A stretch of DNA of 64,000 nucleotides from contig NZ_RZGZ01000002.1 of the NCBI RefSeq assembly GCF_003990045.1, positions 620,001 to 684,000 of the forward strand. The letters are read 5' to 3'. The notes beneath the pieces are model-generated. The model did not search any database and was not told the origin of the DNA. It was given only the letters and a program-made list of their open reading frames with translations. Each line of letters begins with the position of its first letter. Within the stretch, counting starts at the first letter, position 1. A program made the translations under genes and the position numbers. This DNA is from Labedella endophytica (GTDB lineage Bacteria > Actinomycetota > Actinomycetes > Actinomycetales > Microbacteriaceae). Of this stretch, positions 1 through 64,000 are shown piece by piece.

Positions 1-272
1 AGGAAGACCACGAACTTCAGCATCCAGGCGCCGAGCACGACGGCCATGAAGAGCGTCGGGTAGAGCGGGTTGGCCTGGAAACGGTTCGCGAACAGGATGC
101 TGAAGGCCGTGATCGCGAGGAACAGCAGACCCATCGCCGCGCCGACGATCGCGCTCGTGACGCCCACTCCCCCGGCGACCGCGTTGCCGATGATCGCCGC
201 GCCCACCGCGATGACCACCGCGAGGACGGCACCCCAGACGAGGGCCTTCTTGAGAACGGCGGTGACGGTCAT
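1..272 (-). CDS. ATP synthase protein I-like membrane protein (partial, runs off left edge)
   Basis: About 90 residues are visible. They are rich in Ala, Val, Gly and Leu and form at least three hydrophobic segments, with a short Lys-containing N-terminus (MTVTAVLKKALVWG). The ATG overlaps the wecA stop in an ATGA junction, so the two are translationally coupled. In actinobacteria the small gene between wecA/rfe and atpB usually encodes an AtpI/UncI-like protein thought to help assemble the ATP synthase c-ring. The assignment rests on this position and the membrane character, because no diagnostic motif is visible. The atp structural genes would lie to the left of the window. Confidence 0.7.
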   Translation of the reverse strand, partial: MTVTAVLKKALVWGAVLAVVIAVGAAIIGNAVAGGVGVTSAIVGAAMGLLFLAITAFSILFANRFQANPLYPTLFMAVVLGAWMLKFVVF

Positions 273-1588
273 TTCTGCTCCTTCGGGGGGCGGTGCGGGT
301 GCGACTCGTCGTCGGGCCCGGCGCCGTCGGCGTCGAGGCTCTCGGCGAGCTGGATGACGGACGCCGGGACCGGCGCGTCGGGGCTGCGGTCGTTGGCGGC
401 CGCGTCGAGCGGGTCGAAGGCGGCGATGTCGGCATGCACCGCCGCGTCCTCGGGGAGCGACTGGGCGGCCGTCTCCACGGACTTCCGGCGCCCGAGGGGC
501 GCGAGGGTGACGATCGTGCAGACGACGACGCCCACGATGAGTGTCGTGAGGGCGATCGTGTACGGCTGGAAGACGAAGAACATGAGGCTCGAGACCGAGA
601 TCACGATCGTCCAGGCGTAGAAGATGAGGACGGCCTGGATCTGCGTGTGCCCCATGTCGAGCAGGCGGTGGTGCAGATGCAACCGGTCCGCACTGAACGG
701 CGACTTACCGGCGCGCAGGCGACGGGTGACCGCGAGTCCGAAGTCGAGCAGCGGGACCACGAGGATCGCGAACGGCAGGATGATCGGGATGAAGGCACCG
801 ATGAGCTGTGTACGGCCGAAGCGGTCGGGGCCCTCGATGAAGGCTGGGTCCATCTGGCCCGTGATCGCGATGGCGCTCGTGGCCATGAGGAGCCCCACGA
901 GGAGCGCGCCGGCGTCGCCCATGAAGAGCTTCGCCGGGTGCCAGTTGAGCGGCAGGAAGCCCGCACACACGCCGCACAGCACCGCGGAGATGAGGAGCGA
1001 GAGGCTGAAGTAGTCGGACGGGCTGATCTCGCGGACGAGCAGGTAGCCGTAGAGGAAGAACACCCCGTTGGCGATGAGGCTCACGCCCGCGACGAGGCCG
1101 TCGAGGCCGTCGATGAAGTTGACGGCGTTCATGACGAGAACGATCGCGAACACCGTCATCGCGACGCTCATCCACCCGGATCCCACCGTGAGGCCGCCGA
1201 TCGGGAGCGAGTAGATCTGGACCCCGAGCCAGGCGATGAGGCCGGCCGCGAGGAATTGACCGGCGAGCTTGATCATCCAGTCGAGGTCCCAGATGTCGTC
1301 GGCCATGCCGATGACGACGATCATGAACGCCGCCCCGAGGATGGCCCAAACGGGTCCGGGATTGGCGAAGATCAGCCGGTAGTAGGGATTGAACGACGCG
1401 ACGACGAAGGCGGCGACGACTCCGAGGAACATCGCGATCCCGCCGAGGCGCGGCGTGGGACGCGTGTGCACGTCTCGCGTGCGGATCTCCGGGTAGAGCT
1501 TCCACTTGTGCGCCGCCCGCAGCACCACGAGGCACAGGACGTAGGTGACGATCGCGGCGAACCCGGCGATGAGGACGTACTGGATCAT
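269..1588 (-). CDS. wecA: WecA/Rfe-type polyprenyl-phosphate GlcNAc-1-phosphate transferase
   Basis: This integral membrane enzyme moves GlcNAc-1-phosphate from UDP-GlcNAc to polyprenyl phosphate, the first lipid-linked step of cell-wall polysaccharide synthesis. The 439-residue protein has about 11 hydrophobic segments and the family motifs: the DD pair at residues 97-98, NFIDGLDGL at 157-165, MGDAGA at 223-228 and the HLHH motif at 304-307. After the last membrane segment an acidic tail of about 70 residues is probably disordered and cytoplasmic. The start at 1588 was chosen because it overlaps the tsaC stop (ATGA); an upstream in-frame ATG at 1603 lies inside tsaC. WecA versus a TagO-like role cannot be separated from sequence alone. 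Confidence 0.92.
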   Translation of the reverse strand: MIQYVLIAGFAAIVTYVLCLVVLRAAHKWKLYPEIRTRDVHTRPTPRLGGIAMFLGVVAAFVVASFNPYYRLIFANPGPVWAILGAAFMIVVIGMADDIWDLDWMIKLAGQFLAAGLIAWLGVQIYSLPIGGLTVGSGWMSVAMTVFAIVLVMNAVNFIDGLDGLVAGVSLIANGVFFLYGYLLVREISPSDYFSLSLLISAVLCGVCAGFLPLNWHPAKLFMGDAGALLVGLLMATSAIAITGQMDPAFIEGPDRFGRTQLIGAFIPIILPFAILVVPLLDFGLAVTRRLRAGKSPFSADRLHLHHRLLDMGHTQIQAVLIFYAWTIVISVSSLMFFVFQPYTIALTTLIVGVVVCTIVTLAPLGRRKSVETAAQSLPEDAAVHADIAAFDPLDAAANDRSPDAPVPASVIQLAESLDADGAGPDDESHPHRPPKEQK

Positions 1589-2265
1589 GAGTCGTCGGGC
1601 CACCCGCCGCCGGCGAGGGTGGTCCCGAGAACGCGTCGGAGCTCCTCGCCCGAGACGGCGCCGTTGCGCAGGATCGTGATCTTGCCGTCGGGGAGGGCGA
1701 GCTGGGTCGCGTCGATGATCGTGGACGCGCCCGAGTCTCCGCTCGGCCCGCCGTCGAGGTAGACGGACACGCTCTCGCCGAGCATGGCCTCGGCCTCGGC
1801 CGCCGTGGTGGCGGCCGGCTGGCCCGTGAGGTTGGCCGACGACACCGCGAGCGGGCCGGTCTCCTCGAGCAGCTCGAGCGCGAGCGGGTTGGCGGGCATG
1901 CGGAGGGCGACCGTTCCGGCTGTCTCGCCGAGGTCCCAGGAGAGGGAGGGCTGGGCCTGCATGACGATCGTGAGTCCGCCAGGCCAGAATTCGGTCACGA
2001 GGTCGCGCACGACGTCGGGGAACTCGGCGACGAGGGCCTCGAGCGTCGTGACGCCGGGCACGAGCACGGGCGGCGGCTGGGAGCGCGTGCGCCCCTTGGC
2101 GTCGAGCAGCCGCGCCACGGCCTTCGCGTCGAAGGCGTCGGCGGCGACCCCGTAGACGGTGTCCGTGGGGACGACGACGAGCTCACCGTGGCCGATCGCC
2201 TGGCGGGCGAGGCGCATGCCGGTGAGGAGTTGGGAATCGACGGAGCAGTCGTAGACGCGTGACAT
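1585..2265 (-). CDS. tsaC: Threonylcarbamoyl-AMP synthase (YrdC/Sua5 family)
   Basis: The enzyme makes L-threonylcarbamoyladenylate from Thr, bicarbonate and ATP for the t6A37 modification of tRNAs that read ANN codons. The 226-residue product is a single YrdC domain without the Sua5 C-terminal domain. It has the N-terminal VPTDTVYG signature (residues about 32-39), an R-S-Q-P segment near residue 62, and the SSAN motif near residue 140. The ATG at 2265 is preceded at 8 nt by TAGAAT, so the gene probably has its own leaderless promoter in the prmC-tsaC gap. It then continues into wecA through a 4-nt overlap. The open frame extends far upstream through prmC antisense-of-frame codons, but that extension has no homology and was discarded. 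Confidence 0.93.
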   Translation of the reverse strand: MSRVYDCSVDSQLLTGMRLARQAIGHGELVVVPTDTVYGVAADAFDAKAVARLLDAKGRTRSQPPPVLVPGVTTLEALVAEFPDVVRDLVTEFWPGGLTIVMQAQPSLSWDLGETAGTVALRMPANPLALELLEETGPLAVSSANLTGQPAATTAAEAEAMLGESVSVYLDGGPSGDSGASTIIDATQLALPDGKITILRNGAVSGEELRRVLGTTLAGGGWPDDS

Positions 2266-2273
2266 CGGGCACG

Positions 2274-2279
2274 ATTCTA
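2274..2279 (-). promoter_or_regulatory. -10 box of a leaderless promoter for tsaC
   Basis: TAGAAT reads on the minus strand and ends 8 nt before the tsaC ATG, the spacing expected for transcription starting at the start codon. No convincing -35 is visible. Confidence 0.55.
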
Positions 2280-2323
2280 CCGACGAGTGCCGGGTGCCCC
2301 CTCCACGACGCGACTCCACCTCC

Positions 2324-2385
2324 CGTGAGGTGTCGCGATCTGTTGCTATCAGGGCCCGAATGGCAACAGATTGCGACACCTCACG
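2324..2385. repeat. Long near-perfect palindrome between prmC and tsaC
   Basis: The left arm at 2324-2346 and the right arm at 2363-2385 form a 23-bp stem with one mismatch. The loop is about 16 nt and can itself pair weakly around GGGCCC. The core half-sequence is GTGAGGTGTCGC. It begins 5 bp after the prmC stop on the transcribed strand and lies upstream of the tsaC promoter, so it could end or protect the prmC transcript. There is no T-run, so it is not a textbook intrinsic terminator. It may be a member of a dispersed palindromic repeat family. Confidence 0.75.
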
Positions 2386-2389
2386 AGGG

Positions 2390-3262
2390 TCAGCGGGTGG
2401 CGCTCGTGATGCGGTCGCGCTGCGTGAGGTCGCGGAAGGTGGCGGGCGACGACCAGCCGTCGGCCGCGAGGAGATCGCGGATGGGCTCTCCCTGCAGCTC
2501 GCCGTGCTCGATGAGCACGCGACCGCCGGGACGGAGCAGTCGGAGCGCCGTGGCGGAGACCTGGCGCACGACGTCGAGGCCATCGGGGCCGCCGTAGAGG
2601 GCGTGGGCCGGATCGTGCAGGCGCACCTCCGGATCGCGCGGGACCGCGGCGTCCGGAACGTAGGGCGGGTTCGACACGACGAGGGAGACCGTTCCATCGA
2701 GGCGTGCGAGCGCGTGGGCCAGGTCGTCGAACACGATCGTGGCGTTCGTGGCCCCCACGGAATCGGCGTTCTGCCTCGCCCAGACGAACGCGTCGACCGA
2801 GTTCTCGACGGCGTACACCGTGGCGTGCGGCACCTCGGAGGCGACCGACAAAGCGATCGCGCCCGATCCCGTGCCGAGATCCACGGCGATCGGGTCCGCC
2901 TCGGGGAGGGCCCGCAACTCGTCGATCGCGTACTGGGCGAGCAGCTCCGTCTCCGGACGCGGCACGAAGACACCCGGGCCGACGGCGAGCCGCAGGGAGC
3001 GGAAGTACGCCGTCCCCGTGATGTGCTGCAGCGGCTCACGGGCGGCGCGGCGGGAGACGAGGTCGTCGAGGAGCTCGGCGTCGCGAGGCGCGAGGGTGCG
3101 CCCGACGACCATCGCGGCCGCGAGCTCGCCGCGACCGAGGTCGACGACGTGGCCGATGAGGAGTTCGGCGTCGACCTCTGGGGTCGTGATTCCGGCGGCG
3201 GCGAGGCGCGCGGCGGCGTTCGCGCGCGCAGCGGCGAGGGAGATGTCGGGTGGGGTGTCCAT
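2390..3262 (-). CDS. prmC: Release-factor glutamine N5-methyltransferase
   Basis: PrmC methylates the Gln of the GGQ loop of release factors RF1 and RF2, which raises peptide-release efficiency. The 290-residue length is normal. The N-terminal helical domain is followed by a Rossmann methyltransferase fold with DLGTGSG at residues 128-134 (SAM binding) and the catalytic NPPY motif at 198-201. Its substrate gene prfA lies upstream on the same strand, but the cysK-cysE pair on the other strand separates them. A TAAGCT -10-like box (3296-3301) suggests its own promoter, with a leader of about 30 nt. Confidence 0.95.
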   Translation of the reverse strand: MDTPPDISLAAARANAAARLAAAGITTPEVDAELLIGHVVDLGRGELAAAMVVGRTLAPRDAELLDDLVSRRAAREPLQHITGTAYFRSLRLAVGPGVFVPRPETELLAQYAIDELRALPEADPIAVDLGTGSGAIALSVASEVPHATVYAVENSVDAFVWARQNADSVGATNATIVFDDLAHALARLDGTVSLVVSNPPYVPDAAVPRDPEVRLHDPAHALYGGPDGLDVVRQVSATALRLLRPGGRVLIEHGELQGEPIRDLLAADGWSSPATFRDLTQRDRITSATR

Positions 3263-3406
3263 GGGGTTCCGAGCAGGTTCGGGGGTCGGTCCAACAGCTT
3301 AGTGGTTCGCCCCTTCCCGGTCGCCTCCGATCCGACAGGAGCACCCGATTCCTGCCTCCCGGCCGCGCACCCCCGCCAATTTCATGCCATACGGAGGCTG
3401 GGCCTT

Positions 3407-3412
3407 TAGGCT
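3407..3412 (+). promoter_or_regulatory. -10 box for the cysK-cysE operon
   Basis: TAGGCT lies about 70 nt upstream of the cysK start, leaving a leader of about 60 nt. The leader carries three imperfect copies of a 12-13 bp unit resembling CAGACGCATCCCC at about 3429-3463. A clear -35 was not found. Confidence 0.4.
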
Positions 3413-3428
3413 GGCGATGCACTGCATC

Positions 3429-3463
3429 GACGCATCCCCAGACGTATCCCCCAGACGCATCCA
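3429..3463 (+). repeat. Three short tandem repeats in the cysK leader
   Basis: Three adjacent copies of GACGYATCCMC differ at one or two positions each. They fall between the putative -10 and the ribosome-binding site, so they could be an operator or a structured leader; they could also be chance slippage. Confidence 0.4.
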
Positions 3464-3479
3464 CACACGAAGGACTCCC

Positions 3480-4418
3480 ATGACCGGCACGATCCACTCC
3501 GACATCACCGCAGCGTTCGGCAACACCCCGCTCGTCCGCATCAACCGGCTCGCCTCGGAGACCGAGGCGACCATCCTCGCGAAGCTCGAGTTCTACAACC
3601 CCGGTTCGAGTGTCAAGGACCGTCTCGGTGTCGCGATCGTCGATGCGGCCGAGAAGTCGGGCGAGCTGAAGCCCGGCGGCACCATCGTCGAGGGCACGAG
3701 CGGCAACACGGGCATCGCACTCGCGCTCGTGGGCGCGGCGCGCGGCTACAAGGTGATCCTCACGATGCCGTCCTCGATGAGCCAGGAGCGGCGCGTGCTG
3801 CTCCGCGCCTTCGGTGCCGAGCTCGTCCTCACGGAACCGTCCCTCGGGATGAAGGGCGCCGTGGAGAAGGCCAAGGAGATCGTCGACTCGACCCCCGGCG
3901 CGATCTGGGCGAAGCAGTTCGCGAACGAGGCCAACGCGGAGATCCACCGCACGACCACCGCCGAGGAGATCTGGCGCGACACCGACGGCGGCGTCGACAT
4001 CTTCATCGCGGGCGTCGGCACGGGCGGCACCATCACGGGCGTCGGCCAGGTGCTGAAGCAGCGCAAGCCCGGCGTGCAGGTCGTGGCCGTGGAGCCGATC
4101 GACTCCCCCATCCTCAACGGTGGAAAGCCCGGACCGCACAAGATCCAGGGCATCGGCGCGAACTTCGTGCCGGAGGTCCTCGACACGACCGTCTACGACG
4201 AGGTCATCGACGTCTCCTACGACGACGCCATCGCGGTGGCGAAGGACCTCGCCGCGAAGGAGGGCATCCTGTCGGGCATCTCGTCCGGCGCCATCATGTG
4301 GGCGGCCATCGAGCTGGCCAAGCGGCCCGAGAACGCCGGCAAGACGATCGTCGCGATCGTGTGCGACACGGGCGAGCGCTACCTCTCCACGCCGCTGTGG
4401 GCCGGCCTCGCCGACTGA
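3480..4418 (+). CDS. cysK: O-acetylserine sulfhydrylase (cysteine synthase A)
   Basis: This PLP enzyme replaces the acetyl group of O-acetyl-L-serine with sulfide to give L-cysteine. The 312-residue product has the usual length. Visible motifs are NPGSSVKDR with the PLP lysine at K46, the substrate loop GTSGNTG at 72-78 and the phosphate-binding GVGTGGT at 178-184. The C-terminus is compatible with the complex formed with serine acetyltransferase. The start at 3480 follows a GAAGGA ribosome-binding site; an earlier in-frame ATG at 3384 precedes the probable promoter. The partner gene cysE starts 7 nt downstream. Confidence 0.97.
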
Positions 4419-4425
4419 CCGTCGC

Positions 4426-4989
4426 GTGAGTCTGCTCTCCCGGGTGCGCGAGGACGTCACGTCCGCGCGCGTCCATGATCCCGCCGCACGGGGGTCCCTC
4501 GAGATCGTGCTCGGGTACTCCGGGCTGCACGCCATCTGGGCCCACCGCGTGAACGCGCGACTGTGGCGCAGCGGTCTGCGCCTCCCCGCTCGGCTGGGGT
4601 CGCAGCTCGCGCGCTTCCTCACCGGGATCGAGATCCATCCGGGCGCGACGATCGGTCGCCGCTTCTTCATCGACCACGGCATGGGCGTGGTGATCGGCGA
4701 GACCGCGGAGGTCGGGGACGACGTGATGATCTACCACGGCGTGACGCTCGGCGGGAAGAGCCGGGGTCGCGGCAAGCGTCACCCGACGCTCGGCGACGGC
4801 GTCCAGGTAGGGGCGGGGGCGAAGATCCTCGGCCCCATCGTCGTGGGACGCGGCAGCATCGTGGGCGCCAACGCCGTGGTCACCCACGACGCCCCGCCCG
4901 ACTCACTCCTGGTCGGAGTCCCCGCGCGGGCGCGCCCGCGCGGCACGGCGGCCTCCCACGGCCTCCCCACCCCCGAATACCTCATCTAA
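4426..4989 (+). CDS. cysE: Serine O-acetyltransferase
   Basis: The enzyme acetylates L-serine with acetyl-CoA to form O-acetylserine, the substrate of the upstream CysK. The 187-residue protein is the short form typical of Gram-positive bacteria. A short helical N-terminus is followed by a left-handed beta-helix of hexapeptide repeats from about residue 70 to 165, including the family segments [20 protein letters not shown] and YHGVTLGG. The GTG start lies 7 nt after the cysK stop, so the two are co-transcribed. The tail after residue 165 ([11 protein letters not shown]) is low-complexity. A large palindrome follows directly after the stop. Confidence 0.95.
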
Positions 4990-4990
4990 C

Positions 4991-5048
4991 CCCCCTGAAA
5001 ACTTCGTATGTGCTCGAATTTTCAAGCACATACGAAGTTTTCAGGGGG
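4991..5048. terminator. Perfect 24-bp palindrome between convergent cysE and prfA
   Basis: The arms at 4991-5014 and 5025-5048 are perfectly complementary around a 10-nt loop (CGAATTTTCA). The gap between the two convergent stops is only 78 bp and the palindrome fills most of it, so a bidirectional terminator is the simplest reading. The stem is unusually AT-rich for this genome, apart from terminal C5/G5 clamps that give no T-run. The inner part, AAAACTTCGTATG and its complement, resembles the loxP arm at 11 of 13 positions but with an 18-bp instead of an 8-bp spacer. Confidence 0.75.
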
Positions 5049-5067
5049 TAGAGAGAGGGAGGGGGGG

Positions 5068-6144
5068 TCAGGCGTCGGCGACGGCCGAGAGGCGAGCCTC
5101 TTCGTCGGCCTCGATCGCCGAGATGATGATCGGCTCGAGCGCGCCGTTCATGACCGCGTCGAGGTTGTACGCCTTGTAGCCCGTGCGGTGGTCCGCGATC
5201 CGGTTCTCCGGGAAGTTGTACGTACGGATGCGCTCGGACCGGTCCATCGTGCGGATCTGGCTCTTGCGGGCCGCGCTGTCGAGCTCGGCCTGCTCCTCCT
5301 GGCGGCGCGCGAGGATGCGCGCGCGCAGCACGCGCATCCCGGCCTCGCGGTTCTGCAGCTGGCTCTTCTCGTTCTGCATCGACACCACGATGCCCGTGGG
5401 GAGGTGGGTGATGCGCACGGCGGAGTCCGTCGTGTTGACGGACTGGCCGCCGGGGCCGCTCGAACGGTAGACGTCGATCTTGAGGTCGTTCTGGTTGATG
5501 TCGACCTCCTCGGGCTCGTCCACCTCGGGGAACACGAGCACGCCCGTGGTCGACGTGTGGATGCGGCCCTGCGACTCGGTGACGGGTACACGCTGCACGC
5601 GGTGCACACCGCCCTCGTACTTGAGGTGAGCCCAGACGCCCTGCGACGGGTCCGTCGCGTTCGACTTGATGGCGACCTGCACGTCCTTGTAGCCGCCGAG
5701 ATCGCTCTCGGTGCGCTCGAGGAGCTCGGTCTTCCAGCCCTTGGACTCCGCGTAGTGGAGGTACATCCGGAGGAGGTCCGCGGCGAAGAGCGCGCTCTCG
5801 GCGCCGCCCTCACCGCCCTTGATCTCCATGATCACGTCGCGACCGTCGTCGGGGTCGCGCGGGATCAGGAGCCGGCGGAGCTTCTCCTGCGAGGTCTGCA
5901 GCTGCTCCTCGAGCGCCGGAACCTCGTCGGCGAAGGCGTCGTCCTCCTTCGCGAGCTCGCGGGCCGCGTCGAGGTCGTCCTTCGCCTCGATCCACGCGGC
6001 CTCGGCCGCGACGATGCGCGAGAGCTCCGCGTAGCGGCGGTTGACGCGCTTCGACCGGGCCGGGTCCGCGTGCAGCGCGGGGTCGGCGAGCTCGTCCTGC
6101 AGCTCCTTGTGCTCCTTCTTGAGCACCTCGACCGATTCGAACAT
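5068..6144 (-). CDS. prfA: Peptide chain release factor 1
   Basis: RF1 reads UAA and UAG in the ribosomal A site and triggers peptide release. The 358-residue product is full length. It shows the codon-reading tripeptide PVT at 187-189 (PAT in E. coli), followed by ESQGRIHTS, and the catalytic GGQ at 232-234 whose Gln is the PrmC substrate. A strong GGAGG ribosome-binding site precedes the ATG. It lies downstream of rho, with a strong hairpin in between. Confidence 0.97.
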
Positions 6145-6186
6145 ATGACTACCTCCTGCTGAACACTCACGAACCTACGCGGAAAG

Positions 6187-6244
6187 CACCGAACCCACCC
6201 GGGCGCACGGCGTGAGCCGTGCGGGATCCCGGGTGGGTTCGGTG
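6187..6244 (-). terminator. Strong hairpin directly after rho
   Basis: Two nested stems are visible: an outer stem of about 15 bp (ACCGAACCCACCCGGG paired with its complement) and an inner CGCACGGC/GCCGTGCG stem with a GTGA loop, separated by a small GGAT bulge. It starts 6 nt after the rho stop. No long T-run follows, so it may end or stabilise the rho mRNA and partly insulate prfA. Confidence 0.75.
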
Positions 6245-6250
6245 GGGTCG

Positions 6251-8695
6251 CTAGCGGTGGTCGCGCTCCTGGCCGTGGCTGTGGCCGGTGGCCGCGGGCT
6301 GCGGCATCGACTTCTGCATCTGGACGAGGAACTCGACGTTCGAGCTCGTCTCCTTGAGCTTGCCGAGGACGACCTCGAGCGCCTGCTGCTGGTCGAGACC
6401 GGCGAGGGCGCGACGCAGCTTCCAGGTGATCTTGACCTCGTCGTTCGACAGGAGCATCTCCTCGCGGCGGGTGGACGACGCGTTCACGTCGACGGCCGGG
6501 AAGATGCGCTTGTCTGCGAGCTGACGCGAGAGGCGCAGCTCGGAGTTTCCGGTGCCCTTGAACTCCTCGAAGATGACCTCGTCCATCTTGGATCCGGTCT
6601 CCACGAGCGCCGTCGCGAGGATGGTGAGCGAGCCACCGTTCTCGATGTTGCGGGCGGCGCCGAAGAAGCGCTTTGGCGGGTAGAGCGCCGCGGCGTCCAC
6701 TCCACCGGACAGGATGCGTCCCGACGCCGGAGCGGCGAGGTTGTACGCACGGCCCAGCCGGGTGATCGAGTCGAGCAGAACCACGACGTCGTGACCGAGC
6801 TCCACGAGGCGCTTCGCACGCTCGATGGCGAGCTCGGCGACCGTGGTGTGGTCCTCGGCGGGGCGGTCGAAGGTGGAGGCGATGACCTCGCCCTTCACCG
6901 TGCGCTGCATGTCCGTGACCTCTTCGGGGCGCTCGTCGACGAGCACGACCATGAGGTGGACCTCGGGGTTGTTGATCGAGATCGCGTTGGCGATCTGCTG
7001 CAGCACGATCGTCTTACCGGCCTTGGGGGGCGCGACGATGAGGCCGCGCTGGCCCTTGCCGATGGGGGCGACGAGGTCGATGATGCGCTGCGTGAGCTTG
7101 CCCTGCTCCGTCTCGAGCCGCAGACGCTCCTGCGGGTAGAGCGGGGTGAGCTTGCCGAACTCGACGCGCGTGCCGGCCTCGTCGACGGGCTGACCGTTGA
7201 CGCTGTCGACCTTGACGATCGCGTTGTACTTCTGGCGGGCGTTGTTCTCGCCCTCCCGCGGCTGGCGGATCGCGCCGACGACGGCGTCACCCTTGCGCAG
7301 GTTGTACTTCTTCACCTGGCCGAGGGAGACGTAGACGTCGTTCGTACCCGGGAGGTAGCCCGACGTGCGCACGAAGGCGTAGTTGTCGAGCACGTCGAGG
7401 ATGCCCGCGACGGGGATCAGGACGTCGTCCTCGGAGATCTCCGGCTCGGCGTCCTCGCCGCCGCGACGCTTGCGGTCGCGGTAACGCCCGCGGCCGCGGC
7501 CTTCGGCGTCCTCCTGCTGTTGCTGCTGCTGCGAGTTGCCGCGGCCGCCCTGCTGGGCTCCCTTGTCGCGACCCTGCTGATCGTTCTGGCCGCGCTCGTT
7601 CTGGGTGCGGTCGTTCTGGCCGCGCTCACCGCGCTCGTTCTGGGTGCGCTCGCCCTGGCCACGGTCGTTCTGACCCTGGTTGCGGTCGTTCTGACCCTGG
7701 TTGCGGTCGTTCTGCGCGCGGTCGTTCGAGGCCTTGTCTGCCTGGCCGTTCTGCGCGTTCTGGCCGTTCTGGGCCTTGTCGTTCTGGTCGCCGCCGCGAT
7801 TGCGGCTGCGTCCACGCGAGCGTCCCTGACGCGGCTGCTGCTCGTCGGAGTCCGACTGCTCGGAACGGTCGGAACCGCGGTCGGCGGCGGGCTGAGCGTC
7901 CTGTTCGGCCGCGTCGTCTGCCGGCTGCTCGGCCGACTGCTCGTTCTGCTGGTCGTCGGAGTTGTTGCGACGCCCACGGCCGCGACGGTTGCCGCGCTTG
8001 TTCTGACGCTCGCGACCCTCACCGCCGTTCGACTGCTCGCCGTTGGACTGCTCGCCGTTCGACTGGTCGCCGTTCGACTGCTCGCCGTTCTGCTGCTCAC
8101 CATTGTCGGCGGCCTCGGCGGGAGCGGAGGTCGACGCGTCGACTCCGCCGTTGACGACCTCGGCCGCGCCGGCGTCGAAGAACGCGGCATCGGCGGGAGC
8201 CTGGGACGAGGTCGCAGCGAGCTCGTCGGCGGCCGGTGGGAGCTGGGCCGGCTGGTCGGCGTTCACGTGGACGGCAGCGGCGACGGCGCCGCGCTCCACG
8301 TCCGCGCTCGTGGCCCGGCGGGATCCGCGGCGACGACCGGTGGCCGGTGCGGCGGCGGCCGGAGCGGCCTCGACAGGAGCGGCCTCGACCGGGGCGGCCT
8401 CCTCGACGGGAGCCGAGGCGGCCGGGGAGGCCTCCTCGACGTCCAGCTCGGTGGCGACACCCGCGGTGGCGAGGCTCGCCTCCGAGGGCGCTTCGGGCTC
8501 GGCGACCGGGACGGACTCCGAGGAGCCGGCCTGGGCGCTCGCGGCGTTGATCGCCTCGACGAGCTCGCCCTTTCGGAGCTTGGATGCATCGGCGATGCCC
8601 CATTCGGCGGCCAACTGCTTGAGTTCGGCGACCTTGAGGGATCCGATTGCGACACTGCTGTCCGCGATTCGCTCGCGGAGACTGACGTCTGACAC
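6251..8695 (-). CDS. rho: Transcription termination factor Rho, with long disordered insert
   Basis: Rho is a hexameric RNA-dependent ATPase that ends transcription. The protein has 814 residues against about 420 in E. coli. A Rho-N helix-extension domain lies at about 19-50. Residues about 55-410 form a low-complexity region: first Ala/Glu/Pro-rich, then repeats of NGEQS (about 198-225) and of NDRNQGQ (about 321-378), then Arg/Gly-rich. The RNA-binding OB fold starts at about 420, Walker A APPKAGKT is at about 558 and the R-loop/SSTRREE segment near 738. A His-rich tail ends the protein. Actinobacterial Rho proteins commonly carry such inserts. The GTG start follows an AAAGGAAG ribosome-binding site. 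Confidence 0.96.
7662..7712 (-). repeat. 21-bp tandem repeat inside rho
   Basis: Two exact 21-bp copies (7662-7682 and 7683-7703) and a partial third encode the NDRNQGQ repeats of the disordered insert. The unit is a multiple of three, so copy-number change would keep the frame. Confidence 0.85.
8027..8101 (-). repeat. 15-bp tandem repeat inside rho
   Basis: Five copies of a 15-bp unit (GTTCGACTGCTCGCC on the plus strand) with one to four changes each encode [10 protein letters not shown] repeats. They lie in frame, as expected for slippage-prone coding repeats under protein-level constraint. Confidence 0.85.
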
Positions 8696-8899
8696 TGGAG
8701 ATTCTTCCTTTCTCCTACGATGTGGTCGATGACCACGAGAGGAGAGCCGTTCGCCGGCGATCAGGCCCGGAGTCGGCCTGGAGAGAACACTGTCTCTCGA
8801 AGCACACTGCCGGGATGTCCGCGCAAGAAAGGCGCGGGCGCATCGACCAGAGCGAAGGTGATGAGTGAGTGGAATTGATCCGAGCGGGTGACTCGCGTG

Positions 8900-9853
8900 C
8901 TAGACGGCGTCCCCCGGGATCGGTTCAACTGTAGCACCCTTGACGTCGACGGCCAGCATGAGCGGAGTCCAGTGCACGCCGGCGTGTCGGGCGATAAGAT
9001 CCGCAGCCTCGAGCCGCTCCCCCGCCCCGTTGGCGAGGACGAGCACCGAGGGACCGGCGCCCGAGACGACCGCGGGGAGCCCGTGCTCGCGCAGCAGAGC
9101 GACGACGCGGGCCGTCTCCGGCATCGCGGAGGCGCGGTAGCTCTGGTGCAGCTTGTCCTCGGTCGCCGCGAACAGCAGTTCGGGGCTCTGCGTGAGAGCG
9201 GCGATGAGGAGGGCGGACCGCGAGACGTTGAAGACGGCGTCCTCGTGCGGCACGTGCTCGGGCTGCAGGCCGCGTGCCACCTTGGTGGAGAGAGTGGCCT
9301 CCGGCACGAGGATGAGCGGGGAGACGCCGCGGTGCACGAGAAGCGTCTTCTGGGCAGGTCCCGACGCGGTCGTCCACGCGATGGCGAGGCCGCCGAAGAG
9401 GGCGGGCGCGACGTTGTCGGGGTGACCCTCGATCTCCGTCGCGAGCCGCAGGAGGGTCTCGTCGGTCATCTCCACGAGGCCGTCGAGCAGCCCCTTCGCG
9501 GCGACGATGCCCGCCACGACGGCGGCACCCGAGGAACCCATGCCACGCCCGTGCGGGATGGTGTTGCGGGCGCGGAGCTCGAGCCCCGGCGCCTCGACAC
9601 CCATCGCGGCGAGCGAGTGGAGCAGGGACGAGGCCACGAGGTTGGACTCGTCCGTCGGCACCTCGCCGGCACCGACACCCTCGACGTGCACGCGCACACC
9701 GGGGCGCTCGACGGCTTCGACCTCGAGCTCGTCGTAGACCGAGAGGGCGAGTCCCAGGGTGTCGAATCCCGGACCGAGGTTGGCGGTCGTCGCCGGCACC
9801 CGTACGGCGACGCGACGACCGACGAGGCTCGCGCCGCGCGACGGCTGCGCCAC
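8900..9853 (-). CDS. thrB: Homoserine kinase
   Basis: A GHMP-family kinase that phosphorylates homoserine with ATP in threonine synthesis. The 317-residue protein has the N-terminal PATTANLGPGFD motif and the phosphate-binding PHGRGMGSSGA loop near residue 100, plus a C-terminal GAGPS motif. The GTG start is 1 nt after the hom stop, so it is translationally coupled to hom. Threonine synthase (thrC), often found between hom and thrB, is absent from this cluster. A gap of about 200 bp that must contain the rho promoter follows. Confidence 0.95.
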   Translation of the reverse strand: MAQPSRGASLVGRRVAVRVPATTANLGPGFDTLGLALSVYDELEVEAVERPGVRVHVEGVGAGEVPTDESNLVASSLLHSLAAMGVEAPGLELRARNTIPHGRGMGSSGAAVVAGIVAAKGLLDGLVEMTDETLLRLATEIEGHPDNVAPALFGGLAIAWTTASGPAQKTLLVHRGVSPLILVPEATLSTKVARGLQPEHVPHEDAVFNVSRSALLIAALTQSPELLFAATEDKLHQSYRASAMPETARVVALLREHGLPAVVSGAGPSVLVLANGAGERLEAADLIARHAGVHWTPLMLAVDVKGATVEPIPGDAV

Positions 9854-9854
9854 C

Positions 9855-11192
9855 TCAGGCTCCTTCGATGCGCAGGACGCTGCGCACGGATTCCACGGCG
9901 TCGGAGGCCGAGAGTGCGTCGACGGCCGCCGCGAGGGCCGCGTCGCGCGCGGTGTGCGTGCCGATGACGAGGCTCGCGGTGCCGCCGTCGCGCTCCGCAG
10001 CCGGGTCGGCCGTCGGGTCCGTCGCGTCGGTGGTCTGCTGCAGGGTCTCCACGGAGACGCCGCGTGCGGCGAGGATCCCCGCGAGTTCAGCCAGCACGCC
10101 GGGACGATCCTCGACCTCGAGGCTGATCCGGTAGCGGGTCTCCGCGGCGCCGATCGGCAGGACGGCGAGGTCGGCCGCGATGGACTCCCCCACGCCGACG
10201 CCGCCGGCGAGGTGGCGGCGGGCGATCGAGACGACGTCGCCGAGCACGGCGGACGCGGTCTGCACTCCGCCGGCGCCGGCGCCGTAGAACATGAGGGGGC
10301 CGGCAGCCTCCGCCTCCACGAACACCGCATTGTTGCCGCCGTAGACGGTCGCGAGCGGGTGGTCGCGGCGCACGAGCGCGGGGTGCACGCGCGCGGAGAC
10401 GCCCTCGACACCGTCCTCGTCCGTGATGCGCTCGGCGATCGCGAGCAGCTTGATGACGAAGCCGGCCTCGCGCGCGGACTCGACGTCCTGCAGCGTGATC
10501 GCGGAGATGCCCTCCCGGTGCACGGCCGCGGCCGGGACCGAGGTGTGGAACGCGAGTCCCGCGAGGATCGCGGCCTTCTGCGCGGCGTCGTAGCCCTCGA
10601 CGTCGAGGGTGGGGTCGGCCTCGAGGTAGCCGAGCTCGAGGGCCACCCGCTGGGCGTCCTCCATGCTGTCGCCGAAGCGGTCCATGCGGTCGAGGATGTA
10701 GTTGGTGCTGCCGTTCACGATCGCGAGGATGCGCTCGACGTGGTCGCCCGCGAGGCTGTCGCGCAACGGCCGGATGATCGGGATCGCGGCGGCGACGGCG
10801 GCCTCGTAGTAGACCTCCGCCCCCACCTGGGCCGCGGCGGCGAAGATCTCGGCGCCGTGCTCGGCGAGGAGCGCCTTGTTGCCGGTGACGACGTCGGCTC
10901 CCGAGCCGATGGCCGCGAGGATGTGGGACTTGGCCGGTTCGATGCCGCCCATGAGTTCGACGACGATGTCGGCGCCCTGGATGAGCGTCTCCGCGTCGGT
11001 CGTGAAGAGCTCGGCGGGCAGGTCGACGGTGCGCTTCGCGCTCACGTCACGCACGGCGATGCCGACGAGGTCGATCGGGACACCGGCGCGGGCGGCCAGT
11101 TCGTCGTGGTGCTCGAGCAGCAGGCGCGCCACCTGGGCTCCCACGGTTCCCGCTCCGAGCAGGGCCACTCGGAGGCTGCGGGTCTCGCTCAT
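9855..11192 (-). CDS. hom: Homoserine dehydrogenase
   Basis: It reduces aspartate semialdehyde to homoserine with NAD(P)H, the branch point to threonine and methionine. The 445-residue protein has an N-terminal Rossmann motif (GAGTVGAQVA), the NGSTNYIL segment and the catalytic ELGYLEADPTLDVEG region. A C-terminal ACT domain begins with YRISLEVEDRPGVLAELA, the usual site of threonine feedback control. The ATG overlaps the lysA stop (ATGA). Near the C-terminus a short Asp/Thr/Ala-rich insert (DATDPTADPAAERDGG) interrupts the ACT domain. Confidence 0.96.
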   Translation of the reverse strand: MSETRSLRVALLGAGTVGAQVARLLLEHHDELAARAGVPIDLVGIAVRDVSAKRTVDLPAELFTTDAETLIQGADIVVELMGGIEPAKSHILAAIGSGADVVTGNKALLAEHGAEIFAAAAQVGAEVYYEAAVAAAIPIIRPLRDSLAGDHVERILAIVNGSTNYILDRMDRFGDSMEDAQRVALELGYLEADPTLDVEGYDAAQKAAILAGLAFHTSVPAAAVHREGISAITLQDVESAREAGFVIKLLAIAERITDEDGVEGVSARVHPALVRRDHPLATVYGGNNAVFVEAEAAGPLMFYGAGAGGVQTASAVLGDVVSIARRHLAGGVGVGESIAADLAVLPIGAAETRYRISLEVEDRPGVLAELAGILAARGVSVETLQQTTDATDPTADPAAERDGGTASLVIGTHTARDAALAAAVDALSASDAVESVRSVLRIEGA

Positions 11193-12703
11193 CGTTGATC
11201 CAATCCGGCGTCGCGCGCCAACAGCTGGTCTTCGGTGTCTCCGTGCACGAGGATCCGGGCACGTCCGTCGCTCACGGCGACCACGGGGGGCCTCGTGAGG
11301 AAGTTGTAGTTGCTCGCGAGCGAGAAGCAGTAGGCGCCCGTGGCGGGGACGGCCACGAGGTCGCCGGGGCGTACGTCGCCGGGCAGGTAGTCGGCGTTCA
11401 CGACGATGTCGCCGGACTCGCAGTGCTTTCCGGCGAGGCGAACGAGCTGCGGTGCGGCGTCGGACGCGCGGTCGACGACCCGCACGGTGTAGTCGGCGCC
11501 GTAGAGGGAGGGGCGGGCGTTGTCGCTCATGCCGCCGTCGACGCTCACGTACCGGCGCACAGCTGACCCGGCACGGTCGCTCTCGTGCACCGCCGCCGCG
11601 GCCCCGTCCGTCGCGCCCTCGGCACCCGAACCGGTGCCGAGATCGGGGTCGACGCCGACCTCCACGGTGACGTCCTTCGTGGTGCCGACGGTGTAGAGGG
11701 TGACGCCCGCTTGCCCGATGATCGAGCGGCCCGGCTCGAAGGCGAGCGCGGGCACGGGGATGTCGAGCTCGGCGCACGTGGCCGCGACGGTCTCGGCGAT
11801 GCGCGCGGCGATCGTCTCGATGGCCGTGGGCTCGTCGGCCGCCGTGTAGGCGATGCCGAAGCCGCCCCCGAGGTTGAGCGTGGGAACGGGGCCGCCGTCG
11901 AGGAGGCGCGCATGCACCGCGAGCATCCGGTGGGCGGACTCGGAGAAGCCGCCGGCGTCGAAGATCTGCGAGCCGATGTGGCAGTGCAGTCCCACGAAGT
12001 CGAGGGAGTCGTGCGCGCGGATCGCGGCGACCGCATCCTCCGCGGCGTCGAGCGTGAGGCCGAACTTCTGGTCCTCGTGCGCGGTCGCGAGGAAGTCGTG
12101 GGTCTGCGCGTGCACGCCCGAGTTGATGCGCAGGCGCACCCCCTGGCGCACGCCGTGACGCGTGGCGGCGGCCGCGACGCGCTCGATCTCCTGCAGGCTG
12201 TCGAGCACGATCGTACCGACGCCGCTCGTCACGGCGCGGGCGATCTCGGTCTGCGACTTGTTGTTGCCATGGAAGCCGATGCGGGCGGGCGGGGCTCCCG
12301 CGGCGAGCGCGAGGGCGAGTTCGCCGCCCGAGCACACGTCGATGCCGAGCCCGGCGTCGAGCATCCAGCGCACGACGTCCGCCGAGAGGAACGCCTTCCC
12401 CGCGTAGTAGCAGCTCGCGCTCGAGCCGATCGCGGTCATCGCGTCGTTCAGTGCGGTGGAGATGCGGACGGCGTTGGCGCGGGCCGTCCCCTCGTCCACG
12501 ACGTAGAGGGGGGTGCCGAAGGAGGCGGTCAGATCGGTGACGGCGACGCCCGCGATCTCGACGACCCCGTCGTCACGACGCTCGGCGCCCGCCGGCCAGA
12601 CGCCCGCGCTCAGCTCGTTCGCGTCGGCCGGCAGCGTCAGCCACGAGGGGGCGAGCGGATTGGCGGCGCGGGATGCCACGGGGCTGTGCTGATCTGAGAC
12701 CAC
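11189..12703 (-). CDS. lysA: Diaminopimelate decarboxylase
   Basis: This PLP enzyme makes L-lysine from meso-diaminopimelate. With the start used here the protein has 504 residues, and the PLP lysine is K103 (YYAGKAF). Other family motifs are DVCSGGELALAL, NLGGGFGIAY, EPGRSIIG, VDGGMSDN and CESGDIV. An insert of about 30 residues rich in Gly, Ala and Asp precedes the VDGGMSDN motif. The GTG at 12703 was chosen as the first start after the TAGACT -10 box at 12751-12756. No good ribosome-binding site is visible and an internal GTG eight codons later is possible. It is the first gene of lysA-hom-thrB. Confidence 0.93.
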   Translation of the reverse strand: MVSDQHSPVASRAANPLAPSWLTLPADANELSAGVWPAGAERRDDGVVEIAGVAVTDLTASFGTPLYVVDEGTARANAVRISTALNDAMTAIGSSASCYYAGKAFLSADVVRWMLDAGLGIDVCSGGELALALAAGAPPARIGFHGNNKSQTEIARAVTSGVGTIVLDSLQEIERVAAAATRHGVRQGVRLRINSGVHAQTHDFLATAHEDQKFGLTLDAAEDAVAAIRAHDSLDFVGLHCHIGSQIFDAGGFSESAHRMLAVHARLLDGGPVPTLNLGGGFGIAYTAADEPTAIETIAARIAETVAATCAELDIPVPALAFEPGRSIIGQAGVTLYTVGTTKDVTVEVGVDPDLGTGSGAEGATDGAAAAVHESDRAGSAVRRYVSVDGGMSDNARPSLYGADYTVRVVDRASDAAPQLVRLAGKHCESGDIVVNADYLPGDVRPGDLVAVPATGAYCFSLASNYNFLTRPPVVAVSDGRARILVHGDTEDQLLARDAGLDQR

Positions 12704-12750
12704 GGAATGCCTGACGGAGAGAGAAAAGCTGACGGACGGTGACCGCCCCG

Positions 12751-12756
12751 AGTCTA
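12751..12756 (-). promoter_or_regulatory. -10 box of the lysA-hom-thrB operon
   Basis: TAGACT on the minus strand sits in the 125-bp gap between the LmeA-like gene and lysA and would give a leader of about 40 nt. Confidence 0.45.
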
Positions 12757-12828
12757 CCGATCGTCGCACGCACCGGATTCCGGCACCGGCATCCGCGAGG
12801 CGACGCCCGCCCGCAGTGCGGACGGCGG

Positions 12829-13617
12829 CTAGCCGCAGGTGCCGCGGGACTCCAACAGGTCGCCGTCGAGGACCACGTTCGAGATGCCGAGCGTGAGTTC
12901 CGCGGCTTCGGGGGTGACCTCGAGACCTGTGAGCTGCGCGCCCTCCGGCAGGTAGTTGGCAACGCACACGGTGACGGGGGAATCGCCGACGAGGCGGTCG
13001 AGGATCGGCTGCACGTCGACGGTTCCGAGGTCCGTCGTGATCTCCGCCGAGTCGGGTGTGAAGATGAGCGACGTGCCCGCCGCCTCGGGGATGACGCTCA
13101 GGAGGTAGGAGATCTGGATGCCGAGGAAGGCGGTGCCGTCCTCGTAGCTGAGCGTGCCGTCCCCGAACCGCAGATCGGGGTCGTTGCCCGGCATCGTGAC
13201 GAACGCGTTGAGCGCCTCCTCGTCGAGCGTTGCGACCGCGTCGACGCGCCCGACAGGCTCCTCGATGTCCGTCGGCACATCGAGGGCGGTGATCTCCATG
13301 CCCATCGGCACGCCGTCGACGACCGCGGCGTCGTCGCTCAGGACGATCCGCTCCATCCGGCCGCTGAGGAGCTGCACGATCACCCAGTCGCCCTCGATCG
13401 CCACGTCGACGTCGGCCTCGACGTTCTCGGGCAGTCGCTGCTCCACCTGGGTCTTCACGACGTCTTGCGCGATGTTCCGCGCGATACCGTCGCCCGCGAT
13501 GAGCGCGACGACACCGAGAACGAGGAGCACGATCGCGACGAACAGCCCGATCACCCAGCGCCGTCCGCGGCTCGGGTTCTTCTCGACGGGGCGGGCGACG
13601 AAGAAGTCGTCGGTCAT
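12829..13617 (-). CDS. Membrane-anchored LmeA/DUF2993-like protein
   Basis: The 262-residue protein has a short basic cytoplasmic N-terminus, one transmembrane segment at about residues 22-42 (IGLFVAIVLLVLGVVALIAG) and a long extracytoplasmic region starting IARNIAQDVVKTQVEQRL. That beginning and the repeated beta-rich pattern match the DUF2993/LmeA family, whose characterised mycobacterial member binds phospholipid and affects lipomannan elongation. The start lies 1 nt after the argS stop, so it is co-transcribed with argS. A lone C-terminal Cys (ESRGTCG) and one near residue 220 could form a disulfide. Its role here is unknown. Confidence 0.7.
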   Translation of the reverse strand: MTDDFFVARPVEKNPSRGRRWVIGLFVAIVLLVLGVVALIAGDGIARNIAQDVVKTQVEQRLPENVEADVDVAIEGDWVIVQLLSGRMERIVLSDDAAVVDGVPMGMEITALDVPTDIEEPVGRVDAVATLDEEALNAFVTMPGNDPDLRFGDGTLSYEDGTAFLGIQISYLLSVIPEAAGTSLIFTPDSAEITTDLGTVDVQPILDRLVGDSPVTVCVANYLPEGAQLTGLEVTPEAAELTLGISNVVLDGDLLESRGTCG

Positions 13618-13618
13618 G

Positions 13619-15283
13619 TCACATCCGTTCGGGCGCGGAGACGCCGAGGAGGCCGAGGCCGTTGCGGATCACCTGGCCCGTGGCGTCGTTCAGCCACAGG
13701 CGCGTGCGGTGCAGGTCGGAGACGGGTTCGTCCCCCATGGGCAGGACGCGGCAGTTGTCGTACCAGCGGTGGTAGAGCCCGGCCACCTCCTCGAGGTAGC
13801 GGGCGATGCGGTGCGGTTCGCGCAGCTCGGCGGCCTGCGCCACGATGCGCGGGAACTCCTGCAGCGCACCGAGGAGCGCCGACTCGGTCTCGTGCTCGAG
13901 CAGTTCGGGTGCGAACGCCGAGCGGTCGACCCCGCCGGCGGCGGCGTTCCGGTCCACGGCGGACGTGCGCGCGTGGGCGTACTGCACGTAGAAGACGGGA
14001 TTGTCGTTCGAGCGCTTCGAGAGCAGATCGAGGTCGATGTCGAGCGGGGAGTCGCTCGAGGAGCGCACGAGCGCGTAGCGTCCGGCGTCCACACCCACGG
14101 CGTCGACGAGGTCGTCGAGCGTGACGATCGTGCCGTTGCGCTTCGACATCTTGACGGGCTCGCCGTCCTTCAGCAGGTTGACCATCTGCCCGATGAGGAT
14201 CTGCAGGTTCACCCCGGGGGTGTCCCCGAAGGCCTCCGCCATCGCCATCATGCGGCCGACGTAGCCGTGGTGGTCGGCGCCGAGCATGATGAGGTTCTGC
14301 TCGAAGCCGCGCTCACGCTTGTTGAGGTAGTAGCCGAGGTCGCCGGAGATGTAGGCGGGCTCGCCGTTGCTACGGATGATGACGCGGTCGCGGTCGTCGC
14401 CGAACGTGGTGGTGCGCAGCCACACGGCACCGTCCTCCTCGAAGACGTGGCCGAGGGCACGCAGGCGCTCGATGGCGCGACCGACGGCGCCGGACTCGTG
14501 CAGGTGGTCCTCGTGGAAGAACACGTCGAAGTCGACACCGAAGCCGTGCAGCTTGCCCTTGATCTCCTCGAACATGAGCTCGGTGCCGTGCTTGCGGAAG
14601 ATCTCCTGCTGGGCCGCACGGTCGAGCGTGGACATGTCGCCGTCGTACTCCGTGACGACCTGTTCGGCGATCTCACCGATGTAGGCGCCGCCGTAGCCGT
14701 CCTCCGGCGTCGGCTCGCCGAGGTGGTGGGCGAGGAGGCTGCGCGCGAAGCGGTCGATCTGCGAACCGTGGTCGTTGAAGTAGTACTCGCGGGTCACGGA
14801 CGCACCCTCGGCCTGGAGCACACGGGCGAGCGAGTCGCCCACCGCGGCCCAGCGCACGCCGCCCATGTGGATGGGGCCCGTGGGATTGGCGGAGACGAAC
14901 TCGAGGTTGATGGGGATGCCGGCGTAGAGGTCGCCGCGGCCGTAGCCGTCGCCCGCGTCCACGATCGTCTTCGCAAGCACGCCGGCGGACGCCGCGGAGA
15001 GGCGGATGTTGATGAAGCCGGGGCCGGCGACCTCGGCCGAGTCGATGCCGTCCACCTGGGCGAGGCCCTCGGCGAGCTCGGTCGCGAGCTCGCGCGGGTT
15101 CACGCCGAGCGGCTTCGCGAGGCGCATGGCGAGGTTGGAGGTCCAGTCGCCGTGCTCGCGGTTCTTGGGCCGCTCGATCGTGACCGATTCGCGCGTGATG
15201 GACGCCGAGAATCCGGCCTGGCGTCGCTCCGCGAGCGGGAGGACGAGGTCGAACAGGGTCTGGGCGAGATCAGCAGGGGTCAC
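13619..15283 (-). CDS. argS: Arginyl-tRNA synthetase
   Basis: A class I synthetase that charges tRNA-Arg. The 554-residue protein has an N-terminal Add-1 domain for tRNA D-loop recognition, the HIGH-equivalent HMGG at residue 139 within [12 protein letters not shown], a KMSK loop (VKMSKRNG) at about 355 and a C-terminal DALR anticodon-binding domain. The GTG start lies 8 nt after TAGAAT (15292-15297), which supports a leaderless transcript and this start over the longer open frame. Confidence 0.96.
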
Positions 15284-15291
15284 GGGGGTCG

Positions 15292-15297
15292 ATTCTA
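15292..15297 (-). promoter_or_regulatory. -10 box of a leaderless argS promoter
   Basis: TAGAAT on the minus strand, 8 nt before the argS GTG. It lies in a 126-bp gap shared with the divergent lipoprotein gene. Confidence 0.55.
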
Positions 15298-15409
15298 TCC
15301 GGCCCACCGGCGGATGAGACCCGGCCGATCCGGCCCCGCCGCTCGTGCCTCCGCGGACGTGGACCCGCACGGCGTTATCGTCGGGAGTCCCCCTCGAGAA
15401 AAGACCAGG

Positions 15410-16054
15410 ATGACCGCCTCAGCCCTCCCCCGCGTCCGCACCGTCCTGTTCACCGCGCTCGTCGTCGGTTCCCTCGGCCTGCTGAGCGGGTGCGCTCCCG
15501 AGCCGGGCCCGACGAGTCCGACCGACAGCCCCTCGGCCACCGCGTCGCCGAGCATCACGGCCCCCGGAGGCACCGAGCAGCCGAGCGGCGAGCCCACCGA
15601 ACCCGCCGAGCTCCCGGATCTCGGGGAGGCCGGGCCGGAGTGCGGCGACGTGCTCTCCGACGATGACATCTACGCGTACAACCCCAACTTCAGCGCCGTC
15701 GCCTCCCCGACGCCCGCCTCCGATTCCCTGCTCGAGCGCGCCGCCTCACTCGACGGGACGACGTGCCGCTGGGTGAACAACTCGAGCGGCGAGGCCCTCG
15801 ACATCGCCGTCGCGGTGCCGGGAGAGACCGAGCTCGCTGAGCTCCGGGACGAGGCGGAGTCCTCCGCGACGCCCGCTCCTGCGCTCTCCGATCCCCCCGC
15901 CGTGGAGGCCTACTTCGACCGCGTAGGAGACGTGGGCACCGGCCAGGTCTTCGCCGACGGCCGCTGGATCGTCCTGTCCGACGCCGCGTTCCTCGAGGCG
16001 GGCGACCTCGAGGAACTCGTGGCCACGGTGCTCGCGAACGTCTCTGCGGCGTAG
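15410..16054 (+). CDS. Secreted lipoprotein of unknown function
   Basis: The 214-residue product has a lipoprotein signal peptide with lipobox LLSGC, so Cys27 or nearby would be lipidated. It is followed by a Pro/Ser/Thr-rich linker of about 45 residues and a globular part with two further cysteines (GPECGD and GTTCRW) that could pair. The globular part has no recognised motif. A CCAGGA ribosome-binding site precedes the ATG. The gene is divergent from argS and followed after 31 bp by a small membrane protein. It is probably a cell-surface protein of the actinobacterial lipoprotein class. Confidence 0.75.
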
Positions 16055-16072
16055 CTCGCACTGGCGCCGGGC

Positions 16073-16078
16073 TACCCT
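16073..16078 (+). promoter_or_regulatory. -10 box of a leaderless promoter
   Basis: TACCCT ends 7 nt before the GTG at 16086, consistent with transcription starting at the start codon of the small membrane protein. Confidence 0.4.
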
Positions 16079-16085
16079 TTCAACG

Positions 16086-16292
16086 GTGGAGTACATCAAG
16101 CCCTGGCACCCCGTGTTCGCGTGGGCGGCCCTCGTGATCGCGGTCCTCGGCATCGGCCTGTCCCTCTACAACCTGTTCGTGAATACCGGGAACGTCGGAT
16201 CGTGGCTCCCACTGCTGCTGATCATGCCCTTCACGTTCGCCTACGCGATCGTGAGCCTGCGGGTGCGGTCTCGGCGGAAACGCTCGCGCTGA
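16086..16292 (+). CDS. Small two-helix membrane protein
   Basis: A 68-residue protein with two transmembrane segments (about 10-31 and 40-58) and a strongly basic C-terminus (RVRSRRKRSR) that should stay in the cytoplasm. The GTG start sits 7 nt after a TACCCT box. No family is recognised. Its charge pattern and codon use look like a real gene rather than a chance frame. Confidence 0.6.
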   Translation: MEYIKPWHPVFAWAALVIAVLGIGLSLYNLFVNTGNVGSWLPLLLIMPFTFAYAIVSLRVRSRRKRSR

Positions 16293-16332
16293 CGCAGCGT
16301 CGCCCGCCAGCGTCGCCCGCCGCGGCCGACAC

Positions 16333-17151
16333 CTATCGAACGCGCGTCGCCGCGAGCGAGCCCAGAAGCGCGAGCGCCTGGGCGCTGGCCGATCCGGGTT
16401 CTGCGAGATAGACGACGAGTTCCTGCCCGGGGGCTGCCCGGACGTCGAAGCTGTGCGATCGCACGGTGAGCGAGCCGACATCGGGGTGGAGGAACTGCTT
16501 CTCCGTGAGGCGTTTGCTGCGCGCCTCGGCGGTCTGCCACAGCTCGGCGAACTCGGCACTCGCCTCCCGCAGCTCGTCCACGACGGCACGGAGACGGAGA
16601 TCCGCGGGGGCCGCGGCCACGGCCAGCCGGAGCCCCGCGACGGTTGCCGCGGCGGCCGACGCCCAATCGACCCAGAGGCTCCGCGCATGGGGGTCGAGGA
16701 ACAGCATCTGCGCCAGGTTGTCGGGGTACGACGCCGAGGGGAAGAGCGCTCGACCGAGCGTGTTCGCGGCGAGCACGTCGTAGGAACGACCGAGGACCAT
16801 GGCCGGGTGATTCGGCCAGGAATCGAGCAGCGCGAGCAGCTCCGGCGCCGCGCGTTCCCCCGCGCTCGAGGCCGGCGCTGGGCCGAGTCCCGCGAGTCGG
16901 AAGAGGTGCTGGCGGGCCTCGTCGTCGAGGCCGAGGACACGGCCGAGCGCATCGAGCACCGCGGGCGACGGGTTCGTCTCCCTGCCCTGCTCGAGGCGGA
17001 TGTAATAGTCGGCGCTCATCCCCGCCGCCACCGCGACCTCCTCCCGGCGCAGCCCCGCGACCTGACGTCGCCCGCCGGACGGGAAGCCGGCGGACTCCGG
17101 ACTCGTCGCCGCGCGCCGGGCGCGGAGGTAGTCGCCGAGATCGCTGGTCAT
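16333..17151 (-). CDS. XRE-type regulator with MmyB-like ligand domain
   Basis: The 272-residue protein has an N-terminal helix-turn-helix (about 20-75: RREEVAVAAGMSADYYIRLEQ) followed by the MmyB-type domain, which often binds a lipid-like ligand, containing W-P-N-H-P and the tail motif FLHPDVGSLTV. This architecture is common for regulators divergent to short-chain dehydrogenases in actinobacteria, and here the SDR gene starts 100 bp away on the other strand. The ATG is preceded at 6 nt by TAGGGT (17158-17163), a leaderless arrangement. It probably controls the SDR and Atu4866-like genes. Confidence 0.88.
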   Translation of the reverse strand: MTSDLGDYLRARRAATSPESAGFPSGGRRQVAGLRREEVAVAAGMSADYYIRLEQGRETNPSPAVLDALGRVLGLDDEARQHLFRLAGLGPAPASSAGERAAPELLALLDSWPNHPAMVLGRSYDVLAANTLGRALFPSASYPDNLAQMLFLDPHARSLWVDWASAAAATVAGLRLAVAAAPADLRLRAVVDELREASAEFAELWQTAEARSKRLTEKQFLHPDVGSLTVRSHSFDVRAAPGQELVVYLAEPGSASAQALALLGSLAATRVR

Positions 17152-17157
17152 GCGTCG

Positions 17158-17163
17158 ACCCTA
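17158..17163 (-). promoter_or_regulatory. -10 box of a leaderless regulator promoter
   Basis: TAGGGT on the minus strand lies 6 nt before the XRE-family regulator ATG. Confidence 0.45.
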
Positions 17164-17251
17164 TGACGGCGGGAGCGCAGACGGGAGGGTGCGCGGCACC
17201 CAGGCGGACCGCGGCCCTCGGGCGCGACGCCGGCGGCCGCAGGGTGGAGGC

Positions 17252-17989
17252 ATGAACACACCTGACTCCCGCAAGATCGTCCTCGTCACCGGCGCCAGCA
17301 GCGGCATCGGGGCGGCCACCGCCGAGCGGCTGGCCTCCGACGGGCACCACGTGGTGCTCGCCGCCCGCCGCACCGACCGGCTCGACGCTCTCACCGCACG
17401 ACTGACCACCTCGGGCGCCTCGGTTGAGAGCGTTCAGCTCGACGTCGTGGATCACGACGCCCACCGGGCGGTGGTCGACGCGATCGTCACCGAGCATGGT
17501 CGACTCGACGTGCTCGTCGCGAACGCCGGTGTCATGCCGCTGTCCCGCCTCGACGCCGGCCTCGTCGACGAATGGCGCCGCATGGTCGACGTCAACGTGA
17601 TGGGCCTCCTCAACGGGATCGCCGCGAGCCTCCCCCACTTCACCCGACAGGGTTCCGGACACCTCGTGACGATCGCCTCGATCGGTGCGCACGAGGTGCC
17701 GCCGACGAGCGCCGTGTATTCCGGCACGAAGTTCGCCGCCTGGGCGATCACCGAGGGGCTCCGTGTGGAATCCCCCGCGGGTATCCGCGTGTCGACGATC
17801 AGCCCCGGCGTGACCGAGAGCGAACTCGCCGACTCGATCAGCGATCCGGTCGCCCGCGAGGCCATGGTCGCCTACCGGGCGCACGCCATCCCGGCGTCGA
17901 GCATCGCGGGCGCCGTGGCCTTCTCGATCGACCAGCCCGGGGATGTCGACGTCAACGAGATCATCGTCCGGCCGGCGGCACAGCGATGA
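17252..17989 (+). CDS. Short-chain dehydrogenase/reductase
   Basis: A 245-residue classical SDR with the cofactor motif TGASSGIG near residue 14, the NAG motif, catalytic Ser in TIASIGA and the active-site YSGTK. The sequence ending in DVDVNEIIVRPAAQ is typical of the YdfG-like oxidoreductases that act on small alcohols or hydroxy acids with NADP. The substrate is unknown. A GGTGGAGG ribosome-binding site precedes the ATG. The last codons overlap the start of the next gene (ATGA), and the XRE-type regulator is divergent. Confidence 0.88.
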   Translation: MNTPDSRKIVLVTGASSGIGAATAERLASDGHHVVLAARRTDRLDALTARLTTSGASVESVQLDVVDHDAHRAVVDAIVTEHGRLDVLVANAGVMPLSRLDAGLVDEWRRMVDVNVMGLLNGIAASLPHFTRQGSGHLVTIASIGAHEVPPTSAVYSGTKFAAWAITEGLRVESPAGIRVSTISPGVTESELADSISDPVAREAMVAYRAHAIPASSIAGAVAFSIDQPGDVDVNEIIVRPAAQR

Positions 17990-18216
17990 CCGATCACCTC
18001 GGGCTCTGGTGCACATTCGACGGTCATGTGCGGCAGGAGCTGCGCGCCGACGGCCGCTACGTGGAGGCGCGCGGCACCCGCGAGGCGGCCTACACCGGAC
18101 GGTACGAGATCCACGGCGACCGCATCGAGTACTGGGACGACAGCGGTTTCACCGCGGACGGCACGTTCGTGCGCGGCGTCCTCCACCACGGCGGCATGGT
18201 CATGCACCGCCGCTGA
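17986..18216 (+). CDS. Atu4866-family small protein
   Basis: The 76-residue protein resembles the Atu4866 family, small beta-barrel-like proteins with no firmly established function. Visible features are LWCTFDGHVRQEL at the start, the RYEIHGDRIEYWDD core and GVLHHGGMVM at the end. It overlaps the upstream SDR stop by 4 nt (ATGA), so the two proteins are made together, which suggests a shared substrate or complex. The divergent XRE regulator probably controls both. Confidence 0.75.
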   Translation: MTDHLGLWCTFDGHVRQELRADGRYVEARGTREAAYTGRYEIHGDRIEYWDDSGFTADGTFVRGVLHHGGMVMHRR

Positions 18217-18246
18217 CACCGGCCGTCCGAGATATGCCTGCTCGAT

Positions 18247-18807
18247 TCAGGGTCGGTCGTGCAGCATCCGTTCCACGGCAGTGACGACCGACCGCCGACG
18301 AGCGGCGATCTCCTCATCCCTGATGGGGTTCGCGTCGAGACCGGTGAGCCCCTCCGGCGACAGCTGCCAGGCCTGCGCGATCGCATAGATGAAGACCAGG
18401 ACGTCGACGGCCGACAGGGGCTGCGCGGCGGCCGTCGCGACAGCGAGTGTCTTGTCCCGGTAGATCTCGCGCGGCTCAGCGGTGGCCTCCGGCCGCTCGA
18501 GCTGGGCCCACATACTCAGGCGCAGCACGTCGGGGAAGCGCTGATGGTGGTCGAACACATCGCCGGCCCAGCCCGCGAGGTCGTCGGGACGCGGGGGGAC
18601 GTTCTCGGCCATGCGACGCAGTGCGTCCGCGAGGGCGGCGTCGAACAGCCCGCTCTTACCGCCGTAGTACGCGTAGATCATCCGGACGTTGCTCTGCGCC
18701 TGGGTCGCGATGCGCTCCACACGCCCGCCGGCGAAACCGTGGGCGGCGAACTCGGCGGTCGCCGCCGCGAGAATCCGCTCTCGCGTGGCTTCGGCGTCAC
18801 GTGCCAT
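18247..18807 (-). CDS. TetR-family repressor
   Basis: A 186-residue TetR regulator with an N-terminal helix-turn-helix (RERILAAATAEFAAHGFAGG, then VRMIYAYYGGKSGLFDAAL) and a helical ligand domain. The ATG at 18807 follows a GGGGG ribosome-binding site; the longer frame to 18846 has only a GTG. It is divergent from an SDR gene, with an inverted repeat in the gap that is the likely operator. Confidence 0.9.
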   Translation of the reverse strand: MARDAEATRERILAAATAEFAAHGFAGGRVERIATQAQSNVRMIYAYYGGKSGLFDAALADALRRMAENVPPRPDDLAGWAGDVFDHHQRFPDVLRLSMWAQLERPEATAEPREIYRDKTLAVATAAAQPLSAVDVLVFIYAIAQAWQLSPEGLTGLDANPIRDEEIAARRRSVVTAVERMLHDRP

Positions 18808-18858
18808 GAGTCCCCCTTCGACTTCGATTGACGAGCTCGCTCTCACGGGCTAGCTTAC

Positions 18859-18878
18859 AAGTAAGTACTCATTTACTT
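18859..18878. promoter_or_regulatory. Probable TetR operator
   Basis: AAGTAAGTACTCATTTACTT has AAGTAA/TTACTT half-sites. It lies between the divergent TetR and SDR genes, 13 bp before the SDR start, and is unusually AT-rich for the region. Confidence 0.7.
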
Positions 18879-18891
18879 AATTGGAGACGAC

Positions 18892-19638
18892 ATGACCCGC
18901 ATCGCCCTCGTGACCGGAGCCAACCGCGGACTCGGACGCACCACTGCGCTCGCCCTGGCCCGGAACAACATCAACGTCATGGTCGCCTCACGGAGTGATG
19001 GGAGCGACGTCGTCGACGAGATCGTCGGAGCGGGCGGCGACGCCATCGCGATCCGGATGGACGTCTCGGAGCCACCGTCCATCGAGACCGCTCGCGTCGC
19101 CGTCCTCGCCGGCATCCGGGAGAAGTGGGACGCCGTAGCGATCGACGTGCTCGTGAACAACGCCGGCGTGGGACTCTTCGCGCCGCTCGGTGACATCACG
19201 CCAGAGGATTTCGACGCCACGTTCGCGATCAACGTCCGTGGTCCGCTCCTCGTCACGCAGGCCTTCCTCCCGCACCTGTCGGAGGGAGCACGCATCGTCA
19301 ACGTGTCGAGTTCACTCAGCCGACACGTCAGCCCCGCGACCTCCGTCTACGCGGCATCGAAGAAGGCGCTCGAGGCGCTGACGAGGAGCCTCGCACTCGA
19401 GCTCGGTCCGCGCGGCATCCGCATCAACTCGATCGCGCCCGGGCCCACCGCGACCGACTTCAACGGCGGGGCCATGCGCGACAGCGACGCCATGCGCACG
19501 GCGCTGTCGGAGCAGACCGCCCTCGGACGCGTGGGAGATCCGGACGACATCGCCGAGGCGATCTGCGCCTTCGTGTCCCCCGGGTTCGCGTGGGTCACAG
19601 GCGAGCGCATCGAGGTGTCCGGCGGCGTACTCCTGTGA
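18892..19638 (+). CDS. Short-chain dehydrogenase/reductase
   Basis: A 248-residue SDR with TGANRGLG at the N-terminus, VNNAG, a VSSS catalytic serine segment and YAASK. The PGPTATDFNGG and SGGVLL segments are usual for FabG-like family members. A GGAGA ribosome-binding site lies 6 nt upstream. Regulation by the divergent TetR protein is inferred from the palindrome in the shared gap. The substrate is unknown. Confidence 0.9.
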   Translation: MTRIALVTGANRGLGRTTALALARNNINVMVASRSDGSDVVDEIVGAGGDAIAIRMDVSEPPSIETARVAVLAGIREKWDAVAIDVLVNNAGVGLFAPLGDITPEDFDATFAINVRGPLLVTQAFLPHLSEGARIVNVSSSLSRHVSPATSVYAASKKALEALTRSLALELGPRGIRINSIAPGPTATDFNGGAMRDSDAMRTALSEQTALGRVGDPDDIAEAICAFVSPGFAWVTGERIEVSGGVLL

Positions 19639-19672
19639 GTCAGCCCTCCTGACGCCCGAACGCGCCGCACGC

Positions 19673-20182
19673 TCAGCTCGCCGCGGTCGGCTTCCGTCGG
19701 CGCGGCGCCGCGGAGCGCGGTGGGTTTGCGCGGAGGTGCTCGGCGGCCTGCCCGAGGATACGCCCCAACTCGTCGACGTCCCCGTCGGACAGGGCGACGA
19801 ACAGCAACTCGTGGAGGGCCGCGATATGCCCGGGGAACACCGTCGAGAGCACCTCGCGGCCCGCCTCGGTGATGGCCACCACGATGCTGCGCTCGTCCTC
19901 GACGGAGGGTGATCGCACGACGAGCCCGCGTGTCTCGAGGAGCTGCGCCTGGTAGGTGAGTCCGCTGCGGCTGTAGACCACGCCGTCTGCGAGATCGGTC
20001 ATGCGCAGGCGCCCGTCGGCCGCATCACCCAGGCGGGCGAGGAGCTGGAACTGTACGTAGCTCAGGTCGCCCGCGTCGCGGAGCTGCTTCTCGACGGCAT
20101 GGCGCAGCAGGCTGCTCACCTCAGTGAAGGCGAAGTAGGCGCCGAGTTGCGTCGCGGTCAGGGAGGTGGGCGTCTCGCTCAT
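19673..20182 (-). CDS. MarR-family regulator
   Basis: A 169-residue winged-helix protein with the MarR core: LSYVQFQLLARL, the recognition helix around VVYSRSGLTYQAQLLETRGLV, and the wing signature RSPSVEDERSIVVAITEAG. It is divergent from a quinone-reductase-like gene; two near-identical palindromes in the 89-bp gap are likely its operators. The C-terminus is a basic tail (RRRKPTAAS). The inducing ligand is unknown. Confidence 0.9.
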   Translation of the reverse strand: MSETPTSLTATQLGAYFAFTEVSSLLRHAVEKQLRDAGDLSYVQFQLLARLGDAADGRLRMTDLADGVVYSRSGLTYQAQLLETRGLVVRSPSVEDERSIVVAITEAGREVLSTVFPGHIAALHELLFVALSDGDVDELGRILGQAAEHLRANPPRSAAPRRRKPTAAS

Positions 20183-20197
20183 GTCTTCATTCTATCT

Positions 20198-20251
20198 TGC
20201 TTCAAATTCGTAGCAGTGCTACGGTCGCCTTATTGCTTCGACTTCGAAGCA
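20198..20251. promoter_or_regulatory. Two copies of a MarR operator
   Basis: TGCTTCGACTTCGAAGCA (20234-20251) is a palindrome with 7-bp arms. TGCTTCAAATTCGTAGCA (20198-20215) matches it at 15 of 18 positions and is 36 bp away, so the copies fall on a similar face of the helix. They lie between the divergent MarR and oxidoreductase genes. Confidence 0.75.
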
Positions 20252-20271
20252 CATGACGAGAGGAAGAGATC

Positions 20272-21204
20272 ATGAAGGCAGTACGGTTCCACGAGGTGGG
20301 CGGACCCGAGGTGCTCCGGTACGAGGAGATCGATCGTCCGGATCCTGCGGACGGACAGGTCCGGATCCGCGTCGCGGCGTCCGCGTTCAGCGCGGCGGAC
20401 AACGGCATGCGCGCCGGATTCCTGCCGATCCCGGTCGTGCTGCCGCATGTACCCGGCTACGACGTCTCCGGCGTGGTCGACGCGCTCGGTGAAGGCGTCG
20501 ATGGCGTCACGGTGGGTGAGGCGGTCGTCGCCTTCCTCCCGATGGAACGCGACGGTGGCGCTGCCGAGTACGTGATCGCCCCGGCCGAGGCCGTCGTGGC
20601 CGCCCCCACGAGTATCCCGCTCGCGGATGCGGCCGGACTACCCTCCGTCGCCCTCACGGCGTGGCAAGCGCTCGTCGATGACGGCCGACTCGAAGCGGGA
20701 CAGCGACTGCTCATCGTCGGTGCCGGAGGCGTCGTGGGCAAGTACGCCATCGCGCTCGCCCGGCGCTCGGGCGTGCACGTCATCGCGACGGCGAGCCCGC
20801 GCAGCATCGACGCGGTCCGCGCGGCCGGCGCACACCAGATCATCGACCACACCGCCGACGATCTCCTCGCCACCGTCGACGGTCAGGTCGACGTACTGCT
20901 CAACCTGGCTCCGATCGACCCGCAGGAGTTCGCCTCCCTGGTCGCGCTCGTCCGCGACGGCGGGGCCGTGGTGAGCACCACCGCGTTCATGGCGACTCCG
21001 AGCGACGAGGATCGCGGCGTCCGCGCGGCGACCGTCTTCGTCCGGCCGAACCGCGCACGCCTCACCGAGCTGGTGTCCCTCGTGGACGCCGGCGAGCTCG
21101 TCGTGGAGGTGACCCGCCGCATCCCCCTGACGGAGCTGCCCGCACTCCACGCCGAGGCCAGCGCGGGACGCGTCTCGGGCAAGGTCATCGTCCTGCCCGC
21201 GTGA
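20272..21204 (+). CDS. Zinc-independent NADP-dependent quinone reductase-like protein (MDR superfamily)
   Basis: The 310-residue protein has the GroES-like N-terminal domain (MKAVRFHEVGGPEVLRYEE) and a Rossmann domain with the VGAGGVVGKYAIALA motif near residue 150. No zinc-ligand Cys/His set is visible, which places it with the quinone oxidoreductases. An AGGAAGAG ribosome-binding site precedes the ATG. The divergent MarR regulator and twin operators suggest induction by an electrophile or phenolic compound, by analogy with other MarR/QOR pairs. A hairpin follows the stop. Confidence 0.88.
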   Translation: MKAVRFHEVGGPEVLRYEEIDRPDPADGQVRIRVAASAFSAADNGMRAGFLPIPVVLPHVPGYDVSGVVDALGEGVDGVTVGEAVVAFLPMERDGGAAEYVIAPAEAVVAAPTSIPLADAAGLPSVALTAWQALVDDGRLEAGQRLLIVGAGGVVGKYAIALARRSGVHVIATASPRSIDAVRAAGAHQIIDHTADDLLATVDGQVDVLLNLAPIDPQEFASLVALVRDGGAVVSTTAFMATPSDEDRGVRAATVFVRPNRARLTELVSLVDAGELVVEVTRRIPLTELPALHAEASAGRVSGKVIVLPA

Positions 21205-21219
21205 GCCACCGGACGAAAC

Positions 21220-21264
21220 CGAGCGACCCCTGCTGACGCCGAACGCGTCGGCGGGGGTCACTCG
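21220..21264 (+). terminator. Hairpin after the quinone reductase gene
   Basis: Arms 21220-21239 and 21245-21264 pair over 20 bp with three mismatches or G-U pairs and a 5-nt loop. It starts 15 bp after the stop. There is no clear T-run. Confidence 0.65.
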
Positions 21265-21305
21265 ACGCAGAAAGGACACCCCCTCACCGGATCGATGTTT
21301 GACGT

Positions 21306-21318
21306 CGCCCCAGGGGCG
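21306..21318. promoter_or_regulatory. Palindrome upstream of the MerR gene
   Basis: CGCCCCAGGGGCG is a perfect 6+1+6 palindrome about 20 bp before the MerR start, where an autoregulatory site would lie. Confidence 0.4.
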
Positions 21319-21336
21319 TGGGCCACAGTGGAGGAC

Positions 21337-22227
21337 ATGACCGACAACCCCACCGCTGACGTCTCCCCTGGACGGTTCCGATCGCTGACCGGCCTCTCGG
21401 ACAAGGCTCTCCGCCTGTACGCGGAACGGGGCATCCTCGTCCCCGCGTCGATCGACGACGGCACTGGCTACCGCTCGTATGCCCTCGCCCAGCTCCGCGA
21501 CGGCATCACGCTCGATCTGCTTCGCCGCGCAAGGATCCCGCTCGAGGATCTCGTCGTCGACGATCGATTCCGGTTCGACGAGCACCGCGGGAAGCTGGCG
21601 ATGCGGCGGGCGATGGAGGACTTCTCCCTGGACCTCGCCGAGCGTGTGGCGACGGGCGACCCGTCGGACCTCGTGGCCGACGTCACGGAGGCGGACCCTG
21701 CGCACTGGATCGCCGCCGACGTCCCGTTCAGCGTCTCCTCGAGTCCCGACGATCTCGAGGAGACCTTCACCGCGATGGCCGTCGACCTCCCGCAGCTCGA
21801 CGGGGTTCTCGTCGAGGCCCTCCGCGCCGAGGGGATCGAAACGATCGACGAGTCGTGGACGGCGTCGGTCCCCGGAGCGGTGACGCGGCTGCGCCTCGCG
21901 CACCGCGTGGAGGAGCCCGTTTCGCCGGAGAAGCTCGTCGCGATCGAGGAAGCGGTCATGTCCCGCACCGACGACGCTGTGCGGGTGATGTGGGGGACCC
22001 TCCCCGAACGGCGCGAGGTCGTCTATTCGTGGCCGAAGGATACGCCGACGGATGATGTCGGCCTCGCCGACACGACCCTGTCCTACCTGGCAGCCATCGC
22101 CTTCGCTTACCGCGTCGCGGACGGCGACGTCACGGCGCTGAACGACACCGCCCGTCGCCGGGTCCCCGCGACGTCACTGTTCGATCAGTCCGTGTCACCC
22201 GAGGACGTCTACGACATCGCCTTCTGA
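21337..22227 (+). CDS. MerR-family regulator with effector-binding-like domain
   Basis: The 296-residue protein starts with a MerR winged helix lacking the usual extreme N-terminus (RFRSLTGLSDKALRLYAERGILVPASIDDGTGYRSY). A helical linker follows, then a C-terminal region of about 180 residues that resembles a tandem GyrI/effector-binding module by pattern only. The ATG at 21337 was preferred over 21295 because it is followed directly by the DNA-binding domain, with a palindrome just upstream. No target gene is adjacent apart from itself. A MerR protein of this size may sense a drug-like ligand. Confidence 0.8.
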   Translation: MTDNPTADVSPGRFRSLTGLSDKALRLYAERGILVPASIDDGTGYRSYALAQLRDGITLDLLRRARIPLEDLVVDDRFRFDEHRGKLAMRRAMEDFSLDLAERVATGDPSDLVADVTEADPAHWIAADVPFSVSSSPDDLEETFTAMAVDLPQLDGVLVEALRAEGIETIDESWTASVPGAVTRLRLAHRVEEPVSPEKLVAIEEAVMSRTDDAVRVMWGTLPERREVVYSWPKDTPTDDVGLADTTLSYLAAIAFAYRVADGDVTALNDTARRRVPATSLFDQSVSPEDVYDIAF

Positions 22228-22276
22228 CCGTCGGAGCCCATCGAGAACCGAGAGGTCGTTCGCCTCGGCTCGACCC

Positions 22277-22747
22277 TCACGCGTCGTGAGCGCCCGGGCG
22301 GCGCGGGGAGTCGTCGATGACGCGATCGATCCAGTCGCGGCGACCGAGGGTCGGGATCACATCACGGTCGAACCAGCCCAGCTCGAGGAGCTCCTCCATG
22401 TCGGGAGCGGCGTCACTGAGCAACTCGCAGTCGTAGGCCGTCGTCACGTAGCCGACGTTGTCACCGTTCGGGTAGGTCATCATCATCGGCTCACCGCCGT
22501 AGACGCCCACGATGCCGCGGATGCGGATGCGGGCGCCGGTCTCCTCGAGCACCTCGCGCACCAGCGCGTCGGCCGGCTCTTCCCCCGGCTCCACGCCACC
22601 GCCGATCAGGCTCCAGAGACCGGAATGACGATGCCGCGCGAGCAGGTATCGGTCGCCGTCTCGGATCACGGCGGTGACGCCGGGAAGGAGGAGGAGGTCG
22701 GTCCCGATACGGGAGCGGATCGAGGCGACGTAGTCGGACATCGGCAT
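22277..22747 (-). CDS. NUDIX hydrolase
   Basis: A 156-residue protein with a complete Nudix box: GGGVEPGEEPADALVREVLEETGA matches GX5EX7REUXEEXGU (positions about 50-73), so it should bind Mg2+ and cleave a nucleoside diphosphate derivative. The ATG at 22747 is 6 nt after a TAGACT box (22754-22759), supporting a leaderless mRNA and this start over the ATG two codons later. The substrate is unknown. It stands alone. Confidence 0.88.
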   Translation of the reverse strand: MPMSDYVASIRSRIGTDLLLLPGVTAVIRDGDRYLLARHRHSGLWSLIGGGVEPGEEPADALVREVLEETGARIRIRGIVGVYGGEPMMMTYPNGDNVGYVTTAYDCELLSDAAPDMEELLELGWFDRDVIPTLGRRDWIDRVIDDSPRRPGAHDA

Positions 22748-22753
22748 TCACGC

Positions 22754-22759
22754 AGTCTA
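22754..22759 (-). promoter_or_regulatory. -10 box of a leaderless NUDIX promoter
   Basis: TAGACT on the minus strand ends 6 nt before the ATG at 22747. Confidence 0.5.
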
Positions 22760-23033
22760 AGGTCGGGTCCGAACGGCCTGCAGATGGACCGTGGCATTGC
22801 CCAGGGCACCTACCGATGTGTGACCGAGCGGCATCACCAGGCCGACGAACAGCGCTTCGCCCAACTCGAGGAGAATGCGCGGAACCGTCCACCTGATCGG
22901 ATTCGTCGGATCTCGACGGTCTCCGAGCGCACCGAATCGGGCGCCGAGCGAGCTCACACGTTGGTGCCGGTGTTCGCGGCGAATGCGTGGAGGACCACCA
23001 CAGGGGGTGATGGCCGTCCACGTCACCTGTCTT
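22760..23033. other. Intergenic stretch without a supported gene
   Basis: About 270 bp lie between the DUF3500 lipoprotein stop and the NUDIX promoter. Frames are open on both strands but none has a ribosome-binding site or recognisable family. A minus-strand frame near 22757-22900 reads as a moderately hydrophobic peptide (LLELGEALFVGLVMPLGH) and could be a gene remnant, but this is not supported further. Confidence 0.4.
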
Positions 23034-24329
23034 CTAGCTACCGGGCAGGGTGCCACCGTCGGACGGGGCCCCGTCGGCCGGTGCATCGCCCTCGGGTGCG
23101 CCGCCGCCCATGCCCCCGGTCGCTTCCTGCTGCTCGACACTGTTCGCATAGTCGTCGGTGGGGTCGCGGTAGATGGTGTGGACGTGGCCCCAGCCGGAGG
23201 TGCTGACGCCGTCGATGTCGGCGCCGGCCGAGCCTTGCTGGGCTTGGAACCCGACGTAGACGTTCGGGCCCGAGATCGAGAAGTTGATGCCGTCGCCCTC
23301 CGTCATGTCGTACGTCGTCTCGCCGGACCACGCGATCACGGTCTCGTCGAGCGTCGCCTCGATCTCGGCGCGGGTCGACGCGGCGGTTTCCTCGTCCGCC
23401 ATCTCGGACCAGTTCGCGATGAGGTCGAGGAGCAGCTCGCGCTGTTCGTCGGTGAGGTCGGCGCCCGTGAGACCGGCACCGCTGGTGAACTCGCAGGTGT
23501 CTCCCGGGGCGCACATTGTGACGTCGCCCGAGGTCAGGATCGCCTGCTGCTCGGCGGTGAGGGAGTCGAAGAACGCGAATGCGTCCGAGTAGATCCCGTC
23601 GAACACCTGCACCTCCGTGCCGTCCTCGCTCGTCCAGTCGGCGGGCTGCGCGCCGAGGTGGGTCGGAGCGAAGGTGATCGCGTCGGCGGCGCCGTCGAGG
23701 GTGGCGTTGATACCGAGGTGGTGTCCGCCGAACTGCACCGTGTAGGCGCTGGTGTCGGAGGCGTCACCGAAGAGCGCGATGTAGTACTGGCCGAGAGTGG
23801 ACTCCGTGGTGCTGCTGTTCTCCACGAGGTACTGGTCGCTGGCGATGATGTTCGACACGGTCTCGTAGGCGCCGTCGCTGAGCAGGGCCTCCATCACCTG
23901 GAGGGCGGCGACCTGCTGTTCCTCTGTGAGATCCGCGACGTTCAGGCCGGCACGGTCGACGAGCGTGATCGGGAAGTTCGACCACGACGTGGTCTTGGTC
24001 TCGTCGTCGTAGTCGAAGGTGACGGCTTCGCGCTGCTCGTCGGAGAGCGTTGCGAGGAAAGCCTGGACGGCCTCGGTGGTGTTCGTGATGGTCTCGGCCG
24101 TGGTGCTCGCGTCGGAATCGGCGACCGCCGTCGCGGCATCAGCGACCGTGACATCACCGGTGGCACTGCTCGACGTGGTGGTGCCGGAAACGGTCGACCC
24201 GGCAGAGCTGACGGCTCCTGAGGCGCAGCCGGTCAGTAGGAACCCGCCGACCAGGAGCACAGTCGTTCCAAGGAGGAGTCGGCGTCGGCGTGGGCGTGGG
24301 CGCGTAGTGGAATCCGATTTCTGTGTCAT
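23034..24329 (-). CDS. DUF3500 lipoprotein
   Basis: The 431-residue protein has an Arg-rich N-terminus ([12 protein letters not shown]) and a lipobox (LLTGCAS), so it is a lipid-anchored surface protein. A Ser/Thr/Ala linker leads to a domain matching the DUF3500 family: repeated helices of the type LSDEQREAV and LTDEQRELLLDLI, the FGGHHLGIN core and the terminal GWGHVHTIYRDPTDDYAN. The pair of His in GGHH and the HVH near the end could bind metal. The two cysteines in MCAPGDTCEF may form a disulfide. The tail is Gly/Pro/Ala-rich. The family has no established biochemical function. It faces a sensor kinase gene across 127 bp. Confidence 0.82.
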   Translation of the reverse strand: MTQKSDSTTRPRPRRRRLLLGTTVLLVGGFLLTGCASGAVSSAGSTVSGTTTSSSATGDVTVADAATAVADSDASTTAETITNTTEAVQAFLATLSDEQREAVTFDYDDETKTTSWSNFPITLVDRAGLNVADLTEEQQVAALQVMEALLSDGAYETVSNIIASDQYLVENSSTTESTLGQYYIALFGDASDTSAYTVQFGGHHLGINATLDGAADAITFAPTHLGAQPADWTSEDGTEVQVFDGIYSDAFAFFDSLTAEQQAILTSGDVTMCAPGDTCEFTSGAGLTGADLTDEQRELLLDLIANWSEMADEETAASTRAEIEATLDETVIAWSGETTYDMTEGDGINFSISGPNVYVGFQAQQGSAGADIDGVSTSGWGHVHTIYRDPTDDYANSVEQQEATGGMGGGAPEGDAPADGAPSDGGTLPGS

Positions 24330-24456
24330 GAGAGGACCGTAAGATCCACAGTTTGGTGGCTCCTCTGGCAAACCTATGAACCGCCGATGAGATCGGCGCT
24401 CCGAGTCGGAGCAGCCCGTACTGGGGGTCGTTTGCTCGAGGGCCTCGACATAGCGT

Positions 24457-26796
24457 GTGCCGGTGATAGAAAGTCGTCCGGCGGAACCGAGGGCGCTAGC
24501 CCGGAACGGCTGGCGGCACCTGCGAGGCACTGCGCCCGAACAGTCCGCATCGAGTTCCGGCGACGAGCGGCCGCTTCGAACCGGCGTTGCACGCGGGATG
24601 GTGTCCACCCTGTCCGTCGTCGCACCACTGCTGGTGCTTTTCTCGCTCCCGGGATTCCTGGCGGACCACCGGACTGAACCTCTGTCGCTCCTCGTGCTGT
24701 CGCTGTGCCTCAGCGGAGTGATGGTCGCCGCACTCCCCCTGGCCCTCGTACGGCGCGGCGAACCAGGCCACACGTGGCCTCGGGTGTCCGCAGCGGCATA
24801 CCTCAGCCTCATGGCGCTGGAGGGCTTGCACCTTCATTCTCCGTCGCCCTCCGGCTCAGCGCCGTGGCTCGTCGGTATCTCGTGCGTCGCGTTCAGCGCG
24901 CTCGCGCTCGGAACGAATCGCCCGTTGTGGGCGGGGCTCGGGTGCATGGGTATTGTCGCCGGAATCACCGTCATCTACGTCGATCACGTGTCGATAGAGA
25001 ACCTCGTCGTGAACTCCGTCGGGCTTCTCGCGATCGCCGCGGCTCTGATTCTGGGGGTCACGACCGTGCGTCACCGGGCCGACCTTGCCGACTCGACAGA
25101 GCGCAGTGTGCGTGACTTGTTCGAGCGCTCACAGCGGCAAGCGGCACTCGAATCGGAACGTGTGCGCACGGACGCGCTCTTGCACGATTCCGTGCTTGCG
25201 ACCCTCTCGACCGCCGCCTCCGGATATGGCACACCCGACCAGACCCTGATCATGGCCCGTACCGCGCTCGAGGTCGTGACCGGCACGGCCGACGTCCCTG
25301 ACAAGCCCTCCTTGAGGGTGACATTCGAGCGCGCTGTCGCCGCGGCCGAGCACGAGCTCACACCCGTGCAGGGCGCGGTCCGGTTCGACCTGAGCGACGC
25401 CTCCGCCGTCGAATTGCCTGTCGACGTCGCCGAAACCCTCGTCGCGGCGATGCTGCAAGCTCTCAACAACAGCATCAAACATGCCGGCCAGTCGGTCGAT
25501 CGAGGCGCCACAGCCACTCGAGTTGGCGACGACGGCATCAGCATCGACATCAGCGACAACGGCCGCGGTTTCGACCCGGCGCAGATCGCGCCCGAACGGC
25601 TCGGTGTTCGAGCGTCGATCCTCGAGCGCATGACCCTGATCGGTGGCAACGCGGAGATCCGGTCGGCTCCCGGCAGCGGGACGACCGTGCTCCTCCAGTG
25701 GAGCCCGACCTCGACTGCACCCCCACCAGATCCGCGCTCCATCGCTTCGATGCACGTCATCTCACGACGGGTTCTCTACGGCACTCTCGCCGTCATCGTC
25801 GCGATCGCGATCCTGACCGCGGCGGTTCAGATCGCGCTCGTCTCCCGAGCCGCCGGGCCGCTCATCGCCACCGTTCTGGGCCTCATCATTCTTCCCACCA
25901 TGGTGCGAGGCGCGCGTATGGGTACGATGCGACGGTCGACCGCGTGGATCGTTACCGCGGTCGGCTGGACCATCTGTCTCGTCGGCACGATCGGCCTCGA
26001 TGCTGAGGAGTACGATTCCGTTTCCATCGCCTGCTACACCTGCGGCGTCCTCGCCGGTTGCGTCATGGGGTGGATGACTGGGTATCGAGTACCGCCAATC
26101 CTGACCACCGTCATTCTCGTGGTCAACGTCGCCGTCTGGGCAGGGCCGCTGGGGGTTGTTCGGCTCGCCCTCGCCGGGGAGATCGTCATCGTCGTCGCCG
26201 GCTTGATACTGCACCGCGCTATCCAACGCGTCACGGAAGCGGCACGCACGGCCGCGACCAAGGAGCGCGAGACGACGCTCTGGCAGGCCGAACTCGATGC
26301 GTTCCAGCTCGAGCGCCAGAAGCGGCTGCGGCTCGTCAGCCATGACGCCGCGCCGATGCTTCGACACATCATCAGGACAGGCGGCGCTCTCGACCAGCCT
26401 GCACGCGTGCAATGCCGTGTCCTGGAGCAGACGCTTCGTGACGAGATCCGTGGTCGTCTCCTTCTCAACGACAACGTCCGTTCCGCCATTCTTCGTCACC
26501 GTCGACGCGGTGCGCTGGTCCTCCTTCTCGACGACGGGGGTCTGGACGACCTCTCACCGACCGATCGCGAAGAGCTCCTCGACGACGTCGCGCGCCGGAT
26601 CGAACCGCTCAGGTCGAGCCGAATCGTCATCCGCACCGGGCAGTCGCACGACACGACAGCGATCACCATCATGGCGTCGACACCCGACGACACCGCGGCC
26701 GCCCTCGGCCTCGACGACGACTCCGAGGTCGACCTGTGGGCGGTCATCCCCCGCCCCGTCGTCGCCGATCGCATCGTCGCTGCCGCACCTCACTGA
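24457..26796 (+). CDS. Orphan sensor kinase with a second, degenerate kinase half
   Basis: The 779-residue protein has two halves of similar plan. First half: about five membrane segments (50-200), the NarL-type dimerisation helix LLHDSVLATLS with the putative phosphoacceptor H243, then an HATPase_c domain with N-box ALNNSIKHAG, G1 box DNGRGFD and G2 box SGTT. Second half, from about residue 430: a further set of five or six membrane segments, a VSHDAAPMLRH helix and an ATPase-like domain without recognisable N or G boxes. No response regulator is adjacent. The GTG at 24457 is uncertain, and an ATG at 24598 (MVSTLSVV) would remove about 47 residues. A MacB-type exporter follows after 282 bp and could be its target. 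Confidence 0.75.
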   Translation: MPVIESRPAEPRALARNGWRHLRGTAPEQSASSSGDERPLRTGVARGMVSTLSVVAPLLVLFSLPGFLADHRTEPLSLLVLSLCLSGVMVAALPLALVRRGEPGHTWPRVSAAAYLSLMALEGLHLHSPSPSGSAPWLVGISCVAFSALALGTNRPLWAGLGCMGIVAGITVIYVDHVSIENLVVNSVGLLAIAAALILGVTTVRHRADLADSTERSVRDLFERSQRQAALESERVRTDALLHDSVLATLSTAASGYGTPDQTLIMARTALEVVTGTADVPDKPSLRVTFERAVAAAEHELTPVQGAVRFDLSDASAVELPVDVAETLVAAMLQALNNSIKHAGQSVDRGATATRVGDDGISIDISDNGRGFDPAQIAPERLGVRASILERMTLIGGNAEIRSAPGSGTTVLLQWSPTSTAPPPDPRSIASMHVISRRVLYGTLAVIVAIAILTAAVQIALVSRAAGPLIATVLGLIILPTMVRGARMGTMRRSTAWIVTAVGWTICLVGTIGLDAEEYDSVSIACYTCGVLAGCVMGWMTGYRVPPILTTVILVVNVAVWAGPLGVVRLALAGEIVIVVAGLILHRAIQRVTEAARTAATKERETTLWQAELDAFQLERQKRLRLVSHDAAPMLRHIIRTGGALDQPARVQCRVLEQTLRDEIRGRLLLNDNVRSAILRHRRRGALVLLLDDGGLDDLSPTDREELLDDVARRIEPLRSSRIVIRTGQSHDTTAITIMASTPDDTAAALGLDDDSEVDLWAVIPRPVVADRIVAAAPH

Positions 26797-27078
26797 CCAC
26801 CTGCGTCAGCGACGGGAGCCGCGACCCCGAACCGGCCGGCACCTGTCGGTGTTCGCCGCTCGCCGAGCGTCGTGCTCGTGCTCGTGCTCGTGGTGCTTAT
26901 GACCGCCCGTCGCGTCTGCATACGGGGCAGCCCCAGAGAAGAGCTCCACGATCCGTGGTGGTACTCCCGCCGAACGATCGGGTCGTGGATTGCGCACTCA
27001 TAGCGGCTGCATTCTCGACGGAGAGGATCGGCTCCTAGCGTCGGATCGACCGGTCGCCGTGACCGGAAAAGGAGATCC
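26797..27078. other. Intergenic region upstream of the ABC exporter
   Basis: No gene is supported in these 282 bp. It contains a short CTCGTG tandem run at about 26873-26893 and, next to the permease start, a TAGCGT -10-like box followed by a strong AAAGGAG ribosome-binding site. It is where a response-regulator gene would be expected but none is present. Confidence 0.5.
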
Positions 27079-28542
27079 ATGTACTTCACGTATCTGCGAC
27101 GCGAATTGAGCGGCCGCACCAAACAGACAGTCATCGTCTCAGCGGGGCTCGCGATCGCGATCGCACTCGTCATCATCGTCAACGCCCTCACCGCGGGGGT
27201 GCGAGACGCGCAGACGCAGGCTCTCGAGTCCGTCTACGGCGTGGGCACCGACCTCACCGTTGCGGGTGCCCAGCAGGAGCCAGACGAGCGCGACGATTCC
27301 CGCTTCGAGTTCGATCAGGACGGCGGAGCCACGGCCGACGACGGCAGCACGACGCTCGCGCAATCGCAGCTCCGCACCGAGATGGGACGCGGAACGCTCG
27401 CTGCCGCGACGATCTCCACGATCTCGGCGATCGGCGGCGTTTCCTCGGCGACGGGTGCGCTGAGTCTCACCAACTCGACCTTCTCCGGCGAACTCCCCCA
27501 GACGACCGACGGTGGGACGAGTACTGAAGGCGAGGCAGGAACACCCCCTGCCGACGGTGACCAGCAGGGCGGGGGTGGCTTCGGCGGTGGTTCGTTCGAC
27601 GTCGAATCCTTCACGGTGCTGGGCGTCGATCCGGCCGTGCAAGCGGTAGGCCCGCTCTCCTCTGTCACGGCTTCCGAGGGCCGTGCCCTCGACACGGGCG
27701 ACGCCGGCCAGAACGTCGCCGTTCTCGACGCGACCTACGCGACGACGAACGACCTCGCCGTCGGTGGCACCGTCGACGTGGGCGGCACGACGATGGAGAT
27801 CGTCGGCATCGTCTCGTCGAGCTCGAGCGACACGGACACCGCCTCGAACATCTACATCCCCCTCGACGTCGCCCAGTCGCTCGCGGGAGTCGGCGACGTC
27901 GTCTCGACCGTCTACGTGCAGGCCACGTCGGCCGACGGCATCGCCACCGTCCGGGACGAGATCGAGACGGCCCTCCCCGACGCGACCGTGAGCTCCCAGT
28001 CGGACCTCGCCTCCACGGTGTCCGGTTCGCTCTCGAGCGCCACGTCGCTCATCACCAGTCTCGGCACGTGGCTGTCGATCCTCGTCCTTGCGGTGGCCGT
28101 GGTGCTCGCTGTGCTGTTCACGATGTCCGGTGTCTCACGACGCACCCGCGAATTCGGCACCCTCAAAGCGATCGGCTGGTCCAACGGCCGCGTCATCGGG
28201 CAGATCGCCGGGGAGTCGATGGTGCAGGGTCTCATCGGCGGCGCGATCGGTCTCGCCATCGGGCTCGGCGGCATCCTCGCGATCAACGTGATCGCTCCCA
28301 CGATCTCCTCCGCGACCGCCGCGACCGAAGCCGGCACCAGCGGACGACCGGGAGCTGGCGGACCCGGGTTCGCCTCCGCGGCTCAGACCGCGACCGACAT
28401 CACGCTGAGCGCTCCACTGACGCCGTGGGTGCTCGTGGCCGCGGTCGGCCTCGCGGTGTCCGCCGGACTCGTCGCCGGTGCCTTCGGTGGGTGGCGAGCC
28501 GCCCGGCTGAGCCCTGCTGAGGCCCTCCGGTCCGTCGCGTGA
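27079..28542 (+). CDS. MacB/FtsX-type ABC transporter permease
   Basis: The 487-residue protein has an N-terminal membrane segment (about 17-38), a large extracytoplasmic domain (about 40-330) and three C-terminal membrane segments typical of the FtsX/MacB permease fold. The coupling segment after the second helix reads GVSRRTREFGTLKAIGWS. The external domain contains an acidic and Gly/Gln-rich low-complexity stretch (TPPADGDQQGGGGFGGG) and the loop between the last two helices is also Gly-rich. An ideal AAAGGAG ribosome-binding site precedes the ATG. The ATPase gene follows 55 bp later. Cargo may be a peptide, lipoprotein or antibiotic. Confidence 0.9.
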   Translation: MYFTYLRRELSGRTKQTVIVSAGLAIAIALVIIVNALTAGVRDAQTQALESVYGVGTDLTVAGAQQEPDERDDSRFEFDQDGGATADDGSTTLAQSQLRTEMGRGTLAAATISTISAIGGVSSATGALSLTNSTFSGELPQTTDGGTSTEGEAGTPPADGDQQGGGGFGGGSFDVESFTVLGVDPAVQAVGPLSSVTASEGRALDTGDAGQNVAVLDATYATTNDLAVGGTVDVGGTTMEIVGIVSSSSSDTDTASNIYIPLDVAQSLAGVGDVVSTVYVQATSADGIATVRDEIETALPDATVSSQSDLASTVSGSLSSATSLITSLGTWLSILVLAVAVVLAVLFTMSGVSRRTREFGTLKAIGWSNGRVIGQIAGESMVQGLIGGAIGLAIGLGGILAINVIAPTISSATAATEAGTSGRPGAGGPGFASAAQTATDITLSAPLTPWVLVAAVGLAVSAGLVAGAFGGWRAARLSPAEALRSVA

Positions 28543-28597
28543 AACGCGCAGCCGGCACTCACTTTCCCCCGCGTCATTCCCGACAGGAGTCAGCAGC

Positions 28598-29323
28598 ATG
28601 ACCATCACCCGTTCACACACCGGCCCGATCGCCGAGCCGACCGTCCCCGTGTTGTACCGTCTCGCGGACGTGTCGAAGACCTACACGCAGAAGAAGCGCG
28701 TCGTGAAGCCGCTCGTGGGGGTGGATCTCGTGATCCCACGCGGCGAGTTCGTCACCATTCAGGGCCCAACGGGCGGTGGCAAAAGCACCCTGCTGCAACT
28801 GCTCGGCGCCCTCGACCGCCCGACGTCGGGGCGGCTGACACTCGGAGACACGGACCTCGCCGAGGCGAGCAACTCCGCCCTCGGCACCGCGCGAGCCCGG
28901 GAGATCGGCTTCGTCTTCCAGGGCTTCAACCTCATCCCGACGCTCACGGCGACCGAAAACGTCGACATGGGACTCGAACCGCTCGGCCTCACCGCGGCAG
29001 AGCGCCGTTCCCGCGTGACGGACGCCCTCAGCCATGTGGGACTCGCGGATCGCGGCGATCACAGGCCGGGCGAGTTGTCGGGCGGTCAGCAACAACGCGT
29101 GGCGATCGCCCGGGCGATCGCCAAGCGGCCGCGCGTCCTCCTCGCCGACGAGCCCACCGGCAACCTCGACGAGAGCATGCGCGACGAGATCCTCGATCTC
29201 CTGCAAACGCTCAACGAGGACGGACTCACGCTCGTCGTCGTGACGCACGACTCCGCCGTCGCACGGCGCGCGACGCGGCGCCTGCGGCTGGAGAAGGGCA
29301 CGATCCGCGACATCACCCGCTGA
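28598..29323 (+). CDS. MacB/LolD-type ABC transporter ATPase
   Basis: The 241-residue nucleotide-binding subunit has Walker A GPTGGGKST near residue 50, the Q-loop VFQGFNLIPTLTATENV, the signature LSGGQQQRVAIARA, Walker B RVLLADEPTGNLD and the switch His in VVTHD. These are characteristic of the MacB/LolD/FtsE subfamily. It pairs with the upstream permease. The N-terminus has about 20 extra residues before the domain. In Gram-positive bacteria such pairs often act in antimicrobial-peptide efflux under a sensor kinase, which fits the kinase upstream, but that link is inference. Confidence 0.92.
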   Translation: MTITRSHTGPIAEPTVPVLYRLADVSKTYTQKKRVVKPLVGVDLVIPRGEFVTIQGPTGGGKSTLLQLLGALDRPTSGRLTLGDTDLAEASNSALGTARAREIGFVFQGFNLIPTLTATENVDMGLEPLGLTAAERRSRVTDALSHVGLADRGDHRPGELSGGQQQRVAIARAIAKRPRVLLADEPTGNLDESMRDEILDLLQTLNEDGLTLVVVTHDSAVARRATRRLRLEKGTIRDITR

Positions 29324-29424
29324 GCGGGCGTCGCCACCCGCTCAGAGGCGCGGTGCGGGTGAGCCGGTCGGCCCTTCTGCGCCGCGCCTCCAAGCCGGTT
29401 CGCTGCGAACGTAGCGTCGCGGTG

Positions 29425-30261
29425 TCAGCTGCGGATGAACGCGAGGATGTCGGGGTTGATGACGTCGGCGTGAGTCGTCAGCATCCCATGAGGGTAACCC
29501 TCGTAGATCGTGAGCGTCGCGTCGCTGAGCAGTTCGGCCTGCTTCAGAGCCGCATCCTTATAGGGCACGACCTGGTCATCGTCACCCTGGAGCACGAGGA
29601 CGGGCACGGTGATGGCCCGCAGGTCCTCGGTCTGGTCGGTCTCCGAGAACGCCTTGATGCCCTCGTAGTGCGCGAGTGCACTGCCCGTCATGCCCTGGCG
29701 CCACCAGTTGTCGACCACCGGCTCCGAGATCGTTGCACCGGGACGGTTGAAACCGTAGAAGGGGCCGGAGGCCACGGCCTGGAAGAATTCGGCGCGGTTC
29801 GCGGCGAGAGCCTGACGGAACCCGTCGAAGACCGAGATGTCGGTTCCCTCGGGGTTGGACTCGGTCTTCACCATCAGCGGCGGCACGGAGGACACGAGGA
29901 CCGCCTTGGCCACCCGTCCCTGCGGCTGGCCGTGACGGGCGACGTACCGGGCGACCTGGCCGCCGCCGGTGGAGTGACCGATGTGGATCGCATCGCGCAG
30001 GTCGAGGTGCTCGACGACGGCGGATACGTCGCTGGCGTAGTGGTCCATGTCGTGGCCGGTGCCGATCTGCGAGGAGCGGCCGTGGCCCCGGCGGTCCGTC
30101 GCGATGACGCGGTAGCCCTCGGCCAGGAAGTAGAGCATCTGCGCGTCCCAGTCCTCCGAGGACAGCGGCCAGCCGTGATGGAACACGATCGGCTGGGCGT
30201 CGGTGCTCCCCCAGTCCTTGAAGTAGATCTCTGCACCGTCGTCGGTGGTCACGAATCCCAT
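29425..30261 (-). CDS. Alpha/beta hydrolase of the non-heme chloroperoxidase type
   Basis: The 278-residue hydrolase has the oxyanion segment FHHGWPLSSEDWD, the nucleophile elbow GHSTGGG with Ser97, an acid in the QGDDDQVV loop and His258 in GYPHGM. This matches the bacterial cofactor-free haloperoxidase/esterase (perhydrolase) family. The in vivo substrate is unknown. A good AAGGAGA ribosome-binding site precedes the ATG. It is the second gene after the upstream hydrolase (43-bp gap) and probably in one transcript with it, next to the LAL regulator. Confidence 0.9.
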   Translation of the reverse strand: MGFVTTDDGAEIYFKDWGSTDAQPIVFHHGWPLSSEDWDAQMLYFLAEGYRVIATDRRGHGRSSQIGTGHDMDHYASDVSAVVEHLDLRDAIHIGHSTGGGQVARYVARHGQPQGRVAKAVLVSSVPPLMVKTESNPEGTDISVFDGFRQALAANRAEFFQAVASGPFYGFNRPGATISEPVVDNWWRQGMTGSALAHYEGIKAFSETDQTEDLRAITVPVLVLQGDDDQVVPYKDAALKQAELLSDATLTIYEGYPHGMLTTHADVINPDILAFIRS

Positions 30262-30304
30262 AATCGTTTCTCCTTATGTTGGGGGGCGTGGGTTGGTCTC
30301 GTCG

Positions 30305-31021
30305 TCAGTCGAGGTCGGCGATCGCCTCGGTGATGAACGCGGCGACCTCGGCGGGGTGCGTCTGCATCAGCAGGTGCGGCCCGTCGATCTCGATGACCTT
30401 CCGGAAGCCGCCGCGCTGGTATCCGAAGCGCTCGACGTCGGGGTTGATGGTGTGGTCGGCGCTCGCGACGATGCCCCAGGACGGCTTGGTCTTCCACGCG
30501 GCGGCAGAGGCGGGCTCGCCGAAGGCGACGGCGGACAACGGCCGTTGCGAGACAGCGAGAACCTGGGCCTGCTCCTGGTCGAGACCGCCCGCGAACACGG
30601 CGGGGAAGGCGTCGATCGCCACGGAGACGTCGGTGCCGGATTCCGCCCCCTCGATCGGGTAGGGCGCGTAGACCAGGTTCGCGGCGAGGTCACTGTCGGG
30701 GAAACCACCCTGCAGGGCGCCGAGGCTCTCACCCTCCTCGAGCGTGTATGCGGCGACGAAGACCAGCCCGACGACGTTCTCGGCTACGCCGGCGACCGTG
30801 AGGATCGCGCCGCCGTACGAGTGCCCGGCGAGCAGGACCGGTCCGTCGATCTGCTCGACGAACGACGTGATGTAGGCCGCGTCACCGGACAGGCTGCGGT
30901 TGAACACGGGCGGGACGAGCACCTGGTGGCCCTGATCGAGGAGGAGCTTCGTGACCGGTGCCCAGCTGGCGGCGTCGGCGAATGCTCCGTGGATCAGGAC
31001 GATGGTGGGCGATCCGGGCAT
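30305..31021 (-). CDS. Alpha/beta hydrolase (methylesterase-like)
   Basis: A 238-residue hydrolase starting TIVLIHGAFADAASWAPV, the oxyanion segment of the salicylate-methylesterase-like branch. The nucleophile elbow is GHSYGG. A late DHTINPD loop and the GPHLLMQTHP segment give the acid and His. No signal peptide is present. It shares a probable operon with the chloroperoxidase-like gene. The LAL regulator gene ends 131 bp upstream on the same strand. Confidence 0.88.
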   Translation of the reverse strand: MPGSPTIVLIHGAFADAASWAPVTKLLLDQGHQVLVPPVFNRSLSGDAAYITSFVEQIDGPVLLAGHSYGGAILTVAGVAENVVGLVFVAAYTLEEGESLGALQGGFPDSDLAANLVYAPYPIEGAESGTDVSVAIDAFPAVFAGGLDQEQAQVLAVSQRPLSAVAFGEPASAAAWKTKPSWGIVASADHTINPDVERFGYQRGGFRKVIEIDGPHLLMQTHPAEVAAFITEAIADLD

Positions 31022-31152
31022 GGCGCGGTCCTTCCCGGACCGGACGAGAGACCCGGTCCAGCGTCGGCGGTGGAGGTGAGTGGTCTCGAACCTATCCGCG
31101 GGTATCACCGAGGCACATCGGTCACGATGACTGAGATCCGCCGCCGATCGAC

Positions 31153-33888
31153 TTAGTCGTCGGTGGACGGATGCAGATCTGCCTCGGTCGAGAGGACGTC
31201 CGGCAGCTGCCGCCGGGTGGATATCCCCAGCTTGTGGAACGCGGCGTAGAGGTGCGCGCCGACCGTCCGCGGTGAGACGAAGAGGTGCTCGCCGATTGCA
31301 CGGTTGCTCAGTCCCTGAGCCGCGAGCGTGCAGACCCGGAGCTCCTGCGGGGTGAGCAGTTCGTCGCGTCGCCCGGTGGCCGCCAACCGCTCGCCCGTGG
31401 CTCGGATGGCGTCGCGTGTGCGCTCCTCCCAGGCAGGCGCGGGTATCGCCCCGAAGAGAGCAAGGGCGGCGTGGAGGACGTCGCGGGCATCCCCGTTCTC
31501 TCCCGTGCGGTGGAGACGCCGTCCGAGGCGGAGGAGCGCTCGAGCTTGCGCGTACGGCATCGGCCAGCGGGCGTCCTGCACCGCGGCCCATGCCGAGGTG
31601 AGCTCGTCGTCGGGGACGAGCGCGAGCCGGGCATGGTTCAGAGCGGCCTCGACCATCGGTGCGTGCCACCGTGCGTGGAGCGACTCGAGGTCGGCGAGCC
31701 GTTGCTCGGCGTCCTTCCGCTTGCCGGACTCGAGGGCGGCGTCGACGAAGTCAGGTGACGTGATGACCGCGAAATCGGGATGGTGCGCGTCATGTTCGGG
31801 GTCGGCGATGCCCCGGAGGCGCTCGAGGGCCTTCGCCGGGTGGCCGGTCACCAGGTACGCCGCGCCCTCGGCACCCAAGATGGTCGCGCGCATCGCGCTC
31901 GACCGGAGCACCTGCGCGCCGGCTTCCGTCCCACCGGTGATCGCGTCGACATCGGGCTGCCTGCCGTCGAGGGCGTCGAACCACGCGAGTGCGCAACGCA
32001 CCGCGGCGGCGAACCCTGTGTCCCCCAGGTCACGGCCGAGCGACGCCGCCTCGTCGGCGAGGACACGGGCCTTCGAGACGTCCCCGGCGAGGTAGGTCGT
32101 CATGGAGGCCCCCATGAGCGCCTGCGGGAACGTACGCAGGTCGCCTCGCACCCGCATGCTCGCGAGGGCTCGATCGAGGAGGACACGCGCGGTGTCGATG
32201 TCTCCGACGAGATTGAGCGCATACCCGACGAGCCACGCCGACTCCTCATCCTCGACGGACGCAGCCGCCCGGAAAGCTCGTTCCAGGACGCGATCGCCCC
32301 GGACCACCGGCTCCGTTCGCGCAGCGAGGAGAATTGCCCGCGGATCGTCCTCCGGCAGCGCGAGCGCCTCGACGACGGTGAGCATCGGGTCGCCGGGGCT
32401 TGCCTCCAGGGTGTGGTCCCACGCGATCGCAGCGAGGTGGAGGAGCGCAGCAGTGGCGTGCTCCACCCCGCCGACCGCCTGCATCTCCGAAACGGCGTGG
32501 AGCGCCAGCCCGAGGTCGCCCCTGGACAGTCCCGTCCGACCGGTGGGCAACATCTCGGACACCCATGCCGCCCGCGCGGCGAGAAGCCGGTCCGGTGCCT
32601 CCGAGCCGGCCCGGTGCGCGAGGAGCGATGCCTCCGAAACGCGCCCAGACAACCCCGCGAGCTCCGCCGCAGCGATCAGGCGGTCGACCCGAACGGCCAC
32701 GTCCGAGGTGAGGTCGGCCGCCCGCTCGTACGCACGACTGGCGACGAACGGGTCGGACATCGCCGTCCGACCGTCGGCGAACGCAGCGATCTCGTCCGCG
32801 AGAGGATCGTCGTGACCCGCCGCGAGTTCGGCGCGCCACCAGATCGTCCGCATCGGCTCATCCTCGTGTTCGTGCACCAGCGCCTTCAGCACCGCGGCAC
32901 GTTCCGTCGGCGAGGCCGTCGCCAAGACGGCCGACTGCACGAGCGGGTGTCGGAATCGGATGGCACGAGGAGCAACCCACTCCAGGAGTCCGGACGCCGA
33001 GGCTCGTTCCGTCCATGCCGGCGCCGGAACCTTCCCGATCGCCCGTCCGGCGACCTGAGCCGCCTCTTCTGCGGTTGCGTCGCTGGAGAGCGCCACTGCG
33101 AGGAGGGCGAGTCTCGTGGGCTGGTCCAGTTCCGCGTAGCGATCGGCGAACTCCTGTTCCACCCGCCCGATGACGGGCCGCTGGCGGGGACGGTCCACTG
33201 AGGTGGATCGGCCGAGTTCTCGGAGCGCGAGCGGGTTACCCGCGGCACGAGCCATGAGCTCGCGCCGTGCCTGCCCCGACGGCGCACCGGGAACCGCGTC
33301 GAGCAGCTCAGCGGCGGTCGCGTCATCGAGCGGCGCGAGGTGCAGGCGTTCCACGCCGGGCTCGTCGAAGGCTTCCATGTTTCGCGTCGACATCACCACG
33401 ACGATCGGGTCCTCCGAGACGCGACGGGCGAGCATCCGAAGTGCCCATTCGGACGATGCATCGATCCAGTGCAGGTCCTCCACGACGATGAGAAGCGGGC
33501 GCTCGGCGGCGGCGTCGGAGAGCAGGGTCAGCGCCGCGAGCCCAGCGAGGAGCGGCGACGGCTGCACGCCCGTCGCGACGCCGAAGGCGACGTCCAACGC
33601 ACCCCGCTGTGGTGCCGGCAAGCCGGCGATACCCGCGCGCAACGGGTACAGGAGCCTGTGCAGCGCCGCGTACGGCTCCGCTGATTCATCCAGAGTGCCA
33701 GTCGTCGTGAGGACCCTCACGCCACAGCTGCTCGCGTACTCGATGACCTCGGCGACCAGCGACGACTTGCCGATCCCCGCTTCGCCGTCGATCACGAACG
33801 CGGAACCACCGCTGCCCACCTCGCGGATCGCCGTACGGAGGGCCGCGATCTCCCGCTCACGCCCGATGACGGGCTGCGCCATCGTCAT
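31153..33888 (-). CDS. LuxR-family LAL regulator with AAA ATPase domain
   Basis: A 911-residue regulator. The N-terminal STAND-like ATPase has Walker A DGEAGIGKSS near residue 35 and Walker B LLIVVEDLHW near 140. A long helical repeat region follows (about 300-830), typical of ligand- or partner-sensing TPR-like segments. The C-terminus has a LuxR helix-turn-helix (LTPQELRVCTLAAQGLSNRA, then HLFVSPRTVGAHLYAAFHKL). Such regulators usually activate nearby genes; the two hydrolases downstream on the same strand are candidates. An internal ATG two codons in (33882) is an alternative start. Confidence 0.92.
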   Translation of the reverse strand: MTMAQPVIGREREIAALRTAIREVGSGGSAFVIDGEAGIGKSSLVAEVIEYASSCGVRVLTTTGTLDESAEPYAALHRLLYPLRAGIAGLPAPQRGALDVAFGVATGVQPSPLLAGLAALTLLSDAAAERPLLIVVEDLHWIDASSEWALRMLARRVSEDPIVVVMSTRNMEAFDEPGVERLHLAPLDDATAAELLDAVPGAPSGQARRELMARAAGNPLALRELGRSTSVDRPRQRPVIGRVEQEFADRYAELDQPTRLALLAVALSSDATAEEAAQVAGRAIGKVPAPAWTERASASGLLEWVAPRAIRFRHPLVQSAVLATASPTERAAVLKALVHEHEDEPMRTIWWRAELAAGHDDPLADEIAAFADGRTAMSDPFVASRAYERAADLTSDVAVRVDRLIAAAELAGLSGRVSEASLLAHRAGSEAPDRLLAARAAWVSEMLPTGRTGLSRGDLGLALHAVSEMQAVGGVEHATAALLHLAAIAWDHTLEASPGDPMLTVVEALALPEDDPRAILLAARTEPVVRGDRVLERAFRAAASVEDEESAWLVGYALNLVGDIDTARVLLDRALASMRVRGDLRTFPQALMGASMTTYLAGDVSKARVLADEAASLGRDLGDTGFAAAVRCALAWFDALDGRQPDVDAITGGTEAGAQVLRSSAMRATILGAEGAAYLVTGHPAKALERLRGIADPEHDAHHPDFAVITSPDFVDAALESGKRKDAEQRLADLESLHARWHAPMVEAALNHARLALVPDDELTSAWAAVQDARWPMPYAQARALLRLGRRLHRTGENGDARDVLHAALALFGAIPAPAWEERTRDAIRATGERLAATGRRDELLTPQELRVCTLAAQGLSNRAIGEHLFVSPRTVGAHLYAAFHKLGISTRRQLPDVLSTEADLHPSTDD

Positions 33889-33935
33889 GCCCTCAGTATG
33901 CCAGCGGTACTACCCGGATCGGAGAGACGAAGCGG

Positions 33936-34406
33936 CTACAGCGGTCCGAGGACGTCGGTCACAGCGTCGTCCAGTTCCAGGCTCTCGAGCACACGCACGA
34001 GCTGCCGTTCCTCGTAGCGGAAGTGAGTCTCCATCACCGCAGCGACGCCGTCGAGGTGGAGAGAGAGTTCCGCCCTGGATGCCGCCCGATTCACGGCCGC
34101 GCTGAGTTCTCCGAGAAGATGCGCGATCATCGAGTGGTCTTGTTCGAGGGATCGCAGCACGGGAGCCAGGTGAGGATGCGCGGCTTCGATCGCAGGGAAC
34201 AGGGCACGGTCCTCGCCGCGGTGGTGTCCATCGAGTGCCGCGCAGAATCCGTGGCAGTACAGCAGCAGATCACGTGTCGCGTCTTCTGATGGGCCGCCGT
34301 CGTTCACGGCCGATTGTGCGACAGCCAGTGCGTCGCGCAGCCGTTGGTGCACGCGGCGTAGTTCGTTGCTCCAGGCGTTCAGCCTGGTCGTCTCGCGCTC
34401 AGTCAC
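33936..34406 (-). CDS. Hemerythrin HHE-domain protein
   Basis: A 156-residue four-helix protein with a His/Glu pattern consistent with a di-iron hemerythrin-like site: H20 in the first helix, HHRGED in the second, EQDHSMIAH in the third and METHFRYEER in the last. Such proteins bind oxygen or nitric oxide or sense them. The GTG start is probable. The gene stands between the LAL regulator and a small membrane protein with gaps of 47 and 169 bp, with no clear operon partner. Confidence 0.85.
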   Translation of the reverse strand: MTERETTRLNAWSNELRRVHQRLRDALAVAQSAVNDGGPSEDATRDLLLYCHGFCAALDGHHRGEDRALFPAIEAAHPHLAPVLRSLEQDHSMIAHLLGELSAAVNRAASRAELSLHLDGVAAVMETHFRYEERQLVRVLESLELDDAVTDVLGPL

Positions 34407-34575
34407 GCGAGGACGAAGGGAGCGATGAGAGCATCGTCAGTCCTTCGTGTCCGACGCCTCCATGCCTGACACAGACTGCCAGCGGCACGCGACGCTGCAC
34501 CTATGATAATCGGTCGCGTCGCTGCTATCGGGGTCGTGGAGGGGATGCCTGCCGGCAGCCGGAGGGGCAGGTGTC

Positions 34576-34758
34576 TCAGGCCCGCGATCGTGCGCGGTCG
34601 CGCACGTACCCGACGATGTAGATCACGAGAAGGACGATTCCAGCGATCTGAAGAGCGAGAGACAGCCCGGCGAGGAACTCCACCTGAGGCCACACGAGCC
34701 GAAGAACCAGAGAGACGAACATGGACGCGAACGCGACGACGACGAGCGTGTTCTTCAT
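34576..34758 (-). CDS. Small two-helix membrane protein
   Basis: A 60-residue protein with two hydrophobic segments (about 4-22 and 30-52) and a basic end (RDRARSRA). It starts 9 nt after the epoxide hydrolase stop and is probably its last cistron. No family recognised. Its short length leaves some doubt, but the coupling and hydrophobicity pattern support it. Confidence 0.55.
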   Translation of the reverse strand: MKNTLVVVAFASMFVSLVLRLVWPQVEFLAGLSLALQIAGIVLLVIYIVGYVRDRARSRA

Positions 34759-34767
34759 GGTTCGATC

Positions 34768-35970
34768 CTACCGGCCGTCTCGATGGCGGAACGTCGTCCG
34801 GACGTCCTCCACGAGCGCCTCCGGCTGCTCGAGCATGGCGAAGTGGCCTCCCCTCGATACCTCGTTGAAGTGGACGAGGTCCGTGTAGCGGCGTTCCGCC
34901 CAGCGGCGTGAGCGGCGCATGTACTCGCCTGGCATGATGCTGAGTCCCACGGGCAACCGCAGCGGATTCTCGAGCGTGCCGGCGCTCGTCCAGCCCGTGC
35001 GCGCGGCCTCCCAGTACATGCGCGCCGAGGAGGCCGCCGCGTTCGGCAGCCAGTAGAGCATGATGTCGTCGATGATCTCGTCCAGGTCGAAGAGCTTCTC
35101 GGCGTCGCCGTGCTCGTCGTGCGATCCGCCGACGTCCTGGAACATTGCGTAGATCCACGACGCGAGCCCCACGGGAGAGTCCGACAGCGAATATCCGATG
35201 GTCTGCGGGCGCGTCGACATCTCCTGCGAGTACGCGGACAACACCCCGAAGTAGTAGCCGGTCTCCTGAACCATGAGGCGTTCGTCGTCGGTGGCCTGCT
35301 GCATCTCCTCGTCCGTGGGCATGAACTGCGCCATGTTGAGGTGGATGCCGGCCAGTCCGATGCCGCGTTCGGTCTCGAGGGAACCGAGCTCTGCCGTGAC
35401 GGACGCGCCGATGTCGCCGCCCTGCGCGAACCATCGGCTGTAGCCGAGCCGCTCCATGAGTACGGCCCAGGCACGCGCGGTGCGGGCGATGTCCCAGCCT
35501 GTCTCCGTGGGCTGCCCGGAGAAACCGAAGCCGGGAAGGCTCGGGATGACCACGTCGAAGGCGTCCTCCGCCGCTCCCCCGTGCGCTTCCGGGTCGGTGA
35601 GCGGCCCGATCGCGTGGCGGAACTCGAGGACCGATCCGGGCCACCCGTGCGTGAGCAGCAGCGGACGCGCTCCCGGCACCGCTGATTTCACGTGGAGGAA
35701 GTGGACCTCGAGGCCGTCGATCGTTGTCGTGCACTGGCCCCACTCGTTGAGCTGTCGCTCGGTGGCGCGCCAGTCGTACGCGGTGGCCCAGCGCTCGACG
35801 AGCCGCCGGATCACCGCGAGGCGCGGCCCCTGGGAGGTGTCGTCGACGGTCTCCGCGTCGGGCCAGCGGGTGTCGCGCAGCCGTCGGCGGAGGTCGTCGA
35901 GGTCCGCCTGGGGGATGTCCAGGGTGAACGGGGTGATGTCGGTGGGGTGAGCGCTGCCGATGGATGTCAT
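34768..35970 (-). CDS. Epoxide hydrolase with EHN domain
   Basis: The 400-residue protein has the N-terminal EHN domain typical of microsomal-type epoxide hydrolases (PFTLDIPQADLDDLRRRL, then TRWPD), the oxyanion segment HGWPGSVLEF near 108 and the nucleophile D186 in QGGDIGAS. The general base is H376 in RGGHFAML. It would open epoxides to diols through a covalent ester. It has no signal peptide. It is divergent from a MarR gene with operator-like repeats between, so it may be induced by an aromatic or epoxide compound. Confidence 0.92.
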   Translation of the reverse strand: MTSIGSAHPTDITPFTLDIPQADLDDLRRRLRDTRWPDAETVDDTSQGPRLAVIRRLVERWATAYDWRATERQLNEWGQCTTTIDGLEVHFLHVKSAVPGARPLLLTHGWPGSVLEFRHAIGPLTDPEAHGGAAEDAFDVVIPSLPGFGFSGQPTETGWDIARTARAWAVLMERLGYSRWFAQGGDIGASVTAELGSLETERGIGLAGIHLNMAQFMPTDEEMQQATDDERLMVQETGYYFGVLSAYSQEMSTRPQTIGYSLSDSPVGLASWIYAMFQDVGGSHDEHGDAEKLFDLDEIIDDIMLYWLPNAAASSARMYWEAARTGWTSAGTLENPLRLPVGLSIMPGEYMRRSRRWAERRYTDLVHFNEVSRGGHFAMLEQPEALVEDVRTTFRHRDGR

Positions 35971-36028
35971 GGGTCGTCTTTCTGAGATGCGGAGGTGCCG
36001 CCGCGAATGGGGAATCGATCTGAAATAG

Positions 36029-36070
36029 ATATCGTCTTGTCGCAGGACGATCTAAGCACGATATGATCTA
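36029..36070. promoter_or_regulatory. Operator-like repeats between epoxide hydrolase and MarR genes
   Basis: ATATCGT at 36029-36035 and ACGATAT at 36058-36064 form an inverted pair with a further ACGAT (36047-36051) between them. An extended TAGATATCGT / ACGATATGATCTA symmetry is visible. The cluster lies 4 bp before the MarR start. Confidence 0.6.
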
Positions 36071-36073
36071 AAC

Positions 36074-36673
36074 ATGAACGCATCCCCTGACGACCCCGTC
36101 GGATCCCCCGAGTCGCATATCGACTGGGACGCCGAAGGGATCGAGACCGAGCTGGGCTGGTCGCTTCAGGCGATGTACCAGGGCTTCGCTCGCTCCGCGA
36201 GCGGGGCCGTCGCCTCGGTGCCGGGTGGACCGCGCGGCTATCAGGTGCTCGTGGCGATCACGACGGAGCCCGTCTCCTCGCAGCTCGCCCTGGCCACCCG
36301 CCTCGGCATCGACAAGACCGCCATGACCTACGTGATCGACGCCCTCGAGTCCGACGGACTCGTCGAGCGACGCCCCGACCCGCAGGACCGCCGCATCCGG
36401 CAGGTGCACCCGACGCACAAGGGACGCGCGCTTCTCACGACGTCCCGGCAGTCCCTCCGCGACGTGGAAGAGCTGCTCATGCGCGACCTCGACGCCGACG
36501 AGCGCCGCCAGCTCCGGTTTCTCCTCGCCCGCGTCGCACTCGGTGCCGGTGACATGGACGCCGCCAGCGCCACGATCGACACCTCCCTCGAACAGCCCAT
36601 CGCCGCCCCGGAACGTTCGCGGCGCCGTGGCACCACCTCACCCGACCACAACCGAACATCGGAACAACAATGA
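36074..36673 (+). CDS. MarR-family regulator
   Basis: A 199-residue winged-helix regulator. The core reads QVLVAITTEPVSSQLALATR, then IDKTAMTYVIDALESDGLVERRPDPQDRRIRQV, a typical MarR recognition helix and wing. The last 30 residues are a Pro/Arg/Ser tail. Its last codon overlaps the NmrA-like gene start (ATGA), so both are made from one message. It faces the epoxide hydrolase gene and probably controls both directions. Confidence 0.9.
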   Translation: MNASPDDPVGSPESHIDWDAEGIETELGWSLQAMYQGFARSASGAVASVPGGPRGYQVLVAITTEPVSSQLALATRLGIDKTAMTYVIDALESDGLVERRPDPQDRRIRQVHPTHKGRALLTTSRQSLRDVEELLMRDLDADERRQLRFLLARVALGAGDMDAASATIDTSLEQPIAAPERSRRRGTTSPDHNRTSEQQ

Positions 36674-37629
36674 CCTCCTCCGTCCTCGTCGCGGGCGCCA
36701 CCGGCGACATCGGCCGCCGCATCGTCCGCGAACTCCTTCACCGTGACGCCCGGGTCCGCGTCCTCACGCGCCCCGGCAGCGGGACTGCCGCCGCGCTCTT
36801 CGGCGGCGACGACCGCATCGACATCGTCGAGGCCGCGTACGGCGACCCATCGGCGCTCACGACCGCCGTCTCGGGCACCGACGTGGTGCTCTCCGCGGTC
36901 AGCGGAGTGCGCCCCGTGATCGTCCACGCTCAGCGCGCGCTCCTCGCCGCGGCTGTGGACGCGGGCGTTCCCCGCTTCATCCCGTCGGACTACTCCTCCG
37001 ACTACCGGCGCATCGCCGTCGGCAGCAACCGCAACTTCGAGCTGCGCCGCGAGTTCGCCGCCGATCTCGACGCCGCGCCCATCCACGCCACCTCCATCCT
37101 CAACGGAGCGTTCACGGACATGCTCACGGGAACGGCGCCGATGATCCTCTTCGGCCGCAAGAAGGTGCTGTTCTGGTCGTCCGCCGACCAGGTGCTCGAC
37201 TTCACGACGAAGGACGACACGGCCCGCATGGCCGCGCTCGTCGCCCTCGACGACGACGCTCCCCGCGTGGTCGAGGTCGCGGGCGATCGCGTGACCGCTC
37301 GCGACGTCGCCCGCACGATGTCCGACCTCACGGGCACGACGTTCGGGCTGCAGTGGGCCGGCACAACAGGCACGCTCGGAGCGATGGCCGCCGTCGGTCG
37401 CCGCCTGTCGAAGAACGCCGACGAGACCTTCCCCGCCTGGCAGGGCATGCAATACTTCGTGAGCATGTTCAGCGGCCAGGCGCAGCTGCGCCACGTGGAC
37501 AACGCCCGCTACGGCGAGCACCGCTGGACGACGGTGCGCGACGTGCTCGAAGCACACCTCGGCAACCAGTTGATCGTCGGCACGGCATCGTCCGCAACGC
37601 GAGCGAGTGGTACGACGACCGTGGCGTAG
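36670..37629 (+). CDS. NmrA-like NAD(P)-binding protein (atypical SDR)
   Basis: The 319-residue protein starts SVLVAGATGDIGRRIVREL, the GxxGxxG motif of atypical SDRs. PRFIPSDYSSDYR and NRNFELRREF match the isoflavone-reductase/NmrA-like group, in which a Lys is often catalytic; here the segment has Arg instead (NFELRREF). It overlaps the MarR gene by 4 nt, so regulator and reductase are coupled. The product could reduce a phenolic or terpenoid compound, possibly upstream of the epoxide hydrolase, but this is inference from neighbourhood. Confidence 0.8.
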   Translation: MTSSVLVAGATGDIGRRIVRELLHRDARVRVLTRPGSGTAAALFGGDDRIDIVEAAYGDPSALTTAVSGTDVVLSAVSGVRPVIVHAQRALLAAAVDAGVPRFIPSDYSSDYRRIAVGSNRNFELRREFAADLDAAPIHATSILNGAFTDMLTGTAPMILFGRKKVLFWSSADQVLDFTTKDDTARMAALVALDDDAPRVVEVAGDRVTARDVARTMSDLTGTTFGLQWAGTTGTLGAMAAVGRRLSKNADETFPAWQGMQYFVSMFSGQAQLRHVDNARYGEHRWTTVRDVLEAHLGNQLIVGTASSATRASGTTTVA

Positions 37630-37655
37630 AGGACCGCCCAGCCGGAGCAGCCGAT

Positions 37656-37681
37656 CTCCACGCCAACGGTGCGCCGTGGAG
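37656..37681. terminator. Bidirectional hairpin between convergent genes
   Basis: CTCCACG and CGTGGAG pair over 7 bp with a 12-nt loop in the 62-bp gap between the NmrA-like gene and the membrane protein. Confidence 0.5.
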
Positions 37682-37691
37682 TCGCCGTCAG

Positions 37692-38105
37692 CTACACAGC
37701 GGGAGCACTGGATCGTCGACGTCGCACAGCTCGGCCGACGGCGACACCGACCACCCCCACCACCACGGGAATGACGAGACCGAGGAAGATGACGACCGTC
37801 ATCGCGAGAACGAACGTGGGCATCAAGGCGCCCCCGATCAGGTAGAGCGCGAGCAACGGGAGGAGGATCAGCAGCGTGAGCCACGCGGTTCTCGGCGGCC
37901 TGGATGCTGCGAGAATACCCGCGGCGATCGCGACGGCCGCCGACCACAGCGCGATGCCCAGCGTGAGACGCCACGATTCGTACGCCTGCAACGGAAGCAA
38001 CTGAGGGCCGGGCGCCGCGAGATCCGGATTCCCCAGGACGAGCAGCACCGCGAACACCAGGCTGACGGCGGCGAGGCCGAAAGCCGTCACGCTGAGAACA
38101 CGCAC
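37692..38105 (-). CDS. Four-helix membrane protein of unknown function
   Basis: A 137-residue protein with four hydrophobic segments (about 5-27, 45-67, 75-93, 98-121) and a basic C-terminus (GRAVRRRRSS). The GTG start follows an ideal GGAGGT ribosome-binding site. The longer open frame upstream crosses another gene's antisense and was rejected. The promoter at 38194-38222 has the same architecture as that of the LysM-like gene at 54.4 kb. Function unknown. Confidence 0.7.
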   Translation of the reverse strand: MRVLSVTAFGLAAVSLVFAVLLVLGNPDLAAPGPQLLPLQAYESWRLTLGIALWSAAVAIAAGILAASRPPRTAWLTLLILLPLLALYLIGGALMPTFVLAMTVVIFLGLVIPVVVGVVGVAVGRAVRRRRSSAPAV

Positions 38106-38193
38106 AGTACCTCCACGGGAACGGGATCGATGCGGAATGGGGAAGGGACCAGAGAGTCCGGGCGCGATCGCGGTCGCCCCATCCCCGCTCGTC

Positions 38194-38222
38194 AGCTTGG
38201 CAGTTCGGAGGTGGAAAGCCAA
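38194..38222 (-). promoter_or_regulatory. Promoter of the four-helix membrane protein
   Basis: On the minus strand a -35 TTGGCT (38222-38217), a 17-bp spacer and a -10 CAAGCT (38199-38194) are flanked by CG before the -35 and ACTGC before the -10. The same arrangement with the same flanks occurs at 54444-54472. The predicted start gives a leader of about 80 nt. Confidence 0.55.
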
Positions 38223-38281
38223 CGAAACGCGCCAAACGGACTCGACGACTCCTTCGCCCACGGCGCGCGTCGGGACGTGGG

Positions 38282-39334
38282 CTAGGGAATCAACCGCCGA
38301 TCGCGGAGGTCCTGGAAGATACGCGTGAACATCCCCTCGGTCTCGACGTACTCGTGGAAGCCGGCCCGCCGTGATTTCGATGTGTCGGCGATCACGTCGT
38401 AGTCCCAGGCGAAGACGAAGTCGCCGAAGGCCCACGACGACACGTCGGCGTAGGGCGTCGGGAGGAGGCCGTGCCGTTCGACCATCGCGTTCCACAGCCC
38501 TTCCTTGTCGGCCATGACGTCGGAGAGGTTCATCTCGAGGGGCGGGGCCACCTCGAGGTCGAAGAACGCGGCGATCGCGGGCCACATCGACGACCAGCGG
38601 AACAGGTCGCCGTTCGTGATGTTGTAGGCCTCGTTCCGGCCGGCCTCGGTCGTGGCCGCCCACACGGTCGCTCGCGCGAGGAGATCGGCGTCGGTCATCT
38701 CGATCAGGCTCCCGTAGGCCCCCGGCTTGCCGGGGAACCGAAGGGGGATGCCGAGTTCCTTGCTCATCGAGGCGTAGAGGGCGATGACCATGGCGAGGTT
38801 CATCGGGTTCCCGAGGCCCACTCCGGCGACGACCGACGGCCGCATCGCCGACCACGTCCACGACGCGCTGGCCTGTCGTCGTTCGAGGAACTGCTGCTGA
38901 TCGACGTTGAACTCCGGGGGCATGTGGGGCGGGTCGGACTCCTTCGCGGGAGTGGCGAACGGCCCGAGGTGGGCGCCGTACACCTTGTACCCCTGCATGA
39001 GGCTGATGTGCTCGAGGTTGGGGGCGACGGGCTCGATGGCGTCGACGACGTTGGTGAGCATCGCGAGGTTCGGCGCGACGAGCTCCGCCCACGTCGCACG
39101 GTCCTGATACGCGGCATAGAACACGTGGGTCACCCCAGCCAACCCCCCGAGACGTTCCGCGGTCTCTTCCCGGTCGAGGAGATCGACGGCGATGTGACGA
39201 ACGCTCCCCCGGTCCTCGCCGCCGCGGCGCGACAACCCGACGATGTTCCACCCGCCGAGGGAGTCCAGATGCGCGATCAGGTTGCCCCCGATCACTCCGC
39301 GTGCTCCGACGACCAGTGCTGTCCTGCCATTCAT
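38282..39334 (-). CDS. PRISE-type NAD(P)-dependent reductase (progesterone 5-beta-reductase-like SDR)
   Basis: The 350-residue protein begins TALVVGARGVIGGNLIAHL (cofactor motif) and has the family features SLMQGYKVYGAHLG (Lys/Tyr active-site region), AMRPSVVAGVG, and NITNGDLFRWSSMWPAIAAF near the C-terminus. PRISE enzymes reduce activated C=C bonds of enones. No signal peptide. It is divergent from an ArsR-type regulator, with three half-sites in the shared gap. The natural substrate is unknown. Confidence 0.85.
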   Translation of the reverse strand: MNGRTALVVGARGVIGGNLIAHLDSLGGWNIVGLSRRGGEDRGSVRHIAVDLLDREETAERLGGLAGVTHVFYAAYQDRATWAELVAPNLAMLTNVVDAIEPVAPNLEHISLMQGYKVYGAHLGPFATPAKESDPPHMPPEFNVDQQQFLERRQASASWTWSAMRPSVVAGVGLGNPMNLAMVIALYASMSKELGIPLRFPGKPGAYGSLIEMTDADLLARATVWAATTEAGRNEAYNITNGDLFRWSSMWPAIAAFFDLEVAPPLEMNLSDVMADKEGLWNAMVERHGLLPTPYADVSSWAFGDFVFAWDYDVIADTSKSRRAGFHEYVETEGMFTRIFQDLRDRRLIP

Positions 39335-39358
39335 TCGCTCTCCATCGTTAGATCGTGA

Positions 39359-39402
39359 TTTACCGATCTAAGGTGTAGCACACCATCGGTAAATACCGAT
39401 AT
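39359..39402. promoter_or_regulatory. ArsR-type operator with three half-sites
   Basis: TTTACCGAT (39359-39367) and ATCGGTAAA (39385-39393) form a perfect inverted repeat, and the second half-site also forms the palindrome ATCGGTAAATACCGAT (39385-39400) with a third half-site. It lies 12 bp before the ArsR start and 25 bp from the reductase start. Confidence 0.75.
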
Positions 39403-39411
39403 TGCGATACA

Positions 39412-39753
39412 TTGGACCACGTGACGCAGACGCAAGAGCAGGAACTCGAGCAGGACCTGGACCTCGTGGCGGTCTTCAAGGCGCTCGGACACCCCACGCG
39501 GCTCGCGATCCTGGGCTGGCTCAAGGACCCAGAGTCGTTCCCCCCGCAGGATCAGCCCGCCGGCGAGGTGGGCGTGTGCCTCAAGCACATCCAGGCCCGG
39601 GCCGAGGTGTCGCAATCGACCGCGTCGCAGTTCATGGCCATCCTCCAGCGCGCCGGCCTCGTGACCTGCACCCGCATCGGGCAGTGGTCCCACTACAGCC
39701 GCAACGAGCGGGCCATCGAGGCGCTCGGCCAGAAGGTCACGCTGAGCATCTAG
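39412..39753 (+). CDS. ArsR-family winged-helix regulator
   Basis: A 113-residue protein with the ArsR core: LVAVFKALGHPTRLAILGWL, then the recognition helix AEVSQSTASQFMAILQRAGLV and wing TRIGQWSHYSRNE. Between the first helices is a longer insert than usual (KDPESFPPQDQPAGEVG). Cysteines occur in VGVCLKH and LVTCTR but do not form a known metal site, so it may sense something else. The TTG at 39412 or the GTG three codons later can be the start. It probably represses the divergent PRISE reductase. Confidence 0.85.
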   Translation: MDHVTQTQEQELEQDLDLVAVFKALGHPTRLAILGWLKDPESFPPQDQPAGEVGVCLKHIQARAEVSQSTASQFMAILQRAGLVTCTRIGQWSHYSRNERAIEALGQKVTLSI

Positions 39754-39795
39754 GCATTCGCCGCCCGCTTCGGCATCGAGCTCGATGCGCTGTGA
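39754..39795 (+). pseudogene. Possible 3' remnant of an antitoxin gene
   Basis: After the ArsR stop the same frame continues for 13 codons (AFAARFGIELDAL) to a TGA that overlaps the GTG of the RelE-like gene (GTGA). This is the junction expected between an antitoxin and its toxin, yet the upstream codons belong to ArsR. I infer a deletion that left only the antitoxin's end; a chance overlap is the alternative. Confidence 0.3.
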
Positions 39796-40169
39796 GCCTC
39801 GGGCTCGAGGCCGTCAAGCCCGCGTTCGGTGACGATCTCGCGGACCTGATCGCGAGTGAGGGTAACAAGCCCGGCACGCCCCACCCCCACCCCCTCGCAC
39901 TGCGCGTCATCGGACTACTCACGTCCGTCGCGGCGGGGGAACTCGCCGGCCTCCCTCTCGAGAAAGGTCAGGGAACTGCCGACCTGAGTGACTGCCGCAC
40001 GATCGACTTCGATCTCGACCCGAAGGACGAGCAGCCTCCGAGGTTCCGCCTCGCGTACCGCCTACTGCCCAACGAGGAGCGACCTACGCGCGTCGAGGCC
40101 GTCGCCGTAGGATACCGAGCAACTCTCGACGCCTACGTACGCGCGGCGCGAAACCTCGGGCGTCGCTGA
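39792..40169 (+). CDS. RelE/ParE-like toxin-domain protein
   Basis: A 125-residue basic-to-neutral protein. The C-terminal part (TADLSDCRTIDFDL, PPRFRLAYRLLPNEE, VEAVAVGYRATLDAYVRAARNLG) follows the beta-strand pattern of a RelE/ParE-fold family seen in actinobacteria, with the Arg-rich strand and final helix. The N-terminal 45 residues are helical. No intact antitoxin is next to it. If active it would act on the ribosome or on gyrase; a domesticated or inactive copy is equally possible. The GTG start is chosen by its overlap with the preceding stop. Confidence 0.55.
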   Translation: MSLGLEAVKPAFGDDLADLIASEGNKPGTPHPHPLALRVIGLLTSVAAGELAGLPLEKGQGTADLSDCRTIDFDLDPKDEQPPRFRLAYRLLPNEERPTRVEAVAVGYRATLDAYVRAARNLGRR

Positions 40170-40294
40170 CGGCGAGGACCGAACCTCTCGCACGGATGTT
40201 GCACGGAACGCAGCCGGCAACCCGATTACCCTCGGGCACGTACGCAGCCTCTTGGTGATCCTCGAGCCGAGGTGCCCGGGCGAACGTCGTCCGA

Positions 40295-40300
40295 TACTCT
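40295..40300 (+). promoter_or_regulatory. -10 box of a leaderless HAD phosphatase promoter
   Basis: TACTCT ends 6 nt before the ATG at 40307. Confidence 0.45.
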
Positions 40301-40306
40301 CCGAGG

Positions 40307-40960
40307 ATGGCCACCCGCGGGATCGTCTTCTTCGACATCGATGGCACCCTCGTTCCGTCGGGCTCCAGCAGCAGCTTCCTGGCCGAGTGCTTCGGCCATC
40401 AGCAGGAACTCGACCGCGCCGAATCGCTCTATGCGCAGGGTGAGCTGACGAACCAGCAAGTCAGCGAGATCGATGCCCGCGGTTGGCACGGGGCCAGCAC
40501 CTCGACCGTTGATCGATGGCTCGAGGATCTGCCTCTGATCGACGGCCTCGACGCCGTCGTCTCGTGGTGTCGAGAGCGCCACGTCGAACCCGTGCTTGCG
40601 TCGCTCGCGTGGGAGACCGTCAGCGCGTGGATCGCCGAGCGGCATCGGCTCACCTCGAACGGCGGTCCCCGGGTCGGCGTCGTGAACGCGACGTTCGACG
40701 GCACCGTGGCTGCGCACTTCGACGAATACGACAAGCGTGATCGCGCGCTCCGGCTCGCGACCGAGCGCGGCCTCAGCCCCTCGCAGTGCTGCGCCGTCGG
40801 CGACAGCCGCTCCGATGTCCCGCTGTTCGAAGCGCTCCCCGCCTCCCTCGCGCTCAACGCGAACACGGCGGCGCGAGAGGCCGCCACGGCCATCGTTGAC
40901 GCGACGGATCTGCGAGCGATCCTGCCGTGGCTCGAGGAGTGGGAACGGTCGCTCGGCTGA
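40307..40960 (+). CDS. HAD-family phosphatase (SerB-like)
   Basis: A 217-residue HAD hydrolase with the nucleophile motif FFDIDGTLVPSG (D10 and D12), a helical cap (about 20-80), motif II near LASLAWE, the motif III Lys in DEYDKRDR and the Mg-binding GDSRSDVPLFEAL at about 165. The overall plan resembles the phosphoserine phosphatase group, but the cap is not distinctive enough to assign the substrate. Leaderless start after TACTCT. Convergent with a tyrosine-phosphatase-like gene, with a hairpin between. Confidence 0.85.
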   Translation: MATRGIVFFDIDGTLVPSGSSSSFLAECFGHQQELDRAESLYAQGELTNQQVSEIDARGWHGASTSTVDRWLEDLPLIDGLDAVVSWCRERHVEPVLASLAWETVSAWIAERHRLTSNGGPRVGVVNATFDGTVAAHFDEYDKRDRALRLATERGLSPSQCCAVGDSRSDVPLFEALPASLALNANTAAREAATAIVDATDLRAILPWLEEWERSLG

Positions 40961-40963
40961 CGG

Positions 40964-40984
40964 CCCGAACCCTGGCTCTTCGGG
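40964..40984. terminator. Bidirectional hairpin between phosphatase genes
   Basis: CCCGAA and TTCGGG pair around a 9-nt loop in the 24-bp gap between convergent genes. Confidence 0.5.
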
Positions 40985-41419
40985 TCACAGCGCGAGCTGA
41001 GCGGTGAGCACGAATCGGCGCTGCCAGGGTGTCTCGACCGCGCCGCGCCGATAGGCGGCGCGGACCCACGCCACGGCCTCATCGGCGGGTACTCCGTCGT
41101 ATCGGGCGAGGATCGCGAGGGCCGTCCCCGTTCGACCCGTGCCGCCGCCGCAGGCGATCTCGACCCTCTCGGTCAGGGACCGGTCGTACGCCTCCCGGAG
41201 GGCTGCCATCGCGTCCAGCGGCTCTCGCGGCAGACGAAAGTCCGGCCACGCGATCCACTGCGATGGCCAGCTCTCCTGGTGCACGCGCGACGTGAGATAG
41301 AGCCCGAAGGCCGGTACCTCGTCGTCGTCGATGGGGCCGCTTCTCAGACCACGTCCGCGGACGAGCCGACCACTGGGCAGCGTCACGACGCCGCTTCGCT
41401 CGGCCGCCCACGTTTCCAT
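40985..41419 (-). CDS. Small tyrosine/dual-specificity phosphatase-like protein
   Basis: A 144-residue cytosolic protein with a CX5R loop (ACGGGTGRTG: C90 and R96), the P-loop of cysteine phosphatases, followed by helix residues expected for this fold (ALAILARYDGV). The WPDFRLP segment before the loop would contain the general acid Asp. The substrate may be a phosphoprotein or a phospho-sugar. It stands alone on the minus strand; the ABC-F gene starts 225 bp away in the opposite direction. Confidence 0.75.
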   Translation of the reverse strand: METWAAERSGVVTLPSGRLVRGRGLRSGPIDDDEVPAFGLYLTSRVHQESWPSQWIAWPDFRLPREPLDAMAALREAYDRSLTERVEIACGGGTGRTGTALAILARYDGVPADEAVAWVRAAYRRGAVETPWQRRFVLTAQLAL

Positions 41420-41481
41420 CTCGCCATCGTCTCACCGACGAACGTTTGCCGGCAGCGCGGGCGGCACCCTACTCTTGAAAC

Positions 41482-41502
41482 GTGCATTTGTACTACTTGT
41501 GA
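41482..41502 (+). CDS. Candidate leader peptide MHLYYL of the ABC-F gene
   Basis: A GTG-started frame of six codons (M-H-L-Y-Y-L) ends in TGA about 140 nt upstream of the ABC-F start, followed by two hairpins. Short aromatic/hydrophobic leaders of this type control antibiotic-resistance ABC-F and Erm genes by ribosome stalling. A weak TTGAAA box overlaps the region, so part of it may instead be promoter. No strong ribosome-binding site is visible. Confidence 0.35.
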   Translation: MHLYYL

Positions 41503-41563
41503 CGGCTGAGTAAGGCCCACCGCGCTCGTTGAGAGATCCGAGCCCGCGGAGGCCGCTTGTTCC

Positions 41564-41614
41564 CGACCCCACTCGGGTCGCCGTCATCTGCGCGCCCTCC
41601 CCCGCTTTCGCGGG
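41564..41614 (+). promoter_or_regulatory. Two hairpins in the ABC-F leader
   Basis: CGACCC/GGGTCG (41564-41580) and CCCGC/GCGGG with a TTTC loop (41601-41614) lie between the candidate leader peptide and the ABC-F start. They could act as an attenuator; no T-run follows. Confidence 0.4.
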
Positions 41615-41644
41615 TTCGTCTGCGCGTCGTCTCGAAGGATTCGA

Positions 41645-43300
41645 ATGCTCACCCCGACCACCCCTCTACCGGCGCGCCGGCGCGCCCAACTCATCGCCTC
41701 CGACGTGTCGGTGATGCGCGGAGCCACCCCTGTTCTGAACCACGTCGACCTCACCGTCACACCCACGTCGCGCGTCGCGATCGTGGGAGAGAACGGCCGC
41801 GGAAAATCCACGCTGCTCCACGTACTCGACGGCTCCCTGATCCCCGATGCCGGCTCCGTACAGCGCACGGGAACGCTGGGCGTCGCGGAACAGGAGATGG
41901 CGGCGAACGACGGCCGGACCGTCGGCCAGGCCGTCGCGGAAGCGATCGCCGAACCGCTCGCCGCCCTGGCGTCCCTCGACGAGGCCGCCCAAGGGCTGTC
42001 CGCCGGCACGGGTGACGCTGCGGAGCGCTACGCGGCCGCGCTGGAACGCGCCGAATCACTCGACGCGTGGGACGCAGAACGACGGGTCCAGATCGCCCTC
42101 GAGGCGCTCGACGCGGAGACCGACTCGGCCCGACTGCTCGCGGACCTCTCCGTGGGCCAGCGGTATAGGGTGCGCCTGGCGTGCTTGCTCGGCGCCGACG
42201 ACGATTTCCTGCTGCTCGACGAGCCGACGAACCACCTCGACCGATCCGGGCTCGAGTACCTGAGCGCACAGCTCCGGTCTCGCGCCGGCGGGGTCGTCGT
42301 CGTCACCCACGATCGGGCACTGCTCGCAGACGTCGCGGAGACCATCGTCGACCTCGATCCGACCCCCGATGACCGCGTGCGGGTGTACGGCAACGGGTAC
42401 GCCGGTTATCGCGCCGGCCGGCAGGCCGAGCGGGAACGGTGGGAACAGGAGTACGACCGGCAACAGGCGGAGCACGCGCGCCTGCAGGACAGCCTCAGCT
42501 CGGCGCAGAACCGCCTCGTCGCCGGCTGGCGGCCCGAGAAAGGCAGCAACAAGCACGGCCGGGCGACGCGCGCGGGCGGGCTCGTGCAGAGCGTGCACCG
42601 ACGACAGGAGCAACTCGACGCGCACGCGGTGACCGTGCCGGAACCGCCGCTGCAGTTTCGCTTTCCCGACCTGCCGACGAGGACCGGCGCGGTGCTCCTC
42701 AGCGCGGAGCACGTCAGCGTGGCCGGCCGTCTGACCGGCCCCGTGTCGTTCTCGCTCTTGCACCGCGGCCGATTCGTCGTCACCGGACCGAACGGGGCCG
42801 GCAAATCGACGCTGCTCAGCGTGATCGCGGGCGAACTTTCCACCGATACCGGTTCGGTCCGGATGCCGCAGAACGTGCGTCTGGGGTTCCTTCGACAGGA
42901 GACGGCTCTGCCGGCGGAACGGCGGGCGAGCGAGGTCTACGCCGACCACGTGGATGCGCTCATCGCCGCCGGGACCGTGCCCGCATCGGAGGCGGTCGGG
43001 TTCTCACAGCTCGGCCTTCTGCGGGCCCGGGAGTCGAGCAAGCACGTCGGCGAGCTGTCGATGGGACAGCAACGTCGCCTCGACCTGGCGTTGGTGCTCG
43101 CAGCGAAGCCGCATGTTCTGCTGCTGGACGAGCCCACCAACCACCTCTCGATCGCACTCGTCGATGAACTCACCGACGCGCTCGGCGTGACGGAAGCCGC
43201 CGTGGTGCTCTCCACCCACGACCGGCAGCTCCTCCGTGATGTCGACGAGTGGCCGGCGCTACGCCTCGGCGCGACGGCGGAGAGCGAGGCGCAGGCATGA
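41645..43300 (+). CDS. Antibiotic-resistance ABC-F ribosome protection protein
   Basis: A 551-residue soluble protein with two ABC domains and no membrane segment. Domain 1: Walker A VGENGRGKST, signature LSVGQRYRVRLA, Walker B FLLLDEPTNHLD. The linker contains the basic sequence RPEKGSNKHGRATRAGG. Domain 2: Walker A GPNGAGKST, signature LSMGQQRRLDLA, Walker B VLLLDEPTNHLS. The catalytic Glu is present in both. ABC-F proteins of this kind in actinobacteria displace macrolides, lincosamides or related drugs from the exit tunnel. Which drug cannot be read from sequence. A leader with a six-codon frame and hairpins precedes it. Confidence 0.9.
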   Translation: MLTPTTPLPARRRAQLIASDVSVMRGATPVLNHVDLTVTPTSRVAIVGENGRGKSTLLHVLDGSLIPDAGSVQRTGTLGVAEQEMAANDGRTVGQAVAEAIAEPLAALASLDEAAQGLSAGTGDAAERYAAALERAESLDAWDAERRVQIALEALDAETDSARLLADLSVGQRYRVRLACLLGADDDFLLLDEPTNHLDRSGLEYLSAQLRSRAGGVVVVTHDRALLADVAETIVDLDPTPDDRVRVYGNGYAGYRAGRQAERERWEQEYDRQQAEHARLQDSLSSAQNRLVAGWRPEKGSNKHGRATRAGGLVQSVHRRQEQLDAHAVTVPEPPLQFRFPDLPTRTGAVLLSAEHVSVAGRLTGPVSFSLLHRGRFVVTGPNGAGKSTLLSVIAGELSTDTGSVRMPQNVRLGFLRQETALPAERRASEVYADHVDALIAAGTVPASEAVGFSQLGLLRARESSKHVGELSMGQQRRLDLALVLAAKPHVLLLDEPTNHLSIALVDELTDALGVTEAAVVLSTHDRQLLRDVDEWPALRLGATAESEAQA

Positions 43301-43434
43301 GCACGAAGAATCCCGATCGGATGCGCGCCGTGCGTCCCCTCGCGGGAGTGGGTAACGACGCCGGGGTCGTCGTCCCTGGCGCCCCTCCCCCTCCGCGCCG
43401 AGAACGACGCGCTTTCACGGGTCAGTCGGTGTAG
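43297..43434 (+). CDS. Possible small ORF after the ABC-F gene
   Basis: A 45-codon frame starts with an ATGA overlap on the ABC-F stop and ends inside the convergent epimerase gene. The peptide is basic and Pro/Arg-rich (PGAPPPPRRERRAF). The overlap argues for translation, the overlap with the other gene and lack of homology argue against. Low confidence. Confidence 0.2.
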   Translation: MSTKNPDRMRAVRPLAGVGNDAGVVVPGAPPPPRRERRAFTGQSV

Positions 43435-44303
43435 TAGCCGGCTTCGAGGTCGTCGAGAAGGGTCGGGCCGGATGGCGCCCAGCCCAGGAGCCGGCGTGTG
43501 GCGGTGGCGGACGAGGGCTGGTCGCCGCCGAGGAGAGCCCCGAATACACCGAGTTGCTCGGGATCGACTGCCGCTGCGGGGAGTCCGGTCTTGGCTGCAA
43601 TGACCTCGGCGACCCGGCGCATGGGAACGCCTTCCTCGCCGACGGCATGAAGGACGGACCCGGACGGGGCTTTCTCCAGAGCGAGGAAGAACAGCCGTGC
43701 CGCGTCGGAGATGTGAACGGCCGGCCAGCGGTTCTGGCCGTCGCCGACGTAGGCTGCGGTGCCGAGTTGGCGGTCCAATCCGACGAGAGCGGCGATCAAC
43801 CCGTTGTTGTCGCCCTTACCGTGGACCGAACGAGGCATGCGAACCAGGGCGGAGCGGATCCCCATGTCCGACAGGGCCAGGACTGCAGAGGCTGTGCGGG
43901 CACGGGATCCGGCCGGGCCCGCAGGGTCGAGAACGTCCTCCTCTGTGGCGACCTGACCGAAGAGAATCGGGGTGCCGGAGGCCGCGATCAAGGCCTTCCC
44001 CGTTCCTTCCAGGGCGATGCCGATCTTGCTTATCAGCTCGACCTCGTTGTCGACGGTCTCGTCGAACTCTGCGAAATCGAGAGTGAACGCCAGGTGCGCG
44101 ACGGCATCGGCTCGTCGGGCTTCCGACACGATCAGGTCGTGGTCCCGCATGTCGCCGCGGACGGCGGTGCCACCGGCGGACGTGATCTTCTCCGCCGAGG
44201 CATCGGATCGAGCCAATCCCGTGACGTGGTGTCCGGCTGCGATGAGCTCTGCCGTCAAGGCAGATCCGATCCATCCGGAGGCTCCGGTGATGAAAATGCG
44301 CAC
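43422..44303 (-). CDS. NAD-dependent epimerase/reductase (extended SDR)
   Basis: The 293-residue protein begins RIFITGASGWIGSALTAELIAAGHHV (extended-SDR cofactor motif). HLAFTLDF and LFGQVATEEDVLDP follow. No clear YxxxK is visible, which is common in this atypical YeeZ-like subgroup. The GTG start has a GGAGA ribosome-binding site. It faces a TetR gene across 117 bp with a perfect 14-bp inverted repeat in between. Substrate unknown. Confidence 0.85.
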   Translation of the reverse strand: MRIFITGASGWIGSALTAELIAAGHHVTGLARSDASAEKITSAGGTAVRGDMRDHDLIVSEARRADAVAHLAFTLDFAEFDETVDNEVELISKIGIALEGTGKALIAASGTPILFGQVATEEDVLDPAGPAGSRARTASAVLALSDMGIRSALVRMPRSVHGKGDNNGLIAALVGLDRQLGTAAYVGDGQNRWPAVHISDAARLFFLALEKAPSGSVLHAVGEEGVPMRRVAEVIAAKTGLPAAAVDPEQLGVFGALLGGDQPSSATATRRLLGWAPSGPTLLDDLEAGYYTD

Positions 44304-44363
44304 GTTGTTTTCTCCATTCGAGGGGGCCGGAAGCAGTGGGCTGCCTCCGAGCCTGATGATGTG

Positions 44364-44400
44364 ACTGAGTAACATCACCGTACACCTGATGTTACTCAGT
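44364..44400. promoter_or_regulatory. Perfect 14-bp inverted repeat, probable TetR operator
   Basis: ACTGAGTAACATCA (44364-44377) and TGATGTTACTCAGT (44387-44400) are exact complements with a 9-bp spacer, 20 bp before the TetR start and 60 bp from the epimerase start. Confidence 0.8.
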
Positions 44401-44420
44401 CGCATCACTATGATGGGTCC

Positions 44421-45020
44421 ATGAGTCGCTGGGAGCCCGATGCGCGCGGTCGCCTGCTGCGTGCGGCGATCGAGTTGTTCTCCGAGCGCGGCTATGAAGC
44501 GACGACCGCCGCACAGATCGCAGCTCACGCCGGGTTGACGAAGACAACCCTGTTTCGGCACTTCGCCGACAAACGCGAGATTCTGTTCCAGGGGCAGGAC
44601 GTGCTCGTCGAGGCAGTGAAAGCCGGTGTACGGGGGGCACCTGCGGAGGCGTCGCCGATGGAACTGACGCGCGCCGGCGTCGCATCGCTCTGCGCCGCGC
44701 ACTCTGAGGACTTGCGAGACACGGGCCGACTACTCGATCCACTCCTGGCCAAGACTCCCGAGCTGCAGGAACGAGCCACCTTCAAGCGCTCCGCCATTTC
44801 GGAGGCACTCCAACACGCGCTCCACTCCCGACTCTCGGACATCCGCCAGGCGGGCCTACTCGCCGACGCCGGCGTGCGGGCCTACTACGAGGGGTACGCC
44901 GCCTGGATGCACGCCGACGGCACCGGGACGCTGATCGACAGCGTCCACGAAGAACTGACGGCCTACGAGGCGGCCCTCCGCCGACTCGTGAAGGACACGC
45001 CGCGGCCTGCGTCCTTCTGA
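44421..45020 (+). CDS. TetR-family repressor
   Basis: A 199-residue TetR protein. The DNA-binding domain reads RLLRAAIELFSERGYEATTA, then IAAHAGLTKTTLFRHFADKREIL. The remaining helices form the ligand domain. It presumably represses the divergent epimerase and itself through the perfect inverted repeat in the gap. The MFS exporter gene starts 111 bp downstream and may also belong to its regulon. Confidence 0.92.
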   Translation: MSRWEPDARGRLLRAAIELFSERGYEATTAAQIAAHAGLTKTTLFRHFADKREILFQGQDVLVEAVKAGVRGAPAEASPMELTRAGVASLCAAHSEDLRDTGRLLDPLLAKTPELQERATFKRSAISEALQHALHSRLSDIRQAGLLADAGVRAYYEGYAAWMHADGTGTLIDSVHEELTAYEAALRRLVKDTPRPASF

Positions 45021-45131
45021 CTGAGGGAGCGCGAGCAACCGCCCACTGCTTTGGGAGACTCACCGGCTCGAGGAGCGAGCCGAGCAGTGCGCACTTGACC
45101 CCGCCGTAACGTCATAGCTTTCGCTGGGGTT

Positions 45132-46379
45132 ATGAACCTCCTCCCGGTGACGTATCTCGCGTCGTATGTCCTGTCGTTGTTGGGCAACTCGATCGCGGGG
45201 ATCGCCCTCCCCCTCATCGTCCTGCAGACCACGGGCAGCGCGCTCGGGGCGGGATCGGTCGCCGCGGCGACCGCTATACCGGCCGTGCTCGCCGGCCTGT
45301 TCATGGGCGTCGTCATCGATCGGATCAACCGACGCACCTCCTCCGTGATCACCGACCTCATCTCGGCTGCGGCCATCGCGGCGCTGCCCCTCGTCGACAT
45401 GATCTCCGGGCTGACCCTGGGGTGGTTCATCCTGTTCGGCGTCATCGGGTCGCTCGGGGACGTTCCCGGGATGACGGCGCGCGAGGCGCTGCTCCCCGCG
45501 ATCGTCCGACACGGCGGCATCAGCGCCGAACGGTTGATGGGCGTCCGGGAGAGCCTGGGCGCCGTGGCCCTCTTGATCGGGCCGGCGGCCGCCGGAACGC
45601 TCATCGTGGTGTTCGATGGATCGACCGTGCTGTGGATCACGGCGGCGACCTCGCTCCTCGCGGCTCTGATCACGATGCTGATCCCCCGTCGCGTGGGCGC
45701 CATCACTCAGGATGACGGCACTCCCGCCGAGCGCTCGACCGATACCGGGTGGTCGCAGCTGCGGGCCGGTTGGAGGGCCCTGTTCCGAAGCCGCTTCCTC
45801 GTCGCCGTCACGATGGTCAGTCTGGTGTCGGTGCTCGTGCTCGCCGCCCTCCAGGGGTTGGTGCTGCCGGTGTACTTCACACAGGTGCAGGAACCGGGCC
45901 TGCTCGGATTCGTCCTCAGCGCCCTCGCGCTCGGCATGCTCGTGGGAGGCGGCGTCTACGCCGCGTTCGGTTCACGTGGCCCGCGGCGAGCATGGTTCGT
46001 CATCGGGCTCAGCGGCACGACGCTCGGGATCGGGATCATCGCGCTCCTCGCCTCTCCGTGGGTCGTCCTCGCGGGGGCGTTCGTCGTGGGGCTCGCGAGC
46101 GGCCTGTTCGGGAGCCTCATGGGCGTGCTCATGATCGAACGCATCCCGGAATCGATGCGGGGTCGCATCATGGGAACGCAGAACGCGATGATGACCGCGG
46201 CGCCGCCCATCGGGATCGTCCTGGCCGCGGTCGCTACCGAGTACCTCAGCGTGAACGCCGCCGCGGCGATGCTCCTCGTCGTGTGGGGAGGCGCCTTCGT
46301 GTTCTCGTTGTTCTCGCGGTCGCTTCGTAAGCTGGACCCGGAGCTTCGAGGAGGAACGCAGGTGGACGGTGAACAGTAG
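45132..46379 (+). CDS. MFS exporter
   Basis: A 415-residue protein with 12 predicted membrane segments. After TM2 comes the MFS loop (MGVVIDRINRRTSS) and the second half carries IPESMRGRIMGTQNAMMT. This pattern matches the enterobactin/macrolide-efflux type (MFS_3) family. Substrate unknown, probably a drug-like molecule. The stop overlaps the following MerR gene by 11 nt, so regulator and exporter are co-expressed. It lies between a TetR and a MerR gene, which is typical of efflux units. Confidence 0.88.
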   Translation: MNLLPVTYLASYVLSLLGNSIAGIALPLIVLQTTGSALGAGSVAAATAIPAVLAGLFMGVVIDRINRRTSSVITDLISAAAIAALPLVDMISGLTLGWFILFGVIGSLGDVPGMTAREALLPAIVRHGGISAERLMGVRESLGAVALLIGPAAAGTLIVVFDGSTVLWITAATSLLAALITMLIPRRVGAITQDDGTPAERSTDTGWSQLRAGWRALFRSRFLVAVTMVSLVSVLVLAALQGLVLPVYFTQVQEPGLLGFVLSALALGMLVGGGVYAAFGSRGPRRAWFVIGLSGTTLGIGIIALLASPWVVLAGAFVVGLASGLFGSLMGVLMIERIPESMRGRIMGTQNAMMTAAPPIGIVLAAVATEYLSVNAAAAMLLVVWGGAFVFSLFSRSLRKLDPELRGGTQVDGEQ

Positions 46380-47121
46380 CGAGCTCGGTTCCCTGGCCGG
46401 CGTCACCATTCGCACCCTCCGCCACTACCACCAGGTCGGAATCCTCGACGAGCCCCCGCGGACGAGCAACGGCTACCGCCAGTACGGCGTCCACGACCTC
46501 ATCCGGGTGCTGCGTATTCGCCGTCTCGCCGCCCTCGGCATCCCCCTCGACGAGGTGCCGCGACTGCTGGATGACGAGAACCACGGCGCGCCCGACGTCC
46601 TGGATCGCCTCGATGAGGAGTTCGCTGCACAGATCGAACGCCTCACCGCGCAACGCGCACTCATCGCGCAGCTCCGGGTCCTTTCCATCACTCCGGATGT
46701 TCCCCCGGAACTCGCGAGGTACCTCGGTGCGACCACTCCGTTGATGTCCGCGGACCAGGCACGAATGGATCGCGATCAGACCGTCCTCCTCGCGCACCTG
46801 GTCGGCACCACCGGGATGCCGCACCTCATCCGCTTCTATGAGCGCCTGAGCGACCCCGAGCTGCTGCCCGCTCTCACCGAGACCGCCGCCACCTTCGAGA
46901 AGCTCGGACCCGCAACCACCGAGGCCGAGCTCGCGCAGTGCGTCGATCGATTCATCGAGGTCTTCTCGCCCCTCGCCGGAACACTCACCACGGAAGCGCC
47001 CGACATGGACCTCTCACCAGCCGTGGACCTCTTCGCGGAGTACACGGAATCCGTCCTCAACAGCGTTCAGCAGCGGGCCCTCTCGTTGATCGGTGACCGT
47101 CTCGACGATCAGCGCGGGTGA
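46369..47121 (+). CDS. MerR-family regulator
   Basis: The 250-residue protein has an N-terminal MerR winged helix (ELGSLAGVTIRTLRHYHQVGI, YRQYGVHDLIRVLRIRRLAALG), the coiled-coil dimerisation helix (about 75-105) and a helical C-terminal domain of about 140 residues that may be ligand-binding. The GTG start lies inside the end of the MFS gene. A nearby AAGCT/AGCTT dyad at about 46328-46345 within the MFS 3' end could be an autoregulatory site. Confidence 0.85.
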   Translation: MNSSELGSLAGVTIRTLRHYHQVGILDEPPRTSNGYRQYGVHDLIRVLRIRRLAALGIPLDEVPRLLDDENHGAPDVLDRLDEEFAAQIERLTAQRALIAQLRVLSITPDVPPELARYLGATTPLMSADQARMDRDQTVLLAHLVGTTGMPHLIRFYERLSDPELLPALTETAATFEKLGPATTEAELAQCVDRFIEVFSPLAGTLTTEAPDMDLSPAVDLFAEYTESVLNSVQQRALSLIGDRLDDQRG

Positions 47122-47148
47122 CCCGTCCGAATCAACTTCGACGCGCGG

Positions 47149-48150
47149 TCAACGCCGAGTGAGGGACCAGACCGGAGGTTCGACGGTGGTGCGGAGTCCC
47201 GCGGCGATCTGCGCGCACGCGACACCCTGGTCGTAGAGGGACTGGCGGATGCTCGCGAAGCCCATCGACTCAGCGAGATCGCTGTCATCCCAGCCCGTCA
47301 CCGGGATCGCCTCCCCCACGGCATCTCGGACTCCGGCCGCGAGCTGATCGCTCATCGTGATGACGACGTCGGGTCGGACCTGCTCGAGGGCGTCCCTGAC
47401 GACTCGCTCCCCCTCCCGACGATCGTTGCGGGGGACGACGGCGACGGGGATGTCGGCCCAGCGGCGCCCCGTCTCCTCGATCGCGTCGCGGAACCCCTCG
47501 AGGCGCGACCGCGTCACCGGATAGTCGGCGCTCGTCTCGGGCCCCCGGAGGAGTCCGCCGGCCCTGTTCCGGTCGAACGGCAGCGAGACCACGAGCGGCG
47601 ACGACGCGTCCGCGAGCGCGTGCGATGCGATGGCCCGTGCCGCATCGCGGTCGTTCGGCGACACGGTGACGATGCCGTCCCGCCCCGGCCCTCCCTGGAT
47701 AGCCGCCGGCCGCCCGGTCGCGGCCACGGCATCGAGCACCGGATCCCCGTCGACGGTCGTCCACACCACGAAGCCGTCGACGGCCGCCTCCCGCACCCGG
47801 TCGGAGTCGTCCGGCGCGCCCGTCGCCGGGATGAGGACGAGCCCGAGCCGGTTCTCGACGCACACCTGTGAGACCCCGGCGAGGAACCGGGACGCCTGCG
47901 GGTCCTCGAAGGCGTAGCTGAGGTGCTCCCCGAGCACGACGCCCAGGTTGCCCGTCGAGCCGTTGCGGAGAGAACGCGCCACCGGGTCGGGGCCGCGGTA
48001 GCCGAGTCGCTCGGCCGCCTCGAGCACCGTGGCGCGCGTAGCCGCGGCGACCCTCTCGGGGCGCGTGTACGTGTAGCTCACGGTCATCGGCGCGACGCCC
48101 GCCTCCACCGCGACGTCTCGCATCGTCACCCGGGATCTCTTCACGTGCAC
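47149..48150 (-). CDS. LacI-family repressor
   Basis: A 333-residue regulator with the LacI helix-turn-helix (VTMRDVAVEAGVAPMTVSYTY, then YRGPDPVARSLR) and a periplasmic-binding-protein-like domain. The first codons offer two GTG starts (48150 or 48144). It faces an MFS gene across 33 bp in which a 16-bp palindrome overlaps the MFS -10 box, so it should repress that gene. The ligand is unknown; no sugar enzyme is adjacent. Confidence 0.9.
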   Translation of the reverse strand: MHVKRSRVTMRDVAVEAGVAPMTVSYTYTRPERVAAATRATVLEAAERLGYRGPDPVARSLRNGSTGNLGVVLGEHLSYAFEDPQASRFLAGVSQVCVENRLGLVLIPATGAPDDSDRVREAAVDGFVVWTTVDGDPVLDAVAATGRPAAIQGGPGRDGIVTVSPNDRDAARAIASHALADASSPLVVSLPFDRNRAGGLLRGPETSADYPVTRSRLEGFRDAIEETGRRWADIPVAVVPRNDRREGERVVRDALEQVRPDVVITMSDQLAAGVRDAVGEAIPVTGWDDSDLAESMGFASIRQSLYDQGVACAQIAAGLRTTVEPPVWSLTRR

Positions 48151-48166
48151 AGCCTATCGCCGTCGA

Positions 48167-48182
48167 TGTGTATCGTTACACA
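48167..48182. promoter_or_regulatory. LacI operator overlapping the MFS -10 box
   Basis: TGTGTATCGTTACACA is a palindrome with 6-bp arms. The TATCGT inside it sits 7 nt before the MFS ATG at 48184, so it serves as -10 box and operator together. Confidence 0.75.
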
Positions 48183-48183
48183 C

Positions 48184-49338
48184 ATGCGCCCTTCCACCCT
48201 TTCCTACATCGCCTTCGTTGGCTTCGGCGTCTTCTGGGGCACGTGGGGAGCGGCCCTCCCCGGTCTGCGCGATGCCGGAGGTCTCACGGATGCGCAACTC
48301 GGAGCCGCTCTCCTCTGCGTCGGGGTCGGCGCGGTTCCCGCCATGGCGTTCACTGGACGGGCGGTGGACCGCTTCGGTCCGCGCATGGCCGGACTCGCAC
48401 TCGTCGCCCTCGCACTGACGGGAGTCGTGCTGGCCGCGTTCGCACGAGACGTCACGACCCTCGCGGTCGGAATGCTCCTCATCGGCGCCACCTCCGGATC
48501 CGCCGACGTCGCCGCCAACGCCCTCGCCGGATCCGCCGAACGGGTCACTGGACGGCGCGTCATCACCCTGGCGCACGCCGTCTTCTCCTCCGCAGTGGTT
48601 GTCGGCAGTCTGGGCGCTGGGGCGCTGTCGGCCGCGACCGGCAGCCTCGTCGTCACGTTTGTGATCGCCGGTTCGCTGATCGCGGCGTCGGGAGCGATGG
48701 TGTTCGTCGCGGGCACCGGGTTCCACCCTCTTCGAGGAGAACACTCGGCGGAACCGCGCCGCCGATTGTCGGCCGCGTTGCCCCTCCTGGCCGTCGGCGT
48801 GGTCGGCGCTCTCGGCTTCGCCTCCGAGAACGCGCACCAGAGCTGGGGCGCGATCTTCCTCACCGACGAGCTCGAGGCCACTCCCCTCGTCGCGTCCTTC
48901 GCGCCCGCCGCCTTCGCGGCGTTCGCCGCGGCGACACGCTTCGGGGTGGGACTGTGGACCGGCATCCCGGACCGGGTGATCCTGCTGGGCGGCGCGTTGC
49001 TCGGCGTCCTCGGGGCACTCCTCCTCGCGATCGCTCCCACGATCCTCGTCGCCGTGACCGGACTCGCTCTCGCCGCGATCGGCACCTCGGTCCTGTTTCC
49101 GACGCTCCTGAGTCGAGCCACCCGCGATGTCGACGATGGGGAGCGCGGGCGCGCCACATCGCTCGTCGGAACCACCGCGTATCTCGGGTTCGTGCTCGGC
49201 CCGGTCTACGTCGGCTTCCTGTCCGATGCCCTCGGCCTGCGCGGCGCCATGGTCGGAGTGGCCGCTCTGTGCCTCGCCTTCGCGGTGCTCGCTCCCGTCG
49301 TCACCCGGCACCGCCGGCCGATCGGCCCTCCGCACTGA
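48184..49338 (+). CDS. MFS transporter (leaderless)
   Basis: A 384-residue protein with 11-12 membrane segments. The N-terminal FGVFWGTWGAALPGLRDAGG and the loop GRAVDRFGPR fit the MFS fold; the family resembles the FucP/YbjJ-like MFS proteins of actinobacteria. No ribosome-binding site is visible because the operator and -10 lie directly upstream of the ATG, so translation from a leaderless message is likely. Control by the divergent LacI protein is strongly suggested. Substrate unknown. Confidence 0.88.
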   Translation: MRPSTLSYIAFVGFGVFWGTWGAALPGLRDAGGLTDAQLGAALLCVGVGAVPAMAFTGRAVDRFGPRMAGLALVALALTGVVLAAFARDVTTLAVGMLLIGATSGSADVAANALAGSAERVTGRRVITLAHAVFSSAVVVGSLGAGALSAATGSLVVTFVIAGSLIAASGAMVFVAGTGFHPLRGEHSAEPRRRLSAALPLLAVGVVGALGFASENAHQSWGAIFLTDELEATPLVASFAPAAFAAFAAATRFGVGLWTGIPDRVILLGGALLGVLGALLLAIAPTILVAVTGLALAAIGTSVLFPTLLSRATRDVDDGERGRATSLVGTTAYLGFVLGPVYVGFLSDALGLRGAMVGVAALCLAFAVLAPVVTRHRRPIGPPH

Positions 49339-49399
49339 ACAACGGGCCCACCACGCGATCCGCGGACGATACATGATGTCGTTAATTCATTGATGCGTG

Positions 49400-49405
49400 T
49401 ACTGT
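49400..49405 (+). promoter_or_regulatory. -10 box of a leaderless ArsR promoter
   Basis: TACTGT ends 7 nt before the ATG at 49413. Confidence 0.45.
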
Positions 49406-49412
49406 TACCGGC

Positions 49413-49757
49413 ATGACGACCGTGACCGCCACTGCTACTGCGACCCACACGGCGGCGCTCGCCCGCCTCGGCCACGCCCTCTCAGATGGCACGCGTGCCG
49501 GCATCCTCCTCGCCCTCCGCGAGGCACCGGCACACCCCTCCGACCTGGCCGATGCCCTCGGCGTCTCGCGCCAGGTGATGTCGAACCAGCTCGCGTGCCT
49601 CCGCGGATGCGGACTCGTCGAGGCCGTGCCCGACGGGCGTCGCTCGTGGTACCGGCTCGCGGATTCGCGCCTCTCCGAGACCCTCGACGATCTGCTCGAC
49701 GTCGTCCTCTACGTCGAACCCGACTGCTGCGCCGGAGAAGGCTGCACCTGCACATGA
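49413..49757 (+). CDS. cmtR: CmtR-like ArsR metal sensor
   Basis: A 114-residue ArsR protein. The DNA-binding core (LGHALSDGTRAGILLALREA, then SRQVMSNQLACLRGCGLVE) carries Cys62 and Cys66 four residues apart in the recognition helix, as in the mycobacterial Cd/Pb sensor CmtR. A C-terminal cluster (DCCAGEGCTCT, Cys105, 106, 111, 113) supplies further ligands. The ATG overlap with the downstream CDF gene (ATGA) makes it an autoregulated sensor-transporter operon. Metal specificity is inferred by analogy. Confidence 0.82.
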   Translation: MTTVTATATATHTAALARLGHALSDGTRAGILLALREAPAHPSDLADALGVSRQVMSNQLACLRGCGLVEAVPDGRRSWYRLADSRLSETLDDLLDVVLYVEPDCCAGEGCTCT

Positions 49758-50416
49758 CGGCGACCACTCCTCGATTGGCCGATGACCGCCGACACGTCCT
49801 CCGACGCCGCATCCGCTGGATCGTCTCGGCCACCATCGCGTACAACTTCGTGGAAGCGGTGGTCGCGATCGCCGCCGGCACCGCGGCCTCGTCCTCCGCG
49901 CTCATCGGCTTCGGCCTGGACTCCACGATCGAGGTCCTCTCCGCCGCCGCGGTGGCCTGGCAGTTCAGCCGACGCGATCCCGAGCGGTGGGAGAAGGGCA
50001 CCCTGCGCGTCATCGCCGTGGCCTTCTTCGCTCTCGCCACCTACGTCACAGCCAGTTCGGTCCTCGCGATCGTCGGCCGTGTAGACGTCGAGCACTCCAC
50101 CCTCGGCATCGTCATCACCGCGCTCAGCGTGGTCGTGATGCCGTTCCTCTCTCTCGCCGAACGCCGCGCGGGCCGCGAGCTCGGTTCGGCCACGGCCGTG
50201 GCCGACTCCAAGCAGACCCTCGTCTGCACGTACCTGTCCGCCGCCGTGCTCATGGGACTCGTCCTCAACAGCGCGTTCGGGTGGTGGTGGGCGGATGCCG
50301 TCGCCGGCCTCGTGATCGCGGCCTTCGCGATCCGAGAGGGGCTCGAGGCCTGGCGCGGTGATTCTTGCGCCACGTCAGTGGGAATGGTGCTCGACGAGGA
50401 CCACCTCGACGATTGA
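49754..50416 (+). CDS. CDF-type cation transporter
   Basis: A 220-residue membrane protein with six segments and the CDF pattern SALIGFGLDSTIEVLSAAAVAWQF (the metal-site Asp in the second helix pair) and VADSKQTLVCTYLSAAVLMG. It lacks the large C-terminal cytosolic domain of long CDF proteins. Its ATG overlaps the CmtR-like stop, so it probably exports the metal (Cd, Zn or Pb) sensed by that protein. Convergent with the copper ATPase, 14 bp apart. Confidence 0.88.
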   Translation: MTATTPRLADDRRHVLRRRIRWIVSATIAYNFVEAVVAIAAGTAASSSALIGFGLDSTIEVLSAAAVAWQFSRRDPERWEKGTLRVIAVAFFALATYVTASSVLAIVGRVDVEHSTLGIVITALSVVVMPFLSLAERRAGRELGSATAVADSKQTLVCTYLSAAVLMGLVLNSAFGWWWADAVAGLVIAAFAIREGLEAWRGDSCATSVGMVLDEDHLDD

Positions 50417-50430
50417 GCGCCACGGCCGTG

Positions 50431-52596
50431 TCAGCCGGCGCTTGCGTCACCCCGGGCGAACGCCGCCGCGGCGCTCGCCTCCGGGCTCAAGTCGAGTCTC
50501 CGGAGCAACTGGGCGTTGAGTGCGACCACGACCGTCGACGCCGACATGAGCAGGGCCCCGACCGACATCGGCAGGATGAAACCGATGGGCGCGAGCACGC
50601 CGGCGGCCAACGGAACGGACAGCAGGTTGTATCCGGCGGCCCACCACAGGTTCTGCTTCATCTTCCGGTAGCTGGCGCGGGACAGCTCGATCACCGAGAG
50701 CACCGATCGGGGATCGTCGGACGCGAGGATGACTCCCGCCGACGCGATCGCGACATCGGTTCCGGCGCCGATGGCGATTCCGACGTCGGCTCGAGCGAGC
50801 GCCGGAGCGTCGTTCACGCCGTCACCCACCATCGCGACCGTCCGCTTCTCCCCCTGCAGTTCGGCGACCTTCGCCGCCTTGTCCTCGGGGCGGACACCGG
50901 CGTACACCCGGTCGACTCCGAGCTCCTCGGCGACGGAGTGCGCGACCGCCTCGGCATCCCCCGTGATCATCGCGACCTGGATCCCGATGCTGTGCAGCGC
51001 CGCGATCGCCTGGCGCGAATCCTCGCGGATCTCGTCCGCCAAGGCGAGCGCGCCCACGACGACTCCGTCTCGCAGGACGTGGAGGACGATCCGTCCGTCG
51101 CGCTCCCAGTCGTCGAGACCCGACAGGGCATCGACGCCGTGTGCGCGGAGCATCCCGGGTCCGCCGACGCTGAGCGAGCGCCCGTCGACGGTGGCGGTGA
51201 CGCCCACGGCCGTCGACGCTTCGAACCCGGTCGCCGTCGGCAGGGTCAGGCCGCGTCGCTCGGCGTGACCGACGATCGCGCGAGCCAGCGGGTGCTCGCT
51301 GTCCCTCTCCACGGCTGCGGCGATGGCGAGGATCTCGTCCTCTGCGAGGCCGGCGTCGTCGGCGATCCGGATGGAGGTGACGGTGGGCTCACCCTTCGTG
51401 AGCGTGCCGGTCTTGTCGAACAGGACGGTGTCCACCTTCCGCATGCCCTCCAGCGCGAGGCGATCCTTCACCAGGACGCCGCCTCGTGCCGCACGCTCCG
51501 TCGCGATCGACACCACGAGAGGGATCGCGAGGCCCAGTGCGTGGGGGCAGGCGATGACGAACACGGTGACCGTGCGGATGACGGCCTCGTCCGGCATTCC
51601 GAGAAGCGTCCAGACGATCGCCGTGATGACACCGGCGCCGAGCGCGAACCAGAACAACCACGCGGCCGCCGTGTCCGCGAGCCGCTGGGCTCGGGACGTC
51701 GAGTTCTGCGCCTCCTCCACGAGGCGACGGATACCCGCCAGGGCCGTGTCGTCACCGACCGCCGTCACTCTCACGCGGAGCGCTGTGTCCGTGGCGACCG
51801 TTCCGGCGACGACCGTGGCTCCCGGTCCCCGCGAGACCGGGCGGGACTCCCCCGTGATCATCGACTCGTCGATATCAGCGGTTCCCTCCACCACCTCGCC
51901 GTCCGCGGGGATGCGGCCACCGGGACGGACGATCACGACGTCGTCGCGCCGAAGATCGGACGGAGAAACGGTGACCACCGCGTCGCCGTCGATGCGTTCC
52001 GCCTCGTCGGGCAGCAATGCGGCGAGCGACTCGAGGGCCGATGCCGACTGCGCCAACGAGCGCATCTCGATCCAGTGACCGAGCAGCATGATCACGATCA
52101 GGAGGGCGAGCTCCCACCAGAAGTCGAGAGCGTGATCGAGCAGGCCGATGCTCGCTCCCAGTGACGCGACGAACGCCACCGTTATGGCGAGGCCGATCAG
52201 CAGCATCATCCCCGGTCGACGGCGACGGACCTCGTCGACCGCTCCCGTGAGGAACGGACGGCCACCCCAGACGTACATCACCGTGCCGAGTACGGGAGAC
52301 ACCCAGGCGAGAACCGCGACGTCCGGCAGGTCGTATCCCAGGATCATCGCGAACATGTCGCTGAACGCGACGACGGGAACCGCGAGGACGAGCATCACCC
52401 AGAAGAGTCGCCGGAACTGACCGACGTGATCCGCATGGCCGCCGTGGCCCTCGTGGCTGCCCTGGCTCTCGTGTCCGCCGTGGCCCTCGTGGCTGCCCTG
52501 TCCGACGGGCGTCGGCGTGTGCTGCGAGTGGTCGTGTGACTGGTGGGCATCGGACATCGTCTGAGACTGCTCCTGCTGCGCGTGCGGGTCAACCAT
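50431..52596 (-). CDS. copB: P1B copper-exporting ATPase (CPH type)
   Basis: A 721-residue pump with a long His/Gly/Ser-rich N-terminus (about 1-55, repeats of HEGHGGHESQGS type) that could bind metal, eight membrane segments, the metal-transport motif CPH at about 350 (CopB-type, not CPC), the phosphorylated Asp in DKTGT at about 392 and the hinge GDGVND at about 588. CPH pumps export Cu+ or Cu2+. The ATG at 52596 has a GAGAGGA ribosome-binding site; the longer frame crosses the operator. A CsoR-type palindrome lies 35 bp upstream. csoR itself is not in the window. Confidence 0.9.
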   Translation of the reverse strand: MVDPHAQQEQSQTMSDAHQSHDHSQHTPTPVGQGSHEGHGGHESQGSHEGHGGHADHVGQFRRLFWVMLVLAVPVVAFSDMFAMILGYDLPDVAVLAWVSPVLGTVMYVWGGRPFLTGAVDEVRRRRPGMMLLIGLAITVAFVASLGASIGLLDHALDFWWELALLIVIMLLGHWIEMRSLAQSASALESLAALLPDEAERIDGDAVVTVSPSDLRRDDVVIVRPGGRIPADGEVVEGTADIDESMITGESRPVSRGPGATVVAGTVATDTALRVRVTAVGDDTALAGIRRLVEEAQNSTSRAQRLADTAAAWLFWFALGAGVITAIVWTLLGMPDEAVIRTVTVFVIACPHALGLAIPLVVSIATERAARGGVLVKDRLALEGMRKVDTVLFDKTGTLTKGEPTVTSIRIADDAGLAEDEILAIAAAVERDSEHPLARAIVGHAERRGLTLPTATGFEASTAVGVTATVDGRSLSVGGPGMLRAHGVDALSGLDDWERDGRIVLHVLRDGVVVGALALADEIREDSRQAIAALHSIGIQVAMITGDAEAVAHSVAEELGVDRVYAGVRPEDKAAKVAELQGEKRTVAMVGDGVNDAPALARADVGIAIGAGTDVAIASAGVILASDDPRSVLSVIELSRASYRKMKQNLWWAAGYNLLSVPLAAGVLAPIGFILPMSVGALLMSASTVVVALNAQLLRRLDLSPEASAAAAFARGDASAG

Positions 52597-52630
52597 GATC
52601 GGTCCTCTCGTCGGTCTACCCGGCGCAACA

Positions 52631-52647
52631 GTACCCCCTGGGGGTAT
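52631..52647. promoter_or_regulatory. CsoR-type copper operator
   Basis: GTACCCCCTGGGGGTAT contains the perfect palindrome TACCCCCTGGGGGTA. This G-tract type matches the CsoR family consensus and lies 35 bp before the copper ATPase start. Confidence 0.8.
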
Positions 52648-52687
52648 ATTCCCACCCACGCCACCACAGCTCGCGCGGCGCTGAGGA

Positions 52688-53773
52688 CTACCGTCCGCGT
52701 GCGCCGCGAGCCGCGGGCTCGGGCGCGATCTCGCGCGTCGCGATCTCCCCCGCCCGCTCGTCGAGCCGCCGCCGCCAGCGCCGCGCCGGCACCTCGACGG
52801 TCCACCAGCTGATGGTCGCCGCCGCGATGGTGACGGCGATGCCGAGGACCGGCGCCCACGGGGCGTCCGTGATCGACGCGACCCACAGGGTGATCGGGAA
52901 GTTCCAGAGGTAGGCGGCGTAGGAGATCACACCCAGCGCGTGGAGCGGTCGCAGCCACCGGGCGGGGAGCTCGCGCCAGTCCTGCCACACGTGGATGAGC
53001 ACCCCCGTGATCAGGGCGACGATGGGGCCGAGCAGCACGTAGGACCACACCGAGTACTTGCCCGCCGGGAGGAACGCGAGCGCACCGAGCGTGAGCACCG
53101 CCCCGATCCCGAGCAACTCGCGGGCTGCTCGCCCGGTCGGCAGCATCGTGGCGATCGGCGCCGACCAGAGGCGAGCGGCGGCCCCGATCACCATCGCGAG
53201 GGCCCAGGATGCCGGGTACCGGTAGATGAGGGAGAAGTCAGGGGCGTTGAGCGCGATGGAGACGGCGAGCGCGACCGCGATCGCCGCCGCGGAGAGCACG
53301 ACCACCGTGCGCACGCGACCGCGCCTCATCGCGAACGACAGCAGCAGCGGCCAGATCAGGTAGAACTGCTCCTCCGTCGCGAGCGTCCACAAGTGGCCGA
53401 TCGCCTCGCTGCCGAGCGCGATCGGGAGGTTGCCCGTATAGGTGATCGCCACGAGAAGCGCACGCGCGAGCCCGTCCCGGTCTCCGAGCGGATCGGCGAC
53501 CACCGTAACGACCGCGAGCACCGCCAGCATGAGGATCATCGGTGGCAGAAGCCGGAGTGCGCGGTGACGGTAGAACCGGCCGTAGCGGACGCGACCGTGC
53601 CGCTCGACGTCGGCCATCAGCAGCCCGGTGATGAGGTACCCACTCAGCGCGAAGAACGCGACGACGCCGACGATCCCCGCCGAGCCGAACGTCGCAGGCC
53701 ACGCGTGACGGAGGAGCACGAGCGCGATCGCCACCCCGCGGATGAGATCCAGCCCCGCTCGACGTCCCTGCAC
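52688..53773 (-). CDS. OafA/YrhL-type membrane acyltransferase
   Basis: A 361-residue protein with about ten membrane segments and the Acyltransferase_3 features: N-terminal GLDLIRGVAIALVLLRHAWP with catalytic H23, the FALSGYLI segment after it and a HLWTLATEEQFYLIWPLL segment. It probably acetylates a surface polysaccharide or glycan. No SGNH domain is attached. The GTG start lies 7 nt after TAGACT (53781-53786), a leaderless promoter. The C-terminus is Arg/Ala-rich. Confidence 0.9.
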   Translation of the reverse strand: MQGRRAGLDLIRGVAIALVLLRHAWPATFGSAGIVGVVAFFALSGYLITGLLMADVERHGRVRYGRFYRHRALRLLPPMILMLAVLAVVTVVADPLGDRDGLARALLVAITYTGNLPIALGSEAIGHLWTLATEEQFYLIWPLLLSFAMRRGRVRTVVVLSAAAIAVALAVSIALNAPDFSLIYRYPASWALAMVIGAAARLWSAPIATMLPTGRAARELLGIGAVLTLGALAFLPAGKYSVWSYVLLGPIVALITGVLIHVWQDWRELPARWLRPLHALGVISYAAYLWNFPITLWVASITDAPWAPVLGIAVTIAAATISWWTVEVPARRWRRRLDERAGEIATREIAPEPAARGARGR

Positions 53774-53780
53774 AGCTCAG

Positions 53781-53786
53781 AGTCTA
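53781..53786 (-). promoter_or_regulatory. -10 box of the leaderless acyltransferase promoter
   Basis: TAGACT on the minus strand ends 7 nt before the GTG at 53773. Confidence 0.45.
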
Positions 53787-53845
53787 CGAGCCTGCCGAAC
53801 CCCGCTCCGGTGCTGTCGGTCCGTCGGCGACAGCCTTTCTCCGCC

Positions 53846-54436
53846 TCAGTAGGGGTACACGAAGTCGGTCGCGTAATCCGCATTCAGGATGAGGACGTCG
53901 CCGGGCTGGATCTCCGCGCCGCCGGGATAGTTATTCAGCAACGCGAGCGACCCGCCGTAATACAGGCAGAAGCGGTATCCGATCACGGCGAGAACATCAC
54001 CGGGAGCGACGGTGTACATCAACGGCCGCCCCTGTTCGTCGGGTTCGACCGTACCCATGGCCATTTCCTGCGGCCCCATGTCGACCAGGTCCGCGCCCTC
54101 CATCTCGGCGTGCACCGGCTCGCCGTTGTCGCTGCCGATCCAGATGTAGGCCGACGCTTCACAGTCGCCATGTCCGCCAGCAGGGATCGCCTCACCGTGG
54201 CCGACATCCACATATCCGTCGGGAAGCTCGAAGGGGTCGGCCGGCTCAGCCGATTCTGTCGCCTCGGCGAGTTCGACGTCGGGCGTCGATTCGACGACAG
54301 GCTCAGCTGCGGGCGTAGCGGCCACGATGTCGGCGGGCTGCCCGGCCGGTGCGAACAGGAGGACGAAGCCGTAGGCGAGGACTCCCGCGACGGCGGTCAC
54401 GGAGAGTCCGGTTGCGTTCTTGCCCGACGTCGTCAT
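53846..54436 (-). CDS. Membrane-anchored LysM-like surface protein
   Basis: A 196-residue protein. An N-terminal signal or anchor helix (about 10-30) is followed by a Glu/Ala/Pro linker, a central segment with two Cys (GDCEASAYIW and FCLYYGG), and a C-terminal LysM-like repeat (YTVAPGDVLAVIGYRF, ending IQPGDVLILN). LysM domains bind peptidoglycan. The ATG is only 7 nt after the -10 box of a well-formed promoter (54444-54472), so the message is leaderless. Function probably cell-wall attachment or modulation. Confidence 0.7.
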   Translation of the reverse strand: MTTSGKNATGLSVTAVAGVLAYGFVLLFAPAGQPADIVAATPAAEPVVESTPDVELAEATESAEPADPFELPDGYVDVGHGEAIPAGGHGDCEASAYIWIGSDNGEPVHAEMEGADLVDMGPQEMAMGTVEPDEQGRPLMYTVAPGDVLAVIGYRFCLYYGGSLALLNNYPGGAEIQPGDVLILNADYATDFVYPY

Positions 54437-54443
54437 GCTCGAC

Positions 54444-54472
54444 AGCTTGGCAGTCCGACACCGCGAAGCCAA
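54444..54472 (-). promoter_or_regulatory. Promoter of the LysM-like gene
   Basis: On the minus strand a -35 TTGGCT (54472-54467), 17-bp spacer and -10 CAAGCT (54449-54444), with flanks TCG before the -35 and ACTGC before the -10 shared with the promoter at 38194-38222. Confidence 0.55.
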
Positions 54473-54517
54473 CGAATAATGCGATGCCAGGGCTCAACGC
54501 GAAGGACCTGCGACGCG

Positions 54518-55039
54518 TCACGCGGGAGCGAGTCCACCGATCGCATACGTGCATTCGACCACGCCGCGACCATCGGTGCTCCTAGAGGTCGTGACGAGAC
54601 TCATCCCGACCCGATCACACAAAGCTCGCGACGCCGTGTTGGCTGCATCGGTGACGGCCGTCACACGGGAGAAGTCGCGCTCGTCGAGTGCCCAACGGAT
54701 CACCGCTGAGACGGCCTCGGTGGCGAAGCCCCGGCCACCGAATTCCGGGTTGAACACGTATCCGATCTCCGCGACGCCATCAGGTTCCGCGAGCCAGACC
54801 AGGCCGACCTCGCCGACGACCGATGCGTCGTCGCGGGTCTCGGCCAGGAGGACGAGCTCATCTCCGGGCCCGTCGAAGGGTGCACTCTCGTACGCCGCGA
54901 GCTCACGCACCGTGTGCTCGCGGGTCCACGCGCCCGCACTGAGGTGGGCGGCAACGTCCGCACGGGATCGGTACGCGAAGACAGCATCCGCATCCGCGGG
55001 TCGGCAGCGGCGGAGTCTCAGCTGAGGAGTGTCGATCAC
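54518..55039 (-). CDS. GNAT acetyltransferase (RimJ/RimL type)
   Basis: A 173-residue GNAT protein: LRLRRCRPADADAVFAYRS at the start, VVGEVGLVWL, and the acetyl-CoA motif GRGFATEAVSAVIRWAL. The family acetylates N-terminal amines or small molecules. The GTG start is 6 nt after TAGCGT (55046-55051). It stands alone; substrate unknown. Confidence 0.88.
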   Translation of the reverse strand: MIDTPQLRLRRCRPADADAVFAYRSRADVAAHLSAGAWTREHTVRELAAYESAPFDGPGDELVLLAETRDDASVVGEVGLVWLAEPDGVAEIGYVFNPEFGGRGFATEAVSAVIRWALDERDFSRVTAVTDAANTASRALCDRVGMSLVTTSRSTDGRGVVECTYAIGGLAPA

Positions 55040-55045
55040 CGTTCG

Positions 55046-55051
55046 ACGCTA
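55046..55051 (-). promoter_or_regulatory. -10 box of a leaderless GNAT promoter
   Basis: TAGCGT on the minus strand ends 6 nt before the GTG at 55039. Confidence 0.45.
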
Positions 55052-55066
55052 GTCGCAGTTCCGCCC

Positions 55067-55924
55067 TCAGCGGGCCGGACTCAACCGCCAGTCCGCGACA
55101 TCACACTGGCCGTCATCGTCGTTGCCGGCCGCGAGGACGGTTCCATCGGATCGGAGGCCGAGCGTGTGGGTGGAACCCGCGGCCACAGCCACGACGTCAC
55201 GCCACGCGGCGACGTCGCATTGCCCGCGGCTGTTGTCGCCGGCGGCGACGACTCGTCCCCCGTCCTGCACGGCGACCACGTGATAGCTGCCCGCCGACAC
55301 GGCCGTCACGTCTCGCCACGACGACGCCTCCTGGACGCCCGCCATCGGGTCACCGGTCGTGAGTACTCGGCCGTCCCGCGAGAGGCCGACCGTGTGGAGG
55401 GAGCCGGCGGCGATGGCGCAGAGGTCACGCCAGCCGGCCACCACGCATTGCCCTCGCCGGTCGTTCCCCACGGCGATGGCGGTCCCGTCGGCTCGGAGAC
55501 CGATGGAGTGCCAGTCGCCCGCTGCGACGGCGACCACCTCGCGCCACGCGTCGACATCGGCGGCGCTCTCGTTTCGGCGACCGGCAGCGAGCGCCGTCCC
55601 GTCTGCGCGGACGGCGAGAGTGCGCCGCCAACCGGCCGCGATACTCACGACGTCGCTCCATCCGTCGACGTCGCACTGCCCCTCGTTGTTCCAGCCCGTC
55701 GCCAGCACGGTGCCGTCTCCACGCAACCCGACCGTGTGCGAACGCCCGGTGTTCCGAGCCGTGTGGACGTTTCCGGCGGCCACCGAGACGACGTCTGTCC
55801 AGGCCTCCACTCGCCGCTCCTCCGAGGAAGGGCGGCCGGCGGTGAGCACAGAACCGTGCGCTGTGACGCCGACCGAGTGCCGGCGGCCGGCAGCGATGAC
55901 GGAGACGGGATTGAGAGCGGTCAC
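55067..55924 (-). CDS. RCC1-repeat protein
   Basis: A 285-residue protein built almost entirely of six to seven RCC1-type blade repeats of about 40 residues (W-R-D-V-V-A-V-A-A-G, H-T-x-G-L-R-x-D-G-T-V-L-A-A-G-N). It should fold as a small beta-propeller. No signal peptide, catalytic motif or extra domain is visible, so it is probably a cytosolic binding protein. The GTG start is weak, and no ribosome-binding site beyond CAGG is seen. No partner gene is adjacent. Confidence 0.85.
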   Translation of the reverse strand: MTALNPVSVIAAGRRHSVGVTAHGSVLTAGRPSSEERRVEAWTDVVSVAAGNVHTARNTGRSHTVGLRGDGTVLATGWNNEGQCDVDGWSDVVSIAAGWRRTLAVRADGTALAAGRRNESAADVDAWREVVAVAAGDWHSIGLRADGTAIAVGNDRRGQCVVAGWRDLCAIAAGSLHTVGLSRDGRVLTTGDPMAGVQEASSWRDVTAVSAGSYHVVAVQDGGRVVAAGDNSRGQCDVAAWRDVVAVAAGSTHTLGLRSDGTVLAAGNDDDGQCDVADWRLSPAR

Positions 55925-55973
55925 CTGTTGATCGTCTCAGGAACCCGCGCGAATACTCACCTGGTCTGGGTCC

Positions 55974-56450
55974 TCAGCTCAGGGCGAGATACATCGTGTC
56001 CGATCCCTGGTTGCGTCCCACCACCTCGAAGCCGGTGCGCTCGTACAGGTGTCGAGAAGCGTTCCCGTCCTCCACGCTGAGGCTGATGCCCGGGAGGCCG
56101 CGGCTGCGAGCCTGCGAGATGAGTTCAGTGAGCAGAGCACTGCCGATGCCCTGGCCGCGGTGGCCGTCGAACGTCGTGATGCAGAGTTCGGGTGTCTCGG
56201 CATCGACGAATCCGTACCCGGGGTTCGTCGCGGGGAGGAACACGAGCCAGGCGACGGCTGTGATCTCGTCTCCGTCGTGGTGAGCGAGTCCGACGTCGCG
56301 TTCCGACGGGAAGTTCGTGAAGTAGTGCGAGATCTCGGGGGCCGCGTCGACGTCCTCGAACGTGAAGCGCAGCCCGTTCCAATTCATGTTCGCGAGCGTG
56401 GGCCTGCGGAGAAGAGGCCGATCGGCTGATGTCAGGGGTCGAATCGCCAC
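55974..56450 (-). CDS. GNAT acetyltransferase
   Basis: A 158-residue GNAT protein beginning AIRPLTSADRPLLR, with the motif ITTFDGHRGQGIGSALLTELISQA (acetyl-CoA site) and a final beta-bulge GFEVVGRNQGSDTMYLAL. The GTG at 56450 was chosen because TACCGT (56457-56462) lies 6 nt upstream; a longer frame from 56504 is also open. Substrate unknown. Confidence 0.85.
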   Translation of the reverse strand: MAIRPLTSADRPLLRRPTLANMNWNGLRFTFEDVDAAPEISHYFTNFPSERDVGLAHHDGDEITAVAWLVFLPATNPGYGFVDAETPELCITTFDGHRGQGIGSALLTELISQARSRGLPGISLSVEDGNASRHLYERTGFEVVGRNQGSDTMYLALS

Positions 56451-56456
56451 AGGAGC

Positions 56457-56462
56457 ACGGTA
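56457..56462 (-). promoter_or_regulatory. -10 box of a leaderless GNAT promoter
   Basis: TACCGT on the minus strand ends 6 nt before the GTG at 56450. Confidence 0.4.
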
Positions 56463-56534
56463 TCTCGGGTCCCTCTCCAACGCTCGGAGTGGTTCAACGA
56501 CCACGTGCTCGACTGGCTCTCCGAAGCGTGACAG

Positions 56535-57011
56535 TCAGGCTCGGGCGACCCGCTCGGCCTCCCTGGCTGCGACGATCTTTCTGAGGCCGGAGCTGGAGAA
56601 ACGGTGGTCCCTGCCGTTGAAGTACAGCTCGATGCCACTCTCCTCGCAGTATGCGCGCCCCGTGAAGTCACGGTCCCGGTACTCATCGCCGACGATGCGC
56701 ACGTCGAGTTTGAAGGATCGGAGGATGTCCTCGAGATCCTGCTCCGTCGAGTACGGCACGATCTCGTCCACGTAGGAACATCCCCGGAGCTGGATGTACC
56801 GCTCGACCACCGTCTGCGTCGGCGCATTCTTCTCGGGGCGATCGAGGGTCGGATCCATTTGGAGCCCACAGATGAGGTAGTCACACTGACGCTTCGCCTC
56901 GGCGAGCATCATGATGTGCCCGGCGTGCAGCAGATCGAACGTGGAGAAGGTGATTCCTACTCGCGGTCCGGGGTTGTAGTCCCCCCGTTGGATCGTCGAC
57001 TCATCCGTCAT
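56535..57011 (-). CDS. TagD-like cytidylyltransferase
   Basis: A 158-residue nucleotidyltransferase with the HxGH motif HAGH (residues 29-32, in TFSTFDLLHAGHIMM) and the FSSSGLRK segment equivalent to RTxGISTT. This pattern fits glycerol-3-phosphate or choline-phosphate cytidylyltransferase-like enzymes that make CDP-activated alcohols for teichoic-acid or glycolipid synthesis. The ATG at 57011 has a GGAGGGGGA ribosome-binding site at the right distance. A CPBP gene is divergent. Confidence 0.85.
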   Translation of the reverse strand: MTDESTIQRGDYNPGPRVGITFSTFDLLHAGHIMMLAEAKRQCDYLICGLQMDPTLDRPEKNAPTQTVVERYIQLRGCSYVDEIVPYSTEQDLEDILRSFKLDVRIVGDEYRDRDFTGRAYCEESGIELYFNGRDHRFSSSGLRKIVAAREAERVARA

Positions 57012-57077
57012 TGCGTCCCCCTCCATATGCGTTACCGTCCCACTCTACGATCGCCGAGGTGCGTCGACGGCTCAGGT

Positions 57078-57083
57078 TAGGCT
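57078..57083 (+). promoter_or_regulatory. -10 box of a leaderless CPBP promoter
   Basis: TAGGCT ends 6 nt before the GTG at 57090. Confidence 0.5.
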
Positions 57084-57089
57084 CGGCGC

Positions 57090-57635
57090 GTGGCCGAACT
57101 GATCCTCTTCCTGATTCCGTCGGCGATCTACTTCCTGGTTCAAGGACGCCGCATGCGCCTCGGACGAGGACTCGCGGCCGATCGGCTCGGCGCGACGTGG
57201 GGTTCGCGTGCCTCCTACCTTTGGGCGCTCGTGCTCCTGGTCCCGCTCGGCCTCCTCGGATACCTGGCCATCATCCTCATCCCGGCGGAGGCGCTATCCA
57301 CGCCCGGGGTATCGGTGGCGACGGTGACATCGGTCGCGGCCGCACTGGGGGTCGTCCTCCGTGCCCTCGGCGAGGAGATCTTCTTCCGAGGACTTCTCGG
57401 CGGTGTCTTCATCAGGCGGCTCGGTTTCGCGTGGGGCAACCTGCTGCAGTCCGCGGTGTTCCTCGTTCCCCACGCGGCGCTCCTACTCATCGATGTGAGT
57501 CTCTGGCCGATCCTGCCCGTGCAGTTCGCGGCGGCCTGGCTCCTGGGATGGCTACGGAACAGCTCGGGCAGCTTTGTTCCCGGCGCCCTCGTTCACGCGG
57601 TGGCGAACCTCGGAGCCGGGCTCATCGCGTCCTGA
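57090..57635 (+). CDS. CPBP-family intramembrane metalloprotease
   Basis: A 181-residue membrane protein with the CPBP motifs: E95-E96 and R100 in GEEIFFRG, a FLVPHAAL segment with a His and a final HAVAN. These residues would hold a metal in the membrane. Family members process or protect against peptides; the substrate is unknown. The leaderless GTG is supported by TAGGCT. Its stop is about 30 bp from the duplicated ABC exporter tail at 57664. Confidence 0.87.
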   Translation: MAELILFLIPSAIYFLVQGRRMRLGRGLAADRLGATWGSRASYLWALVLLVPLGLLGYLAIILIPAEALSTPGVSVATVTSVAAALGVVLRALGEEIFFRGLLGGVFIRRLGFAWGNLLQSAVFLVPHAALLLIDVSLWPILPVQFAAAWLLGWLRNSSGSFVPGALVHAVANLGAGLIAS

Positions 57636-57663
57636 CCTCCGCGGCGCGGGCGCCGAGCTGACC

Positions 57664-57735
57664 GACTACGACCCGCTCAGCGCTTCCTCTTCCGCCGCGA
57701 CGTTCTTCTGCACCGCGAACTGGGTACGGTGCAGC
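57664..57735 (-). pseudogene. Orphan copy of the 3' end of the ABC exporter gene (direct repeat, left copy)
   Basis: On the minus strand these bases encode LHRTQFAVQKNVAAEEEALS, then GS and a TAG stop, the same as the C-terminus of the ABC exporter at 62196. The DNA matches 62194-62266 with about five changes, an offset of 4,530 bp. No gene body precedes it. It marks the left end of the AraC-SDR-SDR-NhaA cassette. Confidence 0.85.
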
Positions 57736-57744
57736 CCTCGCCGG

Positions 57745-58641
57745 CTATCGCCTCACCGCGCCACGCAGCGAGGCGGCGTCTTCGCTCGGGGAGGCTCCGA
57801 ACTCGCGGCGGTACTCGCGGCTGAACTGCGAGGGGCTTTCGTAGCCGACCGCATAGGCGATCGCGCCGATGTCGCCGGGGTCGGCGATCAGGCGCAATCG
57901 CGCCTCCTGCAGTCGGATGCTCTTCTGATACTGGATCGGGCTCATCAACGTCACCGCGTGGAACGCTCGATAGAACGCCGACGGGCTCATTCGGGCGAGT
58001 TCTGCGAGCTCATCGACGCGGAGAGCCTCGGCGAAGTGTTCCCGGATCCATCGAACGACGTGGCGGACCCGACTGAGGCTGCTGTCGGCGAGGCCGAGAT
58101 TCCGGACGGTGGCGCCCTGCTCATCCGACATGATCAGCCAGAGGATCTCCCTCTCGATCATCGGCGCGATCACGGGGATGTCTCGAGGGTGATCGAGGAG
58201 CCTGAGCATACGAAGGGTGGCATCGAGCAGGCGTTCCGAGGTGTCTCCGACGGCGATGGCCGGCGGGGATGACTCGCCGCGGGCGGGACGGGGGAAGTCT
58301 GCCGCAGCGGACGTGAGCATCAGCTCCGCAATGATCTCAGGCCTCAACTGCAACCCGAATCCGAGCGCGGGGTGCTCGGGGGTGGCGTCGGTGAAGTGGC
58401 CAGACACGGGGAGATCCACGGAAGCGACCAGATACTGGCCGGCGCCGTAGTCGTGCACGACTCCGCCGACGGAGAGTCGCTTGGTGCCTTGCGCCACCAC
58501 CGCGAGGATCGTGCCGGTGGTCGACTCGTCTTGCGACCCTCCGTGGTTCATTCGCGACACGACGACACCCGGGATCGCTGTCGTGCCGATGCCAACCGGG
58601 GCGTGGCGAGCAACCAGCGTGCGGAACTCTTCGAAGGACAT
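57745..58641 (-). CDS. AraC-family regulator
   Basis: A 298-residue protein with an AraC-N (PF06719-type) effector domain (GVVVSRMNHGGSQDESTTGT) and a C-terminal double helix-turn-helix (VDELAELARMSPSAFYRAFH, then YAVGYESPSQFSREYRREFG). Members next to SDR genes usually activate them. It faces the SDR-SDR-NhaA operon across 122 bp. Its stop is 10 bp from the orphan ABC tail, so it is the left gene of the inserted cassette. Confidence 0.9.
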   Translation of the reverse strand: MSFEEFRTLVARHAPVGIGTTAIPGVVVSRMNHGGSQDESTTGTILAVVAQGTKRLSVGGVVHDYGAGQYLVASVDLPVSGHFTDATPEHPALGFGLQLRPEIIAELMLTSAAADFPRPARGESSPPAIAVGDTSERLLDATLRMLRLLDHPRDIPVIAPMIEREILWLIMSDEQGATVRNLGLADSSLSRVRHVVRWIREHFAEALRVDELAELARMSPSAFYRAFHAVTLMSPIQYQKSIRLQEARLRLIADPGDIGAIAYAVGYESPSQFSREYRREFGASPSEDAASLRGAVRR

Positions 58642-58763
58642 ACGACGAGTGAAACAGCAAATCCATACCCGGGCGTCGGTTTCCCGCGAGGTCGGCAGGA
58701 TCGTGCAAGGAGTCGGTTCGATTCCCCTACCGTCTTCCGGGGAGCTGGCGCTTGGCTTGAACC

Positions 58764-59543
58764 ATGAACGAACAGACAACCGACCAGAAGATCGTCGTCA
58801 TCACCGGAGCGAGTTCCGGCATCGGACGCGGTGCAGCCATCGAGATCGCCGCCCGCGGAATGGGTGTCGTCATCACGTACAACGCACGTCCTGCCGGTGC
58901 CGAAGAGACCGTCGCGGTGATCCGAGACAGTGGAGGCACTGCCGTCGCCTTGCCGCTCGACATCGGTCGCAGCGAGACCTTCCCCGACTTCGCCGATGCT
59001 CTCACCGGGGTGCTTCGAAGGGAGTGGAACGCGGAGCGCATTCACGGCCTGGTGAACAACGCCGGTTTCGGCGGAGGCATGGCCTTCGAGGAGATGACCG
59101 AGGATGCCTTCGACGAGTACTACCGGGTGCTGCTGCGGGGCCCGTACTTCCTCACCCAGGCACTCCTGCCCCTGATAGAGGACGGCGGGGCGATCGTGAA
59201 CACGTCCAGCAGCGCTGCGCGTCCCGGGGAGACCGAACCCGGGTACTCCGGTTACGCGGCGATGAAGGGTGGACTCGTGGTCGCCTCCCGCTTCCTGGCC
59301 AAGGAGCTCAGCGGCCGGGCGATCCGCGTCAACTCGATCGCCCCGGGCCCGACGCGCACCCGCCTCGGCGACAACGCCTTCGAGCGGTTCCCTCAGGTGA
59401 TCGACGGGATCGCAGCCAAGACCGCCTTCGGACGGCTCGGGGAACCGGCCGACGTCGGAAAGGTCATCGCCTTCCTCGTCTCCGACGACTCCGCCTGGAT
59501 CACAGGCCAGGACATCCAGGCATCCGGAGGATACGCACTGTGA
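58764..59543 (+). CDS. Short-chain dehydrogenase/reductase
   Basis: A 259-residue classical SDR with TGASSGIGRGAAIEI, VNNAG, NTSSSAA and the catalytic YAAMK in GYSGYAAMKGG. The PGPTRTRLG loop and SGGYAL end fit the FabG/KR group. It is the first gene of a three-gene operon; the next start overlaps its stop in a GTGA junction. Probably activated by the divergent AraC protein. Confidence 0.9.
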   Translation: MNEQTTDQKIVVITGASSGIGRGAAIEIAARGMGVVITYNARPAGAEETVAVIRDSGGTAVALPLDIGRSETFPDFADALTGVLRREWNAERIHGLVNNAGFGGGMAFEEMTEDAFDEYYRVLLRGPYFLTQALLPLIEDGGAIVNTSSSAARPGETEPGYSGYAAMKGGLVVASRFLAKELSGRAIRVNSIAPGPTRTRLGDNAFERFPQVIDGIAAKTAFGRLGEPADVGKVIAFLVSDDSAWITGQDIQASGGYAL

Positions 59544-60337
59544 ACGCCCGAATGGAAACGGGCGGGAGCGACATGACCGTACCCGGTCCGCTCACCGGCC
59601 GGGTCGCCGTCGTCTTCGGGGCGACAGGCTGGATCGGACGAGCGATCTGCACCCAATTCGTTCGCGCCGGCGCGAGCATCGTGATGGTCGGGCGCGACAG
59701 CGAACGACTGGATCAGATGCACCAGCAACTCGGCGGCGGTGACCGGATCATGCCCGCCGTCGCCGACGTCACCTCCCCACTCGACGTCGACGACGCTCGA
59801 CGTGCAGCCATCGAACACTTCGGGCACGTCGATCTCCTCGTCGTCTCATCCGGTGTCATCAGCGGCTCGGCGTTCGAGGACGGCGTGCCCGGCGACTGGG
59901 CCCAGATGATCGACGTGAACCTCCGTGGCCTCCTCCATGCCTCCCAGGCCTTCGCCGAACCACTGCTCACCGCGGCCGACCACGGCGGACCGGCGGACAT
60001 GGTGTTCATCGGGGCGGTCAGCACCGACGTCCACGCCCCGCGGTTCGCCGTCTTCAATGCCGTCTCCGCCGCGATCAAGCAGCTCGCCCGCACCTTGAGG
60101 TACGAGTACGGTCCCCGAGGAATGCGAGTCCACATCATCGAGCCCGGATTCGGGGTCGATCCCAACCAGGTGAGCCGGGAAGAACTCGCTTCTCAGCCGT
60201 CGCGACCGCGATCCCGCGAGTCCTCACCGGTCACCCCTGAGACGATCGCGGCCGTCGTCGCTCTCGCGGCGAGCCTCCCGCACGGGGCAAACCTCGCCGA
60301 AGCCCTGCTTCTGCCGACCGAGAAGGTCTCCTCGTGA
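59540..60337 (+). CDS. SDR-like protein lacking the catalytic Tyr and Lys
   Basis: A 265-residue protein with an intact cofactor motif (FGATGWIG) but changed catalytic positions: the NAG motif reads SSG (103-105) and the YxxxK pair reads FNAVS (F172 and S176), so Tyr and Lys are both lost. A Ser (161) remains. It may bind NAD(P) and act as a partner of the upstream SDR rather than as an enzyme. The GTG start overlaps the upstream stop (GTGA); an ATG four codons on is possible. Its own stop overlaps the NhaA start. Confidence 0.85.
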   Translation: MNARMETGGSDMTVPGPLTGRVAVVFGATGWIGRAICTQFVRAGASIVMVGRDSERLDQMHQQLGGGDRIMPAVADVTSPLDVDDARRAAIEHFGHVDLLVVSSGVISGSAFEDGVPGDWAQMIDVNLRGLLHASQAFAEPLLTAADHGGPADMVFIGAVSTDVHAPRFAVFNAVSAAIKQLARTLRYEYGPRGMRVHIIEPGFGVDPNQVSREELASQPSRPRSRESSPVTPETIAAVVALAASLPHGANLAEALLLPTEKVSS

Positions 60338-62199
60338 GCGCCGCGACGCGTCAGAAGCGCACCGCGCTCACCCGTCTACGAAACAGTCCTGAGGCACTCC
60401 GCGGCGCGCTCGTGCTGTTCGCAGGCACGATCATCGCGCTCGTCTGGGCCAATCTTCCCGACTCGAACTACGAGGCGTTCTGGCACCTCCCGCTCGGCTT
60501 CGAGATCGGCTCGTTCACGTTCGATCTCGATCTCCTGCACTGGGTCAACGACGCGCTCATGGCCCTCTTCTTCGCCCACGTCACCCTCGAGGTCCGCCGC
60601 GAGCTGGAACTCGGCGAGCTTCGGGACTGGCGTCGCGCCAGCGTGCCCCTCATCGCCGCCGTCGCCGGTCTCGTCGTCCCCGCGCTCATCTATGTCGCCA
60701 TCACCTGGGGCAGCGGCTCCGTCGATGGGTGGGGCGTCGTGGTCTCCACCGACACCGCGTTCGTCCTCGGCCTGCTCGCCCTCGTGGGCCGGGCCATGCC
60801 ACCCGCGCTCCGCGTCTTCCTCGTCACCCTCGCCGTCGCAGACGACGTCGGAGCCCTCGGCGTCATCGCCTTCGCCTACACCGATGACTTCACTCCCCTG
60901 CCGCTCCTGCTCGCCGCGGCAGGACTCGGAATCATCGCGCTGATGCGCTTCGCGCGCGTGTGGAGGGGAGCGCTCTACCTGCTGCCCTCCATCCTGGTCT
61001 GGATCGGGTTCCTGCTCTCCGGCGTCCACGCCACTCTCGCCGGCGTCGCCATAGCTCTGCTCCTGCCCATCTTCGCCACGCGGTTCGACGATATCCGCCG
61101 CGCCCACGACCACGTCCGCGCCTTCCAGATGGCACCCACCGCACGCTACGCCCGGACCGCAGAGAACTCGCTCGCCCGTGCGGTCTCGATCAACGAACGC
61201 GCCTACAACGCCCTCACCCCCTACGTCACCTGGCTCATCCTCCCGATCTTCGCCCTCGCCAACGCCGGAGTCCGGATCACCCAGGACTCGCTCCTCGACG
61301 CCTTCACATCACGCCTCACCTGGGGGATCATCATCGGATTGGTCGTCGGCAAGACTCTCTCCATCACCGTCGCCACCTGGATCATGACGCGCGTGCGCCC
61401 CGACGCCCTGAGTCCCTCGCTGCGCCTATCCCAGATCTTCGGCGTCAGTCTGCTGTCGGGGATGGGTTTCACCATCTCGCTCTTCGTCGTCGAGCTCGCC
61501 TTCGACGACCCGACCGACGTCAGCCGCGCCCAGATCGGAGTCATCGCTGCAACCGCGCTCGCGGCGATCCTCGGTGCGATCGCCTTCTCCATCCTGAGCG
61601 GCCGGGAGCGGCGTCGATTCCCGAACCGCGACCGCCTTCTCCGCCCGCTCGATCCCGACAGAGACCCCGTGTTGGGCGATGCGTCGGCCGCCATCATCAC
61701 CGTGGTGGAGTACGGAAACTACGCCACGCCATTCGCACCCGGAGCCACCGAGATGCGCCACGAGATGATCGGCCGCTTCGGCAGTGATGTCTGCCACACG
61801 TTCCGCCACCTCCCACTGGAGGAGCCGCTCGGACAGTCGGCGGCCCTCGCCAACGAAGCCGCAGCAGAACAGGGACGGTTCTGGGAGATGCGCGACGCCC
61901 TTCTCGCAGAGGCGCCCATCCGCACCGAACGGCAGATTCAACGCGCCGCAGCGGCCGCAGGGCTGAACCTTCGCCGCTTCCAGCACGACTGGACGCACAC
62001 GATCGGATCGGAACGAGTCGTCCAGGACGTCGATGAGGGGCACGACATGCACCTCACTCAAGCCCCCACCTTCTTCATCGATGGACGCCGATACACCGGC
62101 GCCATCGACCCTGACTCGGTCAACAGCGCAGTCGCAGACGCTCTCGCTCGAGCGCGTGGCCGCGCTGGCAAGCTCGTCGAGGGTGAAAGGGTCGACTAG
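60334..62199 (+). CDS. nhaA: NhaA Na+/H+ antiporter fused to a redox-inactive thioredoxin-like domain
   Basis: A 621-residue protein. Residues about 20-430 form an NhaA transporter with STDTAFVLG (Asp140), ADDVGAL (Asp170-Asp171) and the GKTLSI Lys, the ion-binding set of the family. Residues about 450-605 are a DsbA/thioredoxin-like domain (VVEYGNYATPFAP, FRHLPLEEP, RFWEMRDAL, cis-Pro in APTFFIDG), but the CxxC is replaced by ATPFAP. NhaA-thioredoxin fusions occur in actinobacteria. The GTG start overlaps the SDR-like stop (GTGA). The stop overlaps that of the convergent ABC exporter at the repeat border. Confidence 0.9.
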   Translation: MSAATRQKRTALTRLRNSPEALRGALVLFAGTIIALVWANLPDSNYEAFWHLPLGFEIGSFTFDLDLLHWVNDALMALFFAHVTLEVRRELELGELRDWRRASVPLIAAVAGLVVPALIYVAITWGSGSVDGWGVVVSTDTAFVLGLLALVGRAMPPALRVFLVTLAVADDVGALGVIAFAYTDDFTPLPLLLAAAGLGIIALMRFARVWRGALYLLPSILVWIGFLLSGVHATLAGVAIALLLPIFATRFDDIRRAHDHVRAFQMAPTARYARTAENSLARAVSINERAYNALTPYVTWLILPIFALANAGVRITQDSLLDAFTSRLTWGIIIGLVVGKTLSITVATWIMTRVRPDALSPSLRLSQIFGVSLLSGMGFTISLFVVELAFDDPTDVSRAQIGVIAATALAAILGAIAFSILSGRERRRFPNRDRLLRPLDPDRDPVLGDASAAIITVVEYGNYATPFAPGATEMRHEMIGRFGSDVCHTFRHLPLEEPLGQSAALANEAAAEQGRFWEMRDALLAEAPIRTERQIQRAAAAAGLNLRRFQHDWTHTIGSERVVQDVDEGHDMHLTQAPTFFIDGRRYTGAIDPDSVNSAVADALARARGRAGKLVEGERVD

Positions 62200-62266
62200 G
62201 ACCCGCTGAGCGCTTCCTCTTCCGCCGCGACGTTCTTCTGCACCGCGAACTGCGTGCGGTGCAGTT
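62194..62266 (-). repeat. Direct repeat, right copy (native 3' end of the ABC exporter)
   Basis: These bases are the last 22 codons and stop of the ABC exporter and match 57664-57735. The similarity starts at the shared GACTA of the overlapping NhaA/ABC stops and ends near LHRTQ. Confidence 0.85.
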
Positions 62267-64000
62267 CCTCGTAGCGCCCTTCCGCGGCGAGCAGTTCGTC
62301 GTGCGTGCCGCGCTCCACGATGGAGCCGTCCTCGATCACGAGGATCATGTCCGCGCTGCGGATGGTGGAGAGGCGGTGCGCGATCACCATGGCCGTGCGT
62401 CCCTCGAGCGCCTCACTGAGCGCCGCCTGCACGGCGGCCTCCGACGTCGAGTCGAGAGCCGCCGTCGCCTCGTCGAGGATGACCACGCGCGGCTGGGCGA
62501 GCAGGAGCCGGGCGATGGTCATGCGCTGACGCTCACCGCCGGAGAGGCGATAACCGCGCTCCCCCACCATGGTGTCCAGCTGGTCGGGCAGGGAGCGGAT
62601 GAGCGGCTCGAGCCGTGCCCGCCGCACGGCGTCCCACACCTCGTCCTCGGTGGCCTCGGGTCGGGCGAGGCGCAGGTTGGAGAGGATGGTCTCGTGGAAC
62701 AGGTGGCCGTCCTGCGTCACCATGCCCAGGGTGTGCCGCATCGACGCGAACGTGACATCGCGAACGTCCGTGCCGGCGAGGCGCACGGCGCCGCTGTCCA
62801 CGTCGTACAGGCGCGAGAGCAGCTGCGCGATGGTGGACTTGCCGGCACCCGAGGTGCCCACGAGCGCGACGGTCTGCCCGGGTTCGATCCGGAAGGACAC
62901 ACCGTGCAGCACCTCCTCGCCGCCGCGGGTGTCGAGGGTCGCGACCTCCTCGAGGGAGGCGAGCGACACCCTGTCCGCTGACGGGTAGGCGAAGCGGACG
63001 TCGTCGAACTCCACGGACACCGGCCCGTCCGGAACGGTGCCGGCGTCGGGCTTCTCCTGGATGAGCGGCTTGAGATCCAGCACCTCGAAGACGCGCTCGA
63101 AGCTGACGACCGCGCTCATGATCTCCACGCGCGCGTTCGCGAGGCCCGTCAGCGGCACGTACAGGCGGGTGAGGAGGAGCGCCAGAGTGACCACCTCGCC
63201 GGTGTCCAGCTGGCCGGCGAGCGCGAGGAAGCCGCCGAGCCCGTACACGAGCGCGAGGGCGAGAGCGGAGACGAGCATCAGCGCGGTGACGAAGACGAAC
63301 TGCAGCATCGCGGTGCGCACACCGATGTCGCGGACGCGGGCGGCGCGGACGCGGAACTCCTCGGCCTCCTCGTCGGGCCGACCGAACAGCTTGATGAGGG
63401 TGGCGCCAGGCGCCGAGAACCGCTCGGTCATCTGCGTGCTCATGGTGGAGTTGTAGTCCGCGGCCTCGCGGCGGAGTGATGCGAGGCGGCTGCCCATGCG
63501 GCGCGCGGGGATGAGGAAGAGGGGAAGCATGATCACGGCGAGGACGGTCACGAGCCACGACGTGCTGAGCATGACGATCAGGGTGAGGATGAGCGCGACG
63601 AGGTTCGTGACCACGCCGGACAGCGTGCCGCTGAAGGCCTGCTGAGCGCCGATCACATCATTGTTGAGGCGGCTCACGAGGGCGCCCGTGCGTGTGCGGG
63701 TGAAGAACGCGATGGGCATCTTCTGCACGTGGTTGAACACGGCGGTGCGGAGGTCGAGGATCACGCCTTCACCGATCCGGGCCGAGTACCAGCGCGTCAC
63801 GAGTGACACGGCTGCGTCGGCCACGGCCACGAGGGCGATGATCACGGCGAGCCACACGATCGTCGAGACCGCCCCCTGGCCGACGATCACGTCGACCACC
63901 TGGCCGGCCAGCACCGGCGTCGCGACCGCGAGGAACGCTCCCACGATGGAGAGGGCGATGAAGATCACCAGCTTGGCCCGGTAGGGCACGGCGAACGTCA
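62196..64000 (-). CDS. ABC exporter with fused membrane and ATPase domains (5' end beyond window)
   Basis: At least 600 residues. The membrane half has six segments and ends at about residue 300. The ATPase half has Walker A GTSGAGKST, Q-loop MVTQDGHLFHETI, signature LSGGERQRMTIARLL, Walker B VVILDEATAALD and the switch His in IAHRLST. An insert with RGGEEV precedes the ATPase core. The family exports lipids, drugs or peptides as a dimer. The frame is open at the right edge, where a GTG at 63989 is only the first in-window start. Its final 22 codons are duplicated at 57664. Confidence 0.9.
   Translation of the reverse strand, partial: TFAVPYRAKLVIFIALSIVGAFLAVATPVLAGQVVDVIVGQGAVSTIVWLAVIIALVAVADAAVSLVTRWYSARIGEGVILDLRTAVFNHVQKMPIAFFTRTRTGALVSRLNNDVIGAQQAFSGTLSGVVTNLVALILTLIVMLSTSWLVTVLAVIMLPLFLIPARRMGSRLASLRREAADYNSTMSTQMTERFSAPGATLIKLFGRPDEEAEEFRVRAARVRDIGVRTAMLQFVFVTALMLVSALALALVYGLGGFLALAGQLDTGEVVTLALLLTRLYVPLTGLANARVEIMSAVVSFERVFEVLDLKPLIQEKPDAGTVPDGPVSVEFDDVRFAYPSADRVSLASLEEVATLDTRGGEEVLHGVSFRIEPGQTVALVGTSGAGKSTIAQLLSRLYDVDSGAVRLAGTDVRDVTFASMRHTLGMVTQDGHLFHETILSNLRLARPEATEDEVWDAVRRARLEPLIRSLPDQLDTMVGERGYRLSGGERQRMTIARLLLAQPRVVILDEATAALDSTSEAAVQAALSEALEGRTAMVIAHRLSTIRSADMILVIEDGSIVERGTHDELLAAEGRYEELHRTQFAVQKNVAAEEEALSGS

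Follow-up and report, generated by a model that had tools for sequence, protein, structure and literature searches.

A probable single-chain fusion of a sensor histidine kinase with its pseudokinase partner in Labedella endophytica

A few kinase:pseudokinase heterodimers are known. DivL, which we take to be the protein with a repurposed catalytic domain, is separate from the kinase under its control and unfused to it, and in split histidine kinases the acceptor and the ATPase lie on different proteins. In the available excerpts of the papers cited here, the closest experimentally studied case is the FasBCA system of group A Streptococcus, in which two six-helix sensor-kinase-like proteins and one response regulator (RR) are encoded at the same locus; FasB and FasC formed a heterodimer but not homodimers in two-hybrid tests, and one of the two is a proposed pseudokinase (PMC12675982). 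RocA, as excerpted, has six putative membrane helices, a dimerisation-like and a catalytic-like region and a predicted acceptor His that is dispensable, and it acts via CovS, with positive co-immunoprecipitation and negative two-hybrid results (PMC7028121). The excerpts further describe a ChrS pseudokinase variant of Corynebacterium glutamicum that forms a heterodimer with the active kinase HrrS (PMC9491836), DivL of Caulobacter as a pseudo-histidine kinase (PMC9430884), the repurposed catalytic domain of a pseudo-histidine kinase (PMC4211667) and split histidine kinases as two HK-like polypeptides in place of one (PMC3591291).

The gene analysed here, a fused histidine kinase/pseudo-histidine-kinase gene, is a single open reading frame of 779 aa on the + strand (24457-26796) of the window, by which we mean the whole 64,000-nucleotide stretch of DNA (C2:620001-684000). 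It has a GTG start and no internal stops; the authentic start could be as much as ~40 codons further downstream, residues 1-34 being modelled at pLDDT <50. Half 1 comprises a membrane module of six predicted helices (residues ~39-200, 24571-25056, +), the third of them weakly hydrophobic, signalling and dimerisation helices that include the phospho-acceptor His243 (residues ~201-278, 25057-25290, +), and an ATPase domain that bears the N, G1 and G2 boxes (residues ~287-418, 25315-25710, +). A fusion linker, mostly at pLDDT <50 (residues 419-431, 25711-25749, +), leads into half 2, the degenerate HK-like partner (residues 432-779, 25750-26793, +), whose onset coincides with the second-gene start of split relatives. 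Half 2 comprises its own membrane module of six predicted helices (residues ~437-594, 25765-26238, +), dimerisation-like helices with no conserved His (residues ~595-665, 26239-26451, +) and a degenerate ATPase-like domain that lacks nucleotide boxes (residues ~666-769, 26452-26763, +). The predicted layouts are near-repeats, with helices at 39-70, 76-98, 106-125, 137-152, 156-174, 180-255 and 260-278 before the ATPase domain in half 1, and at 437-461, 466-488, 493-510, 521-540, 545-562, 572-640 and 647-665 before a smaller alpha/beta domain in half 2. A DUF3500 protein gene (23034-24167, -; Pfam E 1.3e-70) lies divergent from the fused gene.

Each of the described systems shares part of this arrangement, as far as the excerpts go. 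FasBCA resembles the RR-HK-partner triad of the split relatives described below in having two six-helix kinase-like proteins and one RR; it differs in that these are separate proteins and that FasC has the acceptor His246 and a predicted HATPase domain (PMC12675982), whereas the window partner has neither a conserved His nor nucleotide boxes, is part of one chain with the kinase and has no RR beside it. RocA is, like half 2, a six-helix pseudokinase beside a partner kinase, but is a separate, unfused protein acting on CovR/S. The ChrS variant is likewise an actinobacterial pseudokinase paired with an active kinase, but is the product of a frameshift during laboratory evolution, belongs to no conserved family and is unfused (PMC9491836). 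DivL is like half 2 as a pseudo-histidine kinase that controls another kinase. The window protein differs from split histidine kinases in that half 1 bears both the acceptor His and the ATPase.

Half 1 has the residues of an active-type kinase. Residues 326-414 match HATPase_c in Pfam (E 1.3e-8, 35.7 bits against a cut-off of 26.4), and His243, Asp244, Asn338, His342, Asp367, Gly369, Gly371 and Gly383 are each present in 75 of the 75 kinase halves in alignment A4, which holds 64 of the 68 split kinase rows, 57 of the 68 split partner rows and 11 fused rows, the frame-broken L061 being omitted here as in alignment A3. The phospho-His helix and the N, G1 and G2 boxes that the initial annotation had placed in the first half are borne out by this match and these eight residues. 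When the full-length model was compared with solved structures, the ATPase fold of half 1 was closest to VraS (Z 15.5) and DesK (Z 14.8); the window protein has no Pfam match to HisKA_3 (PF07730) at E<=1, so half 1 may work like the HisKA_3 class without Pfam membership. It reaches 54.5 bits against MacS (NF047322), short of the 300-bit NCBIfam equivalog score. Half 1 is 23-31% identical to 19 split kinase rows, and its His243 helix shares the HDxVL core with the triad kinases, the residues next to it being different at several positions.

Neither Pfam nor NCBIfam yields a match to half 2 at E<=1. A Pfam search with each of its 79 relatives gave scattered weak matches to 21 families, HATPase never among them, and a match to MASE8 in five (best E 1.7e-4). 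DxGxG, NxxKH (N, two or three residues, K/R/Q, H) and GxG[LIVMA] were found by pattern search in the ATPase-like part of none of the 79 partner sequences (best 80 of 440 relatives). A repeat of the layout without nucleotide-binding boxes, as originally proposed for the second half, is supported by this result and by the helix map; the 'SHD' motif proposed along with it is not. The position of His629 in that motif is His in one of the 79 partners and Arg in 62, which rules out a second phospho-acceptor there and marks the motif as chance. A His with D, E, N, Q or T as the next residue does occur in the dimerisation-like helix of nine partners, at varying positions, and some His lies within the dimerisation-like stretch in 76. 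Half 2, having neither nucleotide boxes nor a conserved acceptor His, has the sequence features of a pseudo-histidine kinase. Its conserved signature, LExxLRDEIRGRxLL (residues 656-670), begins at the end of the dimerisation-like helices, and seven residues are invariant across 41 diverse partners (Leu204, Glu226, Arg230, Arg234, Arg251, Asp261 and Arg295 in half-2 numbering).

By profile comparison and predicted fold, half 2 is a degenerate relative of histidine kinases. An hhalign comparison of 62 partner rows with 124 HK rows (duplicates included) reached 98.0% across 343 columns, in colinear order from the membrane to the ATPase part; the default local mode gave 96.3% over 197 columns, and 94.7% remained after removal of the fused partner rows and the kinase rows of the window's clade. 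Controls with one side reversed gave 12.4% and 15.7%, and with both sides reversed 96.4%, as expected. Part by part, the ATPase region gave 56.2%, the membrane region 30.8% and the dimerisation region 3.7%, with non-matching or reversed parts below 1%; an earlier comparison of the halves with narrower alignments had aligned 29 columns. The partner profile scored above 10 bits in 36 of the 124 kinase rows, in none of the 124 reversed rows and in none of six other membrane proteins. Searched against solved structures, a partner profile returned no sensible relative, the matches being designed proteins without a self-passing stretch and chance-like rows.

The predicted structure of half 2 (pLDDT 84.3, pTM 0.60) points the same way. 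Its residues 239-338 match the DesK ATPase domain (Z 8.1, rmsd 2.9, 88 residues), although a Z near 8 may, according to the guidance of the structure comparison tool, reflect merely a common arrangement; this match ranks third, behind two unrelated helical proteins (Z 8.5 and 8.4) on the membrane part. The structural matches listed from half-2 residue 235 onward are HK or CheA ATPase domains, and the top twelve Foldseek matches for half 2 alone are all histidine kinases, yet with a best E of 0.15. The comparison of half 2 with HATPase families suggested at the outset yields no Pfam match, hhalign values of 94.7-98.0% and the DesK-like fold.

A profile search of contigs with the full window protein gave no matches; a subsequent search with alignment A1 gave 440 relatives, and the best 80 among them, making up 79 loci, were kept. 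Sixty-eight of these loci are split, and the 11 fused-type ones (L051-L061) come from Frondihabitans, Curtobacterium, Clavibacter and Frigoribacterium. In split loci the partner gene usually starts within the 3' end of the kinase gene or immediately after it, and the RR gene lies directly 5'. The RR-HK-partner order, with the RR <=1.5 kb upstream, is found in 67 of the 68, the exception (L070) lying at a contig end, so that an RR in the same locus, as in FasBCA, is present in 67 of 68 split relatives and absent from the window; the matched part of these RRs is 71-97% identical to a reference RR. The fused frame is intact in ten relatives (L051-L060), with half 2 52-59% identical, and also in L033, so the two-half design, which the initial annotation suggested looking for in homologues, does recur among them. 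In Clavibacter michiganensis CASJ009 (L061, 4672-7052) the fused gene is broken across two frames, its relatives carrying intact copies. Four fused copies occur in the single genome of Frondihabitans PhB188 (L052, L057, L059 and L060), and L052 and L059 have in common a gene that appears by eye to encode a serine recombinase. Half 2 has matches in 146 of 199 genomes of the same family, many of them within open frames of ~750 residues; in the 20 stretches examined these were overlapping GC-rich frames, save for the fused L032 and L033. The genome of the window has a triad of its own (L031, C2:850.9-853.8 kb), ~204 kb from the fused gene, and both other same-family genomes with a fused copy from the window's clade also have one (L041 and L157).

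Separate production of the partner from an internal start at Met432 was considered and is unlikely: relatives do not share that codon, and across an eight-codon stretch at the junction, ATG or GTG is kept in none of the ten other fused rows and TTG in two. The picture of a tandem fusion with one pseudokinase half, put forward in the initial annotation, agrees with the HATPase_c match, the intact relatives, the hhalign result, the DesK-like fold and the absent boxes. Its history needs amending, in that the fusion stands and the decay of half 2 inside the gene most likely does not, since the separate partners of the split loci (68 of 79) are already non-catalytic. Half 2 was probably a pseudokinase already before fusion, because none of the 79 partners, mostly separate genes, holds the nucleotide boxes.

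In a partner tree of 62 sequences (26 of the 68 split rows, the window, L031, L033, L036, L051-L060 and 22 others), 12 fused rows, the window's among them, group in a single clade (SH-aLRT 100) that spans several genera. Its sister is L036, a kinase/partner pair of the split type that lacks a triad-type RR; within 2736-9048 of L036, this pair lies between a CDP-glycerol glycerophosphotransferase gene and two GAF-ANTAR genes. Six further fused rows lie outside the clade (L142, L146, L147, L148, L154 and L155). Four changes between the fused and split states are needed on the tree, three of them forced by starred branches; their direction may be fusion or split, and long branches in several fused rows make some placements unsure. 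Repeated changes of this kind are as expected if kinase and partner bind one another.

An RR gene adjoins the fused gene in L142, L146, L154 and L155, as it does in L147, where the kinase part is broken across two frames; around the fused gene of L148 there is none in 5.6 kb. No triad-family RR was found in the flanks covered of 13 fused loci (L032 and L051 being the same gene, and the upstream flank of L054 extending ~0.6 kb). Given the RRs next to fused genes elsewhere, the missing RR marks the window's clade and not fusion itself. The absence of an RR, as initially reported, therefore stands for the window and the covered flanks of the clade, and fails for the system as a whole, in view of the split and other fused relatives. 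In the two Curtobacterium loci L054 (7607-8326) and L055 (11791-12507), a receiver-domain regulator, judged by eye, lies ~4.7 kb 3' of the fused gene; by BLAST it falls outside the triad RR family. Besides the fused gene itself, no neighbour gene is common to all fused loci of the window's clade, according to crude gene calls. A MacB/FtsX-like permease and ABC ATPase (27079-29323, +) follow the fused gene in the same orientation; as a regulated target this pair was rejected, the neighbour not being common to the fused loci. An ABC ATPase of the same cluster lies 2.8 kb 3' of the fused gene in L056, with weaker and more distant ABC matches in L053 and L061, and a link of the fused gene with ABC transporter neighbours may nonetheless exist.

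None of the 27 receiver-profile matches in the genome falls within the window; the nearest, at C2:685341, has its own HATPase gene at C2:685757. The window also contains a 911-residue frame (31153-33888, -) with a GerE DNA-binding match (G000:C2:651204-651359) and no receiver match, by eye a large LAL-type ATPase regulator. Sixteen of the 17 receiver+GerE genes of the genome adjoin a HATPase match, three such matches being below the family cut-off. The search for an unpaired NarL-type RR called for in the initial annotation thus returned one candidate, at C1:394.5-395.1 kb, with a receiver match that is itself below cut-off. As a first guess, the target RR would most likely be that of the triad (G000:C2:853.3-853.8 kb), with the unpaired RR (G000:C1:394.5-395.1 kb) less likely; the drift of half 1 (23-31% identity) and its altered His243 helix mean that the target may be another one.

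The full-length model of 779 residues has a pLDDT of 85.6 and a pTM of 0.71, and by our reasoning, with the halves 431 and 348 residues long, a pTM above ~0.55 requires a confident relative placement. Adenylyl cyclases (AC9, AC8 and AC5) take the first nine places among its structural matches. All listed adenylyl cyclase rows (Z 15.0-17.4, 338-409 residues) cover residues 31-626, including both membrane modules; mostly helical models typically reach a best Z of 14 without known relationship, according to the tool's guidance, and a Z of up to 17.4 is accordingly suggestive of a likeness and no proof. Mammalian adenylyl cyclases, in the excerpt available, combine two six-helix clusters of one chain into one 12-helix membrane domain, for which that of the histidine kinase CqsS can substitute (PMC12414865). 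The likeness lies in the predicted arrangement only, as the window protein has no Pfam match to a class III cyclase catalytic domain at E<=1. The model suggests a 12-helix single-chain pseudo-dimer.

We consider it probable (about 0.6) that the gene encodes a sensor HK fused to its own pseudokinase partner, with half 2 acting as a non-catalytic lever and the RR encoded elsewhere. The sequences show two adjacent genes of an RR-HK-partner triad joined into one frame, in which half 1 has every catalytic motif and half 2 has none. The two six-helix modules are predicted to pack as one 12-helix pseudo-dimer, half 2 replacing the second HK protomer, and this asymmetric membrane unit may sense the signal. 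ATP would be bound by half 1 alone and His243 phosphorylated in cis or on the half 1 of another chain, while half 2 might set the kinase/phosphatase balance via the conserved LExxLRDEIRGR surface. Phosphate would then pass to a NarL-type RR encoded elsewhere in the genome.

An alternative, which we think unlikely, is an ordinary homodimer through half 1, with half 2 as an extra sensor or brake outside the kinase core. DesK works by trans-phosphorylation between two chains, and half 1 does possess a complete membrane module, a dimerisation helix and an ATPase. Homodimers are also typical of sensor kinases, according to the excerpt consulted (PMC12675982). Against this, the model at pTM 0.71 joins the two halves and the cyclase matches span residues 31-626, although a single-chain model is blind to homodimers. 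A slightly less probable reading is that the partner is an RR-binding or phosphatase-promoting accessory whose LExxLRDEIRGR surface touches the RR or the kinase ATPase domain. Seven invariant residues in 41 partners seem beyond the needs of a pure scaffold, and RocA alters the phosphatase activity of CovS, as stated in the part of that paper available (PMC7380576). The six membrane helices and the several fused pairs on the tree favour pairing with the kinase, but the two functions are compatible.

We regard it as improbable that the orphan fused copy is a decoy or decaying paralogue with no RR target. Its scattered neighbourhoods, the lack of a triad-family RR in the covered flanks of the 13 fused loci and the broken frame of L061 would fit such a fate, but all tested kinase motifs are invariant in 11 fused rows and the clade extends across several genera, which indicates that the fused gene is under selection. 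Least credible is a sequencing or frameshift artefact joining two genes. The split state is indeed commoner (68 of 79 loci from the best 80 of 440), but the same fused frame is intact in ten other loci at 52-59% identity over half 2, as well as in L033, which rules out such a join.

Relatives of the partner extend beyond the family. At E<=0.001 the narrow alignment A1 detects them in 87 of 396 genomes from the order and, at class level, in 32 of 394; the 41-row alignment A5 gives 74 of 394 in the class and 16 of 296 in the phylum at the same threshold. Class matches below 1e-30 with A5 occur in 31 of 394 genomes, and weaker ones may be ordinary kinases, since a profile of this breadth picks up kinases as well. 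Plasmids of Pseudarthrobacter and Rhodococcus also carry triads, in which the RR is annotated as a LuxR regulator, the kinase as 'ATP-binding protein' and the partner as 'hypothetical protein'; the two hypothetical proteins match the partner profile in a nine-sequence search (E 8e-50 and 2e-32); tblastn with half 2 of the window had no match on plasmids. Under labels such as those of partner and kinase in these two RefSeq plasmid triads, the system is easily missed in annotation. Among the matches listed in a literature search of titles and abstract openings, with subscription journals mostly outside it, no publication concerned the triad or a fused kinase/pseudokinase. We tentatively propose, at somewhat short of even odds, an unnamed and widespread actinobacterial three-part class, read as a NarL-type RR, a six-helix kinase and a six-helix pseudokinase without a Pfam model, whose fusions, in several lineages, are single-chain pseudo-heterodimeric HKs with a 12-helix design convergent with animal cyclases. 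If so, one live and one dead catalytic half would lie beneath a shared membrane receptor, and the conserved pair with its natural fusions would form a set of heterodimers of fixed stoichiometry and orientation. The single-chain form would let cis or trans phosphorylation, the identity of the signal-reading half and the role of the dead half be tested, all of which homodimers blur.

A further, more diverged kinase/partner pair is possibly represented by L150 (G000:C2:751500-757500), where an HK of the same broad family, a 407-residue membrane protein and then an RR are encoded (1309-3800); the membrane protein has no Pfam family and escaped both partner profiles. In Amnibacterium, two RR-HK-partner triads lie head to tail (L034 and L035; L064 and L065 in named records), and two Amnibacterium-like triads occur on a contig labelled as an Acidobacteria MAG (L062), which is probably mis-binned.
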